Shown in pieces: positions 1 through 64,000 of a DNA stretch of 64,000 bases. How positions within the stretch are numbered: the stretch's first letter is position 1; every line of letters begins with the position of its first letter. Source of the DNA: Streptomyces sp. NBC_01210 (GTDB lineage Bacteria > Actinomycetota > Actinomycetes > Streptomycetales > Streptomycetaceae); the NCBI RefSeq assembly GCF_036010325.1, contig NZ_CP108549.1, positions 1,488,001-1,552,000 of the forward strand, given 5' to 3'. The notes beneath the pieces were generated by a model. That model did not search any database. It saw nothing but the letters and a program-made list of their open reading frames with translations, and was not told where the DNA came from. Both the position numbers and the translations under genes were made by a program.

Positions 1-1247
1 ACTGACAATGCGGGGTCGGGCAGGTGGTTCCGTACGAGCCGGCTCTGGGCGAAGCAGGTGGCCACCAGTCCGGCACCCAGCAGTGCCCAGCCTGCGGGGC
101 CTGCCGCGATGGCTCCGGTGACGATCAGCGGGCCGGCGCTGCGCTGGGCCGATGCGGCCACTCCGTGCACTCCGAGGTAGGCGCCCTGTGCCTCGTCGGG
201 GGCGAGAGCGACGGAGAGTTCCCAGGAGATGGTGGCGTGGAGGATCTCCGCCAGCGTGAGTGCGGCGGCGGCGATCACAAGTGCGGTGATCGCGAGCCAG
301 CGGCTGTCCGCCACGGACACACTCATGGCAAGGGTGCCGGCCGCGAAGGCGACCGCGAGCGGTCCGAGCAGCCGCCGGGCGGCCTGTGTGGTGGCGCCGA
401 ATCGGGCGAGGGGGATCTGGAGGGCCACCACCATCACGTTGTTCAGGACGAGCAGCAGTGGGGCCAGGCCGTGCGGGGCTTCGGTGGCGTGCACGATCCA
501 GAGCGGCAGCCCGACCATGAAGACCGCGTCGTCGAGGAAGAGCACCGCTTCACTGGCCACGTAGAGGAGATAGGTGCGGTCGCGCCAGGGGTTGGCGGGC
601 TTTGCGGCGGCGGTCGTGTTGCCGGATCCCGTGACGACGCGCGACGGGGCGGGGGGCTCGCCGCAGCGCAGGGTCAGGAGGGCGGCGCACAGGGAGGTGA
701 GCGCGTTGCCCACGAGGAGTGACTGGTACGCGGCGGTGGTGCCGATGCCGAGGGCGGCCGCAGCGGCAAGGCCGCCGATGGCGAAGCCGGTGTTGCCGAC
801 GGTGCGGTTCACGGCCTGGTAGCGGACGCGCTCGGAGCCGGCGATGCGGGCGGCGTAGAGCTTGGTGAGGACGTTGGCCGCGCGGTCGCCGAGACTGCCG
901 AAGGCTGCGATGACCAGCAGCAGTGCGAAGTGGCCGGTGGTGAGCAGGGCGAGGCCCGCGGTGGCGCGCAGGAGTTGGGCGGCGATGAGGACGCGGGTGA
1001 TGGGCAGCCGGTCGGCGATACGGCCTGCGATCGGCGCGCCGGCGATGCCGATACCGGCGGAGACCGAGATGAGGAGACCCACCTCAGCGATGGACAGGCC
1101 GGTGACGTAGGTGAAGTAGAGCGCCTGTGTGGCGGTCCAGAGGCCGTTGCCCGTCTTGTCGACCAGGGTGATGCCAAGCATGCGACGACCGTCGCGGCCT
1201 CCTGGGATGCGGTCTTTGAGTGCGGCCCGGCGGTGGAGCAGGCTCAC
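1..1247 (-). CDS. MFS transporter, 3' end cut by window edge
   Basis: Multi-spanning major facilitator superfamily permease, probably an exporter in the cytoplasmic membrane. The GTG start at 1247 is preceded by AAGGGGGA, and translation runs in one open frame to the left edge (about 415 codons, C-terminus missing). After a short basic N-terminus comes DKTGNGLW and the first of many hydrophobic helices; a GRIADRLP-type loop 2-3 motif near residue 75 is typical of MFS. A later in-frame ATG (1181) is less likely because it would trim the N-terminus and has no ribosome site. The gene is divergent from a MocR-type regulator across a 46-bp gap holding a perfect palindrome, so it is probably the regulator's target. 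Substrate unknown. Confidence 0.85.
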   Translation of the reverse strand, partial: MSLLHRRAALKDRIPGGRDGRRMLGITLVDKTGNGLWTATQALYFTYVTGLSIAEVGLLISVSAGIGIAGAPIAGRIADRLPITRVLIAAQLLRATAGLALLTTGHFALLLVIAAFGSLGDRAANVLTKLYAARIAGSERVRYQAVNRTVGNTGFAIGGLAAAAALGIGTTAAYQSLLVGNALTSLCAALLTLRCGEPPAPSRVVTGSGNTTAAAKPANPWRDRTYLLYVASEAVLFLDDAVFMVGLPLWIVHATEAPHGLAPLLLVLNNVMVVALQIPLARFGATTQAARRLLGPLAVAFAAGTLAMSVSVADSRWLAITALVIAAAALTLAEILHATISWELSVALAPDEAQGAYLGVHGVAASAQRSAGPLIVTGAIAAGPAGWALLGAGLVATCFAQSRLVRNHLPDPALS

Positions 1248-1268
1248 CGGTTCCCCCTTGACGTGAGT

Positions 1269-1284
1269 TATGTATTGATACATA
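1269..1284. promoter_or_regulatory. Perfect 16-bp palindrome, likely operator of the divergent pair
   Basis: TATGTATTGATACATA reads identically on both strands (7-bp arms, TG centre). It is AT-rich in a GC-rich genome and sits midway between the MFS start (1247) and the MocR start (1294). It probably overlaps both promoters. Binding by the adjacent MocR regulator is inference. Confidence 0.7.
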
Positions 1285-1293
1285 GTTAGTTAC

Positions 1294-2613
1294 GTGGCAG
1301 CACAATATTCGATCGAGGGTACGACCGCCAAGGGGATTGCCGCGTCCGTCGAACGGGCCGTGGCGGACGGGGGTTTGGGGCCCGGGGACGCCCTGCCGCC
1401 TGTCCGGCGGCTCGCCGACGATCTCGGGGTCAGTGCCGGGACGGTCGCGACGGCGTACAAGGAGCTCCGTCGACGCGGCGTCGTGGTGACGCGCGGACGG
1501 GGCGGGACGGTGGTCGCCGCGGCGCCGGCAGTGGCTTCCCGGCGGCCGCCGAAGGTGCCCGAGGGGCTGCGGGATCTGGCCGGCGGGCACCCCGATCCGG
1601 CCTTCCTGCCGGACCTGATGCCGCCCGCGCGCCTCTCCCCCGGGGCCCGTTCGCACCGTTCGGCCCCCAGGCTGCCGGAGCTGGAGCACGCGGTCCGGGC
1701 CTGGATCGGCGACGAAGGGGTGCCGGTCGAGGACATCACCTTCGCGCACGGGGCGCTCGACTGTGTGGCGCGGCTGCTCTCCACCGAGCTGCGGCCGGGC
1801 GATGCGGTGGCGATGGAGGATCCGGGCTACCACCATCTGCTCGATCTGCTACAGGCGTTGGGGCTGCGGTCGGTGGCGGTGGCGGTGGATGACGAGGGCA
1901 TGCGGCCGGAGGCGCTGGACGCGGCGCTGCGGGCGGGGGCACGGGCCGTCGTATCCAGTCCGCGGGCACAGAATCCGTACGGTGGCTGCTTCTCGGCCGG
2001 GCGGCGCGACGCGCTCGTGGACGTACTGCGGGACTCGCCCAAGGTACTGGTGATCGAGAACGACCACGCCTCGGACATCTCGGGCGCGCCGCTCAACTCT
2101 CTTACCGCGGGAGACCTTTCACGCTGGGCGCATGTCCGGACCGTCACCAAGTATCTGGGGACTGATCTGCGGTGGGCCGCGGCCGCCTGCGATCCGACGA
2201 CGCTGGCGCGGCACGACGGCCGGCTGCTGCTGACATCCGGCTGGATCAGTCATCTGCTGCAGCGGACCGTGCTCGGGCTGATGACCGATCGGGACACGAT
2301 GACACAGGTGGGACGGGCGCGGACGGCCTACGGGGAGCGGCGAGCGGCCCTGGTGGCCGCGCTGGACTCACATGGTGTCGACGCACATGGTGTGAGCGGT
2401 ATGAATGTGTGGGTGCCGGTGCGCGACGAGTCCGCAGTCGTCAACGGGCTGCGGTCCAGGGGCTGGTGGGTCGCGGCAGGGGCGAGGTTCCGGATCGCCT
2501 CGGGGCCGGGCGTAAGGATCACGACGGCGGAGCTGGAGCCGGCGGAGGCGGGGAGGCTGGCCTCGGACTTCGCGGCGGTGCTGGGTGAGTCCGAGGCCAC
2601 GTACGGGGGGTAG
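1294..2613 (+). CDS. MocR-type GntR regulator with aminotransferase domain
   Basis: Transcription factor of the MocR/PdxR group, 439 aa. Residues 10-75 form a GntR winged helix (PPVRRLADDLGVS then GTVATAYKELRRRG), followed by a fold-type I aminotransferase domain that usually senses PLP or an amino compound. The putative PLP lysine is K286 in TVTKYLGTDLRW. GTG 1294 has no Shine-Dalgarno and lies just downstream of an AT-rich palindrome, so the mRNA may be leaderless. It is divergent from the MFS gene and probably controls it and itself. The domain is slightly shorter than a true aminotransferase, consistent with sensing rather than catalysis. Confidence 0.85.
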   Translation: MAAQYSIEGTTAKGIAASVERAVADGGLGPGDALPPVRRLADDLGVSAGTVATAYKELRRRGVVVTRGRGGTVVAAAPAVASRRPPKVPEGLRDLAGGHPDPAFLPDLMPPARLSPGARSHRSAPRLPELEHAVRAWIGDEGVPVEDITFAHGALDCVARLLSTELRPGDAVAMEDPGYHHLLDLLQALGLRSVAVAVDDEGMRPEALDAALRAGARAVVSSPRAQNPYGGCFSAGRRDALVDVLRDSPKVLVIENDHASDISGAPLNSLTAGDLSRWAHVRTVTKYLGTDLRWAAAACDPTTLARHDGRLLLTSGWISHLLQRTVLGLMTDRDTMTQVGRARTAYGERRAALVAALDSHGVDAHGVSGMNVWVPVRDESAVVNGLRSRGWWVAAGARFRIASGPGVRITTAELEPAEAGRLASDFAAVLGESEATYGG

Positions 2614-2662
2614 TGCGGTTTTCTGCCGGGGCCGTCCGGCTGCCGTTTTGTCCTCAATCGCC

Positions 2663-2860
2663 GGACGGGCTTGGATTCCGGCACCCCCGCCTCGGAAGCC
2701 GGGCGGGCTGGTTTCCGGCCCCGCGCCCCGGAGACCGGACGGGCTGGATTCCGGCCCCCGCGCCCCGGAGACCGGACGGGCTGGATTCCGGCCCCCCCGC
2801 CCCGGAAACCGGACGGGCTGGATTCCGGCCCCCCCGCCCCGGAAACCGGACGGGCTTGAT
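2663..2860. repeat. Five tandem ~37-bp GC-rich repeats between convergent genes
   Basis: Units start with GGACGGGCTGGATTCCGG and end with CCCCGGAAACC or CCCCGGAGACC: 2663-2700 (38 bp, most diverged), 2701-2736 (36), 2737-2773, 2774-2810, 2811-2847 (37 each), then a 13-bp partial unit. The last full units differ by one to three bases. The array follows CCTCAATCGCCGGACGGGCT, a motif that recurs near 25150 and 32115. It separates the 3' ends of the MocR and acetoacetyl-CoA synthetase genes. Confidence 0.9.
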
Positions 2861-2873
2861 CTGGGGCTCGTTG

Positions 2874-4850
2874 CTAGCCGCGTTTGCGGGCGATGTCTTC
2901 GTAGAATCGCAGCAGTTCGAGATTGTCTACCGAGCCGGGGTTGACCGCCTTCGCCAGTTCTGTGCCCTGCAGGAGGCGCTTCACCGGCACCTCGATGCGC
3001 TTGCCGGTGAGGGTGTGCGGGACGCCGGGGACCTCGATGATGTCGTCCGGGACATGCCGCGGGGAGAGCTGTTCGCGGATCGTCTGCTTGATGCGCGCCC
3101 GCAGGCCGTCGTCGAGGGTGGCGCCTTCGGCGAGGTGGACGAAGAGCGGCATCCAGTAGCCGCCGTCCGGTTCCTCCAGGCCGATGACCAGCGACTCGCG
3201 GATCTCCGGGAGGCGTTCGACGGCTTCGTAGATGTCGGCCGAGCCCATCCTGACACCCTGACGGTTCAGCGTCGAGTCCGAGCGGCCGTGGATGACGACG
3301 GAGCCCCGGTCGGTGATGGTGATCCAGTCGCCGTGCCGCCAGGCGCCGGGGAACATCTCGAAGTAGCTCTCGCGGTAGCGGCTGCCGTCGGGATCGTTCC
3401 AGAACCGGATCGGCATGGACGGCATGGGATTGGTGACGATCAGTTCGCCGACCTCGCCGATGAGCGGCTTGCCCTGAGGGTCCCAGGACTGGAGGTCGGT
3501 GCCGAGACAGGCGGCCTGGAGTTCGCCGATGTGCACGGGCAGCGTGGGCACGGCGCCGGCGAAGCAGCTGCACACGTCCGTGCCACCGCTGACCGAGGCG
3601 ATCCACAGGTCCTCGGCCACCTCGTCATGCAGCCAGCGGAAGCCGTCGGGCGGGAGCGGGGAGCCGGTGGTGGCGACGCATTTGATACGGGAGAGGTCGT
3701 GGTCGCGCGCAGGGTGGACGTCCGCCTTGCGGCAGGCCATCACGTATGCGGCGGAGGTGCCGAAGAGGGTGGCCCGGGTGCGCTCGGCGATGCGCCACTG
3801 TGCGCCGGTGTCGGGATAGCCGGGGCTGCCGTCGTACAGGACCACCGTGGTGCCGGTGAGCAGGCCGGAGACGAGGAAGTTCCACATCATCCAGCCGGTG
3901 GAGGTGTACCAGAAGAAGCGGTCCTCGGGGCCGAGGTCGCAGTGCAGGCCGAGCTGCTTGAAGTGCTCCAGCAGGATGCCGCCCTGCGACTGGACGATGG
4001 CCTTCGGCAGGCCCGTCGTGCCGGAGGAGTACAGCACCCAGAGCGGGTGGTCGAAGGGGACCTGTTCGAAGACGGGTTCAGCATCACCGGCGGTGACCGC
4101 GGACCAGTCGTGGGCGCCTTCGGGGGCTTCGGTGCCGAGCAGCGGGATGTGGATCACGGCGCGCAGGGTGGGCAGTTCGCGGCGCAGCTCGGCGACGGCC
4201 TCGGTGCGGTCGTGTGCCTTGCCGCCGTAGCGGTAGCCGTCGACGGTGAACAGGACGACGGGCTCGACCTGCTGGAAGCGGTCGAGGACGCTGCGGGCGC
4301 CGAAGTCGGGCGCGCAGGAGGTCCAGACCGCGCCGACGGCCGCGGTGGCGAGCAGGGCGGTGACCGCCTGCGGGATGTTCGGGAGGTAGCCGCTGACGCG
4401 GTCTCCGGGGCGTACGCCGAGGGCACGCAGTTCGGCGGCGAGCGCCCCGACCTGGCGGCGCAGCTCCGACCAGCTGATCGGCGTCGGCTCATGTGTTTCG
4501 TCCACATGCAGCAGCGCCGCGTCATGGGAGCGGGCCGGGTCCTCGGCGGTGCGCAGCGCATGCTCCGCGTAGTTGAGGGTGGCACCCGGGAACCACTGGG
4601 CGCCGGGCATGGCGGGATCGGCGAGGACACGCTCGTACGGAGTGGAGAACCGGACATCGAACCAGTCGGCGACCGCCCGCCAGAAGGTCTCGAGCTCGTC
4701 GACGGACCAGCGGTGCAGCGCCGCGTAGCCGCCCTCGGCCGGGGCTCCGTGGCGCTCGGCGGCCCAGGTCTGGAAACGGGTGATCCGGGCGGCTGCGATG
4801 CGGTCGGGGTCCGGCTGCCAGAGAGGGGCAGGGTTCGCTGCTGAGGTCAT
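2874..4850 (-). CDS. Acetoacetate--CoA ligase (acetoacetyl-CoA synthetase)
   Basis: Cytoplasmic acyl-adenylate-forming enzyme, 658 aa, which activates acetoacetate to acetoacetyl-CoA with ATP. Its length matches the AacS family and exceeds short-chain acyl-CoA synthetases. The N-terminal ACAS cap is at about residues 40-100; the phosphate-binding loop YSSGTTGLPKAIV is near residues 275-287; the hinge region has HGRSDSTLNRQGVRMGSADIY; the catalytic lysine is K617 in LTGKRIEVPVK. ATG 4850 begins the family-typical N-terminus; the frame stays open far upstream, but that stretch lacks homology-like sequence and overlaps the divergent glucosidase. Probably monocistronic, used for ketone-body or leucine-derived acetoacetate. 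Confidence 0.92.
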   Translation of the reverse strand: MTSAANPAPLWQPDPDRIAAARITRFQTWAAERHGAPAEGGYAALHRWSVDELETFWRAVADWFDVRFSTPYERVLADPAMPGAQWFPGATLNYAEHALRTAEDPARSHDAALLHVDETHEPTPISWSELRRQVGALAAELRALGVRPGDRVSGYLPNIPQAVTALLATAAVGAVWTSCAPDFGARSVLDRFQQVEPVVLFTVDGYRYGGKAHDRTEAVAELRRELPTLRAVIHIPLLGTEAPEGAHDWSAVTAGDAEPVFEQVPFDHPLWVLYSSGTTGLPKAIVQSQGGILLEHFKQLGLHCDLGPEDRFFWYTSTGWMMWNFLVSGLLTGTTVVLYDGSPGYPDTGAQWRIAERTRATLFGTSAAYVMACRKADVHPARDHDLSRIKCVATTGSPLPPDGFRWLHDEVAEDLWIASVSGGTDVCSCFAGAVPTLPVHIGELQAACLGTDLQSWDPQGKPLIGEVGELIVTNPMPSMPIRFWNDPDGSRYRESYFEMFPGAWRHGDWITITDRGSVVIHGRSDSTLNRQGVRMGSADIYEAVERLPEIRESLVIGLEEPDGGYWMPLFVHLAEGATLDDGLRARIKQTIREQLSPRHVPDDIIEVPGVPHTLTGKRIEVPVKRLLQGTELAKAVNPGSVDNLELLRFYEDIARKRG

Positions 4851-5067
4851 GGTGCGGCTCCCGGGTGGCTCTACGCGGTGTCTGCGTGTGTCACGCGCAC
4901 GAGCGGGGTGTGCGCGTGACGCGGCTGACAGGGACGATGCCATGTGATCGTCATTCGCACCAGGGCTCACCACCCATGGTCGGACGAGGGTATATGTGCT
5001 CTGACCACGGGTGAACGGGAGTTGAACAAACCCCACGTACGCCCCGCCGGATGGCAGGGTGAGCTGC

Positions 5068-7428
5068 ATGGACGGTCGTGGGCTGGTGCGCTCGGTGAAG
5101 ATCTTCGGAACGGTGCGGGGGCTGCGCGCGGCACGCTCGGCATGGCGACAACGACGGACCGACGCCCGGGGGCTGCCCGCCCGGGGAGCGGAACGGGCCA
5201 GGGTGCCCGGACAGGTGAGCGGCGCCGAGCCGCTGCCCGGTGGCGGGATCATACGGTTCGCCCGTTCGGAGCTGCGCATCCGGGTCGCGGCCGGTGGGGC
5301 GGTCTTCTGGGGCTGGGACGGCGCGGAGCCCGAGCCGTCGTACGCGCTCGACGGCACGCCTCCCGAGCCGGATCCGCGCGCCGTGCTGGAACCCGACAAG
5401 GACGGCGGCTGGCGCGTGGTGTCGGAGCGGGTGACGGTCGAGGTCTCCCGGCACGGCGCCGTCGAGATCCGGACGCCCGGCGGTGTCGTACTGCGCCGGG
5501 ATCTGCCGCCGCGCTGGTGGGAGCCGGTGCAGGGCGGTCCGGCGCGGTGGGTGCAGCGGACCGAAGTGCCTGCGGACGCGCGTTTCTTCGGGCTCGGCGG
5601 CCGGGCGTCCGGACCGCGGCTGCGCGACGGCACGTACCGGCTGTGGAACACCGACCCCAGGGGGAGCTTCGGTCCCGACGACGATCCGCTGTACATCACC
5701 ATGCCGGTGCAGCTGGTGGTCGCCGACGCGGGTACCCATCTCGCCTTCCACGACAACTCCTGGGAGGGCCGGGTCACCCTGCGGGAGGGCGAGGAGGGCG
5801 CGGGCTCCGGGCACGACCGGCCGGGCACCAGTGAGGTGCGGATGGGCGGCGGGCCCTTGCGCTGCTGGGTGGTGGTGGGCACGCCCGCGCGCGTACTGGC
5901 CGGCTGGACGCAGCTGACGGGCGCGCCCGCGCTACCGCCGTCCTGGGCGCTGGGCCCGCAGCATGCGCGGTGGGGTTTCGGCAGCGAGCAGGAGGTGCGC
6001 CGGATCGTCGCCGGCTACCGGGAGCGGGAACTTCCGCTGTCCGCGGTCCATCTCGATATCGACCACTACGACGCGCATCAGGTCTTCACCGTCGACCGGG
6101 AACGTTTTCCCGATCTGCCGGCGATGGCCGGGGAGCTGCGCGAGGACGGGGTCCGGCTGGTCTCCATCGTCGATCCGGCGGTGAAGGCGGAAGCCGGGAA
6201 CGCGGTGTACGACGGCGGGAAAACGGCGGGAGCCTTCGTGCGGGACGCACGGGGCAAGGAGGTGCGGGGCGTCGTCTGGCCCGGCGACTGTGTCTATCCG
6301 GACTTCACCGATCCGGCGGTCCGCCGGTGGTGGGGAGAGCTGTACGAGGAGCGGCTGGCGCAGGGGTTCTCCGGAGTGTGGCACGACATGAACGAACCGG
6401 TGTCCTTCACGCCGTTCGGCGATATGACGCTGCCGCGCTCCGCCCGGCACGCACTGGAGGGGCGTGGGGGCGACCACCGGGAGGCCCACAATGTGTACGG
6501 CCTCGCGATGGCGCGCGCCGGGTACGAGGGGCTGCGGCAGCTGCGCCCGCAGGAGCGGCCTTTCCTCTTCTCGCGCTCCGGCTGGGCGGGTATGCAGCGG
6601 TACGGAGGCACCTGGTCAGGAGATGTGTCCACCGGCTGGCCCGGGCTGCGCGCCTCGCTCTCCCTGGTGCTGGGGCTCGGGCTGTGCGGAGTCCCGTACT
6701 CCGGTCCGGATGTGGGCGGCTTCGACGGCAGTCCGTCGCCAGAGCTGTATCTGCGCTGGTTCCAGCTGGGGGCGCAACTGCCGTTGTTCCGTACGCATGC
6801 GGCGATCGACGCGGGACGCAGGGAGCCTTGGGAGTTCGGCCCGCAGGTGCTCGCCGGTGCGAAGGCGGCGCTCGCCGAACGGGAGCGGCTGCGCCCCTAC
6901 TTCGTCACGCTGGCGCACCTGGCGAGGCGGACCGGGGCGCCGTATGCGCGGCCGCTGTGGTGGGCGTCTCCGGAGGACCGGGGGCTGCGCGACTGTGAGG
7001 ACGCCTTTCTGCTCGGCGACGCGCTGCTCGTGGCGCCGGTGCTGGAGCGCGGGACGGACCGGCGGGCGGTGCGGCTGCCGCGCGGCCGGTGGTACGACAC
7101 GGCGACCGGGCAGGCGTACGACGGGCCGGGGCAGGTGCTGGTGGACGCGCCTCTGTCGCGTATCCCGGTGCTGGCGCGGGGTGGTGCGGTGATCCCGGTA
7201 CGGGGCGCGGACGGCGGGATGGAGCTGGACGTATGGGCGCCGGCCGAGGGGCGCAAGGGCGGCGGTCTGGTGGTCCCGGACTTGGGTGACGGCTGGGAGC
7301 AGGCGGAGGTGGAGCGGTATACGACGCGGCTGGTGGACGGTCGGGTCGTGGTGCAGCAGATCAAGGGGGACGGGTCCGCTCCGCCTCGGTGGCGGGTGAG
7401 GGTGCGCGGGCTGGGTGGTCAGCCGTAA
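5068..7428 (+). CDS. GH31 alpha-glucosidase
   Basis: Glycoside hydrolase family 31, 786 aa, with no signal peptide, so probably cytoplasmic; it hydrolyses alpha-glucosidic bonds with retention. An N-terminal beta-sandwich (to about residue 280) precedes a TIM barrel starting at WALGPQHARWGF. The nucleophile is D440 in GVWHDMNEP and the acid/base is D519 in GTWSGDVSTGW, both in classical positions. C-terminal beta domains finish the protein. ATG 5068 is chosen over GTG 5059 because AGGGTGAG lies 6-8 bases before it. It is divergent from the acetoacetyl-CoA synthetase; no sugar transporter is adjacent, so the substrate is uncertain. Confidence 0.92.
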   Translation: MDGRGLVRSVKIFGTVRGLRAARSAWRQRRTDARGLPARGAERARVPGQVSGAEPLPGGGIIRFARSELRIRVAAGGAVFWGWDGAEPEPSYALDGTPPEPDPRAVLEPDKDGGWRVVSERVTVEVSRHGAVEIRTPGGVVLRRDLPPRWWEPVQGGPARWVQRTEVPADARFFGLGGRASGPRLRDGTYRLWNTDPRGSFGPDDDPLYITMPVQLVVADAGTHLAFHDNSWEGRVTLREGEEGAGSGHDRPGTSEVRMGGGPLRCWVVVGTPARVLAGWTQLTGAPALPPSWALGPQHARWGFGSEQEVRRIVAGYRERELPLSAVHLDIDHYDAHQVFTVDRERFPDLPAMAGELREDGVRLVSIVDPAVKAEAGNAVYDGGKTAGAFVRDARGKEVRGVVWPGDCVYPDFTDPAVRRWWGELYEERLAQGFSGVWHDMNEPVSFTPFGDMTLPRSARHALEGRGGDHREAHNVYGLAMARAGYEGLRQLRPQERPFLFSRSGWAGMQRYGGTWSGDVSTGWPGLRASLSLVLGLGLCGVPYSGPDVGGFDGSPSPELYLRWFQLGAQLPLFRTHAAIDAGRREPWEFGPQVLAGAKAALAERERLRPYFVTLAHLARRTGAPYARPLWWASPEDRGLRDCEDAFLLGDALLVAPVLERGTDRRAVRLPRGRWYDTATGQAYDGPGQVLVDAPLSRIPVLARGGAVIPVRGADGGMELDVWAPAEGRKGGGLVVPDLGDGWEQAEVERYTTRLVDGRVVVQQIKGDGSAPPRWRVRVRGLGGQP

Positions 7429-7434
7429 GGGCAT

Positions 7435-7500
7435 GCGGCTTCCGATCCGCACCCACAGGCGGCTTTCGATCCGCACCCACAGGCGGCTTCCGGTCCGCAC
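7435..7500. repeat. 24-bp direct repeat, 2.75 copies
   Basis: Units start GCGGCTTCCGATCCGCAC and end CCACAG: 7435-7458, 7459-7482 and a partial 7483-7500. It fills the gap between the converging glucosidase and Nudix genes, ending exactly at the Nudix stop codon. Confidence 0.85.
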
Positions 7501-8004
7501 TCAGCCGTAGTGGCCTGCGAACCAGTTCCGTACGGCAATGGTGTGCAGCGGGAACGCCAGCTCGGCGGGGCCGCGCAGCAGATGCCAGCCGTACGTCTCG
7601 TCCGTGGGCGCCGGGTCGGGGAGGTCCGCCGCGGTACGTTCCGGCAGCAGGCCGAAGAGGAGGAGATGGCCGTCCGGCGAGCTCAGCGCGTCGGCGAGCC
7701 GGACGTCCGCGCGCGCAGCCTCGATGCCGGTTTCCTCCCTCAGCTCCCGTACGACCGCCTGCTGCCAGTCCTCGCCGTGGTCGATGAAGCCGCCGGGCAG
7801 GGCGATGCCGCCGCGCTGGGGTTCGATGGTGCGGGTGATGACGACGAGTCCGGTGCCGTCGGCGTCATGGGCCGGAAGCAGCGCGATGGCGACGGGCAGC
7901 GGATTGCGGTACGCGGTCTCGCCGCAGGCCGGGCAGGTACGGGGCCAGCCGACGACCGGGCCGTACGGCGCTCCGCAGTTGCCGCAGTGGGAGTCCTTGG
8001 GCAC
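7501..8004 (-). CDS. Nudix hydrolase with N-terminal zinc ribbon
   Basis: Predicted nucleoside-diphosphate-linked pyrophosphohydrolase, 167 aa, cytoplasmic. Residues 7-25 form a CxxC...CxxC zinc ribbon (CGNCGAP, then CPACGETAYRNP), seen in NADH-pyrophosphatase-like Nudix proteins. The Nudix box is complete: GGFIDHGEDWQQ followed by VVRELREETGIEA. GTG 8004 gives the start right before the zinc ribbon; upstream in-frame sequence would run into the divergent peptidase. It shares a short (60-bp) divergent promoter region with the D,D-dipeptidase gene. Substrate not deducible. Confidence 0.88.
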   Translation of the reverse strand: MPKDSHCGNCGAPYGPVVGWPRTCPACGETAYRNPLPVAIALLPAHDADGTGLVVITRTIEPQRGGIALPGGFIDHGEDWQQAVVRELREETGIEAARADVRLADALSSPDGHLLLFGLLPERTAADLPDPAPTDETYGWHLLRGPAELAFPLHTIAVRNWFAGHYG

Positions 8005-8064
8005 GCGCGGACTGTATCCGATCACCCTTTCCCGCCGGGCCGGGAAGTGGTAAACGGTGGGCGC

Positions 8065-8874
8065 ATGACTGGACTTGCTTCCGCGTTCCGCGCCCTCGGG
8101 GCGACGGCCGCCGCGCTCCTCGCCATCACCGCGGGCACCACCCCCATGGCGCAGGCCCATCCTGAACCGAAAGCTCCGAAGGAGTTCGTGGCGCTGCGTA
8201 CCGTGGACCCGACGATCATCCAGGAGATGCGTTACAAGACCGTGCACAACTTCGTGGGCGAGCCGGTGGACGGCTACCGCCAGCCGCTCTGCATCGTCAC
8301 CCGGCCCACCGCGCAGGCGTTGCACCGGGCGCAGTCGAAGCTGCTGCGGCAGGGCTACTCACTCAAGGTGTACGACTGCTACCGGCCCCAGCGGGCCGTC
8401 GACCACTTCGTGCGGTGGGCGAAGGACCTCGAGGACGAGGCGATGAAAAAGGAGTTCTATCCTCAAGTCGACAAGTCGCGGCTGTTCGAGGACGGTTACA
8501 TTGCGGAGAAGTCGGGGCACAGCCGGGGCAGCACGGTCGATCTCACCATCGTGAAGCTGCCGGCCCTGCCCACCAGGCCCTACGTCCCCGGCGAGCGTCT
8601 CGTCCCGTGCTACTCGCCGAAGTCGGAGCGTTTCCCGGATAATTCCGTCGATATGGGGACCGGCTTCGACTGCTTCGACACGTTGTCGCACACCGATGAC
8701 TCCAGGATTCAGGGCAAGCAGCGCGCCAACCGGCAGTTGCTGAAGAGCACCCTGAGCGCGGTCGGCTTTGTGAACCTTCCCGAGGAGTGGTGGCACTTCA
8801 CCTTCAAGCCGGAGCCCTTCCCCGACACCTTCTTCGACTTCCCCGTGGCGTGGCGATCGGTCGCCGGGCACTGA
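8065..8874 (+). CDS. Secreted D-alanyl-D-alanine dipeptidase, VanX/M15 family
   Basis: Zinc D,D-dipeptidase, 269 aa, that cleaves D-Ala-D-Ala or related peptides. An N-terminal Sec-type signal is visible (hydrophobic ATAAALLAITAG, then PMAQAHP). The M15D zinc site is intact: H152 and D159 in SGHSRGSTVD, and E241/H244 in EEWWHF. The substrate-gripping arginine lies in DCYRPQRAVDHF. Secretion argues for periphery peptidoglycan-peptide scavenging rather than cytoplasmic VanX-type glycopeptide resistance; no vanH or vanA homologue is nearby. ATG 8065 follows a weak GGTGGG ribosome site. Confidence 0.9.
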   Translation: MTGLASAFRALGATAAALLAITAGTTPMAQAHPEPKAPKEFVALRTVDPTIIQEMRYKTVHNFVGEPVDGYRQPLCIVTRPTAQALHRAQSKLLRQGYSLKVYDCYRPQRAVDHFVRWAKDLEDEAMKKEFYPQVDKSRLFEDGYIAEKSGHSRGSTVDLTIVKLPALPTRPYVPGERLVPCYSPKSERFPDNSVDMGTGFDCFDTLSHTDDSRIQGKQRANRQLLKSTLSAVGFVNLPEEWWHFTFKPEPFPDTFFDFPVAWRSVAGH

Positions 8875-8905
8875 CGGTTCTCCGCCGAGGGATTACGGTG
8901 CCGAT

Positions 8906-9253
8906 ATGGCGCAGCAGACGTTTGATTCGTACGAGGAGTTCTGGCCCTACTACGTCGCGATGCATTCCAGGTCCGCGACCCGCTGGGTCCATCTGACCGG
9001 CACGCTGACCGGCCTCGCGGTGAGCGCGTACGGGCTGGCGCGCGGGCGGAAGCGATATGCGGCCGCCCTGCCGCTGATCGGTTACGGGACGGCCTGGCCG
9101 GCCCATTTCTTCATCGAGAAGAACAACCCCGCCACCTTCGGGCATCCCGCCTGGTCGCTGCGGGGCGACGTGCAGATGATCCGGATGATGCTGGCGGGCC
9201 GGGACGGCGAACTGGCCGAGATCGCCGCCAAGTGGCTCGCCGAGAACCGCTGA
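8906..9253 (+). CDS. Mpo1-like (DUF962) small membrane protein
   Basis: 115-aa protein of the DUF962/Mpo1-like family. Two hydrophobic segments (HLTGTLTGLAVSAYGLA and AALPLIGYGTAWPAHF) precede a conserved FIEKNNPATFGHPAWSL patch. Fungal Mpo1 is an Fe(II) dioxygenase in 2-hydroxy fatty-acid alpha-oxidation; bacterial members are uncharacterised. The histidines of the family are present (H20-region HS, H31, H72-region HFF, H83). It ends just before a lipid-type operator and acyl-CoA-related genes, compatible with a lipid role. Confidence 0.8.
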   Translation: MAQQTFDSYEEFWPYYVAMHSRSATRWVHLTGTLTGLAVSAYGLARGRKRYAAALPLIGYGTAWPAHFFIEKNNPATFGHPAWSLRGDVQMIRMMLAGRDGELAEIAAKWLAENR

Positions 9254-9265
9254 CCGTGGCACACT

Positions 9266-9282
9266 TCTGACGTTTCGTCAGA
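9266..9282. promoter_or_regulatory. TGACG-N3-CGTCA palindrome (TetR-type operator candidate)
   Basis: TCTGACGTTTCGTCAGA has perfect 7-bp arms around TTT and lies 22 bp before the TTG start of the DUF35 gene, where it would cover its promoter. The same core with identical right arm (CGTCAGA) occurs at 52724-52738 before another lipid-like operon. Confidence 0.75.
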
Positions 9283-9303
9283 TTGCGGTGCCGGGGAGGA
9301 ACC

Positions 9304-9750
9304 TTGACGCGCACGCCCGTGGTGGCCGGATGGTTCACACAGGACAGCGGTGAGGAGGACTTCCGCCTGCTGGGCACCCGCTGTACGGCCTGCTCGTCGG
9401 TCTTCTTCCCGCGCGAGGACTCCTACTGCCGCAACCCGGCCTGCGCGGGCGGGGAGCTGGCGGAGGTGCCGCTCTCCAAGCGGGGACGGGTGTGGTCGTA
9501 CACGGACGGGCGCTACCGCCCGCCGGCGCCGTATGTGTCCGACCCGGAAGCGGAGTGGGAGCCGTACGCGCTGATCGCCGTCGAGCTCGAGGCCGAGCGG
9601 ATGGTCGTCCTCGGTCAGGCCGTGCCGGGGGTGACCGTCGCGGAGCTGGCGGTCGGCATGGAGGTCGAGGTCGTACCGGGTGTGCTCAACGAGGACGCGG
9701 AGACCGTCTGGACGACCTGGCACTGGCGGCCCGTGGGGGTGGCGTCATGA
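9304..9750 (+). CDS. DUF35 zinc-ribbon/OB-fold acyl-CoA partner protein
   Basis: 148 aa, zinc ribbon with C27, C30, C42 and C47 followed by a beta-rich OB fold. DUF35 proteins bind acyl-CoA substrates and dock onto thiolase-like partners; in steroid side-chain degradation the DUF35 domain of ChsH2 supports the Ltp2 aldolase. The start is TTG 9304, supported by GGGGAGGA at 9293-9300 with 3-4 bp spacing; the upstream in-frame ATG overlaps the operator and lacks a ribosome site. Its stop overlaps the start of the thiolase-like gene (ATGA), so the two are translationally coupled and likely form a complex. Confidence 0.88.
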   Translation: MTRTPVVAGWFTQDSGEEDFRLLGTRCTACSSVFFPREDSYCRNPACAGGELAEVPLSKRGRVWSYTDGRYRPPAPYVSDPEAEWEPYALIAVELEAERMVVLGQAVPGVTVAELAVGMEVEVVPGVLNEDAETVWTTWHWRPVGVAS

Positions 9751-10937
9751 CCGGCGACGTGGCGGTCCTCGGGGCCGGAATGCACCCCTGGGGCAAATGG
9801 GGCCGCAGCTTCGTCGAGTACGGCACGGCAGCGGCCAGGGCGGCGCTGGCCGACGCCGGGATCGACTGGCGGCAGGTTCGGTCGGTGGTCGGCGCGGACA
9901 CGATGCGCTGCGGCTATCCCGGGTATGTGGCGGGGGCGACGTTCGCACAGGCGCTGGGCTGGCAGGGGGCACGCGTCACCAGCGTCTACGCGGCGTGCGC
10001 CTCGGGCGCGCAGGCGATCAACACCGCACGCTCCCAGATCCTGGCCGGGATGGCCGACGTGGTGCTGGTGGTGGGCGCGGACTCGGCGCCGAAGGGTTTC
10101 TTCGCACCCGCCCGGGGCGATCGGCCGGACGATCCGGACTGGCTGCGCTTCCGGGTCCTCGGCGCGACCAACCCCGCGTACTTCGGGCTCTACGCCCGCC
10201 GCCGTATGGCCCTGTACGGGGACACTCCCGAAGACTTCGCGCTGGTCAAGGTCAAGAACGCGGCGGCGGGCGCGCTCAACCCCAACGCCCGCTACCGCAA
10301 GACCGTTTCGGCCGAGGACGTCGCCGCCTCCGCTGTGGTCGCCGATCCGCTGCGGCTGCTCGACATCTGCGCAACCTCCGACGGCGCGGCCGCGCTGGTG
10401 CTGACCAGTATGGACTTCGCGCGTCGGCACGGGGCCGCCGACCCGGTCCGTATCCGCGCCGTCTCCACCGTCACGCCGACCTATCCGAAGGCCGTACTCG
10501 ACCTTCCGGACATCGCGACCGACTCGGCGGCCGCCGTGGAACCCTGCCCGCACTCCTTCCGCGCCTCGATCGCGCTGGCCGCGTACGAGGAGGCGGGCAT
10601 CGGGCCCGACGACCTCTCGCTCGCCGAGGTGTACGACCTGTCCACCGCGCTGGAGCTGGAGTGGTACGAGGACATCGGTCTGTGCCGCGCGGGTGAAGGA
10701 GCCAAGCTCGTACGCGAAGGTGCCACAGCACTCGGCGGGCGCATCCCGGTGAACGTCAGCGGCGGGCTGGCGTCCTTCGGCGAAGCCGTGCCCGCCCAGG
10801 CCATCGCGCAGGTCTGCGAGCTGACCTGGCAGCTGCGCGGTGCGGCCGGAGAGCGCCAGGTGACCGGTGCCCGCGCCGGGATCACCGCGAACCAGGGGCT
10901 GTTCGGCCATGGTTCGGCGGTCGTAGCTGTTCGCTGA
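9747..10937 (+). CDS. Thiolase-like lipid-transfer/aldolase protein (Ltp2/SCP-x type)
   Basis: 396 aa, thiolase fold. C84 in YAACASGAQ aligns with the thiolase nucleophile, but the second-half signatures are altered: AEVYDLST carries Tyr where thiolases have HDCF/NEAF histidine, and NVSGGLASFGEAVP lacks the GHP motif. This pattern resembles Ltp2-type retro-aldolases or non-thiolytic lipid-transfer proteins more than true thiolases. It overlaps the DUF35 gene by 4 bp. Likely role: carbon-carbon cleavage or acyl transfer on a steroid-like or branched acyl-CoA; the substrate is unknown. Confidence 0.85.
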   Translation: MTGDVAVLGAGMHPWGKWGRSFVEYGTAAARAALADAGIDWRQVRSVVGADTMRCGYPGYVAGATFAQALGWQGARVTSVYAACASGAQAINTARSQILAGMADVVLVVGADSAPKGFFAPARGDRPDDPDWLRFRVLGATNPAYFGLYARRRMALYGDTPEDFALVKVKNAAAGALNPNARYRKTVSAEDVAASAVVADPLRLLDICATSDGAAALVLTSMDFARRHGAADPVRIRAVSTVTPTYPKAVLDLPDIATDSAAAVEPCPHSFRASIALAAYEEAGIGPDDLSLAEVYDLSTALELEWYEDIGLCRAGEGAKLVREGATALGGRIPVNVSGGLASFGEAVPAQAIAQVCELTWQLRGAAGERQVTGARAGITANQGLFGHGSAVVAVR

Positions 10938-11242
10938 GCGGACCTGCCAGGCGTACTCCCGCTGCCTTACGTTCCCCGCTAGCGTGTCAACGCACCGTTC
11001 GTGAACTGCACTTGCTGTCAACGACCTTGACGACCCATCACGGCCGGTGAACACTGCCTCATCGTCGGCATCGCCGCACTTCGGCACGCTCACCACGCTC
11101 GTCACGGACGCCGGGCGGGGTATGGACTCCCCCTGCCTTCGGATCCGTAGCCATGGAACGCCATGGAGCACGAACGCCATGGAGCACGCACCCTGCACGG
11201 AGGACCGTGGCAGGGCCCCCGGGCGAGGGCCTAGGAGTTGCC
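10938..11242. other. 305-bp gap before glpF with a 16-bp direct repeat
   Basis: No gene is visible. ACGCCATGGAGCACG occurs twice at 11158-11172 and 11174-11188 (16-bp period, with a weaker copy just upstream) about 60 bp before the glpF start. It could be an operator for a glycerol regulator such as the IclR-type GylR, which is not encoded here. In-frame ATGs inside the repeat are not preceded by ribosome sites. Confidence 0.5.
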
Positions 11243-12004
11243 ATGAGCAATGGAGACATTTTCGTCGGTGAAGTCATCGGCACCGCGATACTCATCCTCT
11301 TCGGCGCGGGCGTCTGCGCCGCCGTCACCCTCCATCACTCCAAGGCGAAGGCCGCAGGCTGGGTCGTCATCGCCTTCGGCTGGGGTTTCGGTGTGCTGGC
11401 GGGCGCGTACACCGCCGCTCCGCTGTCGGGCGGTCATCTCAATCCGGCCGTGACACTGGGCGTCGCCGTGGACACCGGGGAGTGGAGCAAGGTTCCGCTG
11501 TACATCCTCGGACAGATGGTCGGCGCGATCCTCGGCGCCGTACTCGCCTATCTCGTCTACTTCGCACAGTTCCAGGCCAACGCGGACGAGAGGAACGCGC
11601 AGCCCACGCTCGGGATCTTCTCGACCGGTCCGGAGATCCGCAATCCTGCCGCCAACCTGATCACCGAGATCATCGCGACGATCGGTCTGGTGCTCCCGAT
11701 ACTGGCCTTCGGCAAGAACGACGGCATCGGCATCGGCCAGATCCCCGGGCAGAACGCCGGGATCTACGGCTCCGGAATCTCCATCCTGCTGGTCTCGCTG
11801 CTGGTCGTCGGCATCGGTCTGTCGCTCGGCGGGCCGACCGGCTACGCCATCAACCCGGCTCGCGACCTGGGGCCTCGCATCACCCACGCACTGCTGCCGA
11901 TCCCCAACAAGGGATCATCCGACTGGGGTTACGCCTGGGTGCCGGTGGCCGGACCCGTGATCGGCGGGCTGCTGGCCGGCCTCATCTTCAACGCAGCCTT
12001 CTAG
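11243..12004 (+). CDS. glpF: Glycerol uptake facilitator (aquaglyceroporin)
   Basis: Cytoplasmic-membrane channel for glycerol, 253 aa, MIP family. Both NPA boxes are present: N67 in [11 protein letters not shown] and N204 in [13 protein letters not shown]; the Asp after the second NPA (ARD) is characteristic of glycerol-conducting members. Six hydrophobic helices are spaced as expected. ATG 11243 follows TAGGAG; the longer upstream frame runs through the repeat region. It is followed after 30 bp by glpK, forming a glycerol uptake-phosphorylation operon. No glpD and no gylR are adjacent, unlike the classical Streptomyces gyl operon. Confidence 0.95.
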
Positions 12005-12034
12005 GCCTTCCGGCCTCATCGACAAGGGGACGTC

Positions 12035-13549
12035 ATGACGGACAGGTTCGTCGCCGCAATCGACCAGGGCACCACGTCCAGCCGCTGCATCATCTTCAAC
12101 CAGGACGGCGCGATCGTCGCCGTCGACCAGCGTGAGCACCGCCAGATCTTCCCCAAGCCAGGCTGGGTGGAGCACGACGCCACCGAAATCTGGTCCAAGG
12201 TCCAGGCCGTGGTGGCGGGGGCCATCGCCAAGGCCGGGCTGCGCGCCGACCAGCTCAGCGCGCTCGGCATCACCAACCAGCGGGAGACGACGGTCCTGTG
12301 GGACCGGGCGACCGGCAAGCCGGTGCACAACGCGATCGTCTGGCAGGACACCCGTACCGCCGCGCTCTGCCATGAACTGGGCGGCACGGACGGGCAGGAC
12401 CGTTTCCGCGACACGACGGGACTGCCGCTCGCCAGCTACTTCTCCGGGCCGAAAGCGGCCTGGCTGCTGGACAATGTGCCCGGGCTGCGCGGCCGGGCCG
12501 AGCGCGGTGAGATCGCCTTCGGCACCATCGACTCCTGGCTGATCTGGAACCTCACCGGCGGTACGGACGGCGGCGTCCATGTCACCGATGTGACCAACGC
12601 TTCGCGCACCATGCTGATGAACCTGCAGAGCCTCGAGTGGGATCCGGCGATCCTGTCGGCGATGAATGTACCGCAGGCGATCCTTCCCGAGATCAAGTCC
12701 TCGGCGGAGGTGTACGGGACGGCTGTCGGCCAGCTCTCGGGCGTGCCGGTGGCATCCGCGCTCGGCGACCAGCAGGCCGCGATCTTCGGGCAGGCCTGCT
12801 ACGACACCGGCACGGCCAAGAACACCTACGGCACCGGCAGCTTCCTGCTGCTCAACACCGGCAACCGGCCCGTGGCCTCGAAGAGCGGGCTGATCACCAC
12901 CCTGGGCTACAAGATCGGCGAAGAGGCGCCGGTGTACTGCCTGGAGGGGTCGATCGCGATCACCGGCGCTCTGGTGCAGTGGTTCCGGGACCAGCTCGGC
13001 ATCATCCGCAGCGCGGACGAGATCGAGACGCTGGCGGCGAGTGTGGACGACAACGGCGGGGCGTACATCGTCCCGGCGTTCTCCGGGCTCTTCGCCCCGT
13101 ACTGGCGCTCCGACGCGCGTGGTGTGATCACCGGCCTGACCAGGTATGTCACCAAGGCGCACCTGGCGCGGGCGGTGCTGGAGGCGACCAGCTGGCAGAC
13201 ACGTGAGGTCGTCGACGCGATGTACCAGGACTCCGGGGTGCAGATCACCACACTCAAGGTGGACGGTGGCATGACGTCCAACAATCTGCTGATGCAGCAT
13301 CAGGCGGATGTGCTGGGGGTGCCGGTGATCCGGCCGAAGGTCTCCGAGACGACCTGTCTGGGGGCGGCGTACGCGGCGGGGCTGGCGACCGGCGTCTGGT
13401 CCGACCTCGACGAGCTCAAGGCGCACTGGAAGCGCGATGTGGAGTGGTCGCCGCGGATGGAGGCGCAGATCCGCGAGCGCGAGTACCACAACTGGCGCAA
13501 GGCGGTGGAGCGGAGCTTCGGCTGGGAGGAGAACGGCGGCCAGTCCTGA
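12035..13549 (+). CDS. glpK: Glycerol kinase
   Basis: Phosphorylates glycerol to sn-glycerol 3-phosphate, trapping what GlpF admits. 504 aa, full FGGY-kinase length. The N-terminal ATP/sugar motif DQGTTSSR is at residues 10-17; KNTYGTGSF and the C-terminal [12 protein letters not shown] motif of the family are clear. ATG 12035 is preceded by AAGGGGAC. Co-transcribed with glpF. The operon ends in a strong shared hairpin before the convergent cvnD. Confidence 0.97.
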
Positions 13550-13610
13550 GGCGGCGCGTTGGCGACTCGGCGCTCTTGAGCAGGCGATCCTGAGCCGGCC
13601 GCAACGAGCT

Positions 13611-13648
13611 CACGGCCCGTACCCCAGTCGGTGGGGGTACGGGCCGTG
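13611..13648. terminator. Bidirectional hairpin terminator, glpK/cvnD
   Basis: CACGGCCCGTACCCC (13611-13625) pairs perfectly with GGGGTACGGGCCGTG (13634-13648) over an 8-nt loop. No U-tract, as is usual in streptomycetes. It separates the convergent glpK and cvnD genes. Confidence 0.85.
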
Positions 13649-13670
13649 TCTCTGCCGGGTCCGCCGGGCT

Positions 13671-13734
13671 CAGGTGGTGGCGTGCTCAGGAGGTGGCGTG
13701 CTCAGGAGGTGGCGTGCTCAGGTGGTGGCGTGCT
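13671..13734. repeat. Four tandem 16-bp repeats over the cvnD stop codon
   Basis: CAGGWGGTGGCGTGCT repeated at 13671, 13687, 13703 and 13719. Each unit carries TGA on the minus strand, so any copy-number change would still end the cvnD frame or alter its last residues. The real stop is at 13718-13720. Confidence 0.9.
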
Positions 13735-14323
13735 CGCGCTGCCGGTCGGCTCGGGTCAGGGCGTGCTCCACCACTGCCACCAGCACCTCCTTGACCGACT
13801 CGCGTTCACGCGCGTCGGTCATCAGCAGCGGCACCTCGGAGTCGAGGTCCAGCGCGGCACGCACGCTCTCGCCGGGGAAACGGCCTGCCCCTTCGAAGCA
13901 GTTGACGGCCACGGTGAACGGGATGCCACGGCGTTCGAAGTAGTCGATCGCCGCGAAGGAGTCCTCCAGGCGGCGGGTGTCGGCTAGGACGACCGCGCCC
14001 AGCGCGCCCTGCGCCAGCTCGTCCCAGAGGAACCAGAAACGGTCCTGCCCCGGTGTGCCGAAGAGATACAGCACCAGGTCCTCGCGGAGCGTGATGCGTC
14101 CGAAGTCCATGGCGACCGTGGTGGTCGTCTTGTTCTCGACGCCTACGATGTCGTCGACGGGCCGGCCGGCCTCGCTCAGCGTCTCCTCGGTGCGCAGCGG
14201 TCTGATCTCGCTGACCGCGCCCACCAAGGTTGTTTTGCCCACGCCGAATCCGCCTGCCACCAGGATCTTCAGCGTCACCGGTTCGACGGGTGGCTTTCGG
14301 CGGCTAGAGCGCCCGAAGACCAT
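13718..14323 (-). CDS. cvnD: Conservon GTPase CvnD
   Basis: Small Ras/Rab-like GTP-binding protein, 201 aa, output switch of the conservon, expected to be membrane-associated in complex with CvnA-C. The P-loop GGFGVGKT is at residues 24-31; G3 is LFGTPGQDRF; the NKxD motif is replaced by NCF (VNCFEGAG), as is common in this bacterial family. Start ATG 14323 overlaps the cvnC end by 20 bp. Last gene of the four-gene conservon; its 3' end lies in a 16-bp tandem repeat. No cvnE-type P450 follows. Confidence 0.93.
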   Translation of the reverse strand: MVFGRSSRRKPPVEPVTLKILVAGGFGVGKTTLVGAVSEIRPLRTEETLSEAGRPVDDIVGVENKTTTTVAMDFGRITLREDLVLYLFGTPGQDRFWFLWDELAQGALGAVVLADTRRLEDSFAAIDYFERRGIPFTVAVNCFEGAGRFPGESVRAALDLDSEVPLLMTDARERESVKEVLVAVVEHALTRADRQREHATT

Positions 14324-14717
14324 TGATCACCTCGCGGAGAATGCTCACGTCCGGCAGTTCGGCCGGCGGAACGGGACGGGTTACATGCACCAGTGCGTCC
14401 TCGACGAGATCGCCGACCAGGACGCGGACCACTCCGACGGGAAGGTCCAGGATGGCCGCGAGTTCGGCTATCGACTGAGGGGTGTCGCCACAGCGCTCGA
14501 CTATTTCGACTTGCTCCGGGGAGAGCAACTGGTCGCGGCCGGGGTCGTCGGCCGCGAGCTCCGGGACGACCAGAGCGATCAGGTCGAGGCGGTGACGGGT
14601 CGCGCTGCTGGTCCGTCCGCGGGTCATCGCGTACGGACGGACTACGGGGCCCGCTTCGGCATCGAAGAAGTGGTGGGGCTGCGGAGCGTACTGAGCTGAC
14701 TCACTCATGCCATCCAC
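14304..14717 (-). CDS. cvnC: Conservon protein CvnC (DUF742)
   Basis: 137 aa, DUF742 winged-helix-like protein: VVRPYAMTRGRT near residue 27, a LSPEQVEIVERC...SIAELAAILDLPVGVVRVLVGDL helical core and the DVSILREVINGLRAL terminus typical of the family. Thought to link the CvnA kinase/CvnB roadblock proteins with the CvnD GTPase. GTG 14717 directly follows the cvnB stop, with GGAGGG upstream; ATG 14708 is an alternative start. Confidence 0.92.
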   Translation of the reverse strand: MDGMSESAQYAPQPHHFFDAEAGPVVRPYAMTRGRTSSATRHRLDLIALVVPELAADDPGRDQLLSPEQVEIVERCGDTPQSIAELAAILDLPVGVVRVLVGDLVEDALVHVTRPVPPAELPDVSILREVINGLRAL

Positions 14718-15173
14718 TCACCCTCCGGTGCGCAGACCGGAGCGGGGCGCGGTGGTGAGGTGGACGCCGACCCGCTTGACCATGAGTGTCATCTCGTACG
14801 CGACCTGGCCGACGTCGGAGTCGGAGTCGGCGAGCACGGCCAGACAGCTGCCGTCGCCCGCCGCCGTGACGAACAGGAAGGCCTCGTCCAGCTCCACGAC
14901 GGTCTGCCGGACCCTGCCTGCCTCGAAGTGGCGGCCGACGCCTTTGGCGAGGCTGTGGAATCCCGAGGCGACGGCGGCGAGATGCTCGCTGTCCTCGCGG
15001 GTGAGGTCCCGGGAGGTGCCGGTGGCCAGTCCGTCGCCGGAGAGCACCAGTGCCTTGCGGATGCTGGCGACGCGGTCGACCAGCTCGTCGAGGAGCCAGT
15101 TGAGCTCGCCGGAGCCGTTGGTGGTGGGATGGGCGCCGTGGGCGTTGGGTGCTGCGGCGTGCGGTGCGGTCAT
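14718..15173 (-). CDS. cvnB: Conservon roadblock/LC7 protein CvnB
   Basis: 151 aa roadblock/LC7-fold protein: ELNWLLDELVDRVASIRKALVLSGDGLATG opens the domain and FLFVTAAGDGSCLAVLAD is the central strand pair. These proteins regulate or act as GAPs for MglA/Rab-like GTPases such as CvnD. ATG 15173 overlaps the cvnA stop (ATGA). Second gene of the operon. Confidence 0.93.
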   Translation of the reverse strand: MTAPHAAAPNAHGAHPTTNGSGELNWLLDELVDRVASIRKALVLSGDGLATGTSRDLTREDSEHLAAVASGFHSLAKGVGRHFEAGRVRQTVVELDEAFLFVTAAGDGSCLAVLADSDSDVGQVAYEMTLMVKRVGVHLTTAPRSGLRTGG

Positions 15174-17926
15174 CGACCGTCCCCCTCAGATGTCGTTCCT
15201 GGTGCGGTCTCGCCGGGGCCGGCGGCCTGGTCGGTGGCCTCGGCATCTTCGGCGTTCTGCAGGCGGCCGCGCTGCCAGCCTCGCTGCATTGAAGCCATGC
15301 GGGAGCGTACTTGTTCCGCGTCCCGCTCGATGTCCTGCTCGGTTGCCGGTGCGGGCGGCTGCCCGGCGGCGCCGGACGTCTCCCTGAGCTGGGGGGCGAG
15401 GCTGGCCTGGCGGACCCGACGGGGCAGGCCGTCGAGCGTGGCCGGGGCCGGTTCCGCAGCGGGGCGCGGTGCCGGTGTCGGTGCCGGTTCCGGAGTGGGT
15501 ACGGGTGTGGGCGCGGGTAGCGGGGTGGGTGCCGGCCAGGCCGCGGGGCGTGGATCGGGGGCCGAAGCGAATGGAGGCTCCGGGCTGCGCCCGGGGCCGG
15601 GAGCCGGGGCGGGGTGGGCCCGGCCCCGCTCGTCCACCCTGCGGCCGTGGTCGGAGACCAGGGTCGGAGGCTTGCGGCGGGGCAGTGGCACCGGGCCGCC
15701 GATCTGCCCGGGCGACTGGTCCCGCGCCTGCTGGTGCTGCTCGTCCGGGGTTTCGCGACGACGGTCCCTGGCGCGGGCACGGAAGATTGCGCCGCGTTCG
15801 CTCTCCGTGTCCTCGATGTCGGCGATGGAGTCGCCTCCGCCGAGCACCGGCCGGTCGTCGAAGCCCAACGCGCCCACGGGCGCCTCCAGTTCGACGGGTC
15901 CGTCCAGGAGCGTGGAGCCGCCCAGACCGGTGGGGACCTGGGCGAGCGTCGCGAGCCTGCCGTCGCTGCCGCGGCGTCCGGCCGCGCTCTCGCTCTTGCG
16001 GTCGAGACGGAAGCCGGTGCCCTGGGTCTCCGGAGCCTCGGTGAGCAGGGCCGCGGGGATGAAGACGACCGCGGTGGTCCCGCCGTACGGGGAGGGCTGC
16101 AACGAGACCCGGACATTCTGGCGCTGGGCGAGCCGGCTGACGACGAAGAGGCCGAGCCGGTCGGTGTCGGAGAGCTCGAACTCGGGGGTCTCGGCGAGCC
16201 GCAGATTCGCGTCCAGCAGCCCTTCCGGGGCCATGCCCAGGCCGCGGTCGTGGATTTCGAGCGTGAAGCCGTTGGCCACCCGCTCACCGTGCACCTGGAC
16301 GGCGGTGTGCGGGGGCGAGAACACCGTGGCGTTCTCGAGGAGTTCGGCGATGAGGTGAGTGAGGTCGGCGACCGCCGGACCGCCGACACCGATACGCGGC
16401 AGCCGGCGCACCTCGATGCGCTCGTAGTCCTCGACCTCGGCGACCGCGGCCCGTACGACGTCCATCAGCTGGATCGGCTTGCGCCACTGGCGGGACGGTG
16501 CCGCGCCGGAGAGGATCACCAGGCCCTCGGCGTGCCGGCGCATACGGGTGGTGAGGTGGTCGAGGCGGAACAGGTCAGCGAGTTCCTCGGTGTCCTCGGT
16601 GCGCCGCTCCATGGTGTCGAGGAGCGTGAGCTGGCGGTGCAGGAGGACCTGGTTGCGGCGGGCGAGATTGACGAAGACCTCGGAGACTCCGCGGCGCATC
16701 TCGGCCTGGCGGACGGCGGCCTCGACGGCGGCCCGCTGCAGGGTGTTGAGCGCCTGGCCCGCCTGGCCTATCTCGTCCTTGTCGTAGTCGAGGCGCGGGG
16801 CCTCGGTCTCGACGTCGACATGCTCGCCGGCCGCGAGGCGGCGCATCACGCTGGGGAGGCGGACGCCGGAGACCTCGTGGGCCTCCTTGCGCAGCCGGGA
16901 GAGGTCGCGGACCAGGTCCCGGCCGATGCGTACGGAGACGATCACCGAGACGAGGAGGGCGAGGAAGCCCAGTACGCCGGCGATACCCGCCTTGACGAAG
17001 ACGCTGTATGCCGAGGGCTCGACCCGGTGCCGGTAGCGGACGTCCGCTTCTTTGGCCTCGCGGACGAGGTCGTCGAGGACGGGTGTGGCCGCGGCCTGCC
17101 AGCGTCCGGCTTCGGACGCGCCCGCGTCGCCGACCGGGCCGGCCTGGATGAGGCGTTCCTCGGTGTCGCGCAGGGGCGCGGTCTTGGGGCTGCGCCAGTA
17201 CTGCTCGTAGATCTCGCGTTCCTTGGCGGGCAGGACTTCGAGGTTGGTCTCGTAGTACAGCTCGCGCTTCGCCACGAAGTCGGAGAGCGAACGGATCTCA
17301 TCGGCGGTGATCTTGCGGGTGGTCAGCGAGGAGGCGATCAACGCGTCCTCGCGGGACAGCATTTCGGCGGCGCGGACGAGGCCGACGAGTGCGCGGCCCT
17401 GGCGCTCCATGTCGACGTCGTCGAGGGCGTGGAGTGTCAGCAGGAAGCCGTAGCAGGGGTCGACGAGCCGGTTGTAGAACTCCAGGGCCTGGCTGCGGGA
17501 GACCGTGCCCGCCTCCACGGAGCGGCGCAGGGCGCCGAGGCCGTCGAGCGCGTCGAGGAGAGAGCTCAGCTTCTGCGAGGTGTCGGACCGCATGTCCTCG
17601 CGGATTCCGGAATTCTCAATATTCGATTTGATCTTGGCCACGGCCCGGTCGGTAGCCTCACGCCGATCGCGCAGGGAGGGCAGAGCGTCGGAAGCCCGGC
17701 GGTCGGCAAGGTAGATGAGCGTCTGACGGCGCTCCTTCTGGATGACGATGGCGGTGTCCGCGACCGGATAGCCGACCTTCTTCACCACGGAATTGACATC
17801 CAGAAGCTGACTGGCCTCCCGACCGGTCAGTACGGTGGCGAAGCCCCAGAGCGCGGTGAGGGAGACGAGCGGCACCAGCAACAACGCCACGATCTTCCGG
17901 CGGATGGACTTCCCGCGAAAGCGCAT
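15170..17926 (-). CDS. cvnA: Conservon sensor histidine kinase CvnA (NIT domain)
   Basis: Membrane sensor kinase-like protein, 918 aa. TM1 at about residues 12-32, an extracytoplasmic nitrate/nitrite-sensing (NIT) type helical domain, TM2 near residues 305-330 (GIAGVLGFLALLVSVIVSV), HAMP, then an HATPase domain with N-box ELLENATVFSPP (about 525) and GLGMAPEGL (about 562). The C-terminal 300 residues are Pro/Ala-rich and low-complexity. ATG 17926 has GGGGGAGG upstream; the frame continues to 18121 without support. The kinase lacks an obvious H-box, as in other CvnA proteins, and no response regulator is adjacent. Confidence 0.93.
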   Translation of the reverse strand: MRFRGKSIRRKIVALLLVPLVSLTALWGFATVLTGREASQLLDVNSVVKKVGYPVADTAIVIQKERRQTLIYLADRRASDALPSLRDRREATDRAVAKIKSNIENSGIREDMRSDTSQKLSSLLDALDGLGALRRSVEAGTVSRSQALEFYNRLVDPCYGFLLTLHALDDVDMERQGRALVGLVRAAEMLSREDALIASSLTTRKITADEIRSLSDFVAKRELYYETNLEVLPAKEREIYEQYWRSPKTAPLRDTEERLIQAGPVGDAGASEAGRWQAAATPVLDDLVREAKEADVRYRHRVEPSAYSVFVKAGIAGVLGFLALLVSVIVSVRIGRDLVRDLSRLRKEAHEVSGVRLPSVMRRLAAGEHVDVETEAPRLDYDKDEIGQAGQALNTLQRAAVEAAVRQAEMRRGVSEVFVNLARRNQVLLHRQLTLLDTMERRTEDTEELADLFRLDHLTTRMRRHAEGLVILSGAAPSRQWRKPIQLMDVVRAAVAEVEDYERIEVRRLPRIGVGGPAVADLTHLIAELLENATVFSPPHTAVQVHGERVANGFTLEIHDRGLGMAPEGLLDANLRLAETPEFELSDTDRLGLFVVSRLAQRQNVRVSLQPSPYGGTTAVVFIPAALLTEAPETQGTGFRLDRKSESAAGRRGSDGRLATLAQVPTGLGGSTLLDGPVELEAPVGALGFDDRPVLGGGDSIADIEDTESERGAIFRARARDRRRETPDEQHQQARDQSPGQIGGPVPLPRRKPPTLVSDHGRRVDERGRAHPAPAPGPGRSPEPPFASAPDPRPAAWPAPTPLPAPTPVPTPEPAPTPAPRPAAEPAPATLDGLPRRVRQASLAPQLRETSGAAGQPPAPATEQDIERDAEQVRSRMASMQRGWQRGRLQNAEDAEATDQAAGPGETAPGTTSEGDGR

Positions 17927-18342
17927 GGCCTCCCCCTGCTCAACCCCCGCACGGTGCGGGTGGTGTTCCGTCAACAAACGGCGTGAGCCTACTACTGTCA
18001 CACGGACAACTCGAAGGCTCGTCCGGATGTTTTTCGGCCGACGACAGGCGCGTTGATCATGGGTTGTCCTGGTATTCGGGGAGATGGCATTCCGGCGTTG
18101 GCGGACCACACCTGGCGGCACGTCATCTTTCGGACCGTCACAGATGGCTGGAATTCTTCGCTCTGCGGGAATCTTCCTGCCTGGTCAATCGTCAATCTGT
18201 ACGGGGGCTCGGGGATCCGCAGGCGCCACGCACATCACATTCGGCTCGACTTCGCCCCGGCTTTGGATTCGGCGGCCGGAGTAGAGCAGCGGAATCCGGG
18301 CAGCCACCCTGAAGTCGGACAGAGGTGGGAGTGACAGGGTCC
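17927..18342. other. 416-bp divergent intergenic region
   Basis: Separates cvnA (minus) from the small membrane-protein gene (plus). It is noticeably less GC-rich than its flanks and should hold both promoters. I see no convincing RNA gene, repeat or palindrome. Confidence 0.4.
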
Positions 18343-18783
18343 ATGGACACGGACGAGCGTCGCAGCGGGGTGCAGGCGACGAGTTATGCGAATGTCCCAC
18401 GGCAGCTCTGGGTGGAGGAGCCGGCGGTGAGCCGGCGCATGGCCGATCCGGTCCGTACGGCAGCGGTCCGCGCGGTGATCATCGCCTCACTGACGATGAT
18501 TCAGGGAATGATCGCCTTTCTCTGCACGCTCACCGGGGCCTGGCTGGCCTTCCCGATGGTGCTCAGCAGCGTGGGCAGCACGGTGGTGGCGACGTGGGCG
18601 GTGCTGGACGTGTGGGTGACCCGCCAGGTGTGGAACCAGCGCAATGGTGTGGTGTCCATACCGAGCAGCACCGCACGGCAGCTGCGACGTGAGCGCCGCA
18701 GGGTGCGGCGGACGGCCAGGGCGGCCGCCCGCCAGGCCGAGCGGATACGGCGAGGCGGCTCGGGCAGGCTCTCGCAAGCCTGA
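18343..18783 (+). CDS. Small membrane protein, unknown function
   Basis: 146 aa. Two adjacent hydrophobic helices (AVIIASLTMIQGMIAFLCTL and AWLAFPMVLSSVGSTVVATWAVL) follow a polar N-terminus, and the C-terminus is strongly basic (ARQLRRERRRVRRTARAA). Not recognised. It is divergent from the conservon and could be a conservon-linked membrane protein, but nothing shows it. The start is uncertain: GTG 18325, GTG 18331 and ATG 18343 are in frame. GAGGTGG (18322-18328) is too close to 18331 and rather far from 18343; ATG is preferred. Confidence 0.65.
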   Translation: MDTDERRSGVQATSYANVPRQLWVEEPAVSRRMADPVRTAAVRAVIIASLTMIQGMIAFLCTLTGAWLAFPMVLSSVGSTVVATWAVLDVWVTRQVWNQRNGVVSIPSSTARQLRRERRRVRRTARAAARQAERIRRGGSGRLSQA

Positions 18784-18832
18784 ACGGCCGCGCCTCGTGG
18801 GTGATGCGGAGCGGGCGGCGCCGCCCAGGGCG

Positions 18833-21800
18833 CTAAAACACGCCCTGGCCGACGGGGTCCGTGGCGGCCGGGGCGGCATCTTCCGGGTCCGTGGCGGGTT
18901 GGTCGGTGACGGCCGCGTCCACGCTCGGCCGGTCGTTGGCAACCGGGTCCGTGGCGGGCTCCGCCGGGGGCGGGGTCCGCTTGAACATCCGGGTCGCGGT
19001 GATCTCGCCGTGCACCGACTCACCTGACGGGTCCTGCTGCGGCAGTCCGGGCCGCAGATGTTCCTCCACGCTGATGTACTTCAGGCCCGCGCGCAGATCG
19101 GCGTCATTGCGCAGCCGGATGACCAGCGGGAATTCAGCGAGGGCCGTGGTGTCGAAGAGCCCGGTCGTATAGAGCAGCTGGACGCCCAGGGCATTGGAGA
19201 CGGCGCGCTGGAGCTCCAGCAGATACGTCGCGTTGGCCCGGCCGATCGGATTGTCGAGGAAGAGCGTGCCGGCGTGCCGGTGCTTGTCCCTGCCGCGGTC
19301 GTTGCTGCGCAGGGCGGCCATCGTGCAGTACAGGGCGATCGCCGCGGTGAGCAGCTGGCCGCCGGAGAAGACATCTCCCATCTGACCCACCGGGACCCGC
19401 TCGGCGCGCAGCACGGCGTCGGGCTTGAGGATCTCCACGGCTACACCCTTCGGCTGGAGGGCAGCCTGAACCCCGCGCAGGAGCAGGGACATTCCGTCCC
19501 TGCGGCCCTCCCCGTAGACCGCGGTGGAGTTCTTCTTCACGGCGGCGCGGGTCGCCTCGTCGATGACCTCGCCGAGCCGCTCGGCGAGCGTCGTCTGGTC
19601 CGGCTCGTCGAAGCGGATCCGCAGGAACTCCTGCCCCGACCACTCACCCAGCCCCTCGGGAAGGCGCGAGAGCCGCTGCGCCGAACGCAGCGTCGTCAGC
19701 GCCGACTCCACCAGACCGCGCAGCCGGTCGACGATGGTGTCGCGGTTGCGCTCCAACTGCTCCAGCTCGTCGGTCAGTACGCGCAGCCGGGGCGCGAAGG
19801 CCTCCGCCCACTTCGCGGCGTGCTCGGGAAGAGACGCCGCGGGCAGCTCCCGGATCTGCTGGCGCGCGGGGGTGCGCACCTGCTCGTACCGGGTGGAGTT
19901 GGCGTGCCGTACGAGGATGTCGCTCGCCTCCCGTACGGCTGCCTCGGCGGCCGAAAGGTCGGTGGCGCACCCGCGCAGCGAACGCCGGGCTTCGGCGGCG
20001 GAGTGCCGCGCCTCCTCCAGGCTGCCCGGGTAGGGATCCTGTGCGGTCTCCTCGTCCTGGCTGTGGTCCCGCAGCAGGTCGCGCAGAAGCGCGGCGGTCT
20101 CGTCGAAGCCGCCCGCCGCGTCCTCGGCCACCCGGTGCGCGTGCAGCAGGCTGGTGTGAGCTGCGCGGGCCGTCTCCAACGCGTCGGTACGGGAGGTCAG
20201 TTCGGCGGTGGCGGTACGCAGCCGGGCCTGGGCCTGCTCGGCGTCGGCGGGGACCAGATCCTCGGGGAGTTCGGTGTGCGCCTCGCCGTCGGCGGGGGCC
20301 AGCCGCTCGGACTCGCCGCGCAGCCGGCCGAGCTTCTCGCTGGCTTCCGCAGCGCGCGACTCCAGCATCTGTACGAGCGACTCGGCGCGGGCGGCGGCTG
20401 CCTGGCGAGAGGGCCCGTCGGCACCGTCCGTACCCTCCAGGAGCTGCGCGGCGCGGGTGCGGACCTTGTTGGTGAGCCGGTCCAGCTCGGCGAGGGCCGC
20501 GCTCTCGTCGCTCTCGGCGCGGGCCTGCTCGGCGCGCAGGTCGGCGCCGACGCCCACCTTCTCGTACAGCTGGGAGGCAGCGCGGTACGCCTCGCGCAGG
20601 GCGGGCAGCGCGGTGCGCGGCGCGTCCGGGTCCGCGTCGGGGAGGTTTTCGGGGGCACCGGCGACCTCGGCCCGCTCGGCGCGGAGCGCGCGAGCGGTAC
20701 GGCGGGCGTCGTCACCGGCACGCTGGGCGGCACGGCGGTCCTCGTCGGCGGCCTTCGCCCGCTCCAGGCAGGTCGCGGCCCGGGCCTCGGACTCGACGGC
20801 CTCGTCGGCCAGTTCACGCAGTTTCAGCTGCCAGCCGGCCCGCTCCCGGAGCCGGAAGGCGAGGCCCGCGAGCGCGTCGGCGGCACGGCGGGCGCGCTGG
20901 GCCGCGTCCTGGCGCTCGTCCCGGACACGGGCCGCGTCCGCCGCGGCCTCGTCCGCCTCCGCGCGCACCGTACGGGCCTCGCTGAGCGTCGCCTCTGCCT
21001 CCTCGGCGGCTTCGCGGGCCGTCTGCGCGCCCTGCGCGAGCTCGGCGAGCATGCCGGCGGGGCAGTCGTCGCGCCAGGAGCCGAGGCGGGCGGCGATCGA
21101 ACGGTCTCCGGCGAGCCGGGCCGCCAGCGTGCGGATCTCCTCGTCCCGGGCGGCGGCCCGGGCCCGCAGGGCCTGCCGCTCCTCGTCGGCGGCGTGCTCG
21201 TCGTGCATGGCGGGGTTCGGCGGTACGAGGAACACCTCGCCGTTCTCGCCACCGGTGCCGGGGCCGGGGCTCGGCACGGGCGCGAGCAGCGCGGCGGCGG
21301 TTCCGACGGCCACGGCGGAGCGGGGCAACAGCGCGGCTCCGGCCAGGACTTCGCGCGCGCGGGCGTGCGACGCCGGGTCGGTGATCACCACACCGTCTAC
21401 CAGCTCGGGCCGGGCGGCGAGCACGGCGGCATGATCGGCCGGGTCGACGGCCTGCGCGAGGTAGCGCCAGCCGGGGAGGGCGGGGATGCCGTGCTCACCG
21501 AGGTACTCGACAGTGGCGAGGACGTCGGGTCCGGGGGGCAGCAGCCCGCCGTCGCCCAGCGCGCCGAGGATGCGGGCGTCGTCGGCTGCGGCGGTACGCA
21601 GATCGAAGAGATTCCGTTCGGCGGAGGCGACGGACTGGTCGAGGAGCTCGCGCAGCTCGTCGGCGAACCGGTCCAACTCGTCTGCGGTGAGAGGGCCTTC
21701 GTCGGCACGGAGGGGGGCGGTGACGACGGTGCGGGTGGGATGGGCTGCGGCGGGAATGCGACCGGCGGCCGGGTGACCCGACCCGTCGGGCCCGGCGAGC

Positions 21801-24154
21801 GCGTGAGCCATATGTCCCTCGGCTCGCGCGTCGGCGAGCGCGTGAGACGGACGGAGGCTCGCGTGCCCGTGGTCCGCGCCGTGGGTGGCCGCTCGCCCGC
21901 CACCGGCTCCCGCCTGCCCGTGGCCGACCGCTCCACCGGGTGCCTCGGAGACGGCGGGCTCCTGGTCCGTACGGGCAACGCCGTCACCGTAATCGGCCGC
22001 CGTGGGGCCCTGGCCCGCAACGGCTCCGGCCTGGGCGTGGGCTGAGTCCCCGCGCCCATCGGCGAACGACCCTCCGTCCGTACCGGCAACGCCACCGCCC
22101 GGCGCCGGGACCGACGGTTCCTGGCCCGCGGGCTCGGCTCGCAGCCCGTCGGCCGAGTGGCCCGCCGTCTGGGAGGCCGTCGCCCCATGCCCGGTAGCGG
22201 AGAGTCGCCCGACGCCACCCGCGGCCTCCGGCGTACCCCCGGCAGGAAGGTCACCCAAGCCCGCCGCGCCCGAGTACCGCCGCGGGGAGGGCACCGCCGC
22301 CGGAGCCGATGGCGGCAGGCTGAGCAGCTCCGCCAGACGCTCGTCCTCGGCGATCGAGTCCGCCGCGCGGCGCTCGGCCTCGTACGCGTTCTCCGCGGCC
22401 AGCGCCGCGTCGGCCGCGCGGGCCGCGGCCAGTTCCGCGCGCGCCTCCGCCGCGGCCGCCTCCTTCGCCCGGTCCGCCGTCGTACGCCCGGCCTCGCGGG
22501 CCGCGTCCCAGGCCGCGACCGCCGACTTCTCCGCGTCGCTCGCCGCGAGCGCCGCTCGCGCCGGGTCGGCGTCGGGTGCGGTGTCGTCGAGCCAGCCGGC
22601 CCGTACCGCCTCGGCCGTCTCCTGCTCCACCTCGCTGAGCCGCTGGCGCAGATGACCGATCTCGCTGCGGGCGCGCTGCGCCTCGGTGGCGGCGACCGTG
22701 GCGTCGCGGTGGGCGGCCTCGCCCGCCTCCTGGAGCGCCGCGGACCGCTCCTCCTCCTCGTTGGCCACGCGCTCCCCGCCCTCGGCCGCGGCGTGCAGCG
22801 CGCGGACGAGATCGGCGGCGGCCGTGGCGCGGGCGGCGAGCGCCGGGGCCGCGTCCCGTTCGGCCTCACGGATCGCCGCGGCGACGCGCGAGGAGCGGTC
22901 GCCGGCGGCCCGGTGGCGCAGTACGGCTTCGGCGGCCTGCCAGGCGGAGTGCAGTGTGCGCGCGTCGGTCAGCTCGCGGCGCTGTGCCGCGGCGCCCTTC
23001 TCCGCGACGGTGAGCGCCAACGAGGCGTGCCGGTAGGCGAGTTCCGCGGCGATGAGAGAGCTGCGGCTGCGCGCCTGCTCGGCCTCGGTGACCGTGTGGG
23101 CGGCGGAGGTGACCTGCTGGGCGAGGTCGCTCGTACGCCCGCGCTCCTCCGCGGCGCGCGCGGAGAGCCGACGCGCGAGCGTACGGGTGCGGCGTTCGGC
23201 GCCCGCGTGGATCTCGCGGGCCCTGGCGCGGGTCTCGGCCGCCTCCACGATCCGGCCGAGCAGATCCGCCGATCCCGCAGTGAAGTCGCGTTCGGCGGTG
23301 AGCTCCGCGCGGCGGCCGAGTTTGTTGCCGAAGCTGCTGACGAGGTCGGCAAGGCCGTCCGTGTCACGGGTGTCGGTGACGGCGCGCAGCAGCAGGTCGG
23401 TGAAGTCGGAGTCCTTCTTGACCGCGAAGAGTCCGGCCGCCTCGCCCTCGTCGGCGTTCATCTCCCGCTGGTAGCGGAACAGTTCGGGGTCGAGGCCGAT
23501 GTCGCCGAGGTGCTCGTTCCAGCGGTCGTGGATCTCCTCCCAGTGCACATCGAGGTGCGGATACGCCTTGCCGGCCTCGGTGATGGCGTCCCGGAAGCCC
23601 TTCATGGTGCGGCGGCGGCCACGCGCGCCCGATGCGCCCTCGACGGGTGGGCGGACGGTGGTGGCCTCGGCGACCGGGAGCGAGTCGAGGCTGAGTCCGG
23701 GGCCCGGCCGGAAGGAGTACCAGGCTTCCGCGAACTTCCGTGGGTCGTTGGAGACCTGGCGACCCCGCCACTCGCTGACCTTGCCGACCACCACCAGCTC
23801 GCCGGTGAGGGTGTGCTGCCACTCCAGGGCGACATGCCCGCAGTCGTCGGCGAGCAGGAATTTGCGCAGTACACCGGAGCTGGCACCGCCAAGGGTGTTG
23901 CGGTGGCCGGGCAGCATCACCGAGAAGATCAGCTTCAGCAGTACGGACTTGCCGCCGCCGTTCTCCAGGAAGAGCACACCCGCGGGGGCGGGGCGGCGCG
24001 GCGGGCCGACCGGCTCCTCCTCGAAGAACTCCGCCTGGGCAGGGGCGGGGTGGGGCACGGGCTCGCCGACCCCGCGCAGGTCCAGCACGGTGTCGGCATA
24101 GCGCGCACCGGCGGGCCCGATGGAGTAGAGGCGTACCCGGGACAACTCGTACAT
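18833..24154 (-). CDS. SMC/MukB-like ATPase (B subunit of condensin-like operon)
   Basis: 1773 aa, the largest gene here. Walker A FLENGGGKS with K69; long Ala/Arg/Glu-rich coiled coils at about 260-600 and 1015-1500; a globular hinge at about 820-1010 (LGEHGIPALPGWRYL). The C-terminal head has the ABC-like signature VFSGGQLLTAAIALY (S1597) and Walker B TLFLDN. The Walker B acidic pair is D1634-N1635, so the usual catalytic Glu is Asn. A His/Gly/Ala-rich low-complexity insert (about 610-810) precedes the hinge. Gene order F-E-B matches mukFEB, mksFEB and jetABC, so it probably loads on DNA with its partners. It lies 34 bp after the E gene. No JetD/MksG Toprim nuclease follows: the next gene is on the other strand. 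Confidence 0.8.
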   Translation of the reverse strand: MYELSRVRLYSIGPAGARYADTVLDLRGVGEPVPHPAPAQAEFFEEEPVGPPRRPAPAGVLFLENGGGKSVLLKLIFSVMLPGHRNTLGGASSGVLRKFLLADDCGHVALEWQHTLTGELVVVGKVSEWRGRQVSNDPRKFAEAWYSFRPGPGLSLDSLPVAEATTVRPPVEGASGARGRRRTMKGFRDAITEAGKAYPHLDVHWEEIHDRWNEHLGDIGLDPELFRYQREMNADEGEAAGLFAVKKDSDFTDLLLRAVTDTRDTDGLADLVSSFGNKLGRRAELTAERDFTAGSADLLGRIVEAAETRARAREIHAGAERRTRTLARRLSARAAEERGRTSDLAQQVTSAAHTVTEAEQARSRSSLIAAELAYRHASLALTVAEKGAAAQRRELTDARTLHSAWQAAEAVLRHRAAGDRSSRVAAAIREAERDAAPALAARATAAADLVRALHAAAEGGERVANEEEERSAALQEAGEAAHRDATVAATEAQRARSEIGHLRQRLSEVEQETAEAVRAGWLDDTAPDADPARAALAASDAEKSAVAAWDAAREAGRTTADRAKEAAAAEARAELAAARAADAALAAENAYEAERRAADSIAEDERLAELLSLPPSAPAAVPSPRRYSGAAGLGDLPAGGTPEAAGGVGRLSATGHGATASQTAGHSADGLRAEPAGQEPSVPAPGGGVAGTDGGSFADGRGDSAHAQAGAVAGQGPTAADYGDGVARTDQEPAVSEAPGGAVGHGQAGAGGGRAATHGADHGHASLRPSHALADARAEGHMAHALAGPDGSGHPAAGRIPAAAHPTRTVVTAPLRADEGPLTADELDRFADELRELLDQSVASAERNLFDLRTAAADDARILGALGDGGLLPPGPDVLATVEYLGEHGIPALPGWRYLAQAVDPADHAAVLAARPELVDGVVITDPASHARAREVLAGAALLPRSAVAVGTAAALLAPVPSPGPGTGGENGEVFLVPPNPAMHDEHAADEERQALRARAAARDEEIRTLAARLAGDRSIAARLGSWRDDCPAGMLAELAQGAQTAREAAEEAEATLSEARTVRAEADEAAADAARVRDERQDAAQRARRAADALAGLAFRLRERAGWQLKLRELADEAVESEARAATCLERAKAADEDRRAAQRAGDDARRTARALRAERAEVAGAPENLPDADPDAPRTALPALREAYRAASQLYEKVGVGADLRAEQARAESDESAALAELDRLTNKVRTRAAQLLEGTDGADGPSRQAAAARAESLVQMLESRAAEASEKLGRLRGESERLAPADGEAHTELPEDLVPADAEQAQARLRTATAELTSRTDALETARAAHTSLLHAHRVAEDAAGGFDETAALLRDLLRDHSQDEETAQDPYPGSLEEARHSAAEARRSLRGCATDLSAAEAAVREASDILVRHANSTRYEQVRTPARQQIRELPAASLPEHAAKWAEAFAPRLRVLTDELEQLERNRDTIVDRLRGLVESALTTLRSAQRLSRLPEGLGEWSGQEFLRIRFDEPDQTTLAERLGEVIDEATRAAVKKNSTAVYGEGRRDGMSLLLRGVQAALQPKGVAVEILKPDAVLRAERVPVGQMGDVFSGGQLLTAAIALYCTMAALRSNDRGRDKHRHAGTLFLDNPIGRANATYLLELQRAVSNALGVQLLYTTGLFDTTALAEFPLVIRLRNDADLRAGLKYISVEEHLRPGLPQQDPSGESVHGEITATRMFKRTPPPAEPATDPVANDRPSVDAAVTDQPATDPEDAAPAATDPVGQGVF

Positions 24155-24188
24155 GGCGGCGGACTCTCGTCTTCGGCAGGTGGCAGGG

Positions 24189-25088
24189 TCAGGCGTGGAA
24201 GGGCAGACCGGCGTCGGCGGTCAGCTCCAGGTCGTCCGCGTCGGTGGGCGGCACGAGCGTGGCGGTCCCGTCGCTGACCGGTACGACGCCGAGCTCGAGC
24301 AGTTCGGCCATGGCCGAGCTGCCCGCCATGTCGCGTACCTGCAACTGGTAGCGGGCGGTGGTGCGGTATGCGCCTCCGGCGTCGTCACCGGTGCGCTGCA
24401 GGAAGCCCGAGTCGGTGAGGAAGGCGACGGCCTTGCCGACGATGCCGGTGGTGGATCCGGCGAGACGGCGCGCGTCCTTGGTGGCGCCGGTGGCGCTGCG
24501 CCGTGCGTAGATCCGCCAGGCCGCTTCCAGGCCTGGGGCTTCGGTGGCGGGGTCGGTGTTCTCGCCCTGCTCCTCGGCGCGCTCCTCGAGGCGGCGGCAG
24601 GCCTGGCGGACGAAGGCATCGACGCCGTTGACGGTGATCCGGCCGATGTATCCGTCGTCGGCGAGGTCTTCGGGGCGCGGGAACGCCATGGCGGCGACGG
24701 CGAGATGTGCCAGGCCGTGCAGGAAGCGGTCGGCGGAGTCGGCGGACGCGCGCCGGGCGTAGTCGCCCATGCGGACGGCGAAGACCGAGTCCTCACCTGC
24801 GGCCACGGCCATGCCGGCGCGCGTGGAGACTTCGAGGACGACGAGGCCGAGGCCGGTGGCGACAGCGTCGGCGAGCCGGGCGAAGGCGGCGTCTTCGCGG
24901 TAGCGGCGCAGCAGTTCGGCGTACTCGGCGTCGCGTGCGGGCAGCAGCTTGGGCTGCAGCCCGAAGGAGACGAGTCGGGCGGCGTCGGCCGCGTCGGCGG
25001 GCGTGACCGCGGTCGGGGTGGCCGGGCCCGACTCCTCATGGACGTCCGCCTCACGCCACTCGTGCTGTTCGGCGTGGTGGTCGGTCAC
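24189..25088 (-). CDS. MukE/MksE-like winged-helix subunit (E)
   Basis: 299 aa, predicted alpha-helical winged-helix protein with helix-rich core (DAAFARLADAVATGLGLVVLEVS) and a second winged-helix-like part (GSTTGIVGKAVAFLTDSGFLQRTGDD). Proteins in this position bind the kleisin and DNA in MukBEF/MksBEF/JetABC complexes. Function is inferred from its place between kleisin and ATPase genes more than from sequence. GTG 25088 is preceded by AAGGAGCACCA; the longer frame runs into the upstream repeat element. Confidence 0.7.
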   Translation of the reverse strand: MTDHHAEQHEWREADVHEESGPATPTAVTPADAADAARLVSFGLQPKLLPARDAEYAELLRRYREDAAFARLADAVATGLGLVVLEVSTRAGMAVAAGEDSVFAVRMGDYARRASADSADRFLHGLAHLAVAAMAFPRPEDLADDGYIGRITVNGVDAFVRQACRRLEERAEEQGENTDPATEAPGLEAAWRIYARRSATGATKDARRLAGSTTGIVGKAVAFLTDSGFLQRTGDDAGGAYRTTARYQLQVRDMAGSSAMAELLELGVVPVSDGTATLVPPTDADDLELTADAGLPFHA

Positions 25089-25129
25089 TGGTGCTCCTTG
25101 CTGCGGAAGAGGTGAAGGGGTGGCCAGGG

Positions 25130-25270
25130 GCCCTTCGGGCCTGTCCTCAGTCGCCGGACGGGCTGGAGGATCAGCCCCTCCGGCGTTTGAGGAGCGGGGC
25201 TTGGGGCGGAGCCCCAACAGGTGCCTCTCCGGCGGTTGAGGAGCGGGGTCCGGGGCGGAGCCCCGGTACT
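25130..25270. repeat. Inverted/direct repeat element inside the F-E-B operon
   Basis: CCTCAGTCGCCGGACGGGCT (25145-25164) pairs, with 3 mismatches, with AGCCCCTCCGGCGTTTGAGG (25173-25192), forming a large hairpin. Then TTGAGGAGCGGGG plus a GGGGCGGAGCCCC mini-hairpin occurs twice (25187-25215 and 25237-25265). It belongs to the family also seen at 2650 and 32115. Lying between two operon genes, it could stabilise mRNA or attenuate E and B. Confidence 0.8.
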
Positions 25271-25275
25271 GGTAT

Positions 25276-26802
25276 TCACGCGGCCTCCGTGCGGTCCGCC
25301 GCCATGCCCGCCGCGTCCAGCAGTGCCGTGCCCACGATCAGGTCGGCGCCGCCGAACTCCGGGTCGTCCAGCTCGGTGCCGTCGTCGACGGCGAACAGCA
25401 GGCGCTCCTCGCCCTGCCGGTAGGCGGTACCGACCGGTGGGCTCGCCGCGTGCACGGCCAGCAGCGCGACCAGATACGGCAGTTCGGGGTCGCGGCGGCG
25501 GGCCTCGGCGAGCAGGCCGGAGAGCCGGCGCGGTGCGTCGTGCTCCAGGTCGAGCAGCTCCATCGCGCTCGCGAGCTGCTCGTCGCTGAACCGGCTGTCG
25601 TCCGGGGTGGCGATCAGATCGGGCTCGGGCATCTCCGCGCCCAGATGCTCGCGCTCCACCGGCGGGGTCAGCAGCATGTCGACCAGATCACCGACCCGTA
25701 CGGACGACGGCGTGCGCAGCCCGGTGCCGCGCGCGAAGAATGCGTCCGTGACGCGGATCGCCGCTTCCAGGGGCAGCGGCAGCAGCGGGGCAACGAGCTG
25801 CCCGTACAGATCGAGTCCGGAGCGCGCGGTGGGCCGGGCGAAGGCCTGGCGGTCCTGCTCGGCGCGGAACAGCGGGCCGGCCTCCAGCAGCCGGGACTGC
25901 AGCTGGGTGTGGCGGCGGATGCAGTCCTTGACTATGTCGACCAGCTCGGCGGCGCGCCGCTTGTGCTCCGGGTCCTCGGCCTCGTCGCGTGCCTTGCGGA
26001 TGTTGGTGAGGATCGCGTTCTCATGGCGGTAGCGGTCGGCGACATGGTCGAGCGCCTCGGCGATCATGTCGGGGACGGCGTTCAGCCAGTCGACGGCCCG
26101 CACATTGCGGCGGGTCGCTTCCAGGGTCCTGCGCAGTGTCTCGGCGTACTGCACGGTGCGGTACCTGGCCTGCTCGGCGGCGAGCTGGGCGTCGGCGAGC
26201 CTGCCGCGGCTGATCAGGACCTCCAGCTTCACCTCGGCCGCGATCTGCGCGCTGGTGACGTCCGTGTCGAGCGCGCCGACCAGGACGTTGACCGCTTCGT
26301 CGGTCGTACGGAGATAGACGCTGCCGCCGTATCCCGGGACTTCCTCGATGAGCTTGAAGTCGTAGTCACGGCGGGTGTAAACGCCGTCGGGTCCGAAGGT
26401 GCCGTACACCGCGCGGAATCCGCGGTCCACGCTGCCGACGTTGATCAGGTTCTCCAGCACCCAGCGGGCGACGCGCTCATGCTCGGCGACCGGGCGCCGC
26501 GGGGCCTGGGCCGCGACGCGCAGCAGCAGCCTGGCCACTATCTGGTCATGGTCGGCGCCGGTGTCGAAGTCCATGTTCAGTGTGACGAGGTCGATGGCCG
26601 CGAGGGCGACCTCCGCCATCGCGTAGACCGAGTACTCGCCCGCGAGATTGGCCTTGCGCACGTCGAGATCGTGCAGCGGCGCGGTACACGCGAGCGCGCG
26701 CAGCCGCCGCGCGAGCCCTTCGTCGGCGGCCGGGCCCTGTGCGGGCCTCGGCCCCGCGCTGAGCTGGGGCGGAACGAAGTCCGTCGAGGCAGGCGAAGTC
26801 AC
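25276..26802 (-). CDS. MukF/MksF/JetA-like kleisin subunit (F)
   Basis: 508 aa, mostly helical. N-terminal winged-helix dimerisation-like region (HERVARWVLENLINVGS, RRDYDFKLIEEV, SVYLRTTDEAVNVLVGALD), a middle helical bundle with long helices (AEVKLEVLISRGRLADAQLAAEQAR and following), and a C-terminal winged-helix-like region. This architecture fits the kleisin of MukBEF-like complexes. GTG 26802 has no good ribosome site, but TAATCT ends 7 bp upstream, so a leaderless mRNA is plausible. First gene of the operon; a repeat element separates it from E by 187 bp. Confidence 0.75.
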   Translation of the reverse strand: MTSPASTDFVPPQLSAGPRPAQGPAADEGLARRLRALACTAPLHDLDVRKANLAGEYSVYAMAEVALAAIDLVTLNMDFDTGADHDQIVARLLLRVAAQAPRRPVAEHERVARWVLENLINVGSVDRGFRAVYGTFGPDGVYTRRDYDFKLIEEVPGYGGSVYLRTTDEAVNVLVGALDTDVTSAQIAAEVKLEVLISRGRLADAQLAAEQARYRTVQYAETLRRTLEATRRNVRAVDWLNAVPDMIAEALDHVADRYRHENAILTNIRKARDEAEDPEHKRRAAELVDIVKDCIRRHTQLQSRLLEAGPLFRAEQDRQAFARPTARSGLDLYGQLVAPLLPLPLEAAIRVTDAFFARGTGLRTPSSVRVGDLVDMLLTPPVEREHLGAEMPEPDLIATPDDSRFSDEQLASAMELLDLEHDAPRRLSGLLAEARRRDPELPYLVALLAVHAASPPVGTAYRQGEERLLFAVDDGTELDDPEFGGADLIVGTALLDAAGMAADRTEAA

Positions 26803-26809
26803 GCTGCAC

Positions 26810-26815
26810 AGATTA
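26810..26815 (-). promoter_or_regulatory. Candidate -10 box of the F-E-B operon
   Basis: TAATCT on the minus strand, ending 7 bp before GTG 26802. Transcription would begin at or near the start codon. A -35 is less clear (TTGTCA or TTCGAC upstream with non-ideal spacing). Confidence 0.45.
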
Positions 26816-26863
26816 GGTCCTCGCACTGACAACGGTCGAAACGGCGCAGAAGCGACCGTCCGG

Positions 26864-27580
26864 CTACGCTCCGTCCTCGTCCGGTTCGTCGACCAGATGC
26901 GCGTATGTCTCCACCATCTGCGTGCGTGAGTCGTCGAGGTAGTCGGCGAGCAGCCGTTCGGCGCCCGACCGGTCGCCGGCCCGCAGCGCTTCGAGGATGG
27001 CCCGGTTGCGTACGAGATAGGGCTGGTGCAGCCGCCGTGGATCGTCCACCACATGGAACGCGAGCCGCAGTTCGGCCAGCACGCTGCGCATCAGCTCGTC
27101 GGTGCGGGCGCTGCCGGCCAGCGCGACGAGTTCGCGATGGAAGTGGATATTGGCCGTGGAGACGCCTTGCCAGTCGTGCTCGCGCTCCGACCGCTCGCCG
27201 CCCGCGACCGCCGTTTCGAGCGTGTCCAGTGCGTACGGTGGCTCACCGAGCCCGTGCACGACGGCGCATTCGACGAGCTGCCGGGTGCGGCAGATGTCCA
27301 CGACGTCCTGGACGGCGAGCATCCGCACGAACACCCCGCGGTTGAGCTGGTGCTCGAGCAGCCGCTCATGGGTGAGCAGCCGGAACGCTTCGCGAAGTGT
27401 GTTGCGCGAAACGCCGAGCGCCTTTCCGATGCTGTCCTCGGAGAGCCGTTCCCCCGGCGGGAAGTAGCCCTCCGCGATGCGGGTGCGCAGGATGTCCGCG
27501 ACCCGCTCCGCCGTGCTGGTGCGGCCCAACAGCGGGCGGTCGTCCGCCAGTCCACCGATCTCGGGCTCCGTCGTCCCCAC
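26864..27580 (-). CDS. GntR-family regulator, FadR/FCD subfamily
   Basis: 238 aa. N-terminal winged helix (residues 25-90: RIAEGYFPPGERLSEDSIGKAL, SRNTLREAFRLL) and all-helical FCD effector domain with the metal-binding histidines/aspartate pattern (NIHFHRELV, later LRLAFHVV). FCD regulators bind carboxylic or amino-acid-like effectors. GTG 27580 is supported by GAGAGAGGG. Divergent from the 5-oxoproline transport/hydrolysis operon and therefore its probable regulator, with 5-oxoproline or D-glutamate as plausible effector. Confidence 0.88.
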   Translation of the reverse strand: MGTTEPEIGGLADDRPLLGRTSTAERVADILRTRIAEGYFPPGERLSEDSIGKALGVSRNTLREAFRLLTHERLLEHQLNRGVFVRMLAVQDVVDICRTRQLVECAVVHGLGEPPYALDTLETAVAGGERSEREHDWQGVSTANIHFHRELVALAGSARTDELMRSVLAELRLAFHVVDDPRRLHQPYLVRNRAILEALRAGDRSGAERLLADYLDDSRTQMVETYAHLVDEPDEDGA

Positions 27581-27659
27581 AACGCCCTCTCTCCCTCGCC
27601 GGCCGCTCCGGCCGCCGCGCGAGCTCCATCGTAGAAGGAAGAACGACCCCACATAACTC

Positions 27660-27678
27660 TTGTCGGATCGTTCAACAA
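27660..27678. promoter_or_regulatory. TTGT-N11-ACAA inverted repeat, candidate FCD-regulator operator
   Basis: TTGTCGGATCGTTCAACAA lies between the regulator and the MFS gene, 64 bp before the MFS start. The outer arms TTGT/ACAA match the half-sites favoured by many FadR-subfamily regulators. Assignment is inference. Confidence 0.5.
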
Positions 27679-27741
27679 TCCTCTACCTTGACATCACCGT
27701 ACAGTCTCGACAGCACTCTCCTCCCCCTCTGCGAGGTGCAG

Positions 27742-29019
27742 ATGAGCACGACCCAGACCCAGCCGAAGCAGGGCGAACTCCCCGAGGACACCGGCGCGTT
27801 CGCATGGCTGCGGGCACTCGGGCCGCGCGGCCGCCGCGCCTTCGGCGGCGCGTTCGGCGGCTACGCCCTCGACTCCTACGACTACTTCACACTGCCGCTG
27901 AGCATGGTGGCGATCTCCGCGTACTTCGGTCTCGACAACGGACAAACCGGACTTCTCACCACCGTCACCCTGGTCGTCTCCGCGGTGGGCGGCGCGCTCG
28001 CCGGCATCCTCGCCGACCGGATCGGCCGGGTGAAGGCCCTGATGATCACGGTGATCACCTATGCGGTGTTCACCGTCCTGTGCGGCTTCGCCCCCAACTA
28101 CGAGACGCTGCTGGTCTTCCGCGCCCTGCAGGGTCTCGGCTTCGGCGGCGAGTGGGCGGTCGGCGCGATCCTGGTCGCCGAGTACGCCTCCGCCAAGCAC
28201 CGCGGCCGCACACTCGGCGCCGTCCAGAGCGCGTGGGCGGCCGGCTGGGCGCTCGCCGTCATCGTCTACACCCTGGTCTTCCAGTTCCTCGACGCGGACA
28301 CCGCCTGGCGCGTGATGTTCTGGACGGGCGCCCTGCCCGCCCTGTTGGTCATCTATGTACGGCGGAGTGTCAGTGACGCCCCCACAGCGGCCGAGCGACG
28401 CCGTGCCAGCACCGAGCGCGGGACCTTCTCCACCATCTTCAAGAAGGATCTGCTGCGTACGACGTTCTTCGCGACGCTGCTCTCCACCGGCGTCCAGGGC
28501 GGCTACTACACGCTCGCCACCTGGGTACCCACGTATCTCAAGACCGAGCGGGGGCTCACCGTCGTCGGCACCGGCGGCTATCTGACCTTTCTGATCTCCG
28601 GGTCCTTCATCGGCTATCTCACGGGCGGCTATCTCACCGACCGGATCGGCCGGAAGAAGAACATCACGCTCTTCGCCGTGCTGTCCGCCATCGGGATCCT
28701 CGCCTACACGAGCATCCCTTCCGGAGCGAACGGTCTGCTGCTGGTCCTCGGCTTCCCGCTCGGATTCTGCATGTCCGCGATCTTCAGCGGCTTCGGGTCG
28801 TTCCTCAGCGAGCTGTATCCGACGGCCGTACGAGGCACTGGCCAGGGCTTCACGTACAACAGTGGCCGTGCCGTGGGCGCGTTCCTGCCCACCCTGGTCG
28901 GCTTCCTGTCCGACAGCTGGGGAGTGGGCGGCGCGCTCGTCCTCGGCGCCGTCGGCTACGGCCTGGCAGTGGTGGCTCTGCTCGGCCTGCCCGAGACCCG
29001 CGGGAAGGAGCTGGTGTGA
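27742..29019 (+). CDS. MFS transporter of the 5-oxoproline operon
   Basis: 425 aa, 12 predicted membrane helices, metabolite:H+ symporter type. [13 protein letters not shown] and the mirrored [11 protein letters not shown] are the repeated MFS loop motifs. N-terminal [17 protein letters not shown] resembles carboxylate/aromatic-acid symporters. GAGGTG precedes ATG 27742; the upstream in-frame extension reads into the regulator. It overlaps the DUF1445 gene by 4 bp. Context suggests import of 5-oxoproline (pyroglutamate), D-glutamate or a related acid. Confidence 0.88.
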
Positions 29020-29819
29020 TCCGCAACCTGGAGCGCGTCGACGGGCACGCATGGAGCCCGGTTGAGGCCCGTGAGCAATTCCGTTCCGGAGTGGGCGGGC
29101 CGACCGCGGGCCTGGCACCCGGCCACACACAGGCGAACCTGATCTCGGTCCCCGCCGACTGGGCCTACGACATGCTGCTGTTCTGTCAGCGCAACCCGAA
29201 GCCCTGTCCGGTACTCGACGTCACCGAAGCCGGTGCCTGGTCGACGCAGCTCGCGCCGGACGCCGATCTGCGCACCGATCTCCCCGGCTACCGCGTGTGG
29301 GAGCACGGCGAACTCGTCGACGAACCCACGGACGTTGTGGAGCGCTGGCGCGATGACCTGGTGTCGTTCCTCATCGGCTGCAGTTTCACCTTCGAGTGGA
29401 TGCTCTCCGAGTCCGGGGTTCCGATGCGCCATGTCGAGCAGGGCCGCAATGTCCCGATGTACGTCACCGATCGCCCATGCCGCGCCGCGGGGCGGCTGCA
29501 CGGGCCCATGGTGGTGTCGATGCGCCCCGTGCCGCCCGAGCACATCGACACGGCGGTCAGAGAGAGCGCCATGATGCCCGCGGTGCACGGTGGTCCGGTG
29601 CACCAAGGCGACCCGGCGGGACTCGGCATCGAGGACCTCGGCCGCCCCGACTTCGGCGATCCGGTGGACGCGGAGCCCGGCGACATCCCGGTGTTCTGGG
29701 CGTGCGGGGTCACGCCGCAGGCGGCGGTGATGGCCTCGCGGCCGCCGTTCGCGATCACCCACGCGCCGGGGCAGATGTTCATCACGGATGCCCGCGACGC
29801 GCAGTACCGCGTGGCCTGA
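29016..29819 (+). CDS. DUF1445 (UPF0317) protein, putative D-glutamate cyclase
   Basis: 267 aa, DUF1445 family, full length: [20 protein letters not shown] near residue 32, [18 protein letters not shown] near the middle, [13 protein letters not shown] and [12 protein letters not shown] at the C-terminus, all family signatures. The family is annotated as putative hydro-lyase; the mammalian relative DGLUCY converts D-glutamate to 5-oxo-D-proline. Placement directly before pxpA fits formation of 5-oxoproline, or a racemic companion step, feeding the hydrolase. GTG 29016 overlaps the MFS stop and has GGAAGGAG upstream. Confidence 0.85.
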
Positions 29820-29839
29820 CGAGCAGGAATGAGGAGCAC

Positions 29840-30604
29840 ATGACCTGGGCGTCGATCGATCTCAACGCCGACCTCGGCGAGGGCTTCGGCCGCTGGCGGC
29901 TGACCGACGACGAACAGCTGCTGTCCGTCGTCACCAGCGCCAATGTCGCCTGCGGCTTCCACGCCGGGGACGCGGTCACCATGCGGCGCGTCTGCGAACT
30001 CGCCGCCGGCCGCTCGGTGCGGATCGGCGCCCAGGTCTCGTACCGCGATCTGGCCGGCTTCGGACGGCGCTCCATGGACGTCCCGCCGGACGAGCTGGCC
30101 GCCGAGATCGCGTACCAGATAGGGGCGTTGGAGATCTTCGCCAAGGCTGCCGGGTCCCGTGTCTCGTACGTCAAACCGCACGGCGCTCTCTACAACCGTG
30201 TCGTGCACGACGAGGAGCAGGCAGCAGCCGTCGTCGAAGGCGTGCTGCTGTCCGGCGAGCGGCTGCCGCTGCTCGGACTGCCCGGCTCGAAACTGCACAC
30301 CATGGCGGAGAAGGCCGGACTGCCCGCCGTCTCCGAGGCGTTCGCCGACCGCGCGTACACCGCGGAGGGCACGCTGGTGCCGCGTGGACAGGACGGTGCG
30401 GTCCTCAGCGATCCGGCCGCGGTCGTCGCACGGTCCGTCAGCATGGCCAGGTTCGGCGTGGTCACCTCGCGGTGCGGACAGTCGGTATCGGTACGTGCCC
30501 GCTCGCTCTGTCTGCACGGCGACACCGAGGGGGCCGTCGCTCTTGCCCGCCGGGTGCGGCGGCAACTGGAAACCGTGGGCGTCCGTGTGGAGGCTTTCGT
30601 ATGA
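29840..30604 (+). CDS. pxpA: 5-oxoprolinase subunit PxpA (LamB/YcsF family)
   Basis: 254 aa, LamB/YcsF fold. DLNADLGEGFG at residues 7-17 and VACGFHAGD near 36 are the conserved metal/substrate motifs, with SYVKPHGALYN in the middle. With PxpB and PxpC it forms the ATP-dependent 5-oxoprolinase that opens 5-oxoproline to glutamate. ATG 29840 is preceded by GAGGAG. Its stop overlaps the pxpB start. Confidence 0.94.
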   Translation: MTWASIDLNADLGEGFGRWRLTDDEQLLSVVTSANVACGFHAGDAVTMRRVCELAAGRSVRIGAQVSYRDLAGFGRRSMDVPPDELAAEIAYQIGALEIFAKAAGSRVSYVKPHGALYNRVVHDEEQAAAVVEGVLLSGERLPLLGLPGSKLHTMAEKAGLPAVSEAFADRAYTAEGTLVPRGQDGAVLSDPAAVVARSVSMARFGVVTSRCGQSVSVRARSLCLHGDTEGAVALARRVRRQLETVGVRVEAFV

Positions 30605-31230
30605 GGGCCCTGCCGGTCGGCGACCGGGCGCTCCTCGTCGAGCTGAACGACGGGGACGAAGCCGGGGCGCTCCATGCCGAACTGCTGCGCCGCCGCGCCG
30701 CCGGCACCCTTCCGGCGATCCAGGAGATCGTGCCCGCGGCCCGGACCGTGCTGCTCGACGGGCTCGACGAGCCGGGCAGCTTCGCGCGCGAGCTCGCGGA
30801 GTGGCAGATTCCGGCGCTCCACGCGCGCGTGCAGGACGCGATCGAGATTCCCCTCCGCTACGACGGGCCCGATCTGGCGGATGTCGCGGCGCTGTGGCAG
30901 GTGGCGGAGGAGGACGTCGCGGACATCCACTCGACGGCTGAATACCGGGTCGCCTTCTGCGGGTTCGCACCCGGCTTCGGCTATCTGACCGGGCTTCCGC
31001 AGCCGTACGCGGTGCCGCGCAGAGCCACCCCGCGCACCTCCGTACCGGCCGGGGCAGTCGCGCTGGCCGGGCCGTACACCGGCGTGTATCCGCGCTCCTC
31101 TCCCGGCGGCTGGCAGTTGATCGGGACGACGGACACGGTGCTGTGGGACCCGGCGCGGGAGCCCGCCGCGCTGCTCTCGCCGGGGACGCGGGTGCGGTTC
31201 GTGCCGGAGCGCGCCGGGATCCGCCGATGA
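30601..31230 (+). CDS. pxpB: 5-oxoprolinase subunit PxpB (KipI-like)
   Basis: 209 aa, carboxyltransferase domain subdomain C/D family. AFCGFAPGFGYLTGLP near residue 118, VPRRATPRTSVPAGAVALAG, and GVYPRSSPGGWQLIG are diagnostic. Partner of PxpC in the hydrolase; in Bacillus the homologue KipI inhibits sporulation kinase KinA, but the linked pxpA/pxpC and transporter favour the metabolic role here. ATG 30601 overlaps pxpA; its end overlaps pxpC. Confidence 0.94.
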   Translation: MRALPVGDRALLVELNDGDEAGALHAELLRRRAAGTLPAIQEIVPAARTVLLDGLDEPGSFARELAEWQIPALHARVQDAIEIPLRYDGPDLADVAALWQVAEEDVADIHSTAEYRVAFCGFAPGFGYLTGLPQPYAVPRRATPRTSVPAGAVALAGPYTGVYPRSSPGGWQLIGTTDTVLWDPAREPAALLSPGTRVRFVPERAGIRR

Positions 31231-32093
31231 CCGACAGGGCCTTCGCGGTCGTACGAGCCGGGGCGCTGACCACCGTGCAGGACCTGGGGCGACCCGGGCA
31301 CGCCCACCTCGGAGTGCCACGCTCCGGTGCGCTCGATCCGTACTCCGGCCGCCTCGTCAACCGGCTGGTGGGCAATGCGGAGAGTGCCGCGGTCCTGGAG
31401 ACCACCCTCAACGGGTGTGCGGTGCGGCCGCGTTGCGCGGTGACCGTGGCCGTCGGCGGCGCACACTGCCAGGTCACAGTCGACCGGCGGCCGGTGGCCT
31501 GGGGCGCGCCGGTGCGGGTAGCCGCGGGCTCGGTGCTGGAGACCGGCCCGGCGCTTTGCGGCGTACGCACCTATGTGGCCTTCGCCGGCGGGATCGCGGT
31601 CGATCCGGTGCTGGGCAGCCGCTCCACCGATCTGCTCTCCGGGCTCGGTCCCGCACCGCTCACGGACGGCGCCGTACTGCCGCTCGGTAAGCCGGCCGGT
31701 CCGCCGGCGCGGGTCGACGGCGGCGTGCCGTGGCCCGCCCCACCGGCCGAGCTGGTGCTGCGGGTGCGGCTCGGGCCGCGCGCCGACTGGTTCACGGACG
31801 CGGCCCCGCGCACGCTGGCCCGTGGCGCGTACCGGGTGTCGTCGGCGAGCAATCGCATCGGGCTGCGTACCGAGGGGCCTTCGCTGGAGCGGGCGGTGAC
31901 CGGTGAACTCCCCAGCGAGGGCATGGTGCTGGGAGCCGTGCAGGTGCCGCCGGACGGCCGCCCGGTGGTCTTTCTCGCCGACCATCCCACCACCGGCGGC
32001 TATCCGGTGGTGGCGGTCGCCGACAAACGGGATCTCGCTGCGGCGGCGCAGGCGGTGCCGGGCGTTCGTGTGCGTTTCGTCCCCGTGCGCTAA
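31227..32093 (+). CDS. pxpC: 5-oxoprolinase subunit PxpC (KipA-like)
   Basis: 288 aa, carboxyltransferase subdomain A/B family. VVRAGALTTVQDLGRPGHAH at the N-terminus, GVPRSGALDPYSGRLVNRLVGN, RTYVAFAGGI, and SSASNRIGLRTEG followed by LPSEGMVLGAVQVPPDG are family landmarks. ATG 31227 overlaps the pxpB stop. Last gene of the five-gene operon MFS-DUF1445-pxpA-pxpB-pxpC, whose four junctions overlap or lie within 20 bp. Confidence 0.94.
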   Translation: MTDRAFAVVRAGALTTVQDLGRPGHAHLGVPRSGALDPYSGRLVNRLVGNAESAAVLETTLNGCAVRPRCAVTVAVGGAHCQVTVDRRPVAWGAPVRVAAGSVLETGPALCGVRTYVAFAGGIAVDPVLGSRSTDLLSGLGPAPLTDGAVLPLGKPAGPPARVDGGVPWPAPPAELVLRVRLGPRADWFTDAAPRTLARGAYRVSSASNRIGLRTEGPSLERAVTGELPSEGMVLGAVQVPPDGRPVVFLADHPTTGGYPVVAVADKRDLAAAAQAVPGVRVRFVPVR

Positions 32094-32099
32094 TGGTTC

Positions 32100-32160
32100 G
32101 CTGACTGGAAAGCTCAGCCTCGCCGGCGATTGAGGCGCGGGGGTCCGGGGGCGGAGCCCG
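32100..32160. repeat. Dispersed repeat/hairpin after pxpC
   Basis: CCTCGCCGGCGATTGAGG followed by CGCGGGGGTCCGGGGGCGGAGCC (two palindromic pieces). It is the third copy in the window of the element seen at 2650 and 25145. Likely acts as the operon terminator. Confidence 0.7.
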
Positions 32161-32163
32161 GAG

Positions 32164-32804
32164 CTACGGCGAGGGAGCACCGTACCTCCCGCCCCCGGTG
32201 TGCTCATCACCAGCACGTCCCCCAGGGCCGACATCCACCGCGTCGACGCCGTCCAACCTCGTCACGCTGCCGTCGGCCCGCTCGACAGGGTTGCTGCCCA
32301 GCGCGCCCGGCCCGCCGCCCGCGATCCCATACGGCGGGATGCGGCGGTGCCCCCGTGAGCAACGCCACCGTCATCGGCTCGAGGAAACGGATTCTGCGGA
32401 CGACTCCGCGGCCGCCGCTCCAGCGGCCGCGGCCACCGCTGCCTTTCCGTACGGCAAAGGCGTTCACGCGCACCGGACAGCGCCACTCCAGCACTTCGGG
32501 ATCGGTGAGGCGGGAGTTGGTCATATGGGTCTGTACGGCGTCGGCCCCGTCGAAGCCGTCGCCCGCGCACGAGCCGCTGGCGACCGTCTCGTAGTACTGC
32601 ACACGGTCGTTGCCGAAGGTACCGGGACGGTCTCGTCCGTGCCGACGCCGAGCAGCAGCCTGACCCGGCGACGGCCGCGTCCCGGTACCGCCCCGGGTTG
32701 TGCGAGAGCAGTTTGCGGGTCACGAGCCGTCCGTCCGGGAGTCGGCCCACGATGTCGGTGAAGGTGCCGCCACGGTCGATCCAGAACTCCCAGGGCCCGC
32801 TCAT
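32164..32804 (-). pseudogene. Decayed ATP-dependent 5-oxoprolinase/hydantoinase (OplAH type)
   Basis: About 640 bp remain of a gene that is normally about 3.6 kb. From ATG 32804 the N-terminus of the hydantoinase A half is clear ([19 protein letters not shown], then [11 protein letters not shown]); a one-base loss near 32664 shifts frame within [14 protein letters not shown]; near 32620 the sequence jumps to the extreme C-terminus of the B half ([42 protein letters not shown]); further shifts occur near 32350 and 32218 before the TAG at 32164. Thus an internal deletion of over 1,000 codons plus several frameshifts. It abuts the SGNH gene (ATGA overlap) and the intact pxpABC operon, which performs the same reaction. 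Confidence 0.88.
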
Positions 32805-33784
32805 TCCCCCATTCCCGCCAGGGGAACGTCCAGTGACACGGCAGCCAGCGCGGAGGAGAGCGCATGCTCGGCGCTGTGGTCCAGGCGTGCGCTGGTGCCA
32901 CGCGCCCAGTGCCGTACCTCCGCTCCGGCCATCCGCAGCAGCTGCGGCAGCAGATCGGTACACCGGCGCGCCACCCATCCGGTACCGGCCGTGGCGAGCC
33001 AGAGGAGCGACGCGGAGCGGGTCGGCGAGGGCTGATCGGGCTCGCTTCCGGGCGCGGCGCCGTGCGCGAGTCCCCGCGCGGCCAGCAGTTCATGGAAGCG
33101 GGCCGCGATCATCCGGTGCCCGCGCTCGCCCGGATGCAACCGGTCCGCGCTCCACATGGACCGGTCGGCGACCCAGGAGCCGTCGGCGACATGCAGATGT
33201 ACGGCGCCGTAACGGGCGGACAGGGCGTGGACGACGGCGTTGACCGCCCGCTGGCGTCTGGCAAGGGGGCGCGCGAGCGGCACGGGCAGCCCGAGCATGG
33301 TGCCGGGGTCGGGCAGACAGGCGGTCAGCAGTACGGTGCCGCGCGCCGAGAGCGCCGCGCAGACCTCGTCCAGCCGCAGGGTGAGGGCCTCGATGTCGAA
33401 GGTGCAACGCAGGGTGTCGTTGACCCCGACGACGACGGAGGCGATGTCGGGGTCGTAAGCGAGTGCCTCGGGCGCCTGGCGCTCGGCGACGTCCTGAGTG
33501 AGGGCACCGCTGACGGCGAGGTTACGGAAGTGGGCGGGCGCGCCGGCCACGGAGAGCCCGCCGGCGAGCAGAGCGGCCCACCCTCGCCAGCTGTCGCCGA
33601 CGCGATCGCCGACGCCTTCGGTGAGCGAGTCCCCGAGCGCGACGAAGCGGGGGGCACGCGGGGGCCCGGAGGCGTCCGAGGCGACGGCATCGAGCCCGGA
33701 AGCGCCCGGGGCGTCGCGCGCGCTCTCGGCGGTGTTCTCCGGAACCGGCTCGTCCACGACCGCGGTGCCCGGGCCGGCCGTCAC
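32801..33784 (-). CDS. SGNH/GDSL-family hydrolase
   Basis: 327 aa lipase/esterase-like hydrolase. Block I is [11 protein letters not shown] (catalytic Ser near residue 53), block III is VVGVNDTL, block V is [12 protein letters not shown] with the Asp-x-x-His pair. There is no signal peptide, and the acidic Ala-rich first 45 residues are atypical. ATG 33784 overlaps the stop of the upstream glycosyltransferase, so it is the third gene of a glycosyltransferase operon and may deacylate or trim its product. Confidence 0.88.
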
Positions 33785-34941
33785 GCCGCCACGCCCTCTC
33801 CGCGTGCCCGCTCACGTACCGGCGGGGCGTCGTGTGCCGACAGGAACGCCGACACCGACCGTTGCCAGTCGAAGAGTTCGGCCCGCGCCCTGGCCGCCGC
33901 GCGGCGGTCGGTTTCCGTGCGGTACAGCAGCCCCTGTACGGCATCCGCGAAGTCTTCCGGGGTGTCCGCGGCAGCCGCTCCCGCGTCCCCGATGACCTCA
34001 GGCAGCGCCGACGACGCGCTCGCGACCACCGGGGTGCCGCAGGCCAGCGCTTCCAGGGCCGACAGGCCGAACGTCTCCGCGGGCCCCGGTGCCAGGCAGA
34101 GGTCCGCCGCAGCCTGCAGGTCGGACACCGTTTCGCGGTCGCCGACATGGCCGAGGAAGACGGCGGGCAGCCGTTCCGCACGGGCCCGGCGCGCCAGCGC
34201 GGTCCGCAGCGGACCGTCGCCCGCGACCACCAGCGCGGCCCGTACGCCCCGCTTCCGCAGCTCGGCGAGCGCGTCCAGGGCCATTCCCGGGCGCTTCTCC
34301 ACCGACAGCCGGGAGCAGAGCAGCAGAAGCACCTCGGCCCCCGCGGCGTACTTCGCGCGCAGGACCGTGCTGCGCCTGCCCGGCCGGCAGCGGAGCAGGT
34401 CCACGCCGAGCGGGGCGCGCACCACATTGCGCGCTCCGATGCGGACGAATTCCCGCTCCGCCCACTCCGTCGTGCACACGATCCGCGAATACGCCCATGC
34501 GGTACGGCGGTTGAGCCGGTCCGCGGTGCGCCCGGCGGCTCCCTCCGACAGCCCCCAGGTCCTCAGCACCCCGTCGGCCGTCTCGTGCGAGACCATCACC
34601 GAGGGGACGCGGTTGCGCCGCGCCCACTCCCCCGTCCACCGAAGCGTCGTGCGGTCGGAGACCTCGAGCCGGTCGGGCTCGATGGTTTCCAGGACCTGCC
34701 GCAGCCGCCGCCGGCCGGCCAGCACCCGGTAACCGCCGGTGCCGGGAAGCTCTGGTCCCGGCAGGGTGATCACCCGGCCCTGCGGGGTGAGCCGATCGCT
34801 CTCCAGATCGCCGGGAACGATCAGCACAGGCTCGTGCCCCGCCGCGAGATAGCCCTTGCCGAGCTCGCCGAGCGCGGTGCGCAGGCCGCCGGAGGACTGG
34901 GTGACGAAATTCGCCAGCCGTACGATTCGCAGCGCGTTCAT
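33781..34941 (-). CDS. GT4 family glycosyltransferase (second of pair)
   Basis: 386 aa, GT-B fold. N-terminal RIVRLANFVTQSSGGLRTALGELGKGY is a glycine-rich acceptor loop; C-terminal donor half has LFLGHVGDRETVSDLQAAADLCLAPGPAETFGLSALEALACGTPVV, the EX7E-type GT4 motif. VSHETADGVL is in the acceptor half. Probably transfers a sugar (often mannose in this group) from a nucleotide donor at the cytoplasmic membrane. ATG 34941 overlaps the upstream glycosyltransferase stop by 4 bp. Confidence 0.88.
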   Translation of the reverse strand: MNALRIVRLANFVTQSSGGLRTALGELGKGYLAAGHEPVLIVPGDLESDRLTPQGRVITLPGPELPGTGGYRVLAGRRRLRQVLETIEPDRLEVSDRTTLRWTGEWARRNRVPSVMVSHETADGVLRTWGLSEGAAGRTADRLNRRTAWAYSRIVCTTEWAEREFVRIGARNVVRAPLGVDLLRCRPGRRSTVLRAKYAAGAEVLLLLCSRLSVEKRPGMALDALAELRKRGVRAALVVAGDGPLRTALARRARAERLPAVFLGHVGDRETVSDLQAAADLCLAPGPAETFGLSALEALACGTPVVASASSALPEVIGDAGAAAADTPEDFADAVQGLLYRTETDRRAAARARAELFDWQRSVSAFLSAHDAPPVRERARGEGVAA

Positions 34942-36062
34942 GCCGCCACCGCCGTACGCGCGCCCAGCACCTCGGCGTAGTGGTCGAGCAGCAGGTCCCC
35001 GATGACGGCCCAGGTCCTGCCCTCGACGGCGGCCCGTCCCGCGTGGCCGTACGCGGCACGCACCCCGGCGTCGGCCACCAGGGTCGCGACCGCGGTCCGT
35101 ACCGCGTCCACGTCCCGCGGTTCCACCAGCAGCCCGGTACGGCCGTGGTCGACCAGATCGAGCGGTCCGCCGGCGGCGGGCGCGATGACCGGTATCCCGC
35201 TCGCCATGGCTTCCTGCACGGTCTGGCAGAAGGTCTCGTACGGACCGGTGTGTGCGAAGACGTCGAGCGAGGCGAAGATCCGGGCGAGTTCGTCGCCGGT
35301 CCTGCGGCCGAGGAAGACGGCCCCGGGCAGCTCGCCGCGCAGCGATGGCTCGCTTGGCCCGTCGCCGACGACCACGACCCGTACGCCCGGCATACCGCAG
35401 ACGCCGGCGAGGAGCTCGACATGCTTCTCGGGAGCGAGCCGGCCGACATAGCCGACGATCAGTTCACCGTTGGGGGCGAGGCTGCGCCGTAGCTCCTCGT
35501 CCCGCAGCTCCGGCCGGAATCGTGCGGTGTCGACGCCGCGCGGCCACAGCCGGACCCGCTCGACGCCATGTCCCTCCAGATCGCGGAGGGCGGCGGTGGA
35601 CGGCGCGAGTGTGCGGTCCGCGGCGCTGTGCACGGCGCGGATGCGCCGCCAGGCGGCGCCCTCTCCCGCGCCGACATAGGTACGGGCGTAGCCCGCCAGG
35701 TCGGTCTGGTAGACGGCGACGGCCGGCAGGCCCAGCCGCGCCGCGGCCGCCATGCCGCGCACGCCGAGTACGAAGGGGCTGGCGAGGTGGACGAGGTCGG
35801 CCCGGTGGGCGGTGATGGCCGCCGCCACCCGGCGGCTCGGCAGAGCCACCCGCACCTGCGGGTATCCGGGCAGCGGCAGGGAGGGGACGCGCACCACGGG
35901 GCAGGGCGCGTTCGATTCGGAGCTGTCGGCCCCGGCGACTGCCGGGGCTATGACGAGCGGGTCATGACCGCGTGCGGCGAGATGCCGGGCGGTCTGCAGG
36001 GCGCAGTGCGCCACACCATTGACGTCGGGCGGGAAGGATTCGGTGACGATGACGACACGCAT
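34938..36062 (-). CDS. GT4 family glycosyltransferase (first of pair)
   Basis: 374 aa, GT-B fold, similar to PimB/MgtA-type mannosyltransferases. VVIVTESFPPDVNGVAHCALQTARHL at the start; VGYVGRLAPEKHVELLAGV begins the donor half; GPYETFCQTVQEAMASGIPVIAPAAGGPLDLV is the EX7E motif. ATG 36062 is chosen since the long upstream frame (to 36713) lacks family sequence and overlaps the HEAT-like gene. First gene of the GT-GT-SGNH operon; the product is possibly a glycolipid or envelope glycan. Confidence 0.9.
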   Translation of the reverse strand: MRVVIVTESFPPDVNGVAHCALQTARHLAARGHDPLVIAPAVAGADSSESNAPCPVVRVPSLPLPGYPQVRVALPSRRVAAAITAHRADLVHLASPFVLGVRGMAAAARLGLPAVAVYQTDLAGYARTYVGAGEGAAWRRIRAVHSAADRTLAPSTAALRDLEGHGVERVRLWPRGVDTARFRPELRDEELRRSLAPNGELIVGYVGRLAPEKHVELLAGVCGMPGVRVVVVGDGPSEPSLRGELPGAVFLGRRTGDELARIFASLDVFAHTGPYETFCQTVQEAMASGIPVIAPAAGGPLDLVDHGRTGLLVEPRDVDAVRTAVATLVADAGVRAAYGHAGRAAVEGRTWAVIGDLLLDHYAEVLGARTAVAA

Positions 36063-36171
36063 ACCCGTGTTGTCGTCGTGCTCGGGGTGGAGCGGCCAAC
36101 GTGGATCTTTCCGCCCGTGAAACGTCCCGTGAGCGTTTGTGACAGCGGCCCCGTCATCACAGGGCAGACAG

Positions 36172-37590
36172 TCACACGGCGGGCATATCCGGGCCGATTC
36201 TGCTCCGTACCGCGGTCTGTACCTCGGCCTCCTCGGCCGGGTCCGCGGCCAGCCTGCGCAGTCGCTCGGCGACCCGCACATCGCCGGTCTCGGCGTGCAG
36301 CGCGGCGACTTCTCTCGTGGTCTCCTCGCAGTCCCACAGACATTCGACGGCGAATCCGGTGGGGAAGGAGGAGTCGGTGGCGGCGAGCGCGCGGGCCGCG
36401 CGCCCGCGGAGCTGGGAAGAAGCGGTCTCCCGGTACACATGGCGCAGTACGGGTGCGGCGCAGGCGATACCGAGCCGTCCCGCCCCGTCGACGAGTGTCC
36501 ACAGCGGCGGTGCGTCAGGACCGTCGGCGCGTACGGTCTCGCGCAGGGCGCCCAGTACCAGCTTGGCGTCCTTGGCGCTGCCCCGGCAGGCGAGCACACC
36601 CGCCGCTGACGCCCCGAGCGCGTCGGGCCGGTGCACCCAGCCGCGCGCCCGGTCGACCGCCTCGTCGCCGCACATCCGCTCGAATGCGGAGACAGCGGCG
36701 TCGGCGACGGCACGAGAGCCGCTGAGCGTCGCGGCCTCGATCAGATTGAGGACGACCGGGTCCCGTGATTCGGCGAGATAGTGCAGGGCGGCACAGCGCG
36801 CGCCGTCGGGCCCCTGACGTGCGGCTTCGACGATGAGCGGCCGGTCGTCGGGTCCGGCAACGGCGGACAGGCAGCGGGCGGCGGGCACATGGAGGGCGCT
36901 GCCGCGCTCCAGGCCCTGCTCGGCCCAGTCGAAGACTGCCTGGACGCTCCATCCGGGCCGGGGCCCGGTGGGCCGCATCTGGCGCTGCCAGCGGTCGAAG
37001 GAGCCTGCCTCCTGTGCTGCCCGCACGCGGGTGCCGACGGCGTCCCGCTGGTCCTCCGCCCACAGCCGCCACGGACGCGGTTCGAAGGCGTCCCGTACAG
37101 CGACGGCAAGTTCGGCGTCACCCTCCGGAGTGGCCGGGAAACGGGCGAGAACCGAGGTGGCCAGCGCCCGCAGACCCGAGTCGTTGTCGCGCAGGGCGAG
37201 CTCGTCGAGGGCCCAGGCCCAGTTGGCTCCGCTCGCGGCGTATCTGCGCAGCAGGGCGAGGGCGTCGCCCCTGCCGTACGAGGCGAGGTGCCCGAGCACC
37301 GCGAGCGCGAGGCCGGTCCTGGCCTCGTCGGTGTCGAGGTGGTCGTCGGTGTCCCAGAGGTGCCGCTCGATCTCCTCGAGACTGCCGTGGAGATCCAGGT
37401 AGAGGCGTGCGTAGTACAGCGAGCGGTTCTCGACCTGCCAGTCGTGGCGGGGATCGCTCAGTACGCAGTGGTTGAGGGCCGCGAGCGCTTCGGCGCGCGG
37501 CGCGGCGAGCGCGTGCAGCGTGCCGTCACCGCGGCCTCTCTGCAGCAGGCCGAGCAGCGTACCGCTCGGCGCTATGACTGGATCGAACAT
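36172..37590 (-). CDS. HEAT-repeat-like protein, unknown function
   Basis: 472 aa, entirely helical by composition, with repeated blocks such as ALAVLGHLASYGRGDALALLRRYAASG, AAGVLACRGSAKDAKLVLGALRE and RGRAARALAATDSSFPTG that look like HEAT/PBS-type solenoid repeats. No catalytic motif is seen. ATG 37590. Not obviously in an operon: 109 bp separates it from the glycosyltransferase. A short open frame rich in terminal cysteines lies 50 bp upstream and could influence its expression. Confidence 0.75.
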   Translation of the reverse strand: MFDPVIAPSGTLLGLLQRGRGDGTLHALAAPRAEALAALNHCVLSDPRHDWQVENRSLYYARLYLDLHGSLEEIERHLWDTDDHLDTDEARTGLALAVLGHLASYGRGDALALLRRYAASGANWAWALDELALRDNDSGLRALATSVLARFPATPEGDAELAVAVRDAFEPRPWRLWAEDQRDAVGTRVRAAQEAGSFDRWQRQMRPTGPRPGWSVQAVFDWAEQGLERGSALHVPAARCLSAVAGPDDRPLIVEAARQGPDGARCAALHYLAESRDPVVLNLIEAATLSGSRAVADAAVSAFERMCGDEAVDRARGWVHRPDALGASAAGVLACRGSAKDAKLVLGALRETVRADGPDAPPLWTLVDGAGRLGIACAAPVLRHVYRETASSQLRGRAARALAATDSSFPTGFAVECLWDCEETTREVAALHAETGDVRVAERLRRLAADPAEEAEVQTAVRSRIGPDMPAV

Positions 37591-37639
37591 GGGGAAAGCC
37601 TCACATCAAGCTGTCGACGCAACCGGGGGGTGGAGGTGC

Positions 37640-37696
37640 CTAGGCCGCGCAGCAACATGTAGGAGCGCCCGTCGTCTTCCGCTTGGTGTAGACCAT
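37640..37696 (-). CDS. Putative 18-aa micropeptide ending in Cys-Cys-Cys
   Basis: ATG 37696, GAGAGG upstream at 9-bp spacing, encodes MVYTKRKTTGAPTCCCAA then TAG. Codon third positions are 14/18 G or C. It ends 49 bp before the start of the HEAT-like gene on the same strand. Actinobacterial short ORFs ending in poly-Cys can act as cysteine-responsive attenuators; whether this is one, or a free micropeptide, is unknown. Confidence 0.4.
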   Translation of the reverse strand: MVYTKRKTTGAPTCCCAA

Positions 37697-37846
37697 CTTT
37701 GTCTGCCTCTCGTCTGTGGCCCCAGGGGAACTCCCGGATGAAGTCCGGGGTAGGGCCCGACGTCATGATGACCCACCCATTTCGCCACCGCGACCACATT
37801 TACGGCGTCCCTCCCAGAGGCTTCCCAACGGCCCCTCGGCAGCCGC

Positions 37847-38239
37847 TCAATGGCCGCCGAACAGCTCCAGGAGGTCTGTCTTCCCAAACATCCGCGCGGT
37901 ATCCATCGCGGATGGAGTTCCGGCTTCCGGATCTGCTCCGCCGGCCAGCAGGGCGCGGATGACGGCGTCCTCACCCTTGAAGACGGCTCCGGCGAGCGGC
38001 GTCTGGCCGCGGTCGTTGGCCCGGTCCGGCTCCGCGCCGCGGGCGATGAGCGCCTCCACCGCGGAGGCGTGCCCGTGGTAGGCGGCCAGCATGACGAGGG
38101 TGTCCCCGCGGTCGTTGGTGAGGTTCGCCGGGACGCCTGCGTCGATGTACGCGGCGAGCGCCTCGGTCTCTCCCTGACGGGCCAGATCGAAGACCTTGGT
38201 CGCGAGCTCGATCACCTCGGGATCCGGGGCTTCGCTCAT
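37847..38239 (-). CDS. Ankyrin-repeat protein
   Basis: 130 aa. Three to four ankyrin repeats: ETEALAAYIDAGVPANLTNDRGDTLVMLAAYHG, HASAVEALIARGAEPDRANDRGQTPLAGAVFKG, EDAVIRALLAGGADPEAGTPSAMDTARMFG. Likely cytosolic protein-binding module; partner unknown. ATG 38239 is favoured by AAAGGTGG upstream; GTG 38251 is in frame but lacks spacing. Confidence 0.88.
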   Translation of the reverse strand: MSEAPDPEVIELATKVFDLARQGETEALAAYIDAGVPANLTNDRGDTLVMLAAYHGHASAVEALIARGAEPDRANDRGQTPLAGAVFKGEDAVIRALLAGGADPEAGTPSAMDTARMFGKTDLLELFGGH

Positions 38240-38431
38240 CGGACGGACCACCTTTCACCGCGTTGACCTGGAGCGCACGGCAAGAGCGGCCGTACGAGTG
38301 AATCGACAGGCTACTGCCCGCGCAGCGACATGACGCGGCAGGCCGGAGGCAAGGATCACCGCATGCGAGGCACTGTGCCGCGCAACCGAGCAGTGTGCCC
38401 CCCGAACGGTTCTCCAACGTCCTCCAGTGCA

Positions 38432-38452
38432 GTGAAATATGGAACATTTCAC
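38432..38452. promoter_or_regulatory. Palindrome upstream of smeA
   Basis: GTGAAAT (38432-38438), 7-nt spacer, ATTTCAC (38446-38452): perfect 7-bp arms, 84 bp before the smeA start, in a locally AT-rich stretch. Good candidate for a developmental regulator site. Confidence 0.6.
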
Positions 38453-38535
38453 CCATTTGCACCTTTTATCACATGAGTACTTCCTGTGAGCATGGAAGAA
38501 CTCATGGTGACCGTCCCTCGACCAGGAGAACTCTC

Positions 38536-38730
38536 ATGATCCTTTCATGCTCAGGTGTCGTGCTGCTCGGAATCGTCGTCTTCCTCTTCGTCAGGAAGGA
38601 CGGGCTCAAGACGTCCCACGGATTCACGTGCGCCCTCTTCGGCTTCTTCCTGGCGGGCACCGCCATCGCGCCCAGCGTCAAGGCCGGCACAGCGAGCCTC
38701 GCCAGTCTCCTGGGCGGGATCAAATTCTGA
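38536..38730 (+). CDS. smeA: Small sporulation membrane protein SmeA
   Basis: 64 aa with two hydrophobic segments (SCSGVVLLGIVVFLFV and FTCALFGFFLAGTAIA). Size, topology and its place directly before an FtsK-like gene match SmeA of S. coelicolor, which localises to sporulation septa and recruits SffA. ATG 38536 follows AGGAGAA. A perfect palindrome lies in the promoter region. Confidence 0.85.
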   Translation: MILSCSGVVLLGIVVFLFVRKDGLKTSHGFTCALFGFFLAGTAIAPSVKAGTASLASLLGGIKF

Positions 38731-38739
38731 CGCCCCCGC

Positions 38740-38790
38740 CCCGCTCAGCACCTCCAGCACCTCCAGCTCCATCAGCACCATCAGCACCTT
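38740..38790. repeat. Short CAGCACCTC/CATCAGCAC direct repeats between smeA and sffA
   Basis: CAGCACCTC-like 9-bp units repeat about five times in the 72-bp smeA-sffA spacer (CAGCACCTCCAGCACCTCC, then two CATCAGCACC units), ending at the sffA ribosome site AGGAG. Confidence 0.75.
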
Positions 38791-38802
38791 CAGGAGACCG
38801 AT

Positions 38803-40353
38803 GTGGCCCGGCGCCCACTCCCCCGCATTCTCAGCAGCGGCAGCGCACAGCTCGCCCGGAGCCGCGAGATCGCGCGCACGGCCGCCGACAGCGCCACGGA
38901 CGTCCTTCATCCGCTGATCACGATCACCCGTGGTCTGCGGCAGCTGGCCGCCACGGCAGCGCGCAGGTGGGCCGCCACCCCCAAGGAACGGCGTGGTCCC
39001 GCGCTGTTCCTGATCGTGGGCTGCGGCCTGGTGGTCGTGCTCATCCCGTACGGGCCACTGGTCGCCCTGATCTCGGTGATGGCCGCGGCCGCCTGGAAGG
39101 GCCGGGTGCGTACGCCGGTGAGGACCGGGCCTGACGAAGCGGAGACCGGGCGGCTCCAGGCCCTCTACGAGGCGCTCGTGCCGTACTTCTCCGTCGCCGA
39201 GGACCCGGCTCCGCTGTTCGCCCACGGCGGCGAATGGAGCAAGGCCTTCAGCGGCTACGAATTCGACGGCAACGGACGCCTCACCCGGCTGTCGGTGAAG
39301 TACCCCGCCTACTTCACCGACGGCGAGTCCGAGTCCCGGGCCCGGATCGAGAAGCTGCTGCATGCCAAGTCCGGACGCGGCCGCGAGTATCTCTTCAACT
39401 GGGACGAGGAGGGCAACCAGCTCGTGATGAGCGTGCTCCCCGCACTGCCCACCTCCATCGCCGCCCAGCGTTTCGTCACCGTCCCCGGCGAAACCGTGCT
39501 GGGCTTCACCGACGCCGACGCGGTGCAGCGCACCGTGCCGGTGAAGGAGGGCGAGGAGACCAGGGACGCGCCACCCGTCGTCTGGCGTACGGGTCCGCGT
39601 TCGACGGAGCCGCATCTGCTGGTCGTCGGCGAGCCCGGCAGCGGCGCCACCACCCTGCTGCGCTCGATCGCTCTGCAGGCCCTGCAGCACGGAGACGTAC
39701 TGATCATCGAGGGCAGCGGCACCGGTGAGTACGCCTGTCTGACGGGGCGGACAGGCGTACTGGCTCTGGAGTGCGGGCTGGCCGGAGCGCTGGCGGCCCT
39801 GGAGTGGGCGGCGCACGAGACCGAGCGCAGGCTGATCTCCGCCAACCGGGCCCGGCAGGCCGGGCACCCCGCACCCGAGGACACCAAACGGCCGTTGTGG
39901 ATCCTGCTGGACCGCCCGAGCATCCTCGGCCATCTGGCGGCGGCCGACGGGCACCCCGATCCGCAGCAGCTACTGCAGGTACCACTGCGTCATGGCCGGG
40001 CGGCCCACGTGACGGTGGTCGTGGCCGAGCAGTTCGACAGCCTGGACGCGCTCACCGAGGCCGTACGGACGCATACGCGTGCCCGCGTGGTGCTGGGTCC
40101 TGCTACCTTCGAGCAGGTGGAGTCCGTGCTCGGCGTGGAGCCGCACACCACGCCGACGACCGAAGTGCCGTCCGGCCGGGGCTACGCACGGCTTGGTACG
40201 GGTTCGGTGCTCAGGCTGCAGGTGCCGGCGACCCCGGACCCGTACGACGAAACGACGAGCGAGGCGCACCGGCAGGCTGTGCTGGACCTGCTGCCGGAGA
40301 GGCCGGAGCGAGTCGAGGCGGCGGCCCCGGACCCCGTACCGGCCGAGGGCTGA
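38803..40353 (+). CDS. sffA: Septum-associated FtsK-like protein SffA
   Basis: 516 aa, FtsK/SpoIIIE-like, acting at sporulation septa with SmeA. N-terminal helical part, one or two membrane segments (GPALFLIVGCGLVVVLIPYGPLVALISVM, about 66-95), then a RecA-like domain. The phosphate loop reads VVGEPGSGATTLL: the invariant Lys is Ala (A282). PLWILLDRP is a Walker B-like strand with Asp followed by Arg. It is shorter than FtsK, with no gamma domain. GTG 38803 has AGGAG 6 bp upstream. It may bind ATP weakly or act structurally. Confidence 0.85.
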   Translation: MARRPLPRILSSGSAQLARSREIARTAADSATDVLHPLITITRGLRQLAATAARRWAATPKERRGPALFLIVGCGLVVVLIPYGPLVALISVMAAAAWKGRVRTPVRTGPDEAETGRLQALYEALVPYFSVAEDPAPLFAHGGEWSKAFSGYEFDGNGRLTRLSVKYPAYFTDGESESRARIEKLLHAKSGRGREYLFNWDEEGNQLVMSVLPALPTSIAAQRFVTVPGETVLGFTDADAVQRTVPVKEGEETRDAPPVVWRTGPRSTEPHLLVVGEPGSGATTLLRSIALQALQHGDVLIIEGSGTGEYACLTGRTGVLALECGLAGALAALEWAAHETERRLISANRARQAGHPAPEDTKRPLWILLDRPSILGHLAAADGHPDPQQLLQVPLRHGRAAHVTVVVAEQFDSLDALTEAVRTHTRARVVLGPATFEQVESVLGVEPHTTPTTEVPSGRGYARLGTGSVLRLQVPATPDPYDETTSEAHRQAVLDLLPERPERVEAAAPDPVPAEG

Positions 40354-40413
40354 CGTTCATCGACCGACAGATGACAGATTTCGCCTGACGATGCAAAGGA
40401 CGACAACTGACAG

Positions 40414-40437
40414 CTGACGGATTTCGGAATCCGTCAG
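40414..40437. terminator. Hairpin between convergent sffA and MocR genes
   Basis: CTGACGGATT pairs perfectly with AATCCGTCAG over a TCGG tetraloop. The right arm overlaps the MocR stop codon. Confidence 0.75.
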
Positions 40438-41933
40438 GCAACAAACGTCCGCGGCGCCTCCGTGCCGGTGCTCGCGCCCGTCTCGACGAGCCGCGCCGCC
40501 GCCGCCAGCCGCGCCGCCGCCTCCTCCGCGACCACCCCGCCGACCGTGAACGGCAGCCGTACGTAGCCCTCGAAGGCCCCGTCGACACCGAATCGCGGCC
40601 CCGAAGGCACCCGCACCCCCACGCGCTCACCGACCTCGGCGAGCCGGGATCCCGACAGCCCTCCGGTGCGTACCCAGAGCGTCAGCCCACCGCTCGGCAC
40701 ATCGAACTCCCAGTCCGGCAGCTCCCGGCGGACCGCCGCGACCAGCGCGTCACGGTTCTCGCGTGCCTGGGTACGCCGAATGGACACGGCTTCCTCCCAG
40801 CCCCCGGTCTGCATCAGCCAGTTGACCGCGAGCTGTTCCAGCACCGGCGTGCCCAGGTCCGCGTATGCGCGTGCCGCGACCAGGGAACGGATCACGTCGG
40901 GTGCCGCGCGCACCCATCCGATCCGCATGCCGGCCCAGAAGGCCTTGCTGGCCGAGCCGACGGTGAGGACCGTACTGCCCGCCGGGTCGAAGGCGCAGAC
41001 GGGCCGCGGCATGTCGATGTCGTCGTCCAGGTGCAGCTCGGACATGGTCTCGTCGACGACCAGGACGGTGCCGGCCGAGCGTGCGGCGTCCACGAGGCGG
41101 CGCCGCTGGTCCTCGTCGGCAAGCGCGCCGGTGGGGTTGTGGAAGTCGGCGACGACGTAGGCGAGCCGGGGCGCGGCGTCGCGCAGTACCTGCCGCCACC
41201 GGGACAGGTCCCAGCCGGTCAGCCCTTCGGCCATGGCCACCGGCACGAGGCGGGCCCCGGCCTCGCGCATCAGCTGGAGGATGTTGGCGTAGGAGGGGGA
41301 TTCGACGGCGATGCGTTCGCCGCGCCCCGCGAAGAGGTGGCAGATGGCGTCGATGGCGCCCATCGCGCCGGTGGTGACCATGATCTGCTCGGGCATGGTG
41401 GGGATGCCGCGCCGGGTGTAGCGGTCGGCAAGCATCTGGCGCAGGGCGGGCAGGCCGGCCGGGTAGTCGCCGTGGGTGTGTGCGTACGGGGGCAGTTCTT
41501 CGAGCGCTCCCTGGACGGCTCGGGTGAGCCAGGGTTCGGGCGCGGGCAGGGCGGCGCAGCCGAGGTCGATCATCGAGCCGAGCGATTCCGGCGGCAGGGG
41601 TTCCAGTCCGCGGGCGGGCAGTGGGTTCCCGGCGGGTACGGCGGTCCAGCTGCCCGCTCCCCTGCGGGACTCGAGGAAGCCTTCGGCGCGCAGCGCTTCG
41701 TAGGCCGCCGCGACGGTGGTGCGGCTGACGGAGAGGGCGAGGGCGAGTTCGCGTTCGGCGGGGAGCCGTGCGGCGACAGGGACGCGGCCTTCGAGGACGA
41801 GGAGCCGGATGCCGTCGGCGAGTGCGCGGTAGGCGGGGGGCTTGCGGGTGCCTGGTCCGGCCGGGCGGGATTGCTGGGAGGTGAGCTGCCTGGCGAGCTG
41901 AGCCGCGCCTACCGCTGAGGTCCACTGCGTCAT
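40434..41933 (-). CDS. MocR-type GntR regulator with aminotransferase domain
   Basis: 499 aa. Winged helix at residues 30-100 (RLPAERELALALSVSRTTVAAAYEALRAEGFLESRRGAG), then a full aminotransferase-like domain: DFHNPTGA, VLVVDETMSELHLDD, and VLTVGSASKAFWAGMRIGWVR carrying the PLP lysine. Divergent from a YczE-like membrane protein, an arrangement repeatedly seen for YczR-type MocR regulators, so it probably controls that gene. ATG 41933 starts the conserved part; GAGGAAGGTGG lies about 10 bp upstream. Confidence 0.9.
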   Translation of the reverse strand: MTQWTSAVGAAQLARQLTSQQSRPAGPGTRKPPAYRALADGIRLLVLEGRVPVAARLPAERELALALSVSRTTVAAAYEALRAEGFLESRRGAGSWTAVPAGNPLPARGLEPLPPESLGSMIDLGCAALPAPEPWLTRAVQGALEELPPYAHTHGDYPAGLPALRQMLADRYTRRGIPTMPEQIMVTTGAMGAIDAICHLFAGRGERIAVESPSYANILQLMREAGARLVPVAMAEGLTGWDLSRWRQVLRDAAPRLAYVVADFHNPTGALADEDQRRRLVDAARSAGTVLVVDETMSELHLDDDIDMPRPVCAFDPAGSTVLTVGSASKAFWAGMRIGWVRAAPDVIRSLVAARAYADLGTPVLEQLAVNWLMQTGGWEEAVSIRRTQARENRDALVAAVRRELPDWEFDVPSGGLTLWVRTGGLSGSRLAEVGERVGVRVPSGPRFGVDGAFEGYVRLPFTVGGVVAEEAAARLAAAARLVETGASTGTEAPRTFVA

Positions 41934-41937
41934 GGAA

Positions 41938-42011
41938 GTCAGTCCACCTTCCTCGAATTGGCCATGGTTGCCGTCTGTTCCGTAGCCACAGAGTGTCATG
42001 CGTCAGTCCAC
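41938..42011. promoter_or_regulatory. Direct repeat GTCAGTCCAC flanking the divergent promoter
   Basis: GTCAGTCCAC occurs at 41938-41947 and 42002-42011, same orientation, 64 bp apart. MocR regulators typically bind direct repeats, so these are candidate operator halves. Confidence 0.5.
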
Positions 42012-42033
42012 AACCGCCAGAGGGGGCTCCATC

Positions 42034-42681
42034 GTGTCCGCGCATCTCACCCGCAGGCTGCTGCATCTGTACATCGGTCTGGCGCTGTGCGGGGTGAATT
42101 CGGCGCTCCTTGTGCGCGGCGGGCTGGGGCTCGAGCCGTGGGGTGTGCTTCATCAGGGTCTGGCCGAGCGCACGGGACTGACGATCGGCGTGGTGTCGAT
42201 CATCGTCGGCGCGGCTGTTCTGCTGCTGTGGATTCCGATCAGGCAGCGGCCGGGTCTTGGCACGGTTTCGAATGTCTTTGTGATCGGAATCACGATGGAC
42301 GGCACGCTGGCGCTGGTGCCCGATGTGTCCGGGCTCGGGGCGCAGATTCCGGTGATGGCCGGGGGCATCGTGCTCAATGGGGTGGCAACGGGCCTGTATC
42401 TCTCGGCGCGGTTCGGGCCGGGTCCGCGGGACGGTCTGATGACGGGGCTGCACCGGCTCACGGGGCGTTCGATCCGGCTGGTCCGTACGGCGATCGAGCT
42501 GGCTGTGGTGGCGACCGGCTTTGTGCTGGGCGGCTCGGTGGGTGTCGGCACGGTCGCGTATGCGTTGGCCATCGGGCCGCTGGCGCAGTTGTTCCTGCGT
42601 GTCTTCGCCATCTCGGAGCGGGACGGTGGCAGCACGGTGGTCGCCGGCGCGACACCGAAGCAGGCGATACTGCGGCAGTGA
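42034..42681 (+). CDS. YczE-like integral membrane protein
   Basis: 215 aa from GTG 42034 (AGAGGGGG 7 bp upstream); ATG 41998 is an in-frame alternative without a ribosome site. About five hydrophobic helices; the conserved LGLEPWGVLHQGLAERTGL and RFGPGPRDGLMTGLHRLTGRSI loops place it in the YczE/YitT-like group of presumed transporters. Probably regulated by the divergent MocR protein; substrate unknown. Its stop overlaps the next gene's start. Confidence 0.82.
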   Translation: MSAHLTRRLLHLYIGLALCGVNSALLVRGGLGLEPWGVLHQGLAERTGLTIGVVSIIVGAAVLLLWIPIRQRPGLGTVSNVFVIGITMDGTLALVPDVSGLGAQIPVMAGGIVLNGVATGLYLSARFGPGPRDGLMTGLHRLTGRSIRLVRTAIELAVVATGFVLGGSVGVGTVAYALAIGPLAQLFLRVFAISERDGGSTVVAGATPKQAILRQ

Positions 42682-43442
42682 CTCGCGTACGCCACCCTTA
42701 CCTGGACCATCCGTCGGTACTCGCCTTCGCCCATCGTGGCGGGGCGGCCGACGGGATAGAGAACACCGCGGCCGCTTTCCGGCGGGCCGCCGATGTCGGC
42801 TACCGCTATTTCGAGACCGATGTCCACACCACCGCGGACGGGCAGCTGGTCGCCTTTCATGACGCGACGCTGGACCGGGTGACGGATGCGCGCGGTCGGA
42901 TAGCGGCGCTGCCGTGGAGCGAGGTGCGGCAGGCGAGGGTGGCGGGCAGGGAACCGTTGGCGCTGTTCGAGGAGCTGCTGGAGGAGTTCCCCCGGGCGCG
43001 CTGGAATGTGGACGTCAAAGCGGAGCCAGCGCTGGTTCCGCTGGTGGATCTGATTCGCAGGGCGGGTGCCTGGGACCGGGTGTGTGTCGGTTCCTTCTCG
43101 GAGGGCCGGGTGGCCAGGGCGATGCGTCTCGCGGGGCCGCGGCTGGCGACGTCGTACGGGGTGCGGGGCGTGGTGGGTCTACGGCTGCGTTCGTACGGGA
43201 TTCCGGCGGCGCTGCGGGCGGGTGCGGTGTGCGCTCAGGTCCCGGAGTCGCAGGGCGGCATCCGCGTGGTGGACCGGCGTTTTGTGCGGGCGGCGCACGA
43301 TCGGGGTCTGCAGGTGCATGTCTGGACCGTGAATGAGGCGGATCGGATGGCGGCGCTCCTCGATCTCGGTGTGGATGGCATCATGACCGATCATCTGGAG
43401 ACGTTGCGCACGGTACTGACCGACCGGGGAGTCTGGGTCTGA
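42678..43442 (+). CDS. Glycerophosphodiester phosphodiesterase
   Basis: 254 aa, GDPD TIM-barrel. AFAHRGGAADGIENT supplies the first His/Arg/Glu cluster, YRYFETDVHTTADGQLVAFHDATLDR the metal-binding Glu-Asp and second His; VHVWTVNEADRM and GVDGIMTDHLE close the barrel. Hydrolyses glycerophosphodiesters to glycerol 3-phosphate and an alcohol, in the cytosol (no signal peptide). GTG 42678 overlaps the upstream stop (GTGA), so it is co-translated with the YczE-like gene. Confidence 0.92.
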   Translation: MTRVRHPYLDHPSVLAFAHRGGAADGIENTAAAFRRAADVGYRYFETDVHTTADGQLVAFHDATLDRVTDARGRIAALPWSEVRQARVAGREPLALFEELLEEFPRARWNVDVKAEPALVPLVDLIRRAGAWDRVCVGSFSEGRVARAMRLAGPRLATSYGVRGVVGLRLRSYGIPAALRAGAVCAQVPESQGGIRVVDRRFVRAAHDRGLQVHVWTVNEADRMAALLDLGVDGIMTDHLETLRTVLTDRGVWV

Positions 43443-43485
43443 AACCCCGCGCGTCTGCACTACGGGACGAGCGAGGGGGCGCGGG

Positions 43486-44841
43486 ATGACGGCCGACACC
43501 GCGGACCGGACAACCGGAACGACCGGGGCGAGTGAGCGCAGACGCGAGCAACGCGGCTGGTATTTCTATGACTTCGCGTGCTCGGTCTATTCGACGAGTG
43601 TGCTGACGGTCTTCCTGGGGCCGTATCTGACGTCGGTGGCGAAAGCCGCGGCGGACGCCGACGGTTTTGTGCATCCGCTGGGTGTGCCGGTGCGGGCGGG
43701 TTCCGTTTTCGCGTACTCGGTGTCCGTGTCGGTGGTGGTGGCGGTGCTGCTGATGCCGCTGGCGGGCGCGGCGGCGGACCGTACCGGCCGGAAGAAGCCG
43801 CTGTTGGCGGTGGCGGCGTACGTGGGTGCGACCGCGACGGCGGGGATGTTCTTCCTGGACGGCGACCGGTATCTGCTGGGCGCGTTTCTGCTGATCGTCG
43901 CCAATGCGTCGCTGTCGGTGTCGATGGTGTTGTACAACGCGTATCTGCCGCAAATCTCGGAGCCGGACGAACGTGATGCGGTGTCGTCGCGCGGCTGGGC
44001 GTTCGGCTATACGTCAGGCGCGCTGGTACTGGTACTGAATCTGGTCGTGTACTCGGGTCACGAGACGTTCGGGCTTTCGGAGTCCGAGGCGGTGCGGATC
44101 TGTCTGGCGTCGGCGGGGCTGTGGTGGGGCGCCTTCACACTGGTGCCGCTGCGGCGGCTGCGGGACCGGCGGCTGGCGCCGAGTGGCGAGGGGGCGGTCG
44201 GTTCGGGGTGGCGGCAGCTGATGGCCACGTTGCGGGACATGCGCCGGCATCCGTTGACGCTGTCGTTCCTGCTGGCCTATCTGATCTACAACGACGGCGT
44301 GCAGACAGTCATCTCACAGGCTTCGATCTACGGGTCGGAGGAGCTGGGTCTTGATCAGACAACGTTGATCACGGCAGTGCTGCTGGTGCAGGTGCTCGCG
44401 GTGGCGGGTGCGCTGGGCATGGGGCGGCTGGCCAGGACACATGGGGCCAAGCGGACGATTCTGGGTTCACTGGCGGTCTGGACGCTGATTCTGGCGGCGG
44501 GGTACTTCCTGCCGGCCGGGGCGCCGGTGTGGTTCTTCGGTCTCGCCGGGGCGATCGGGCTGGTTCTGGGCGGAAGCCAGGCGTTGTCGCGGTCGTTGTT
44601 CTCACATCTGGTTCCGCGCGGCAAGGAGGCCGAGTATTTCTCGGCCTATGAGATGAGCGACCGCGGGCTGAGCTGGCTGGGGCCGCTGGTGTTCGGGCTT
44701 GCATACCAGCTGACCGGCAGTTATCGGGACGCGATCATCTCTTTGGTGGTCTTCTTCGCGCTGGGATTCGTGCTGCTGGCACGGGTACCGGTGAGGCGTG
44801 CCGTGGCGGCCGCGGGCAACCCTGTGCCGGAGCGGATTTAG
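43486..44841 (+). CDS. MFS transporter, Atg22/UMF1 group
   Basis: 451 aa, 12 helices. WYFYDFACSVYSTSVLTVFLGPYL at the N-terminus and the ADRTGRKKPLL loop are typical of the Atg22-like branch (vacuolar amino-acid effluxers in yeast; bacterial roles unknown). ATG 43486 has GAGGGGG upstream. 43 bp downstream of the GDPD gene, so probably the same transcript. Substrate unknown. Confidence 0.87.
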   Translation: MTADTADRTTGTTGASERRREQRGWYFYDFACSVYSTSVLTVFLGPYLTSVAKAAADADGFVHPLGVPVRAGSVFAYSVSVSVVVAVLLMPLAGAAADRTGRKKPLLAVAAYVGATATAGMFFLDGDRYLLGAFLLIVANASLSVSMVLYNAYLPQISEPDERDAVSSRGWAFGYTSGALVLVLNLVVYSGHETFGLSESEAVRICLASAGLWWGAFTLVPLRRLRDRRLAPSGEGAVGSGWRQLMATLRDMRRHPLTLSFLLAYLIYNDGVQTVISQASIYGSEELGLDQTTLITAVLLVQVLAVAGALGMGRLARTHGAKRTILGSLAVWTLILAAGYFLPAGAPVWFFGLAGAIGLVLGGSQALSRSLFSHLVPRGKEAEYFSAYEMSDRGLSWLGPLVFGLAYQLTGSYRDAIISLVVFFALGFVLLARVPVRRAVAAAGNPVPERI

Positions 44842-45008
44842 ACGTTGAAGTGAAAGGCCGGTAGTGTACGCCTTTGGCCTGCCAGACGGACCGTTACTGC
44901 GTGCTGAAGAAGTGAATTCACTGGGTGACACTTTCTGTCAGATGTGACAAAGCGGGCACTGGTGGGTACAACAAGGGGCGGCACGACGGGCGACGCATGA
45001 CCCGGAAC

Positions 45009-45036
45009 GGGAATCTTTACCGCCGACCGGACGTTG
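45009..45036 (+). promoter_or_regulatory. SigR-type promoter of rbpA
   Basis: GGGAAT (45009-45014), 18-bp spacer, GTTG (45033-45036): an exact match to the SigR consensus, 55-60 bp before the rbpA start. rbpA is a known SigR (thiol-oxidative stress) target in S. coelicolor. Confidence 0.88.
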
Positions 45037-45096
45037 ACCGGATGACGACGACAGCGACACCTGTCCTGTGGGCGACAAGCCCGGGAGGCACGATTC

Positions 45097-45471
45097 ATGA
45101 GTGAGCGAGCTCTCCGCGGTACGCGACTCGTGGTGACCAGCTACGAGACGGACCGCGGCATCGATCTGGCCCCGCGCCAGGCGGTGGAGTACGCATGTGA
45201 GAACGGCCATCGATTTGAGATGCCGTTCTCCGTTGAGGCGGACATTCCGCCGGAGTGGGAGTGCAAGGCGTGTGGCGCCCAGGCACTCCTGGTGGACGGC
45301 GATGGCCCCGAGGAGAAGAAGGGCAAGCCGGCGCGAACGCACTGGGACATGCTCATGGAGCGGCGTACCCGCGAGGAGCTGGAGGAGGTGCTGGCCGAGA
45401 GGCTGGCGGTTCTGCGCTCCGGCGCCATGAACATCGCTGTGCATCCGCGGGACAGCCGGAAGTCCGCCTGA
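45097..45471 (+). CDS. rbpA: RNA polymerase-binding protein RbpA
   Basis: 124 aa, essential actinobacterial transcription factor that binds RNA polymerase and principal sigma, stabilising open complexes. The Zn-binding core has C34, H38, C56 and C59 (YACENGHRFE, EWECKACG). The basic-linker region KKGKPARTHWDMLMERRTREELEEVL and sigma-interacting helix follow. ATG 45097 has GGGAGG upstream. Behind a SigR promoter and before a very strong terminator: monocistronic. Confidence 0.97.
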   Translation: MSERALRGTRLVVTSYETDRGIDLAPRQAVEYACENGHRFEMPFSVEADIPPEWECKACGAQALLVDGDGPEEKKGKPARTHWDMLMERRTREELEEVLAERLAVLRSGAMNIAVHPRDSRKSA

Positions 45472-45511
45472 CCCCGTAACAACACCGCACTACAAGCACC
45501 ACGCAAGATCA

Positions 45512-45560
45512 AGAGCCGCGGGCCGTGTCACACCGAGTGTGTGACACGGCCCGCGGCTCT
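45512..45560. terminator. 22-bp perfect hairpin, rbpA/fxsA
   Basis: Arms 45512-45533 and 45539-45560 (AGAGCCGCGGGCCGTGTCAC at the left arm start) are fully complementary over a 5-nt loop, between the convergent rbpA and fxsA genes. Confidence 0.92.
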
Positions 45561-45673
45561 GCTGTGCCTTGGATACGCTCGCGTCCCTCTCGGGACGCCC
45601 GCGTGCCCCCTCGTAGAACGCGCGTGCCCCCTCGCAAAAAGGAACGGCCCGGTCGTAAAGAGGGACGGCCGGG

Positions 45674-46252
45674 TCAGGGGGTCAGCGGGGGCCTCGGGCC
45701 GCCGTCCTCGTAGCCCCGCGAGGGCTGCGTGGCGTCCTGCCGGATGACCTCACCCTGGACGACCTTGCCGTCCGGGCGGTGGATGCGGGCCTGCTGGAAG
45801 GCATCGCCCAGGCTGCCGGGGGCGGCGACGCGCATCCGGTGCTCCAGGGAGCTCTCCGTGTACCGCCCGAGCGCCGAGCGGACGGGCTGCAGCAGAAGCA
45901 GCAGGCCCGCCACGTCGGAGATCAGTCCCGGCAGAATCAGAAGAAGGCCACCGAGCATCAGGAACCCGTTGCCGGTGCTGCCGGTCCCGGGCGCCGGGCT
46001 GTTGCCGGCCTGCGCCTGCTGGAGGGTCTCGGTCAAATTGCGGAAGGCCCGCCGACCGGCCCGCTTGATGACGACGGCGCCGAGGATGCCGCCGCCGACG
46101 AGCAGGGCAAGGACAGTGAGTCCGCCGGCCGCTCCGGCCACCAGGGTCAGCAGCCAGATCTCGAGCACCAGCCAGGTGGCGATGCCGAGCGGCACGAGAT
46201 TGCGGGCGCGCGAGCGCCTGGGGGCTGTCGGGGGCGGAGTGCCGGTCGTCAT
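45674..46252 (-). CDS. fxsA: FxsA family membrane protein
   Basis: 192 aa. Three to four hydrophobic segments: LVPLGIATWLVLEIWLLTLV, LTVLALLVGGGILGAVVIKRAG, FLMLGGLLLILPGLISDVAGLLLLL; the last with GLISDxxG is the FxsA hallmark. In E. coli FxsA relieves F-exclusion of phage T7; its normal role is unclear. The hydrophilic C-terminus is longer than in E. coli. ATG 46252; the frame continues upstream but without homology. 94 bp downstream of ppm1. Confidence 0.92.
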   Translation of the reverse strand: MTTGTPPPTAPRRSRARNLVPLGIATWLVLEIWLLTLVAGAAGGLTVLALLVGGGILGAVVIKRAGRRAFRNLTETLQQAQAGNSPAPGTGSTGNGFLMLGGLLLILPGLISDVAGLLLLLQPVRSALGRYTESSLEHRMRVAAPGSLGDAFQQARIHRPDGKVVQGEVIRQDATQPSRGYEDGGPRPPLTP

Positions 46253-46346
46253 GCCCCCAGTGTGCCTGGAAGCCCGCCGAAGCGGCGTAAGGGTGCGATC
46301 AGGAAGATCGCCCGGCTGACGCGAGCGGAAGACACCGGGAGGCGGT

Positions 46347-47114
46347 TCAGGAGGACTTGCGGCCGAGGAGACGATTGGCCCGGTCGCCGACGCCCCAGGC
46401 GGTGACCCGCCACAGCGCCTCGACAAGGATGTCGCGGCTCATCTTCGAGTCGCCGACCTCGCGCTCCACGAAGGTGATCGGGACCTCGACAACGTGGTAG
46501 CCGGCGGCGACGGCCCGGCGAGCGAGGTCGACCTGGAAGCAGTAGCCCTGCGAGGCGACGTCCGCGAGGCCGAGCCCTTCGAGGGTCTCCTTGCGAAAGG
46601 CCCGGAAGCCGCCCGTGATGTCACGGAGCGGCAGGCCGAGGAGCAGCCGGGAGTACGTGCTGCCGCCGCGCGAGATGAACTGACGGTGCTTCGGCCAGTT
46701 GACCACGCGGCCGCCGGGGACCCAGCGCGAGCCGAGGACCAGGTCGGCGCCCTTGAGGGCGGTGAGCAGCCGGGGCAGTTCCTCGGGCTGGTGGGAGCCG
46801 TCGGCGTCCATTTCGACGAGTACGCCGTAGCCGTGCTCGATGCCCCAGGCAAAGCCCGCCAGGTACGCGGCGCCGAGGCCTTCCTTGCCCTTGCGGTGCA
46901 GTACATGCACCTTGTCGTCGTGGGCCGCGAGTTCATCGGCGAATTTGCCGGTGCCGTCGGGGCTGTTGTCGTCGGCGACGAGGATGTCCGCCTCGGGCAC
47001 GGCAACGCGCACCCGGGAGACGATCGGCTTGATGTTCTCGGCCTCGTTGTAGGTCGGGATGATCACCAAGGCTCTGCCGAGCGGGCCGTACCGCCGCTGA
47101 CCGCCGTCGTTCAC
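46347..47114 (-). CDS. ppm1: Polyprenol-phosphate mannosyltransferase
   Basis: 255 aa, GT2 fold. Makes polyprenol-phosphate-mannose, the donor for protein O-mannosylation and lipoglycans on the outer membrane face. ALVIIPTYNEAENI opens the domain; LVADDNSPDGTG and VEMDADGSHQPEEL (DxD) are the nucleotide/metal motifs. The catalytic domain stands alone, without the Lnt acyltransferase fusion found in some mycobacteria. GTG 47114 follows AAGGGG. Position beside fxsA and rbpA matches S. coelicolor (SCO1421-1423 order). Confidence 0.94.
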   Translation of the reverse strand: MNDGGQRRYGPLGRALVIIPTYNEAENIKPIVSRVRVAVPEADILVADDNSPDGTGKFADELAAHDDKVHVLHRKGKEGLGAAYLAGFAWGIEHGYGVLVEMDADGSHQPEELPRLLTALKGADLVLGSRWVPGGRVVNWPKHRQFISRGGSTYSRLLLGLPLRDITGGFRAFRKETLEGLGLADVASQGYCFQVDLARRAVAAGYHVVEVPITFVEREVGDSKMSRDILVEALWRVTAWGVGDRANRLLGRKSS

Positions 47115-47631
47115 TACTGCCCCTTAATGTCCGTACGCAGAGCCCCACCATAGCGAGCGCTCGCCGCGCCGCTGCGGCGGCACGGACCTGGGGAGTCGTG
47201 TCTTCGGCGCGGAAGTGTGACAAGGGGCTGCGGATCGGGGCCCGGCGTCCTTCGGGCCGACCTGGGACCCGCTGGCTGCGGATCTACCGAGAGCCGTTGT
47301 CTACTGAACGCCGGGCCCCACCCGGGTCACACCTGCCGACCGGCTGAGACCTTCCCTCGCCCCCGAGGCGCGGGCGCTGAACCTGGCTCCCAGTGGCAGT
47401 GCGCCGGTGCGACGCACCACCCCATGACCCAGCGGCGTTCGACGACTGCGTGAAGGTCTGCCGGTCGGACGTCCCGTGGTGGACTCGGCCGAACCTACCG
47501 GCCGGTGGGCGCTCGCTGTCAACACTCCCCTGATCTGCGATCCTTGCCCAATTCACCAGGTCAGCGCGGAAGATGCGCAGGTCGCGCCGGAGCGCGGCGG
47601 GCATCGATCGGCGGTACGAAATGTCCGCACG
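47115..47631. other. 517-bp region with no supported gene
   Basis: Must hold the ppm1 promoter. A GGCCCG/CGGGCC hairpin lies near 47238-47257. Short frames exist on both strands (for example minus 47284-47604), but none has a ribosome site, good codon bias or recognisable sequence. Locally degenerate, GC-skewed DNA; it may hold decayed sequence. Confidence 0.4.
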
Positions 47632-49272
47632 TCACTCGTTCAGCCTCTCATAGACCGTTTGTCCGAAGACCACCGTCCGCAGGCAGCGGGGCAGTTCGGT
47701 GCCGGGGGTGAGATCGGGCAGGCCCGGGGTGCCGGAGCGCGGGTCGGTGGACCAGCGGGCGACGCGGTCGTCGGGGGCCTGGACGACGAGTTCCTCGGTG
47801 CGCCAGACGGCGTAGTCGGCGGGCGCGCCGGGAACCAGGACGCCGGCGTCGTCGCGGCCGATGGCACGCCAGCCGCCGCGTGTGTGGGCGGTGAAGGCGG
47901 CGCGGGCGGAGACCCGGTGTTCCGGCGTGCGGTGGAAGGCAGCGGCCCGGACCGTGCCCCAGGGGTCGAGCGGGGTCACGGGACTGTCCGAGCCGAAGGC
48001 GAGGGGCACTCCGGCGCGCAGCAGTGCGGCATACGGATTGAGGGTGCGGGCCCGCTCGGCGCCGAGGCGCTGGGCGTACATGCCCTCCGAGCCGCCCCAG
48101 GCCGCGTCGAAGGCGGGCTGGACGGAGGCGGTGAGGCCGAATTCGGCGAAGGCGGCGATGGTTTCGGATGTGAGCATCTCGGCGTGTTCGACACGGTGGC
48201 GGGCTGCGCGTACGCGGGCGAGGCCGAGCGTGTCGGCGGCGGCCCTGACGCCGTCCGTGACGGCGGTGAGGGCGGCATCGCCGATGGCGTGGAACCCGGC
48301 CTGGAGCCCGGCTTCGGTGCAGGCGGTGACATGGGCGGCGACGGCCGCGGTGTCGAGGTGGGCGGCGCCGGCGTGCGGGGCGTCGGCGTACGGGGCGTGC
48401 AGGCAGGCGGTGTGCGAGCCGAGGGAGCCGTCGACGAAGAGGTCACCGGCCGCGCCGATGGCGCCGAGTTCGCGGATGCGCTGTGCGTCCTTTGCGCTCG
48501 CGACCTGTTCGGCCCAGTAGCCGACGACGCGCGGGCCCGGCTCCGCCTCGGCCAGTTTCAGCAGGGAGGTGAAGTCGTCCTCGTCGGAGATGTCGGGGCC
48601 GGCGCACTCGTGGACGGTGCCGATGCCGAGCGAGCCGGCCCTGGCGAGTGCGGCGCGCTGGGCGGCGGCGCGCTGGCCGGGGGTGATCGCTGCGTGGGCG
48701 GCGGCGCGTACGGCGTGGTGGGCGGCAGCGGTCAGCGGCGCGTCCGGGTGGTAACCGCCGAAGTCGGTGATGCCGGGGACGAAGTCGAGCAGGGCGGTGG
48801 TGACCACGGCCGAGTGGACGTCGATCCGGGGCAGATAGAGAGCACGGCCGCCGGCCGCCTGGTCGAGTTCGGTGCGGGACGGCGGACGCTGCTCGGGCCA
48901 GCGCGTGGCGTCCCAGCCGTGACCGAGGAGGACCTTGTCGGCGGAGTGTGCGGCGCTGTGCTCCCGTACGAGATCGAGCGCTTCGACCAGGGTGCGGGCG
49001 CCGGACAGGTCGAGGCCGGTGAGGGCGAGGCCGGTCGCCGTGGTGTGTACGTGTGCGTCGGTGAACGCCGGAGTGACCAGAGCCCCTTCCAGGTCGATCA
49101 CCTCGTCGACTCCGGCGGCGAAGGCGTCGGCGGCGCCTTCCGAGCCCACCCAGCCGATATGTCCTCGCTCGACGACCATCGCGGTGGCGAAGGGGTCGGC
49201 GGGGCTGTGGACTTCTCCACCGCGCAGCAGCACGGTGCGGTGTTCGGCCTGGGGGGCGGTGCTGTCGGTCAT
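47632..49272 (-). CDS. Amidohydrolase (YtcJ-like)
   Basis: 546 aa metal-dependent hydrolase. FTDAHVHTT (HxH metal motif, about residue 70), later GFHAIGDAA and RVEHAEM histidines, FGSDSPV Asp near the C-terminus: all amidohydrolase-3 landmarks. Cytosolic; family members act on amides, N-acyl amino acids or formamides. It starts 9 bp after an AsnC-family regulator gene on the same strand, suggesting an amino-acid-like ligand or product. Confidence 0.9.
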   Translation of the reverse strand: MTDSTAPQAEHRTVLLRGGEVHSPADPFATAMVVERGHIGWVGSEGAADAFAAGVDEVIDLEGALVTPAFTDAHVHTTATGLALTGLDLSGARTLVEALDLVREHSAAHSADKVLLGHGWDATRWPEQRPPSRTELDQAAGGRALYLPRIDVHSAVVTTALLDFVPGITDFGGYHPDAPLTAAAHHAVRAAAHAAITPGQRAAAQRAALARAGSLGIGTVHECAGPDISDEDDFTSLLKLAEAEPGPRVVGYWAEQVASAKDAQRIRELGAIGAAGDLFVDGSLGSHTACLHAPYADAPHAGAAHLDTAAVAAHVTACTEAGLQAGFHAIGDAALTAVTDGVRAAADTLGLARVRAARHRVEHAEMLTSETIAAFAEFGLTASVQPAFDAAWGGSEGMYAQRLGAERARTLNPYAALLRAGVPLAFGSDSPVTPLDPWGTVRAAAFHRTPEHRVSARAAFTAHTRGGWRAIGRDDAGVLVPGAPADYAVWRTEELVVQAPDDRVARWSTDPRSGTPGLPDLTPGTELPRCLRTVVFGQTVYERLNE

Positions 49273-49281
49273 GGGAACAGC

Positions 49282-49722
49282 CTAGATACGCGGCGGGCGT
49301 GCCTCGTACGGGGTGGAGAGGACGACGGTCGTACGGGTGGAGACACCGGACAGCGAGCGGATGCGGGTGAGCAGGTGCTCGAGCTCGAGCGGGGTCGCGA
49401 CGCGCACCTTGAGGATGTAGTTCTCCTCGCCCGCGACGCTGTGGCAGGCCTCGATCTCCGGCACGTCGGCGAGGCGTTCCGCGATGTCGTCGGGGGCACT
49501 GGGGTCAAACGGCTTGACCGAGATGAAGGCGGTGAGCGGCAGCCCGACCGCCTCGGGGTCGACGACGGCGGCATAGCCGCGGATGACGCCGCGCTGCTCG
49601 AGGCGGCGGACGCGCTGATGCACCGCCGATGTGGACAGGCCCGTGGCCTTGCCCAGGTCGGTGTAGCTCATCCGCCCGTCCGTGACGAGCAATTCCACGA
49701 TCTGACGATCCAGCTCCTCCAT
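49282..49722 (-). CDS. Lrp/AsnC-family regulator
   Basis: 146 aa. HTH at residues 2-55 (ELDRQIVELLVTDGRMSYTDLGKATGLSTSAVHQRVRRLEQRG) and RAM ligand-binding domain (ISVKPFDPSAP, EIEACHSVAGEENYILKVRV). Senses amino acids or small organic acids as an oligomer. ATG 49722; TTG 49731 is a less likely alternative. Directly upstream of the amidohydrolase and likely its local regulator. Confidence 0.93.
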   Translation of the reverse strand: MEELDRQIVELLVTDGRMSYTDLGKATGLSTSAVHQRVRRLEQRGVIRGYAAVVDPEAVGLPLTAFISVKPFDPSAPDDIAERLADVPEIEACHSVAGEENYILKVRVATPLELEHLLTRIRSLSGVSTRTTVVLSTPYEARPPRI

Positions 49723-49926
49723 GCGGATCAACCTATTGCCCCAGGTCCCTTCCGGCACAGTCGGCGGCCACACGGAGTGGCACCTGCGGCGGGCATGTGA
49801 CGAATGCCACAGGTTTGCCGACCGGTCCGTCGTGATCACGCGGTTGCCTGACTGGCGCGTGGGGAATTGCTTGCTTTGGTCGAGGCCGCAAGTGCCTGGT
49901 CGGCCCACCTGAGGGGGAGAATCTCC

Positions 49927-50331
49927 ATGCAGAACCTGAAGAACAGCGGACGTACCGAACCGGAGCCTGTTGATTCGGCCGACCCGGCTGAGATCGACGA
50001 GCTCGACGCGTACGACACCTTCGAGATGTACCGGGTGATCTGCCCGGACTGCGCGCAGCCGATCGCTCTGCTGGCGGACGAGGACGTCCTGCCGGAGCAT
50101 GCACTGTGCCCCACCCCGTGGAATCCCTTCGGGCTGACCGTGTGCGCCGGTACGGGGCGTACGGCCGCCGAGGCACGTCCCGCGGACGAGACGTTCGAAG
50201 TCCAGGAGCAGGACACCGCACTGCTGTTGACGCTCCCTCAGGGGCTCGACTGGCGGACCCAGCCCTTCTCCCACGTCGGCGGTCCGGGCTCGCGTCCGGT
50301 CAAGATGCCGCATATGCGGCGTGCGGCCTGA
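49927..50331 (+). CDS. Conserved small acidic protein with Cys-pair motif
   Basis: 134 aa, not recognised. Very acidic N-terminus (DSADPAEIDELDAYDTFE), then CPDCAQPIAL and a later CPTPWNPFGLTVCAG: four cysteines that could form a zinc ribbon. ATG 49927 has GAGGGGGAG 7 bp upstream. Monocistronic between divergent and convergent neighbours; the end is 27 bp from the phosphotransferase stop. Confidence 0.78.
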   Translation: MQNLKNSGRTEPEPVDSADPAEIDELDAYDTFEMYRVICPDCAQPIALLADEDVLPEHALCPTPWNPFGLTVCAGTGRTAAEARPADETFEVQEQDTALLLTLPQGLDWRTQPFSHVGGPGSRPVKMPHMRRAA

Positions 50332-50358
50332 GCGGTCCAAGGGCGAGGCCCCAGTAGG

Positions 50359-51429
50359 TCACCAGTAGCTTCCCTGCACCATGGCGGCAAGGCCGGCGTG
50401 GTGCAGGATCAGGCTGTCCGGGTCTTCGGGCACCTGTACCTCACCGAAGTGGATCTGCCGGTAGGCCACCCGGAGCATGACGATCGCGTGCCGCAGCGCG
50501 GCATAGAGAGTGTGGAACTCCATGTCGCGCGGGCGGTGGCCGGTGAGCTGTTCGTAACGGCGCTCTACGGCCTCGCGGCGCAGGAAGTCGGGCAGGCCCG
50601 GTTGACCGAAGCCGACAGTGAGGTCCTGGAAGAACCGGTGGAGGTAGACGGTCCAGCCGAGGTCGACCTCGCGCGGGGCGTAGGCGGCCATCTCCCAGTC
50701 GAGTACGGCAGCGGGCTCGAACCCGTCGTAGATGATGTTGCCGATGCGGGCGTCGCCCCAGTTGCGGACCGCCTCGCCCTCGTCCTCGGGCCAGTGCGCC
50801 TCGAGCCGGTCGAAGGCGCCCTCGATGAGTGGTGAGCGTGGCAGCCCCTCCACCACCCAGGCGTAGTACGCCCGTTGGGCATCGACATGGCGGCGCAGCG
50901 CGCTGCTCTCCTGTCGTGGGACCGGGTGCTGGTCGTGCAGTCGGGCGATCAGCGAGATCGTGGCCTCTTCCAACTGGGCGCGCTCGGCGTCGCTCGCGGC
51001 ATGCAGCCAGTTGCCCTCGTACGTATAGGGCATGACGTCGGGCGGAACCCGGCCCTCGACGCGCTCCATCACGAAGAACGGCGCTCCCAGCGCCCCGGGA
51101 TCCTCCTCCAGCCACAGCACGCGCGGCACAGGTACGTCGGTGTGCTCGGCCACGTCCCGCATGGTGCGGTACTGCAGCGCCATGTCGTACACCGGGAAGA
51201 TCGTGTACGCGGCCGGGTCGGCGGCGAGCCGCAACGCGCAGGCGCGCACGGGTGGTTCGGGGTGCTCGATGTCGAAGAGCAGTGTCTCGCTGGACATGCC
51301 GTTGGACTCGGGGACCCGTACGCCCGAGACCTTGGCGCCGGGCAGCCGGCCATCCAGCCAGGCGGTGAGACGGCGGGCGAGCTCTTCGGGGTCGCGCGTG
51401 GTCGTGCGAGGGCGCGGTGCCGTTGCCAT
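50359..51429 (-). CDS. Phosphotransferase family (APH/ACAD10-like) protein
   Basis: 356 aa, aminoglycoside-phosphotransferase/choline-kinase fold. NWGDARIGNIIYD carries the catalytic Asp and metal Asn (HGD changed to WGD), AVLDWEMA the second metal Asp. In lipid catabolic operons this subfamily (as in the ACAD10/11 kinase domain) phosphorylates 4-hydroxyacyl-CoAs. ATG 51429 is chosen on GAGGAG at good spacing. Second gene behind the TGACG-N3-CGTCA operator. Confidence 0.87.
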   Translation of the reverse strand: MATAPRPRTTTRDPEELARRLTAWLDGRLPGAKVSGVRVPESNGMSSETLLFDIEHPEPPVRACALRLAADPAAYTIFPVYDMALQYRTMRDVAEHTDVPVPRVLWLEEDPGALGAPFFVMERVEGRVPPDVMPYTYEGNWLHAASDAERAQLEEATISLIARLHDQHPVPRQESSALRRHVDAQRAYYAWVVEGLPRSPLIEGAFDRLEAHWPEDEGEAVRNWGDARIGNIIYDGFEPAAVLDWEMAAYAPREVDLGWTVYLHRFFQDLTVGFGQPGLPDFLRREAVERRYEQLTGHRPRDMEFHTLYAALRHAIVMLRVAYRQIHFGEVQVPEDPDSLILHHAGLAAMVQGSYW

Positions 51430-51552
51430 GGCGGTACTCCTCACTGTCGGTGCGTCCATTTGCGGCTGTGCCGTGGTGAACAGCGCGTTCGGCGGTGGCC
51501 GTCGCTTCCGCACGCCCTCTTCATCCACCGATGCCGGCATCCGCCCGGGCGG

Positions 51553-52677
51553 CTAACCGGCCACCGAGTCATAGCCGCTGAAGCCGCTCGGGTCGTGGCG
51601 GCCGAAGGTGCCGTGTTCGAAGATGCCGTGGCCGGTCCGCCCGTCGAGGGTGAAGCGGGCCGAGTGGTCCGTGACGCCGTAGGTGGCCATCGGATGGACG
51701 GCGGGGTCGGAGAGGTCGTAGCTGCGCCGGTCCCTCCAGCCGCGGCCCTGCCAGGTGCCGTGCTGCCAGTCGGTGGCGGGCGGATAGCCGGCGCCGATGG
51801 CGAGCGGTGAGGAGGCGAGGATCTCCACGCCGAGCTCAAGGAGTTTACGGGCCGGGTCGGTGAGGTGGACGACGGCACGTTCGGGGTGGCGGGTGCCGGG
51901 GCGGTAGGTGATGTCGGTGTGGGGCCAGCCGAGTTGGATGTCGTGGTGTCCGTCGCGGACGAGGACGGCTTCGCTGAGCGTGCGGTAGCCGTCGGCGTCC
52001 TCCTGGGCGATCACCATCAGGAAGCGGTCATCGAAGCGGACGGGGATCCAGAGCCAGTGGAAACCTTCGGTGCGCAGCTCCTCTGCAGCGCGGCCGCCTT
52101 CTTCGCCGGGGATGGGCCGTACACCCCAACTGCGGTCGCGGGTGCCGGTCCACTCCCCCGCCGTCACCGGAATCTCCTCGCCGGCCGCACGGATGATACC
52201 GGTGCAGCTGCCGGCCTGGACGAAGCGGCGGCCTTCGAGCATGAGCCGGTCGCCGCGGCGCTGAGTGTGGTGCGGTTCCCACACGGCAGGGAAGTCCGCG
52301 TGCCAGGTGATGTCGTACGAGAGCGAGCCGGGGTCGTCCGGGTCGGCGTCGCAGTGCAGGGTGAGACGACGCAGCGGCTCGTCGACGCTGATCCGCAGCG
52401 GGCCGACAGTGAGGTTCATCCGGTCGTCGGTGAGTGCGTCGGAGGCGCGTACGGCGTGTATCCGGTTGTCGAGGCGGAGTGTGGCGTAGGCGTCGATGAC
52501 GCCGGTGTTGGGGTAGACGCCGAGGCCGGCGATGAGCAGCGCTCGGCCCCGGTGGTCGAAGACCTGGAAGATGCACCGGTCGTAGGCGTTGCGGTCGCCG
52601 GTGACGAGATGCTTCATCGACAGCGGCGCCTGGTGTACGGGGTATTCGTCGAGGGCGATGGGGCGGTCGTCTGACAC
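51553..52677 (-). CDS. Lipocalin/AttH-like domain protein of lipid-type operon
   Basis: 374 aa, beta-rich, two-domain. Motifs such as GVIDAYATLRLDNRIHAVRAS, LSYDITWHADFPAVWEPHH, EWTGTRDRSWGVRP and FHWLWIPVRFDD resemble AttH/hydroxyneurosporene-synthase-like proteins found with acyl-CoA and phosphotransferase genes in actinobacteria. No catalytic motif is recognised. GTG 52677 follows AGGAGG at good spacing. First gene of an operon with the phosphotransferase. Confidence 0.75.
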   Translation of the reverse strand: MSDDRPIALDEYPVHQAPLSMKHLVTGDRNAYDRCIFQVFDHRGRALLIAGLGVYPNTGVIDAYATLRLDNRIHAVRASDALTDDRMNLTVGPLRISVDEPLRRLTLHCDADPDDPGSLSYDITWHADFPAVWEPHHTQRRGDRLMLEGRRFVQAGSCTGIIRAAGEEIPVTAGEWTGTRDRSWGVRPIPGEEGGRAAEELRTEGFHWLWIPVRFDDRFLMVIAQEDADGYRTLSEAVLVRDGHHDIQLGWPHTDITYRPGTRHPERAVVHLTDPARKLLELGVEILASSPLAIGAGYPPATDWQHGTWQGRGWRDRRSYDLSDPAVHPMATYGVTDHSARFTLDGRTGHGIFEHGTFGRHDPSGFSGYDSVAG

Positions 52678-52723
52678 GGCAGACCTCCTGGGCGGCAGCT
52701 GACCTCCTGGACGGCAAGAAAGT

Positions 52724-52738
52724 TGACGGTACGTCAGA
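52724..52738. promoter_or_regulatory. Second TGACG-N3-CGTCA operator candidate
   Basis: TGACGGTACGTCAGA lies 47 bp before GTG 52677. Its core (perfect 5-bp arms) and right arm CGTCAGA equal those of the site at 9266. Suggests one TetR-type regulator for both operons. Confidence 0.7.
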
Positions 52739-52865
52739 AACCTTGCGGGAGGCCAGAGCCCGGCGCCGTACTCGTATCACCGCGGACCACGTGCGGGCAT
52801 GGCGCGAACTCGCGCTCGATTCTTCTCGGCGGTAACCCGGCCGGGACGCAGGGCGTTGGCCAGTC

Positions 52866-53111
52866 ATGACCCTGCAGTACGCCACGACCAGTCACGGCCG
52901 GCGCCGCCTTGCGACACCCGCTCCGGAAGAATCGGTTCCGCATCCGGCCGATCCGCCCATCTACCGAGAGCTGCTCCGTCAGTGGGCGAGCAAGGGCCGG
53001 ACCGTGCCGGGGCGCCGGGACCCGGAGTGGAGCAGGCTCGCGGCGCCGCCGGTGTGGAACGGGCGGTTCAGCGCGTCACAGGATCAGCGCGTCTCGGGTC
53101 CGGCGAGGTGA
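52866..53111 (+). CDS. Small hypothetical protein
   Basis: 81 aa: polar N-terminus, then IYRELLRQWASKGRTVPGRR and DPEWSRLAAPPVW. The composition and codon bias look coding, and the Arg/Trp-rich core reads like a short streptomycete family protein. Weak ribosome site. Its 3' end overlaps the convergent acyl-CoA dehydrogenase by 28 bp. No function can be given. Confidence 0.5.
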   Translation: MTLQYATTSHGRRRLATPAPEESVPHPADPPIYRELLRQWASKGRTVPGRRDPEWSRLAAPPVWNGRFSASQDQRVSGPAR

Positions 53112-54256
53112 CGGGCGATGACCATGCGCTGGATCTGGTTGGTGCCCTCGACGATCTGCAGCACCTTGGCCTCACGCATATAGCGCTCGACCGGGAAGTC
53201 CAGCGTGTAGCCATAGCCGCCGAGCACCTGGACCGCGTCGGTGGTGACGCTCATCGCCGTGTCCGTACAGAACAGCTTGGCCATGGCTGCCTGCCGGGAG
53301 AAGGGCCGTCCCGCGTCGCGCAGCCGCGCGGCGGCGAGGTAGAGCGCACGGCCCGCCTCGATCCGGGTGGCCATGTCGGCGAGCATGAAGCGCAGCCCCT
53401 GGAAGTCGGCGATGGGCCGGCCGAACTGCTGTCGCCCGGTGGCGTAGGCGATGGCCTCGTCCAGGGCCGCCTGCGCGAGCCCGATGGCGCAGGCGGCGAT
53501 ACCGAGCCGGCCCGAGTCGAGCGCTGAGAGCGCGATCGCGAAGCCCTGGCCCTCCTCACCGATCCTGCGGGAGTCGGGGACCCGTACGGCGTCGAAGTTC
53601 AGCTGGGCGGTGGGCGAGCCCTTCATCCCCATCTTCTTCTCGGGTGCGGCGGGGTTCAGGCCCTGCGCGTCGCCGGGGACGAGGAAGGCCGTGATGCCAC
53701 GGGCACCCTCACCGCCGGTGCGGGCCAGAACGGTGTAGAAGTCGGCGATGCCGCCGTGCGTGATCCAGGACTTGGTACCGGTGATCACCCAGCTGTCCCC
53801 GTCGCGCACCGCCTTGGTGCGCAGCGACGCGGCATCCGACCCGGAGGCGGGTTCGGAGAGGCAGTACGCGCCGAGGAGGCCGCCGCCGAGCATGGCGGGC
53901 AGATGCTCGGCCTGCTGCTCCTTGGTGCCGTAGCCGGCCAGTGCATGGCAGGCGAGGGAGTGGACGCTGACACCGAGGCCGACGGTGAGGCGGGCGGCGG
54001 CGAGCTCTTCGAGGACCTGGAGGTAGACCTCGTACGGCTGATCTCCGCCGCCGTACTCGGAGTCGTACGGAAGGCCGAGCAGTCCGGACTCGGACAGAAG
54101 AGAGAAGACCTCGCGCGGGAAGTGCCCGGAATCCTCCTCCTCGGCCGCCCGGGGAGCGATCTCCCGCTGGATGATGTCGCGTACCAGGGCGATCAGATCC
54201 CTGGACTCCTCGGTGGGCAGTTGACGATCCACCGGCTGCGGGGCGCGATCGGGCAT
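53084..54256 (-). CDS. Acyl-CoA dehydrogenase
   Basis: 390 aa FAD enzyme catalysing alpha,beta-dehydrogenation of an acyl-CoA. AYCLSEPASGSDAASL and SWVITGTKSWITHGG are the FAD/substrate motifs; the catalytic base is the Glu of QIVEGTNQIQRMVI near the C-terminus (short-chain/isovaleryl-type position). ATG 54256 with GGGAGGAG upstream. Chain preference not deducible. Neighbour of the lipid-like phosphotransferase operon but transcribed separately. Confidence 0.93.
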   Translation of the reverse strand: MPDRAPQPVDRQLPTEESRDLIALVRDIIQREIAPRAAEEEDSGHFPREVFSLLSESGLLGLPYDSEYGGGDQPYEVYLQVLEELAAARLTVGLGVSVHSLACHALAGYGTKEQQAEHLPAMLGGGLLGAYCLSEPASGSDAASLRTKAVRDGDSWVITGTKSWITHGGIADFYTVLARTGGEGARGITAFLVPGDAQGLNPAAPEKKMGMKGSPTAQLNFDAVRVPDSRRIGEEGQGFAIALSALDSGRLGIAACAIGLAQAALDEAIAYATGRQQFGRPIADFQGLRFMLADMATRIEAGRALYLAAARLRDAGRPFSRQAAMAKLFCTDTAMSVTTDAVQVLGGYGYTLDFPVERYMREAKVLQIVEGTNQIQRMVIARHLAGPETR

Positions 54257-54598
54257 TACGGCGCTCTCCTCCCTGTCGGGCGCTGCGGCGGTCGCGCGCG
54301 AAGGGTGTGGGCGCGCCGCCGGTCTTTCTGCCAAGCCGATGCTGCCCTTCCGGATCACGAAAGTGGCTGGACGGCGGCTGTGGCGCGTTGAGTATGCCCG
54401 ATCAGCGGGCGTGCGTCACGGGCTGCAAGGCCTCGTTCCCATACCGCCCGACCGACCGGTGGAATTGGTCCGAACCATTGACCCCACTGGTCTAGTCCTT
54501 CTACCGTTCCCCACAGTGCATGACCGTGTTCATGCCATATAGGCCCGCAGCTCGGCAGCACTCCCCCACTCGCTCTCCCTCCCCCACGAGGAGACATG
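54257..54598. other. Divergent promoter region, acyl-CoA dehydrogenase/chitinase
   Basis: 342 bp without a gene. Holds the acyl-CoA dehydrogenase promoter and, nearer the chitinase, two DasR-like boxes (54464-54479 and 54486-54501). Nothing else seen. Confidence 0.5.
54464..54501. promoter_or_regulatory. Two DasR-responsive-element-like boxes before the chitinase
   Basis: ATTGGTCCGAACCATT (54464-54479) and ACTGGTCTAGTCCTTC (54486-54501), 22 bp apart centre to centre, about 100-135 bp before the start. Both match the ACTGGTCTAGACCAGT consensus at most core positions. DasR represses chitinases until GlcN-6-P appears. Confidence 0.75.
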
Positions 54599-55861
54599 AT
54601 GCTCGGACCACACCGCCCCCGCGCCCGCCTGAGGGCGCTCATCGCCGCCGCCTGTACCGCCGTGCTCGGCGCGACCCTGATCACCGGCGCCCATATCGCC
54701 TCCGCGGGCGAGTCCGCCCCCGCCGCGAAGCCCGTATCCGCTCCCGCGGCAGCAGCCGCCGGGAGCAAGGTGGTCGGCTACTTCACCGAATGGGGCGTCT
54801 ACGACCGCAACTACCACGTCAAGAACATCCAGACCTCCGGGTCCGCGAACAAGCTCACCCACATCAACTACGCCTTCGGAAACGTCACCGGAGGCAAGTG
54901 CGCCATCGGTGACTCGTTCGCCGACTACGAGAAGACCTACACCGCCGGCCAGAGCGTGGACGGCGTCGCCGACACCTGGGACCAGCCGCTGCGCGGCAGC
55001 TTCAACCAGTTGCGCAAGCTGAAGAAGCTGCACCCGAACCTCAAGGTGCTGTGGTCGTTCGGCGGCTGGACCTGGTCCGGTGGCTTCGGCCAGGCCGCGG
55101 CCAACCCGGCCGCCTTCGCCCAGTCCTGCTACAACCTGGTCGAGGATCCCCGCTGGAAGGATGTCTTCGACGGCATCGACATCGACTGGGAATACCCCAA
55201 CGCCTGCGGTCTGAGCTGCGACACCAGCGGTCGCGATGCCTTCAAGAACGTGATGTCCGCACTGCGTTCGAAGTTCGGCAGCTCCAACCTGGTGACCGCG
55301 GCGATCACCGCGGACGCCTCGTCCGGAGGCAAGATCGAGAAGGCGAACTACGCGGGCGCGGCCCAGTACGTCGACTGGTACAACCCGATGACGTACGACT
55401 TCTTCGGCGCCTGGGCGGCGCAGGGCCCCACCGCCCCGCACTCACCGCTCACCTCCTACACCGGCATCCCGCAGCAGGGCTTCAACACCAGCGCCGCGAT
55501 CACCAAGCTCAAGGGGCTCGGCATCCCCTCGTCGAAGCTGCTGCTCGGGATCGGCTTCTACGGACGCGGCTGGACGGGCGTGACACAGAAGGCGCCCGGT
55601 GGCACGGCGACCGGAGCGGCGCCCGGCAAGTACGAACCGGGCATCGACGACTACAAGGAGCTCAAGTCCAAGTGCCCGGCCAACGGGACCGTCGCCGGGA
55701 CCGCGTACGCGCACTGCGGCAGCCAGTGGTGGAGCTACGACACCCCTGCCACCATCGCCGGGAAGATGACCTACAAGAACCAGCAGAGTCTGGGCGGCAC
55801 CTTCTTCTGGGAGCTCAGCGGTGACACCACGGGCGGAGAGCTGATCAAGGCCATCAACTAG
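54599..55861 (+). CDS. Secreted family 18 chitinase
   Basis: 420 aa. Signal peptide: RARLRALIAAACTAVLGATLITGAHIASA, cleavage near residue 37. A single GH18 catalytic domain fills the rest; DGIDIDWEYP holds catalytic E198, LKVLWSFGGWTWS is the conserved SxGG strand, YNPMTYDFFG and GTFFWELSGD complete the site. There is no carbohydrate-binding or fibronectin module, like single-domain ChiD/ChiC-type chitinases. ATG 54599 is preferred over 54596 because GAGGAG then has 5-bp spacing. DasR-like boxes upstream; strong terminator downstream. Confidence 0.95.
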   Translation: MLGPHRPRARLRALIAAACTAVLGATLITGAHIASAGESAPAAKPVSAPAAAAAGSKVVGYFTEWGVYDRNYHVKNIQTSGSANKLTHINYAFGNVTGGKCAIGDSFADYEKTYTAGQSVDGVADTWDQPLRGSFNQLRKLKKLHPNLKVLWSFGGWTWSGGFGQAAANPAAFAQSCYNLVEDPRWKDVFDGIDIDWEYPNACGLSCDTSGRDAFKNVMSALRSKFGSSNLVTAAITADASSGGKIEKANYAGAAQYVDWYNPMTYDFFGAWAAQGPTAPHSPLTSYTGIPQQGFNTSAAITKLKGLGIPSSKLLLGIGFYGRGWTGVTQKAPGGTATGAAPGKYEPGIDDYKELKSKCPANGTVAGTAYAHCGSQWWSYDTPATIAGKMTYKNQQSLGGTFFWELSGDTTGGELIKAIN

Positions 55862-55879
55862 GGCGTGTTTGAGAAGTAG
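55862..55879. repeat. Dispersed 18-bp 3'-end motif, copy 1
   Basis: GGCGTGTTTGAGAAGTAG immediately after the chitinase stop; reverse complement matches 17 of 18 bases of CTACTTCTGAAACACGCC at 60645-60662. Confidence 0.7.
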
Positions 55880-55893
55880 CGCCGTCCGCCCGC

Positions 55894-55923
55894 AGGGCGG
55901 GGAGCCGGCGGGCTCCCCGCCCT
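55894..55923. terminator. 13-bp hairpin after chitinase
   Basis: AGGGCGGGGAGCC / GGCTCCCCGCCCT, perfect, GGCG loop. Serves the chitinase and the convergent small gene. Confidence 0.9.
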
Positions 55924-55943
55924 TGCGTCATGCCGGGCGGCTG

Positions 55944-56096
55944 TCAGACCAGTCCGAGCTGGGTGACAAGCATGGCGAGGACGACGACAAGGGTCCAGCC
56001 GAGGATGTGCTCGAGGACCTTGGAGTCCTCGGGGCCGCCGGTGCGGGTGCGGGGCTCGGCGCGGGCAGCGGTGACGGCAGCGGCGGTCGAAGTCAT
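55944..56096 (-). CDS. SCO1431-family tiny membrane protein
   Basis: 50 aa: MTSTAAAVTAARAEPRTRTG then a single C-terminal helix ILGWTLVVVLAMLVTQLGLV ending at the C-terminus. ATG 56096, GGGACG upstream. Strong GC3. Matches the streptomycete SCO1431-type family in size, topology and position. Function unknown. Confidence 0.72.
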   Translation of the reverse strand: MTSTAAAVTAARAEPRTRTGGPEDSKVLEHILGWTLVVVLAMLVTQLGLV

Positions 56097-56213
56097 GGTG
56101 CGTCCCGTTCAGTCGTCTGGCGGATGGACGTCCCCCCGTGACCTGACCACAGTGCCAGCGATACCGGCCCCGGGGCAGCGACGTGCGTCACAGCGCCCGG
56201 GGCGGCAGGTACC

Positions 56214-57575
56214 TCATCGGATACCGACGGCCTCCAGAGCCCGGCGCTGGGCGGGGGTCGGATGGGCAGGCCAGTACAGATAGCAGACGCCACCTGTGCC
56301 GGAGACCACTTTGCCGCTCGCGTTGTAGCGCTTGGTGCGGAGCCAGATCTTCTCCCACTCGGCGCGCCGGTAGACACGGCGTACGGCGCCGTTGCTGGGC
56401 GATGCGGGGTCGTTGGCGATCACATCGCCGTCGGCCGTGAAGCCGATCACGGTCATCAGATGCCCGGAGGTGCCGTAGCCCGCGCCGGTCAGCTCCTCCT
56501 TGAGGAAGGACTGAGACGTTATGGCCGGGATTCCCGCCCGGATGAGCGTCTCCAGGTCGGTGAGCGAGGAGAGCCGGGTGACGACCGAGCTCATGTCCTT
56601 GAAGGTGGCCGCGTAGGCGGCGTTGAAGGGCCAGTTACCGCAGCCGTTGTACTGGTAGTCGAAGGTGAAGCGGGCCGCGTGGCAGACCTGCGGGTCGGCG
56701 AACGCGGGGTTCACCCAGGCCAGGTCGGCGGCCGACGGCTTCCGGCCCCAGTACTCGATGATCATCTGCGAGGAGGTGGGGCTGCACCAGGCCTCGCCGC
56801 CGTTGTCGTACTCCGGGTACTGGCCGACGTGGGTGTTCTGCGAGTAGCGCGGTACGGACAGCTCGCGGGCGAGTCCCGGCGTGGAGGCGGGGACGGTGAA
56901 CCGGTCCGGGATGTCCGAGGCCATTGCGCCGAGCCGCCACACGGTGGGCGTGAGCCGGGTGCCGGGCTTGCGGTAGAGGGTCAGCCGCAGTTGGTACGAG
57001 ACCAGCCGCAGCCCGCCGGCCGCATCGTCGATGGAGAAGGTGTCGGTCCAGATGCTGGCCTTGCCGTCGCTCTGGTCGTCGAGGGACGTCCGGCGGATGT
57101 CCCCGTCGCCCGCCGCCCAGCGGCCCATCACGAACCAGGGGGACCAGGCGGTGTCGGAGTATTTGCCGCGCAGCTCGACCTGGAGCCAGGTTCCGGCCGG
57201 GGCGTGTGCGTTCCAGGAGGCGATGGCCTCGGTCGCGGGCACCCGCGAGCGGTGGACGGGCGAGGTCCAGGTGGCGTACTCCCAGATCGCGGTGGTGCCG
57301 GTGTGCGGATCGGTGTAGTCGGTGCGGCCGGCGGGAGCGGCGATGACGAGTCCGGGGCGGCGGCCGGCGACGGCCCGGGTGCCGGACGCGGTGCCGCAGC
57401 GCCAGTCGGTGTACGAGGTCCAGAACCGGTTGTCGACCAGCGGGACGGAGCCGGTGCGGCCGTCCTCCGAGGCCGGCGCGGCGGCCGCCGGCGCGGCGGA
57501 GGACAGCGCCCCCGCACCCGCCGCTGCCGCGATCGCGGCGCTCAGCACGGATCTGCGCGAAGTAGGTCTGGGCAT
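56214..57575 (-). CDS. Tat-exported C39-like peptidase
   Basis: 453 aa. Twin-arginine signal (RPTSRRSVLSAAIAAAAGAG). An N-terminal beta-sandwich-like region (to about 220) precedes a papain-fold C39-like domain: C264 in EAWCSPTSSQM, H372 in TSGHLMTVIGF and the ANDPAS Asp. These suggest an extracellular cysteine peptidase or amidase. ATG 57575 with GGGGGG upstream. An ACCAATATTGGT palindrome with a GGTCTGGTCC stretch lies 88 bp upstream. Confidence 0.85.
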   Translation of the reverse strand: MPRPTSRRSVLSAAIAAAAGAGALSSAAPAAAAPASEDGRTGSVPLVDNRFWTSYTDWRCGTASGTRAVAGRRPGLVIAAPAGRTDYTDPHTGTTAIWEYATWTSPVHRSRVPATEAIASWNAHAPAGTWLQVELRGKYSDTAWSPWFVMGRWAAGDGDIRRTSLDDQSDGKASIWTDTFSIDDAAGGLRLVSYQLRLTLYRKPGTRLTPTVWRLGAMASDIPDRFTVPASTPGLARELSVPRYSQNTHVGQYPEYDNGGEAWCSPTSSQMIIEYWGRKPSAADLAWVNPAFADPQVCHAARFTFDYQYNGCGNWPFNAAYAATFKDMSSVVTRLSSLTDLETLIRAGIPAITSQSFLKEELTGAGYGTSGHLMTVIGFTADGDVIANDPASPSNGAVRRVYRRAEWEKIWLRTKRYNASGKVVSGTGGVCYLYWPAHPTPAQRRALEAVGIR

Positions 57576-57662
57576 GGGACCCCCCAAGTCAGGTGCGCGA
57601 CAGTGGGGCAACTATCGCGGGTCCGGGCGGACTTCTGCCAGCACTTCGGACCGCGTCGCTCC

Positions 57663-57674
57663 ACCAATATTGGT
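57663..57674. promoter_or_regulatory. Palindrome upstream of the C39-like gene
   Basis: ACCAATATTGGT, perfect 12-bp palindrome, running into TGGTCTGGTCCA (9/12 match to the DasR core TGGTCTAGACCA). It lies between the divergent peptidase and kinase genes. Confidence 0.5.
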
Positions 57675-57760
57675 CTGGTCCACTGGCGTGACCTGCGGCG
57701 GGTGCGCCGCACTCACAGGGTGGCGGGCCTCTTGGACAGCGGGCCTCCTAGGCTGGCGGG

Positions 57761-58345
57761 ATGGACGACCTCGATCGGCAGGCCACGGCGCTGCGCGCAC
57801 TTTCACCCTCGTGCGGACCGGTGCGGCTGATCGCTGTCGACGGCCACGCGGGCTCGGGGAAGAGCACGTTCGCGGCCCGGCTCGCGGCGGCGCTCGGCGA
57901 CGGCGTGCCGGTGCTGCATCTCGACGACCTGGCCACCCACGAGGAGTTCTTCGCCTGGACGGACCGGATGCTGACCCAGGTGATCGGTCCACTCTCGCGC
58001 GGCAGGACCGCGCACTACGACCCGTACGACTGGAATCTGCGCCGCTTCGGGTCCCCACGCCCCCTGGAGGCGGCTCCTGTCGTGCTGATCGAGGGAGTGG
58101 GGGCGGGGCGGCGGGCGTTGCGCCCGTTTCTCGCGAGGCTGTTGTGGATGGAGCGCAGCGCGCAGGAGTCCTGGGAGCGAGGCCGGGACCGGGACGGGAG
58201 CGAGCTGTCCGCATTCTGGGACGGCTGGACGATGGCGGAGACACGCCATTTCTTGGCGGACCCTTCTCGTCCGTTCGCGGATGCCCTGGTACGCGAGTGC
58301 CAGGAGGGGTACGAGTGGCTCCAGGGACCTCCTGTGACAGCATGA
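57761..58345 (+). CDS. P-loop kinase, uridine-kinase-like
   Basis: 194 aa. Walker A GHAGSGKS at residues 28-35, then HLDDLATHEEFF and YDPYDWNLRRF as in uridine/phosphoribulokinase-like folds; VLIEGVGAGRRALRP is the Walker B strand. Substrate unknown: residues that define nucleoside choice are not clear. ATG 57761 with GGCGGG upstream. Divergent from the C39-like gene. Confidence 0.82.
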   Translation: MDDLDRQATALRALSPSCGPVRLIAVDGHAGSGKSTFAARLAAALGDGVPVLHLDDLATHEEFFAWTDRMLTQVIGPLSRGRTAHYDPYDWNLRRFGSPRPLEAAPVVLIEGVGAGRRALRPFLARLLWMERSAQESWERGRDRDGSELSAFWDGWTMAETRHFLADPSRPFADALVRECQEGYEWLQGPPVTA

Positions 58346-58746
58346 CCGAACCGGATCATCACGTACAGTTACTGCTTTTACCTGGCATACCGAGCGGTCG
58401 GAAATCGCCCTCAAGAGTGCCTCAACTCTGCTTGACCGAGGGGGCGTACAGGTCTTACGTTCTCAATGTGCGGCTTTCCGGAGCCGCCGCAGACGCGAAG
58501 CCCCCGGTTGTTCCCCCGTGATCGGGGGCTTCGTTCTGCCCTCTTCCCCGGCGCCGCACCCCACTCCCCGCTCACCCTGGGTCACCGTCACCGGGGCGCT
58601 TGTGGTGCCCTTAGTCGCACACCCTTTGCGCAGGTACGATGCACCTCGGTGGGGTCAATTCCCGTCCACGGCAAGGTGGTTCAGTACGCTGCCGACGGGC
58701 GCCCGCCCGGCGGGACATCACAGGTGCACTTTTTGTGGGGGACCTG
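58346..58746. other. 401-bp leader region of the AAA+ ATPase gene
   Basis: No ORF supported. Contains an 11-bp hairpin at 58496-58532 and a second small stem CGGCT/AGCCG at about 58471-58486; the region could be a transcribed, structured leader or a separate small RNA. No tRNA or known riboswitch is recognised. Confidence 0.45.
58498..58531 (+). terminator. C-rich hairpin upstream of the AAA+ gene
   Basis: AAGCCCCCG / CGGGGGCTT with a 16-nt C-rich loop (GTTGTTCCCCCGTGAT). Could be an intrinsic terminator for the kinase, an attenuator or part of a small RNA. The loop itself holds a C run that could pair with the G-rich arm. Confidence 0.6.
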
Positions 58747-60639
58747 ATGGACATCGGCACGCAGGGCGCACCGGCCCCGGCCGACCTCGCCTGGGTGCGG
58801 GGCGTGGACGCCTACACCATGGGTGCCTATCCGCAGGCGGAGGAGGAGTTCCGGGCCGCGGTCCGGATCGATCCCGGGATGGCCGACGGCTGGCTCGGAC
58901 TGCACGCCCTGCGCGTCGACACCACCACCGCGCTGCTGCGCATGTACCGCAGCCGCGAGCGCTTCGGCGAGCAGCGCGCCCGCCATCGCCGCACCCTCAA
59001 CTCCTGGTACTGGCTGGGCTGGTGGGTCCAGCCGGTACTCGAGAGCCCGCGTGATCTGCTGCTCGCCCACGCCTCCCACTGGCTCGACGGCCGTCATGTG
59101 CCGGAGCTGGACCGGGCGCTCGCGGGTCTGCCGCCGGTCGACGCCGACCCCCAGGTGCGCTTTCTGCACGCCTGCCGCGCGTATCTGGTCAAGGACTGGG
59201 AGCAGCTCGTACGCCATACCGAACCGCTGATCAACGATCCGCTGCTGGGTATCGAGGCCGGGCTCTTCGGCGGGATGGCCCGGGTGCGTCTGGAGATGTA
59301 CGGGCAGGCCGAGCCGCTGCTGTCCGCCGCTCTGATGCGCTGCCGCAGCGAGCAGCCGCAGCGCAAGGAGCTGCGGTACTGGCTGGCGCGGGCCCACGAG
59401 GGCACCGGCCGCAGCGCCGCCGCCCTGCCGCTGTACCGGGCAGTGCACCGGATCGATCCGGCCTTCATGGACACCTCGGCGCGGCTGGCCGCAATCGCGG
59501 AGTACGACGGGATCGACGGGTACGACGAGTCGGCCGGACTGGCGGCGGTGTCGCTGGCCGGCTTTGGGCAGGACACCGCGGACGCGCAGGCAGAGGGGGA
59601 CGGCCCGCTCACGGCCGAGGCGCGGCTCGGCCCAGATCCGCAGACCCAGCTCCCGGGCGCTGTGCCGATCGTCCCGCCCGGCGGCATAAGGCCGAAGGCA
59701 GTCGTCCCCGCGCCCCCCACTCCGCCGCCGTTCCCGGCGGGCTCCACCGATCCGGTGCTGCTCGCCGAGGCGCTCGCGGAGCTGGAGCGGATGGTGGGCC
59801 TGGAGCCGGTGAAACGGCAGGTGAAGGCGTTGTCAGCGCAGCTGAAGATGGCTCGGTTGCGCGCCGACCAGGGGCTGCCGGTGCAGCCGCCGAAACGTCA
59901 TTTTGTCTTCTCCGGCCCGTCCGGCACCGGCAAGACCACCGTCGCGCGCATCCTCGGCCGGGTCTTCTACGCGCTGGGCCTGCTCGGCGGCGACCATCTG
60001 GTCGAGGCACAACGGGCCGATCTTGTGGGTGAGTTCCTGGGCCAGACGGCGGTGAAGGCCAATGAGCTGATCGACTCGGCGATCGGCGGAGTGCTGTTCG
60101 TGGACGAGGCGTACAGCCTCTTCAACTCCGGCTACACCAAGGGTGACGCCTACGGCGACGAGGCCCTCCAGGTGCTCCTCAAGCGGGCCGAGGACAACCG
60201 CGACCATCTGGTGGTCATCCTGGCCGGCTACCCCGAGGGCATGGACCGGCTGCTCGCCACCAACCCCGGGCTGTCCTCACGCTTCACCACCCGGGTCGAC
60301 TTCCCCTCGTACCGCCCTCTCGAACTGACCGCCATCGGCGAAGTGCTCGCCGCCGAGAATGGCGATGTGTGGGACGACGAGGTGCGTGAGGAGCTGCGCT
60401 CCATCAGCGGCCATGTGGTCGACCAGGGCTGGATCGACGAGCTCGGCAACGGCCGTTTTCTGCGCACGCTGTACGAGAAGAGCTGCGCCTACCGGGATCT
60501 ACGGCTGTCCGGATATCCGGGCACGCCGACCCGCGAGGATCTCGCCACGCTGCGGCTGCCCGATCTGATGCAGGCGTACGGCGAGGTCCTGTCGGGCCGC
60601 GGTCCGGTGGACCGCGACCCGCAGGATCCGCCGCTCTGA
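58747..60639 (+). CDS. EccA/CbxX-type AAA+ ATPase with TPR-like N-terminus
   Basis: 630 aa. N-terminal helical TPR-like repeats (about 10-290; AYPQAEEEFRAAVRIDP, AAALPLYRAVHRIDPAF), a linker, then CbxX/CfxQ AAA+ domain: Walker A GPSGTGKTT (K396), Walker B LFVDEAYSLF (D453, E454), sensor and Arg-finger region SSRFTTRVDFP. Matches EccA of type VII secretion in size and layout, but no ESX core genes are adjacent. ATG 58747 has TGGGGGAC upstream. The 400-bp leader is structured. Confidence 0.87.
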   Translation: MDIGTQGAPAPADLAWVRGVDAYTMGAYPQAEEEFRAAVRIDPGMADGWLGLHALRVDTTTALLRMYRSRERFGEQRARHRRTLNSWYWLGWWVQPVLESPRDLLLAHASHWLDGRHVPELDRALAGLPPVDADPQVRFLHACRAYLVKDWEQLVRHTEPLINDPLLGIEAGLFGGMARVRLEMYGQAEPLLSAALMRCRSEQPQRKELRYWLARAHEGTGRSAAALPLYRAVHRIDPAFMDTSARLAAIAEYDGIDGYDESAGLAAVSLAGFGQDTADAQAEGDGPLTAEARLGPDPQTQLPGAVPIVPPGGIRPKAVVPAPPTPPPFPAGSTDPVLLAEALAELERMVGLEPVKRQVKALSAQLKMARLRADQGLPVQPPKRHFVFSGPSGTGKTTVARILGRVFYALGLLGGDHLVEAQRADLVGEFLGQTAVKANELIDSAIGGVLFVDEAYSLFNSGYTKGDAYGDEALQVLLKRAEDNRDHLVVILAGYPEGMDRLLATNPGLSSRFTTRVDFPSYRPLELTAIGEVLAAENGDVWDDEVREELRSISGHVVDQGWIDELGNGRFLRTLYEKSCAYRDLRLSGYPGTPTREDLATLRLPDLMQAYGEVLSGRGPVDRDPQDPPL

Positions 60640-60644
60640 GCCGA

Positions 60645-60662
60645 CTACTTCTGAAACACGCC
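60645..60662. repeat. Dispersed 18-bp 3'-end motif, copy 2
   Basis: CTACTTCTGAAACACGCC lies in the 29-bp gap between convergent stops, near-identical to the reverse complement of 55862-55879. Confidence 0.7.
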
Positions 60663-60668
60663 TCGGCC

Positions 60669-61751
60669 TCAGCCGACCAGGGCGGTGTCCAGGGCAGCCT
60701 CAGGCGCACGGGGCACCGTCACCCGGTGGGACGGGTCGCGGACCTCGCCGACCAGCATTTCCAGGACGTCCTCCAGAGCGACCAGTCCCAGCACCCGCCC
60801 CGAAGGGTCCGCCACCTGGGCGAGGTGGGTGGCCGCACGGCGCATCACGGTGAGGGCGTCGTCCAGCGGGAGTTCGGCCCGCAGGGTCGCCATGGGGCGC
60901 CAGATCTGCTGGGGCACGGCCCGTTCCCTCTCCTCCAGGTCGAGGACGTCCTTGACATGGAGATAGCCCATGAACGGGCCTTCGCCCTCCCCGCAGACCG
61001 GGAATCGGGAGTAACCGGTACATACCGTCAGCTCCTCGACCTGGCGCGGGGTGACCGACGGGGCGACCGTCACCAGGGCGGAGCGGGTGATCAGCACATC
61101 CGACACCGGGCGGCTGCCCAGCTCCAGCGCGTCCTCGAGCCGCTCCTGCTCCGCGGGCTCCAGCAGCCCCGCCTGGCCCGAGTCCTCCACCAGACGGTTC
61201 AGCTGCTCGCTGGTGAAGACCGCCTCCACCTCGTCCTTGGGTTCGACACGGAAGGCCCGCAGCACCAGCCGGGCGCAGGCGCCGAGCGCCGCCGTGACCG
61301 GTCGGCACAGCCGGGCGAAGGTGACCAGGCCCGGGCTGAACCAGAGCGCGGTCTTCTCGGGAGCGGCCATCGCCAGGTTCTTCGGGACCATCTCGCCGAT
61401 GACGAGGTGCAGGAACACGACAACGGCCAGCGCGATGACGTAACCCAGCGGATGGATCAGCCCCTCGGGCAGATGCGCGGCCTGGAAGACCGGCTCCAGC
61501 AGATGCGCCACGGTCGGCTCGGCGACCGCGCCGAGGGTCAGTGAGCAGATGGTGATGCCGAACTGCGCGGCGGCCATCATCTGCGGCAGATTCTCCAGTC
61601 CGTACAGCACCTGCCTGGCCCGCGAGGAGCCCTCCGCGGCCAGCGGTTCGATCTGGCTGCGGCGTACGGAGACGAGCGCGAACTCCGCGCCGACGAAGAA
61701 GCCGTTGGCCAGGACCAGGATTATGGCGAAAAGGAGTTGGAGGACGCTCAT
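60669..61751 (-). CDS. CNNM/CBS membrane protein (HlyC/CorC-like), short form
   Basis: 360 aa. DUF21/CNNM membrane domain with four hydrophobic segments (LLFAIILVLANGFFVGAEFALVSV; GLIHPLGYVIALAVVVFLHLVIGEMVPK), then a CBS pair. Lacks the C-terminal CorC/HlyC domain of its upstream neighbour. Family involved in Mg2+/divalent-cation efflux or transport control. ATG 61751 overlaps the end of the longer paralogue by 4 bp, so the two are co-translated and may form a heteromer. Confidence 0.9.
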   Translation of the reverse strand: MSVLQLLFAIILVLANGFFVGAEFALVSVRRSQIEPLAAEGSSRARQVLYGLENLPQMMAAAQFGITICSLTLGAVAEPTVAHLLEPVFQAAHLPEGLIHPLGYVIALAVVVFLHLVIGEMVPKNLAMAAPEKTALWFSPGLVTFARLCRPVTAALGACARLVLRAFRVEPKDEVEAVFTSEQLNRLVEDSGQAGLLEPAEQERLEDALELGSRPVSDVLITRSALVTVAPSVTPRQVEELTVCTGYSRFPVCGEGEGPFMGYLHVKDVLDLEERERAVPQQIWRPMATLRAELPLDDALTVMRRAATHLAQVADPSGRVLGLVALEDVLEMLVGEVRDPSHRVTVPRAPEAALDTALVG

Positions 61752-63088
61752 CGCACGGCCTCCGGCACGGCCGGGGCATCGGCGGTGCGCACCAGGCGCA
61801 CCCGCTCGGCCCGGTAGCGGTCCACCTGGCGCACCGAGAGCCGCCAGCCGGGGAGTTCTGCCCGGTCGCCGGGGGCGGGGATGCGCCCCAGCAGATCGGC
61901 GACGAGGCCCGCCACCGTCTCATACGGGCCGTCGGGCACATCGAGGCCTATCCGGCGCAGCGTGAGGACGCGGCAGCTGCCGTCGGCCTCCCAGGCGGGG
62001 TTGCCGTCCTCCGAGGCCACGGAGGCCAGTTCGGGCTGGGCGTCCGCCTCGTCGTCGTGCTCGTCGCGGACCTCGCCGACGAGTTCCTCGATGATGTCCT
62101 CGAGGGTGACGACTCCGGCGGTGCCGCCGTACTCGTCGACCACGACGGCGATGGGCTGCTCGCTGCGCAGCCGCTCCAGCAGCTGCTGCACGGGCAGCGT
62201 CTCGGGCACGAGGAGCGGCGGGACGGCGACCCGGTCCACCCGGGTGCGCTGCCGTTCGTCCACCGGTACCGCCAGGGCGCCCTTGAGGTGCACCATGCCG
62301 ACGATCTCGTCGATGCGCTCCCGGTAGACGGGAAAGCGCGAAAGACCGGTCGCGCGGGTGAGATTGAGGACATCGGCCGCGGTGGCGTCGCTCTGCAGCG
62401 CGCTCATCTTCACCCGCGGGGTCATCACATGCTGCGCGGTGAGATGTCCGAGCGAGAGGGTCCGTACGAACAGGTCGGCCGTATCCTGCTCCAGCGCTCC
62501 GGCGCGTGCCGAGTGGCGGGCCAGCGAGACCAGCTCACCGGGCGTGCGGGCGGACGCCAGCTCCGCTGCGGGCTCGACGCCGAGCATCCGCACCAGACGG
62601 TTGGCGACGGTGTTGAGCAGGGTGATGACCGGGCGGAAGACGGTCGAGAAGAGATGCTGCGGGCCGGCGACGAAGCGCGCGACCTGCAACGGCCGGGAAA
62701 CCGCCCAGTTCTTGGGGACGAGCTCACCGATCACCATCTGGACGGCGGAGGCGAGCAGCATCCCGATCACCACCGCGATCCCGGAGACGGCTCCTTCGGG
62801 CAGCCCGGTCGCGGAAAGCGGCCCGCGGAGCAGCCCGGCAAGCGCGGGCTCGGCGAGCATGCCGACGACGAGCGAGGTGATGGTGATGCCGAGCTGGGTG
62901 CCGGAGAGCTGGAAGGAAAGCTCCCGCAGCGCCTTGACGACGCGGCGGGCGCGGCGGTCGCCCTCGGCGGCGGCGCGCTCGGCATCGGGCCGCTCCACCG
63001 TGACCAGGCCGAACTCGGCCGCCACGAAGAAGCCGTTGGCGAGGATCAGGAGGAACGCTGCCGCGAGCAGCAGAAGAGAGATGATCAT
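61748..63088 (-). CDS. CNNM/CBS/CorC-domain membrane protein, long form
   Basis: 446 aa. CNNM domain (LLLLAAAFLLILANGFFVAAEFGLV; IAVVIGMLLASAVQMVIGELVPKNW), CBS pair (VMTPRVKMSALQSDATAADVLN; VVVDEYGGTAGVVTLEDIIEELVGEVRDE), C-terminal CorC/HlyC domain (YETVAGLVADLLGRIP). Complete. ATG 63088 with GGAGGCGGCGGC upstream. First gene of the paralogue pair; a divalent-cation function is inferred from the family. Confidence 0.92.
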   Translation of the reverse strand: MIISLLLLAAAFLLILANGFFVAAEFGLVTVERPDAERAAAEGDRRARRVVKALRELSFQLSGTQLGITITSLVVGMLAEPALAGLLRGPLSATGLPEGAVSGIAVVIGMLLASAVQMVIGELVPKNWAVSRPLQVARFVAGPQHLFSTVFRPVITLLNTVANRLVRMLGVEPAAELASARTPGELVSLARHSARAGALEQDTADLFVRTLSLGHLTAQHVMTPRVKMSALQSDATAADVLNLTRATGLSRFPVYRERIDEIVGMVHLKGALAVPVDERQRTRVDRVAVPPLLVPETLPVQQLLERLRSEQPIAVVVDEYGGTAGVVTLEDIIEELVGEVRDEHDDEADAQPELASVASEDGNPAWEADGSCRVLTLRRIGLDVPDGPYETVAGLVADLLGRIPAPGDRAELPGWRLSVRQVDRYRAERVRLVRTADAPAVPEAVR

Positions 63089-63278
63089 GCCGCCGCCTCC
63101 TGGGAGGGGGCGGCGCAGGTACTACCGGACGATCCGTCCATTGCTGGAGGGAGTCACTCCTCGGGTCGCAGGTGCCCCGCGGGCCGCTGGGGGCCGGGTG
63201 GTGCGGGGCGGGGCGCGCTTGTCGCCACCGTCACCAGAGTAGACAGGTGAGCCGCCGACGCGGCAGGGGCATCGCCGC

Positions 63279-63737
63279 TCAGTCCTCGTCCGGGCGGGTG
63301 CCTCGGCTCTCCGCGAGGGCCCGCAGGGCGCGCGCGTCACTGATGGCGTGCGCCTTGGCGATACCCGGCTGAATGCCCAGTACGGGCAGGCTGGTGCCGT
63401 CGCTGAGGTCGAGGAAGACCCAGGGGTCGCCGGGGCGGAGATTCACCCGCAGGATCTCGGCCCACTCCAGTTGGCGCGTACGGGTGAGATTGACGACAGT
63501 GACGCCGTTCTCGTCGGCGACGACCTTCGGTCGGCTCAGCAGGGCCAGTACGCCGAAGAAGACCAGAGCGGTGAAGATGAAGCTGCTCCGCTCCCCCGCG
63601 CTCAGCTTCTCCAGCAGCAGGGCGATGGCGGTGATCACGGCGAACATCACCACGCCCACGGTCAGCAGAACGACCCGGGTACGGGTCGGCCTGAAGGTGA
63701 CCGGGAGCGCGGGGACTTGAGATGCGGCGGCGGGCAT
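63279..63737 (-). CDS. PH-domain membrane protein
   Basis: 152 aa. Two adjacent hydrophobic helices (RVVLLTVGVVMFAVITAIALLL and SSFIFTALVFFGVLALL) then a bacterial PH (bPH6-like) domain: VVADENGVTVVNLTRTRQLEWAEILRVNLRPGDPWVFLDLSDG. ATG 63737 chosen since AAGGATG is well placed; ATG 63749 is an in-frame alternative with no room for a ribosome site. It directly follows hisG and is likely translated from the his transcript. Confidence 0.85.
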   Translation of the reverse strand: MPAAASQVPALPVTFRPTRTRVVLLTVGVVMFAVITAIALLLEKLSAGERSSFIFTALVFFGVLALLSRPKVVADENGVTVVNLTRTRQLEWAEILRVNLRPGDPWVFLDLSDGTSLPVLGIQPGIAKAHAISDARALRALAESRGTRPDED

Positions 63738-63752
63738 GGTTTCCGGCATCCT

Positions 63753-64000
63753 TCAGAGGCGGCAGGCGTGGATGGCCGTGGTGAGGATCGCCCGTGCGCC
63801 GAGGTCGTACAGATCGTCCATGATCCGCTGCGCTTCCTTGGCCGCGACCATGGAGCGGACGGCGACCCAGCCTTCGTGGTGCAGCGGCGAGATGGTCGGC
63901 GACTCGAGACCCGGGGTGAGGGCGACGGCCTGCTCGAGGTGCTCGACCCGGCAGTCGTAGTCCATCATCACGTAGCTGCGGGCGACCAGGACGCCCTGGA
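63753..64000 (-). CDS. hisG: ATP phosphoribosyltransferase HisG, C-terminal part
   Basis: Only the last 81 codons lie in the window; the start is beyond the right edge. VLVARSYVMMDYDCRVEHLEQAVALTPG, SPTISPLHHEGWVAVRSMV and AARAILTTAIHACRL-type ending (DLGARAILTTAIHACRL) are the C-terminal histidine-binding regulatory domain of the long HisG form. First enzyme of histidine synthesis, feedback-inhibited by histidine. The PH-domain gene follows within 16 bp. Confidence 0.93.
   Translation of the reverse strand, partial: QGVLVARSYVMMDYDCRVEHLEQAVALTPGLESPTISPLHHEGWVAVRSMVAAKEAQRIMDDLYDLGARAILTTAIHACRL

Follow-up and report, generated by a model that had tools for sequence, protein, structure and literature searches.

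In Wadjet systems, JetABC works as a dimeric motor on the plasmid, and once extrusion is complete JetD becomes active; the hinge channel is missing in both Wadjet III and MukBEF (PMC12647877). MukB takes the place of SMC in E. coli and its relatives (PMC13121528), and the actinomycete C. glutamicum possesses MksBEFG as a second SMC-like complex beside Smc-ScpAB, its nuclease MksG being tied to the motor via the kleisin (PMC10123090). Accounts of Streptomyces chromosome folding give the role of condensin to SMC and name no MukBEF-like complex in the portions available (PMC8410768, PMC13121528). Loss of smc has mild effects in Streptomyces. In S. venezuelae it abolishes arm alignment, yet the smc hupS double mutant is described as rather mild (PMC8410768), a picture into which a second loop extruder might fit. 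Wadjet is reported to be located chiefly near Streptomyces chromosome ends, and the accessible text of the study that reports this makes no mention of a core JetD-less operon (PMC10482375). Among the titles and abstracts listed in a literature search that covered few subscription papers, none dealt with a JetD-less JetABC or MukBEF-like operon in Streptomyces.

The operon described here occupies positions 18833-26802, on the minus strand, of a 64,000-base stretch (the window; 1,488,001-1,552,000 of contig C1, which has 9,076,647 bases) in a Streptomyces genome of 9.2 Mb. Judged by profile and homology, it is a type III Wadjet JetABC that lacks JetD. It shares with Wadjet type III a JetA3 and a JetC3 recognized by profile, a JetB recognized by homology and the A-B-C order, but differs in having no JetD and in the distribution of its genes, with JetA occurring in 193 of the 199 genomes examined in the genus and a strong JetD3 in 15. 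The F-E-B order, a MukF-like kleisin model and the lack of a nuclease subunit are common to MukBEF and the operon, whereas the latter has no Pfam match of any kind and coexists with ScpA. Like MksBEFG, it is a second SMC-like complex beside Smc-ScpAB, but the MksBEFG operon includes a nuclease gene, and JetD_C (PF09983) matches C. glutamicum and not the genome studied here. Smc-ScpAB also combines an SMC ATPase with a kleisin and a winged-helix partner; its ScpA is encoded separately, about 0.6 Mb away, and the operon proteins match neither the SMC nor the ScpA or ScpB Pfam families.

Gene content and identity of the operon

The ORF list places the genes in the order kleisin, winged-helix subunit and SMC ATPase (Table 1), with likely starts chosen by eye and by the length of homologues. 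An earlier note on this DNA had run jetA to 26815; the gene itself is confirmed, but a GTG codon further in is its likely start. The three reading frames have no internal stops and a third-codon-position GC content of 89.5-91.2%, and the nearest named JetA proteins are from Streptomyces, at 94% identity. While JetA and JetC were recognized by PADLOC models, the jetB product matched none at E up to 10; the complete type III operon that this genome carries in its terminal repeats has a JetB that likewise matched none (E up to 1). The two JetB proteins are 38% identical (E 1.7e-39) and the two JetC proteins about 30%, and this homology to the terminal jetABCD shows the operon to be a JetABC of type III from which JetD is missing. 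The kleisin-like, winged-helix-like and SMC-like order on the minus strand, and its correspondence to mukFEB and jetABC, were both proposed in the earlier note and are borne out by the ORFs, the JetA3 and JetC3 profiles and the JetB homology, which together specify type III JetA-B-C.

Table 1. Coordinates of the operon, its JetC motifs and the complete terminal system (window positions unless a locus is given)
Feature	Position	Strand	Details
jetA-like kleisin	25276..26802	-	508 aa; GTG start at 26802; PADLOC JetA3 (PDLC00567), E 9.5e-188, scanned as 25279-26814
jetB-like winged-helix (MukE/KITE-type) subunit	24189..25088	-	299 aa; GTG start at 25088; homology to terminal JetB
jetC-like SMC ATPase	18833..24154	-	1773 aa; ATG start at 24154; PADLOC JetC3 (PDLC00588), E 0
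JetC Walker A, NGGGKS	23945..23962	-	Read from translation; coordinates hand-counted
JetC low-complexity insert	21719..22321	-	Ala/Gly/Pro/His-rich, ~200 aa, before hinge region; limits approximate
JetC ABC signature, FSGGQ	19355..19369	-	Coordinates hand-counted
JetC Walker B region, LFLDNP	19247..19264	-	D-N rather than D-E; coordinates hand-counted
Complete type III Wadjet jetABCD	L033:11815-20000, mirrored in L034 (G000:C1 ends)		Carried twice, within ~20 kb of each end

Pfam returned no family for any of the three operon proteins at E up to 1 (MukB, MukE, MukF, SMC, ScpA and ScpB included), NCBIfam gave matches at chance level only, and a PDB sequence search found nothing below E 0.1. Phage records contained no match, and a scan for promoters and terminators found none. 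Between jetA and jetB (25187-25264), a GGGGCTCCGCCCC...CCGCTCCTCAA repeat occurs twice, and both of its words are absent from the rest of the window.

Structure models and JetC motifs

With the predicted JetA model as the Foldseek query, MukF chains made up 8 of the best 10 rows (best E 3.5e-3), in agreement with the kleisin fold anticipated for this gene. The JetB model placed a MukE-MukF entry first and a JetABC entry second, with weak E values; chain length was the basis for assigning the chains to MukE and JetB. The ATPase motifs of JetC are widely retained: among JetD-less JetC ORFs, the NGGGKS Walker A is present in 84 of 88 and the FSGGQ signature in 79 of 88, while LDNP occurs in 80 of 88 JetD-less and 21 of 25 JetD-bearing ORFs. 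The Walker B of SMC proteins usually has a catalytic Glu where type III JetC has Asn. The spacing from Walker A to signature is 1535 aa in the window JetC, compared with 1349-1446 aa in the other 12 listed JetC from Streptomycetaceae, 1280-1295 aa in the Amycolatopsis and JetD-bearing JetC listed and 1334 aa in the terminal copy, and the low-complexity insert is longer in the window than in the other listed Streptomycetaceae JetC.

Absence of JetD at the locus and a complete system at the chromosome ends

A search with JetD queries detected no JetD in the 24 kb around the operon, over which stretch the earlier claim that neither JetD nor MksG adjoins it on either side holds; the sole match, a 30-bit antisense hit inside jetC, stems from long query ORFs overlapping jetC. 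A convergent ORF of 144-241 aa and a sensor-kinase gene come after jetC in 6 of 7 Streptomyces loci, and different neighbour genes surround nine loci of family f18. For ORFs of at least 80 aa with high third-position GC, grouped into families of at least three loci, none of the 14 families listed was common to these 7 Streptomyces and 9 f18 loci, so that no substitute effector is visible around them. No conserved partner gene replacing jetD was seen in this comparison, and the convergent-ORF and sensor-kinase families contain no f18 locus. Downstream of the operon, at 13718-18121, lies a conservon-like cluster with a NIT/HATPase sensor kinase and a Roadblock protein (Pfam), next to which are two small ORFs.

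A genome search with the window JetA revealed two more copies (31% identity) near both chromosome ends, inside terminal inverted repeats that extend over at least 32.6 kb and share 99.99% identity. There jetA, jetB and jetC stand head to tail with a fourth gene encoding JetD3 (PDLC00594, E 2e-59). PF09983 has no match in this genome, although the C. glutamicum control matches; as it misses the terminal JetD, PF09983 alone is insufficient as a test for JetD. The whole-genome search for JetD or MksG that had been proposed thus gives a divided answer, with none by PF09983 and type III JetD twice, both times in the terminal copies. Their position fits the end-biased distribution reported for Wadjet (PMC10482375). 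A JetD-less JetABC and a separate JetD-bearing JetABC coexist in this genome (G000) and in two others, G007 (L035, L119) and G151 (L128, L111).

Distribution in the genus and class, and selection

Window-type JetA was found in 192 of the 194 good-quality genomes among the 199; the matches listed, the window's own excepted, have 88-96% identity, and a few of the 193 are weaker, such as G121 (E 4e-70). JetD3 (PDLC00594) occurs in 29 of the 199 genomes, 15 of them at E < 1e-40, JetD_C in 24 and either family in 32, and 161 of the 193 JetA-bearing genomes contain neither. In nine genomes carrying JetD3 and window-type JetA on one contig, the two are at least 0.3 Mb apart. ScpA, the marker of Smc-ScpAB, was identified in 190 of 199 genomes, including that of the window, which agrees with the part of the earlier note that put the loop extruder alongside Smc-ScpAB. 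Across 296 genomes of the class, JetA was present in 43, of which 28 belong to the same genus and 15 to family f18 (5 of 114 genera), matches being confined to the genus and f18 although a scan of named genomes has JetA in Pseudonocardiaceae; within family f18, 19 of 35 genomes have it. A JetD3 check of 16 JetA-bearing genomes (15 of f18 and one of the genus) gave eight matches, including four strong ones at E 5e-32 or better.

For the copies nearest to that of the window, the median Nei-Gojobori dN/dS is 0.10 for JetA, with a maximum of 0.174 (30 sequences, 435 pairs), and 0.148 for JetB (29 sequences, 406 pairs). The operon is under strong purifying selection and is not a decayed defence island. 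The values are 0.13-0.24 in JetD-bearing JetA pairs (7 pairs) and 0.15-0.33 in JetD-less f18 pairs (10 pairs), so this constraint, strong as it is, is not by itself diagnostic.

Relatives with and without JetD and the history of JetD

Named genomes scanned with an alignment of JetA yielded at least 522 relatives, of which the best 80 were kept and 70 had at least 1.5 kb readable beyond jetC. JetD directly follows JetC in six of these 70 loci, from A. palatopharyngis, A. rifamycinica, Streptomyces sp. CB02366 (a diverged copy), a Micromonosporaceae MAG, Actinoallomurus spadix and a Streptosporangiaceae MAG; JetD-less relatives are found in Actinacidiphila, Amycolatopsis, Prauserella, Pseudonocardia and family f18. 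A JetD gene beside this operon in other genomes was what the earlier note had named as evidence against its reading, and the outcome depends on the range considered: none of the 28 readable Streptomyces and Actinacidiphila orthologues has one (L180, a diverged second copy with JetD, is not counted), but those six relatives do. In A. rifamycinica, JetD (L170:16548-17768) is cleanly placed after a jetABC stretch that is 91.7-93.1% identical in DNA to its JetD-less sisters, and it fills the roughly 1.08 kb that separate the jetC end from the conserved sequence that comes next. All five Amycolatopsis sisters compared have a short stretch instead, mostly of about 15-20 bases, in which a search with seven JetD proteins found no remnant, the only match being to the jetC overlap. 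A type III jetABCD with an annotated JetD is also carried on a linear 77 kb Rhodococcus plasmid (L144:8911-17248), its JetA sharing 53.8% identity with that of the window.

In a first JetA tree of 40 rows, the JetD-less loci formed a single clade with one change of state. A wider JetA tree of 81 rows has five changes of JetD state, three forced by starred branches (shuffled mean 18.8), and a JetC tree of 46 hand-picked rows also has five, four of them forced (shuffled mean 13.4). A single origin of the JetD-less state is therefore rejected, and the one-change result is a sampling effect. The 81-row tree omits the long-branch JetD-bearing L115, L116 and L126, the redundant Streptomyces loci L004, L013, L020, L037 and L088 and ten loci with less than 1.5 kb readable beyond jetC, and retains only six of the remaining Streptomycetaceae loci (L180 apart); its JetD-bearing branches are mostly longer than the JetD-less ones, with exceptions both ways. 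The Streptomycetaceae clade of the window is wholly JetD-less and has an SH-aLRT of 100 in both the JetA and the JetC tree. Without any regain, the JetC tree needs 12-13 losses (hand count), which favours loss plus regain, whereas the agreement of a 20-row JetD tree with the JetC tree in well supported forks favours retention. The trees are thus compatible with either an early loss followed by several regains or many repeated losses, and under both histories JetABC persists without JetD.

Proposed function and alternative explanations

JetABC that is nearly universal in the genus probably does a job other than plasmid destruction, most likely helping to organise the chromosome. On balance, the favoured reading is that a type III JetABC motor without JetD has been kept as a second, MukBEF-like condensin beside Smc-ScpAB. 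By analogy with its family, the complex would form through dimerization of JetC, with ATP bound and hydrolysed at the heads, JetA as the kleisin would close the ring and bind JetB as in MukEF, and the assembled JetABC would extrude DNA loops; its assembly, its activity and its chromosomal target are all predictions. MukBEF is thought to extrude without cutting. Given that the nuclease subunit tied to the kleisin elsewhere is missing here, the motor should likewise extrude and not cut, and JetABC may represent a loop extruder that has parted from its nuclease and is retained to act on the chromosome or to do other work that involves no cleavage. The earlier note had left open a housekeeping-type extruder or a nuclease encoded elsewhere. 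The latter is literally true of the JetD3 in the terminal repeats, but that protein belongs to its own jetABCD, and the housekeeping option fits better with neither JetD family being present in most JetA-bearing genomes.

It is unlikely, though conceivable from the retained JetC ATPase motifs and from the fact that extrusion of the plasmid by JetABC precedes JetD activation (PMC12647877), that the complex extrudes or compacts small circular or conjugating DNA and thereby silences or destabilises it without cutting. No sequence evidence favours such interference over a chromosomal role. Circular plasmids are, moreover, in wide use in Streptomyces. Plasmid or phage defence in which JetABC senses DNA that is circular or incoming, while the cutting falls to an unlinked nuclease whose sequence does not resemble JetD, is decidedly unlikely: the position of JetD right after JetC in JetD-bearing relatives would be consistent with it, and the JetD that in A. 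rifamycinica follows a jetABC stretch so similar to those of JetD-less sisters suggests that compatibility with a nuclease has been retained, but Streptomyces and f18 loci have none of the listed neighbour families in common, the 161 genomes lack both JetD families, and defence genes rarely reach 97% of a genus. It is very improbable that the JetD3 present in both terminal repeats acts in trans for the window operon, since this JetD3 sits in its own jetABCD, whose JetA is so distant from that of the window, and strong JetD3 is far rarer in the genus than JetA. The missing JetD could also mark the operon as the remnant of a Wadjet system that is being lost, an explanation of negligible probability that is contradicted by the long intact ORFs, the low dN/dS and the 193 JetA-bearing genomes.

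Implications for SMC complexes in actinomycetes

More tentatively, Streptomyces and several other actinomycetes may possess a further housekeeping condensin, one that the papers retrieved do not describe and that consists of a type III Wadjet motor lacking the nuclease, with traffic in both directions between weapon and condensin; the absence of JetD from many lineages and its clean placement in A. rifamycinica among JetD-less sisters are what suggest such two-way exchange. If true, these loci would be a living record of a MukBEF-like condensin arising from, or turning into, an anti-plasmid system. A near-universal second SMC complex would allow a direct and cheap test of redundancy, and sister copies with and without JetD, some as close as congeneric Amycolatopsis, would provide natural pairs for studying the switch of an SMC complex between chromosome folding and plasmid destruction.
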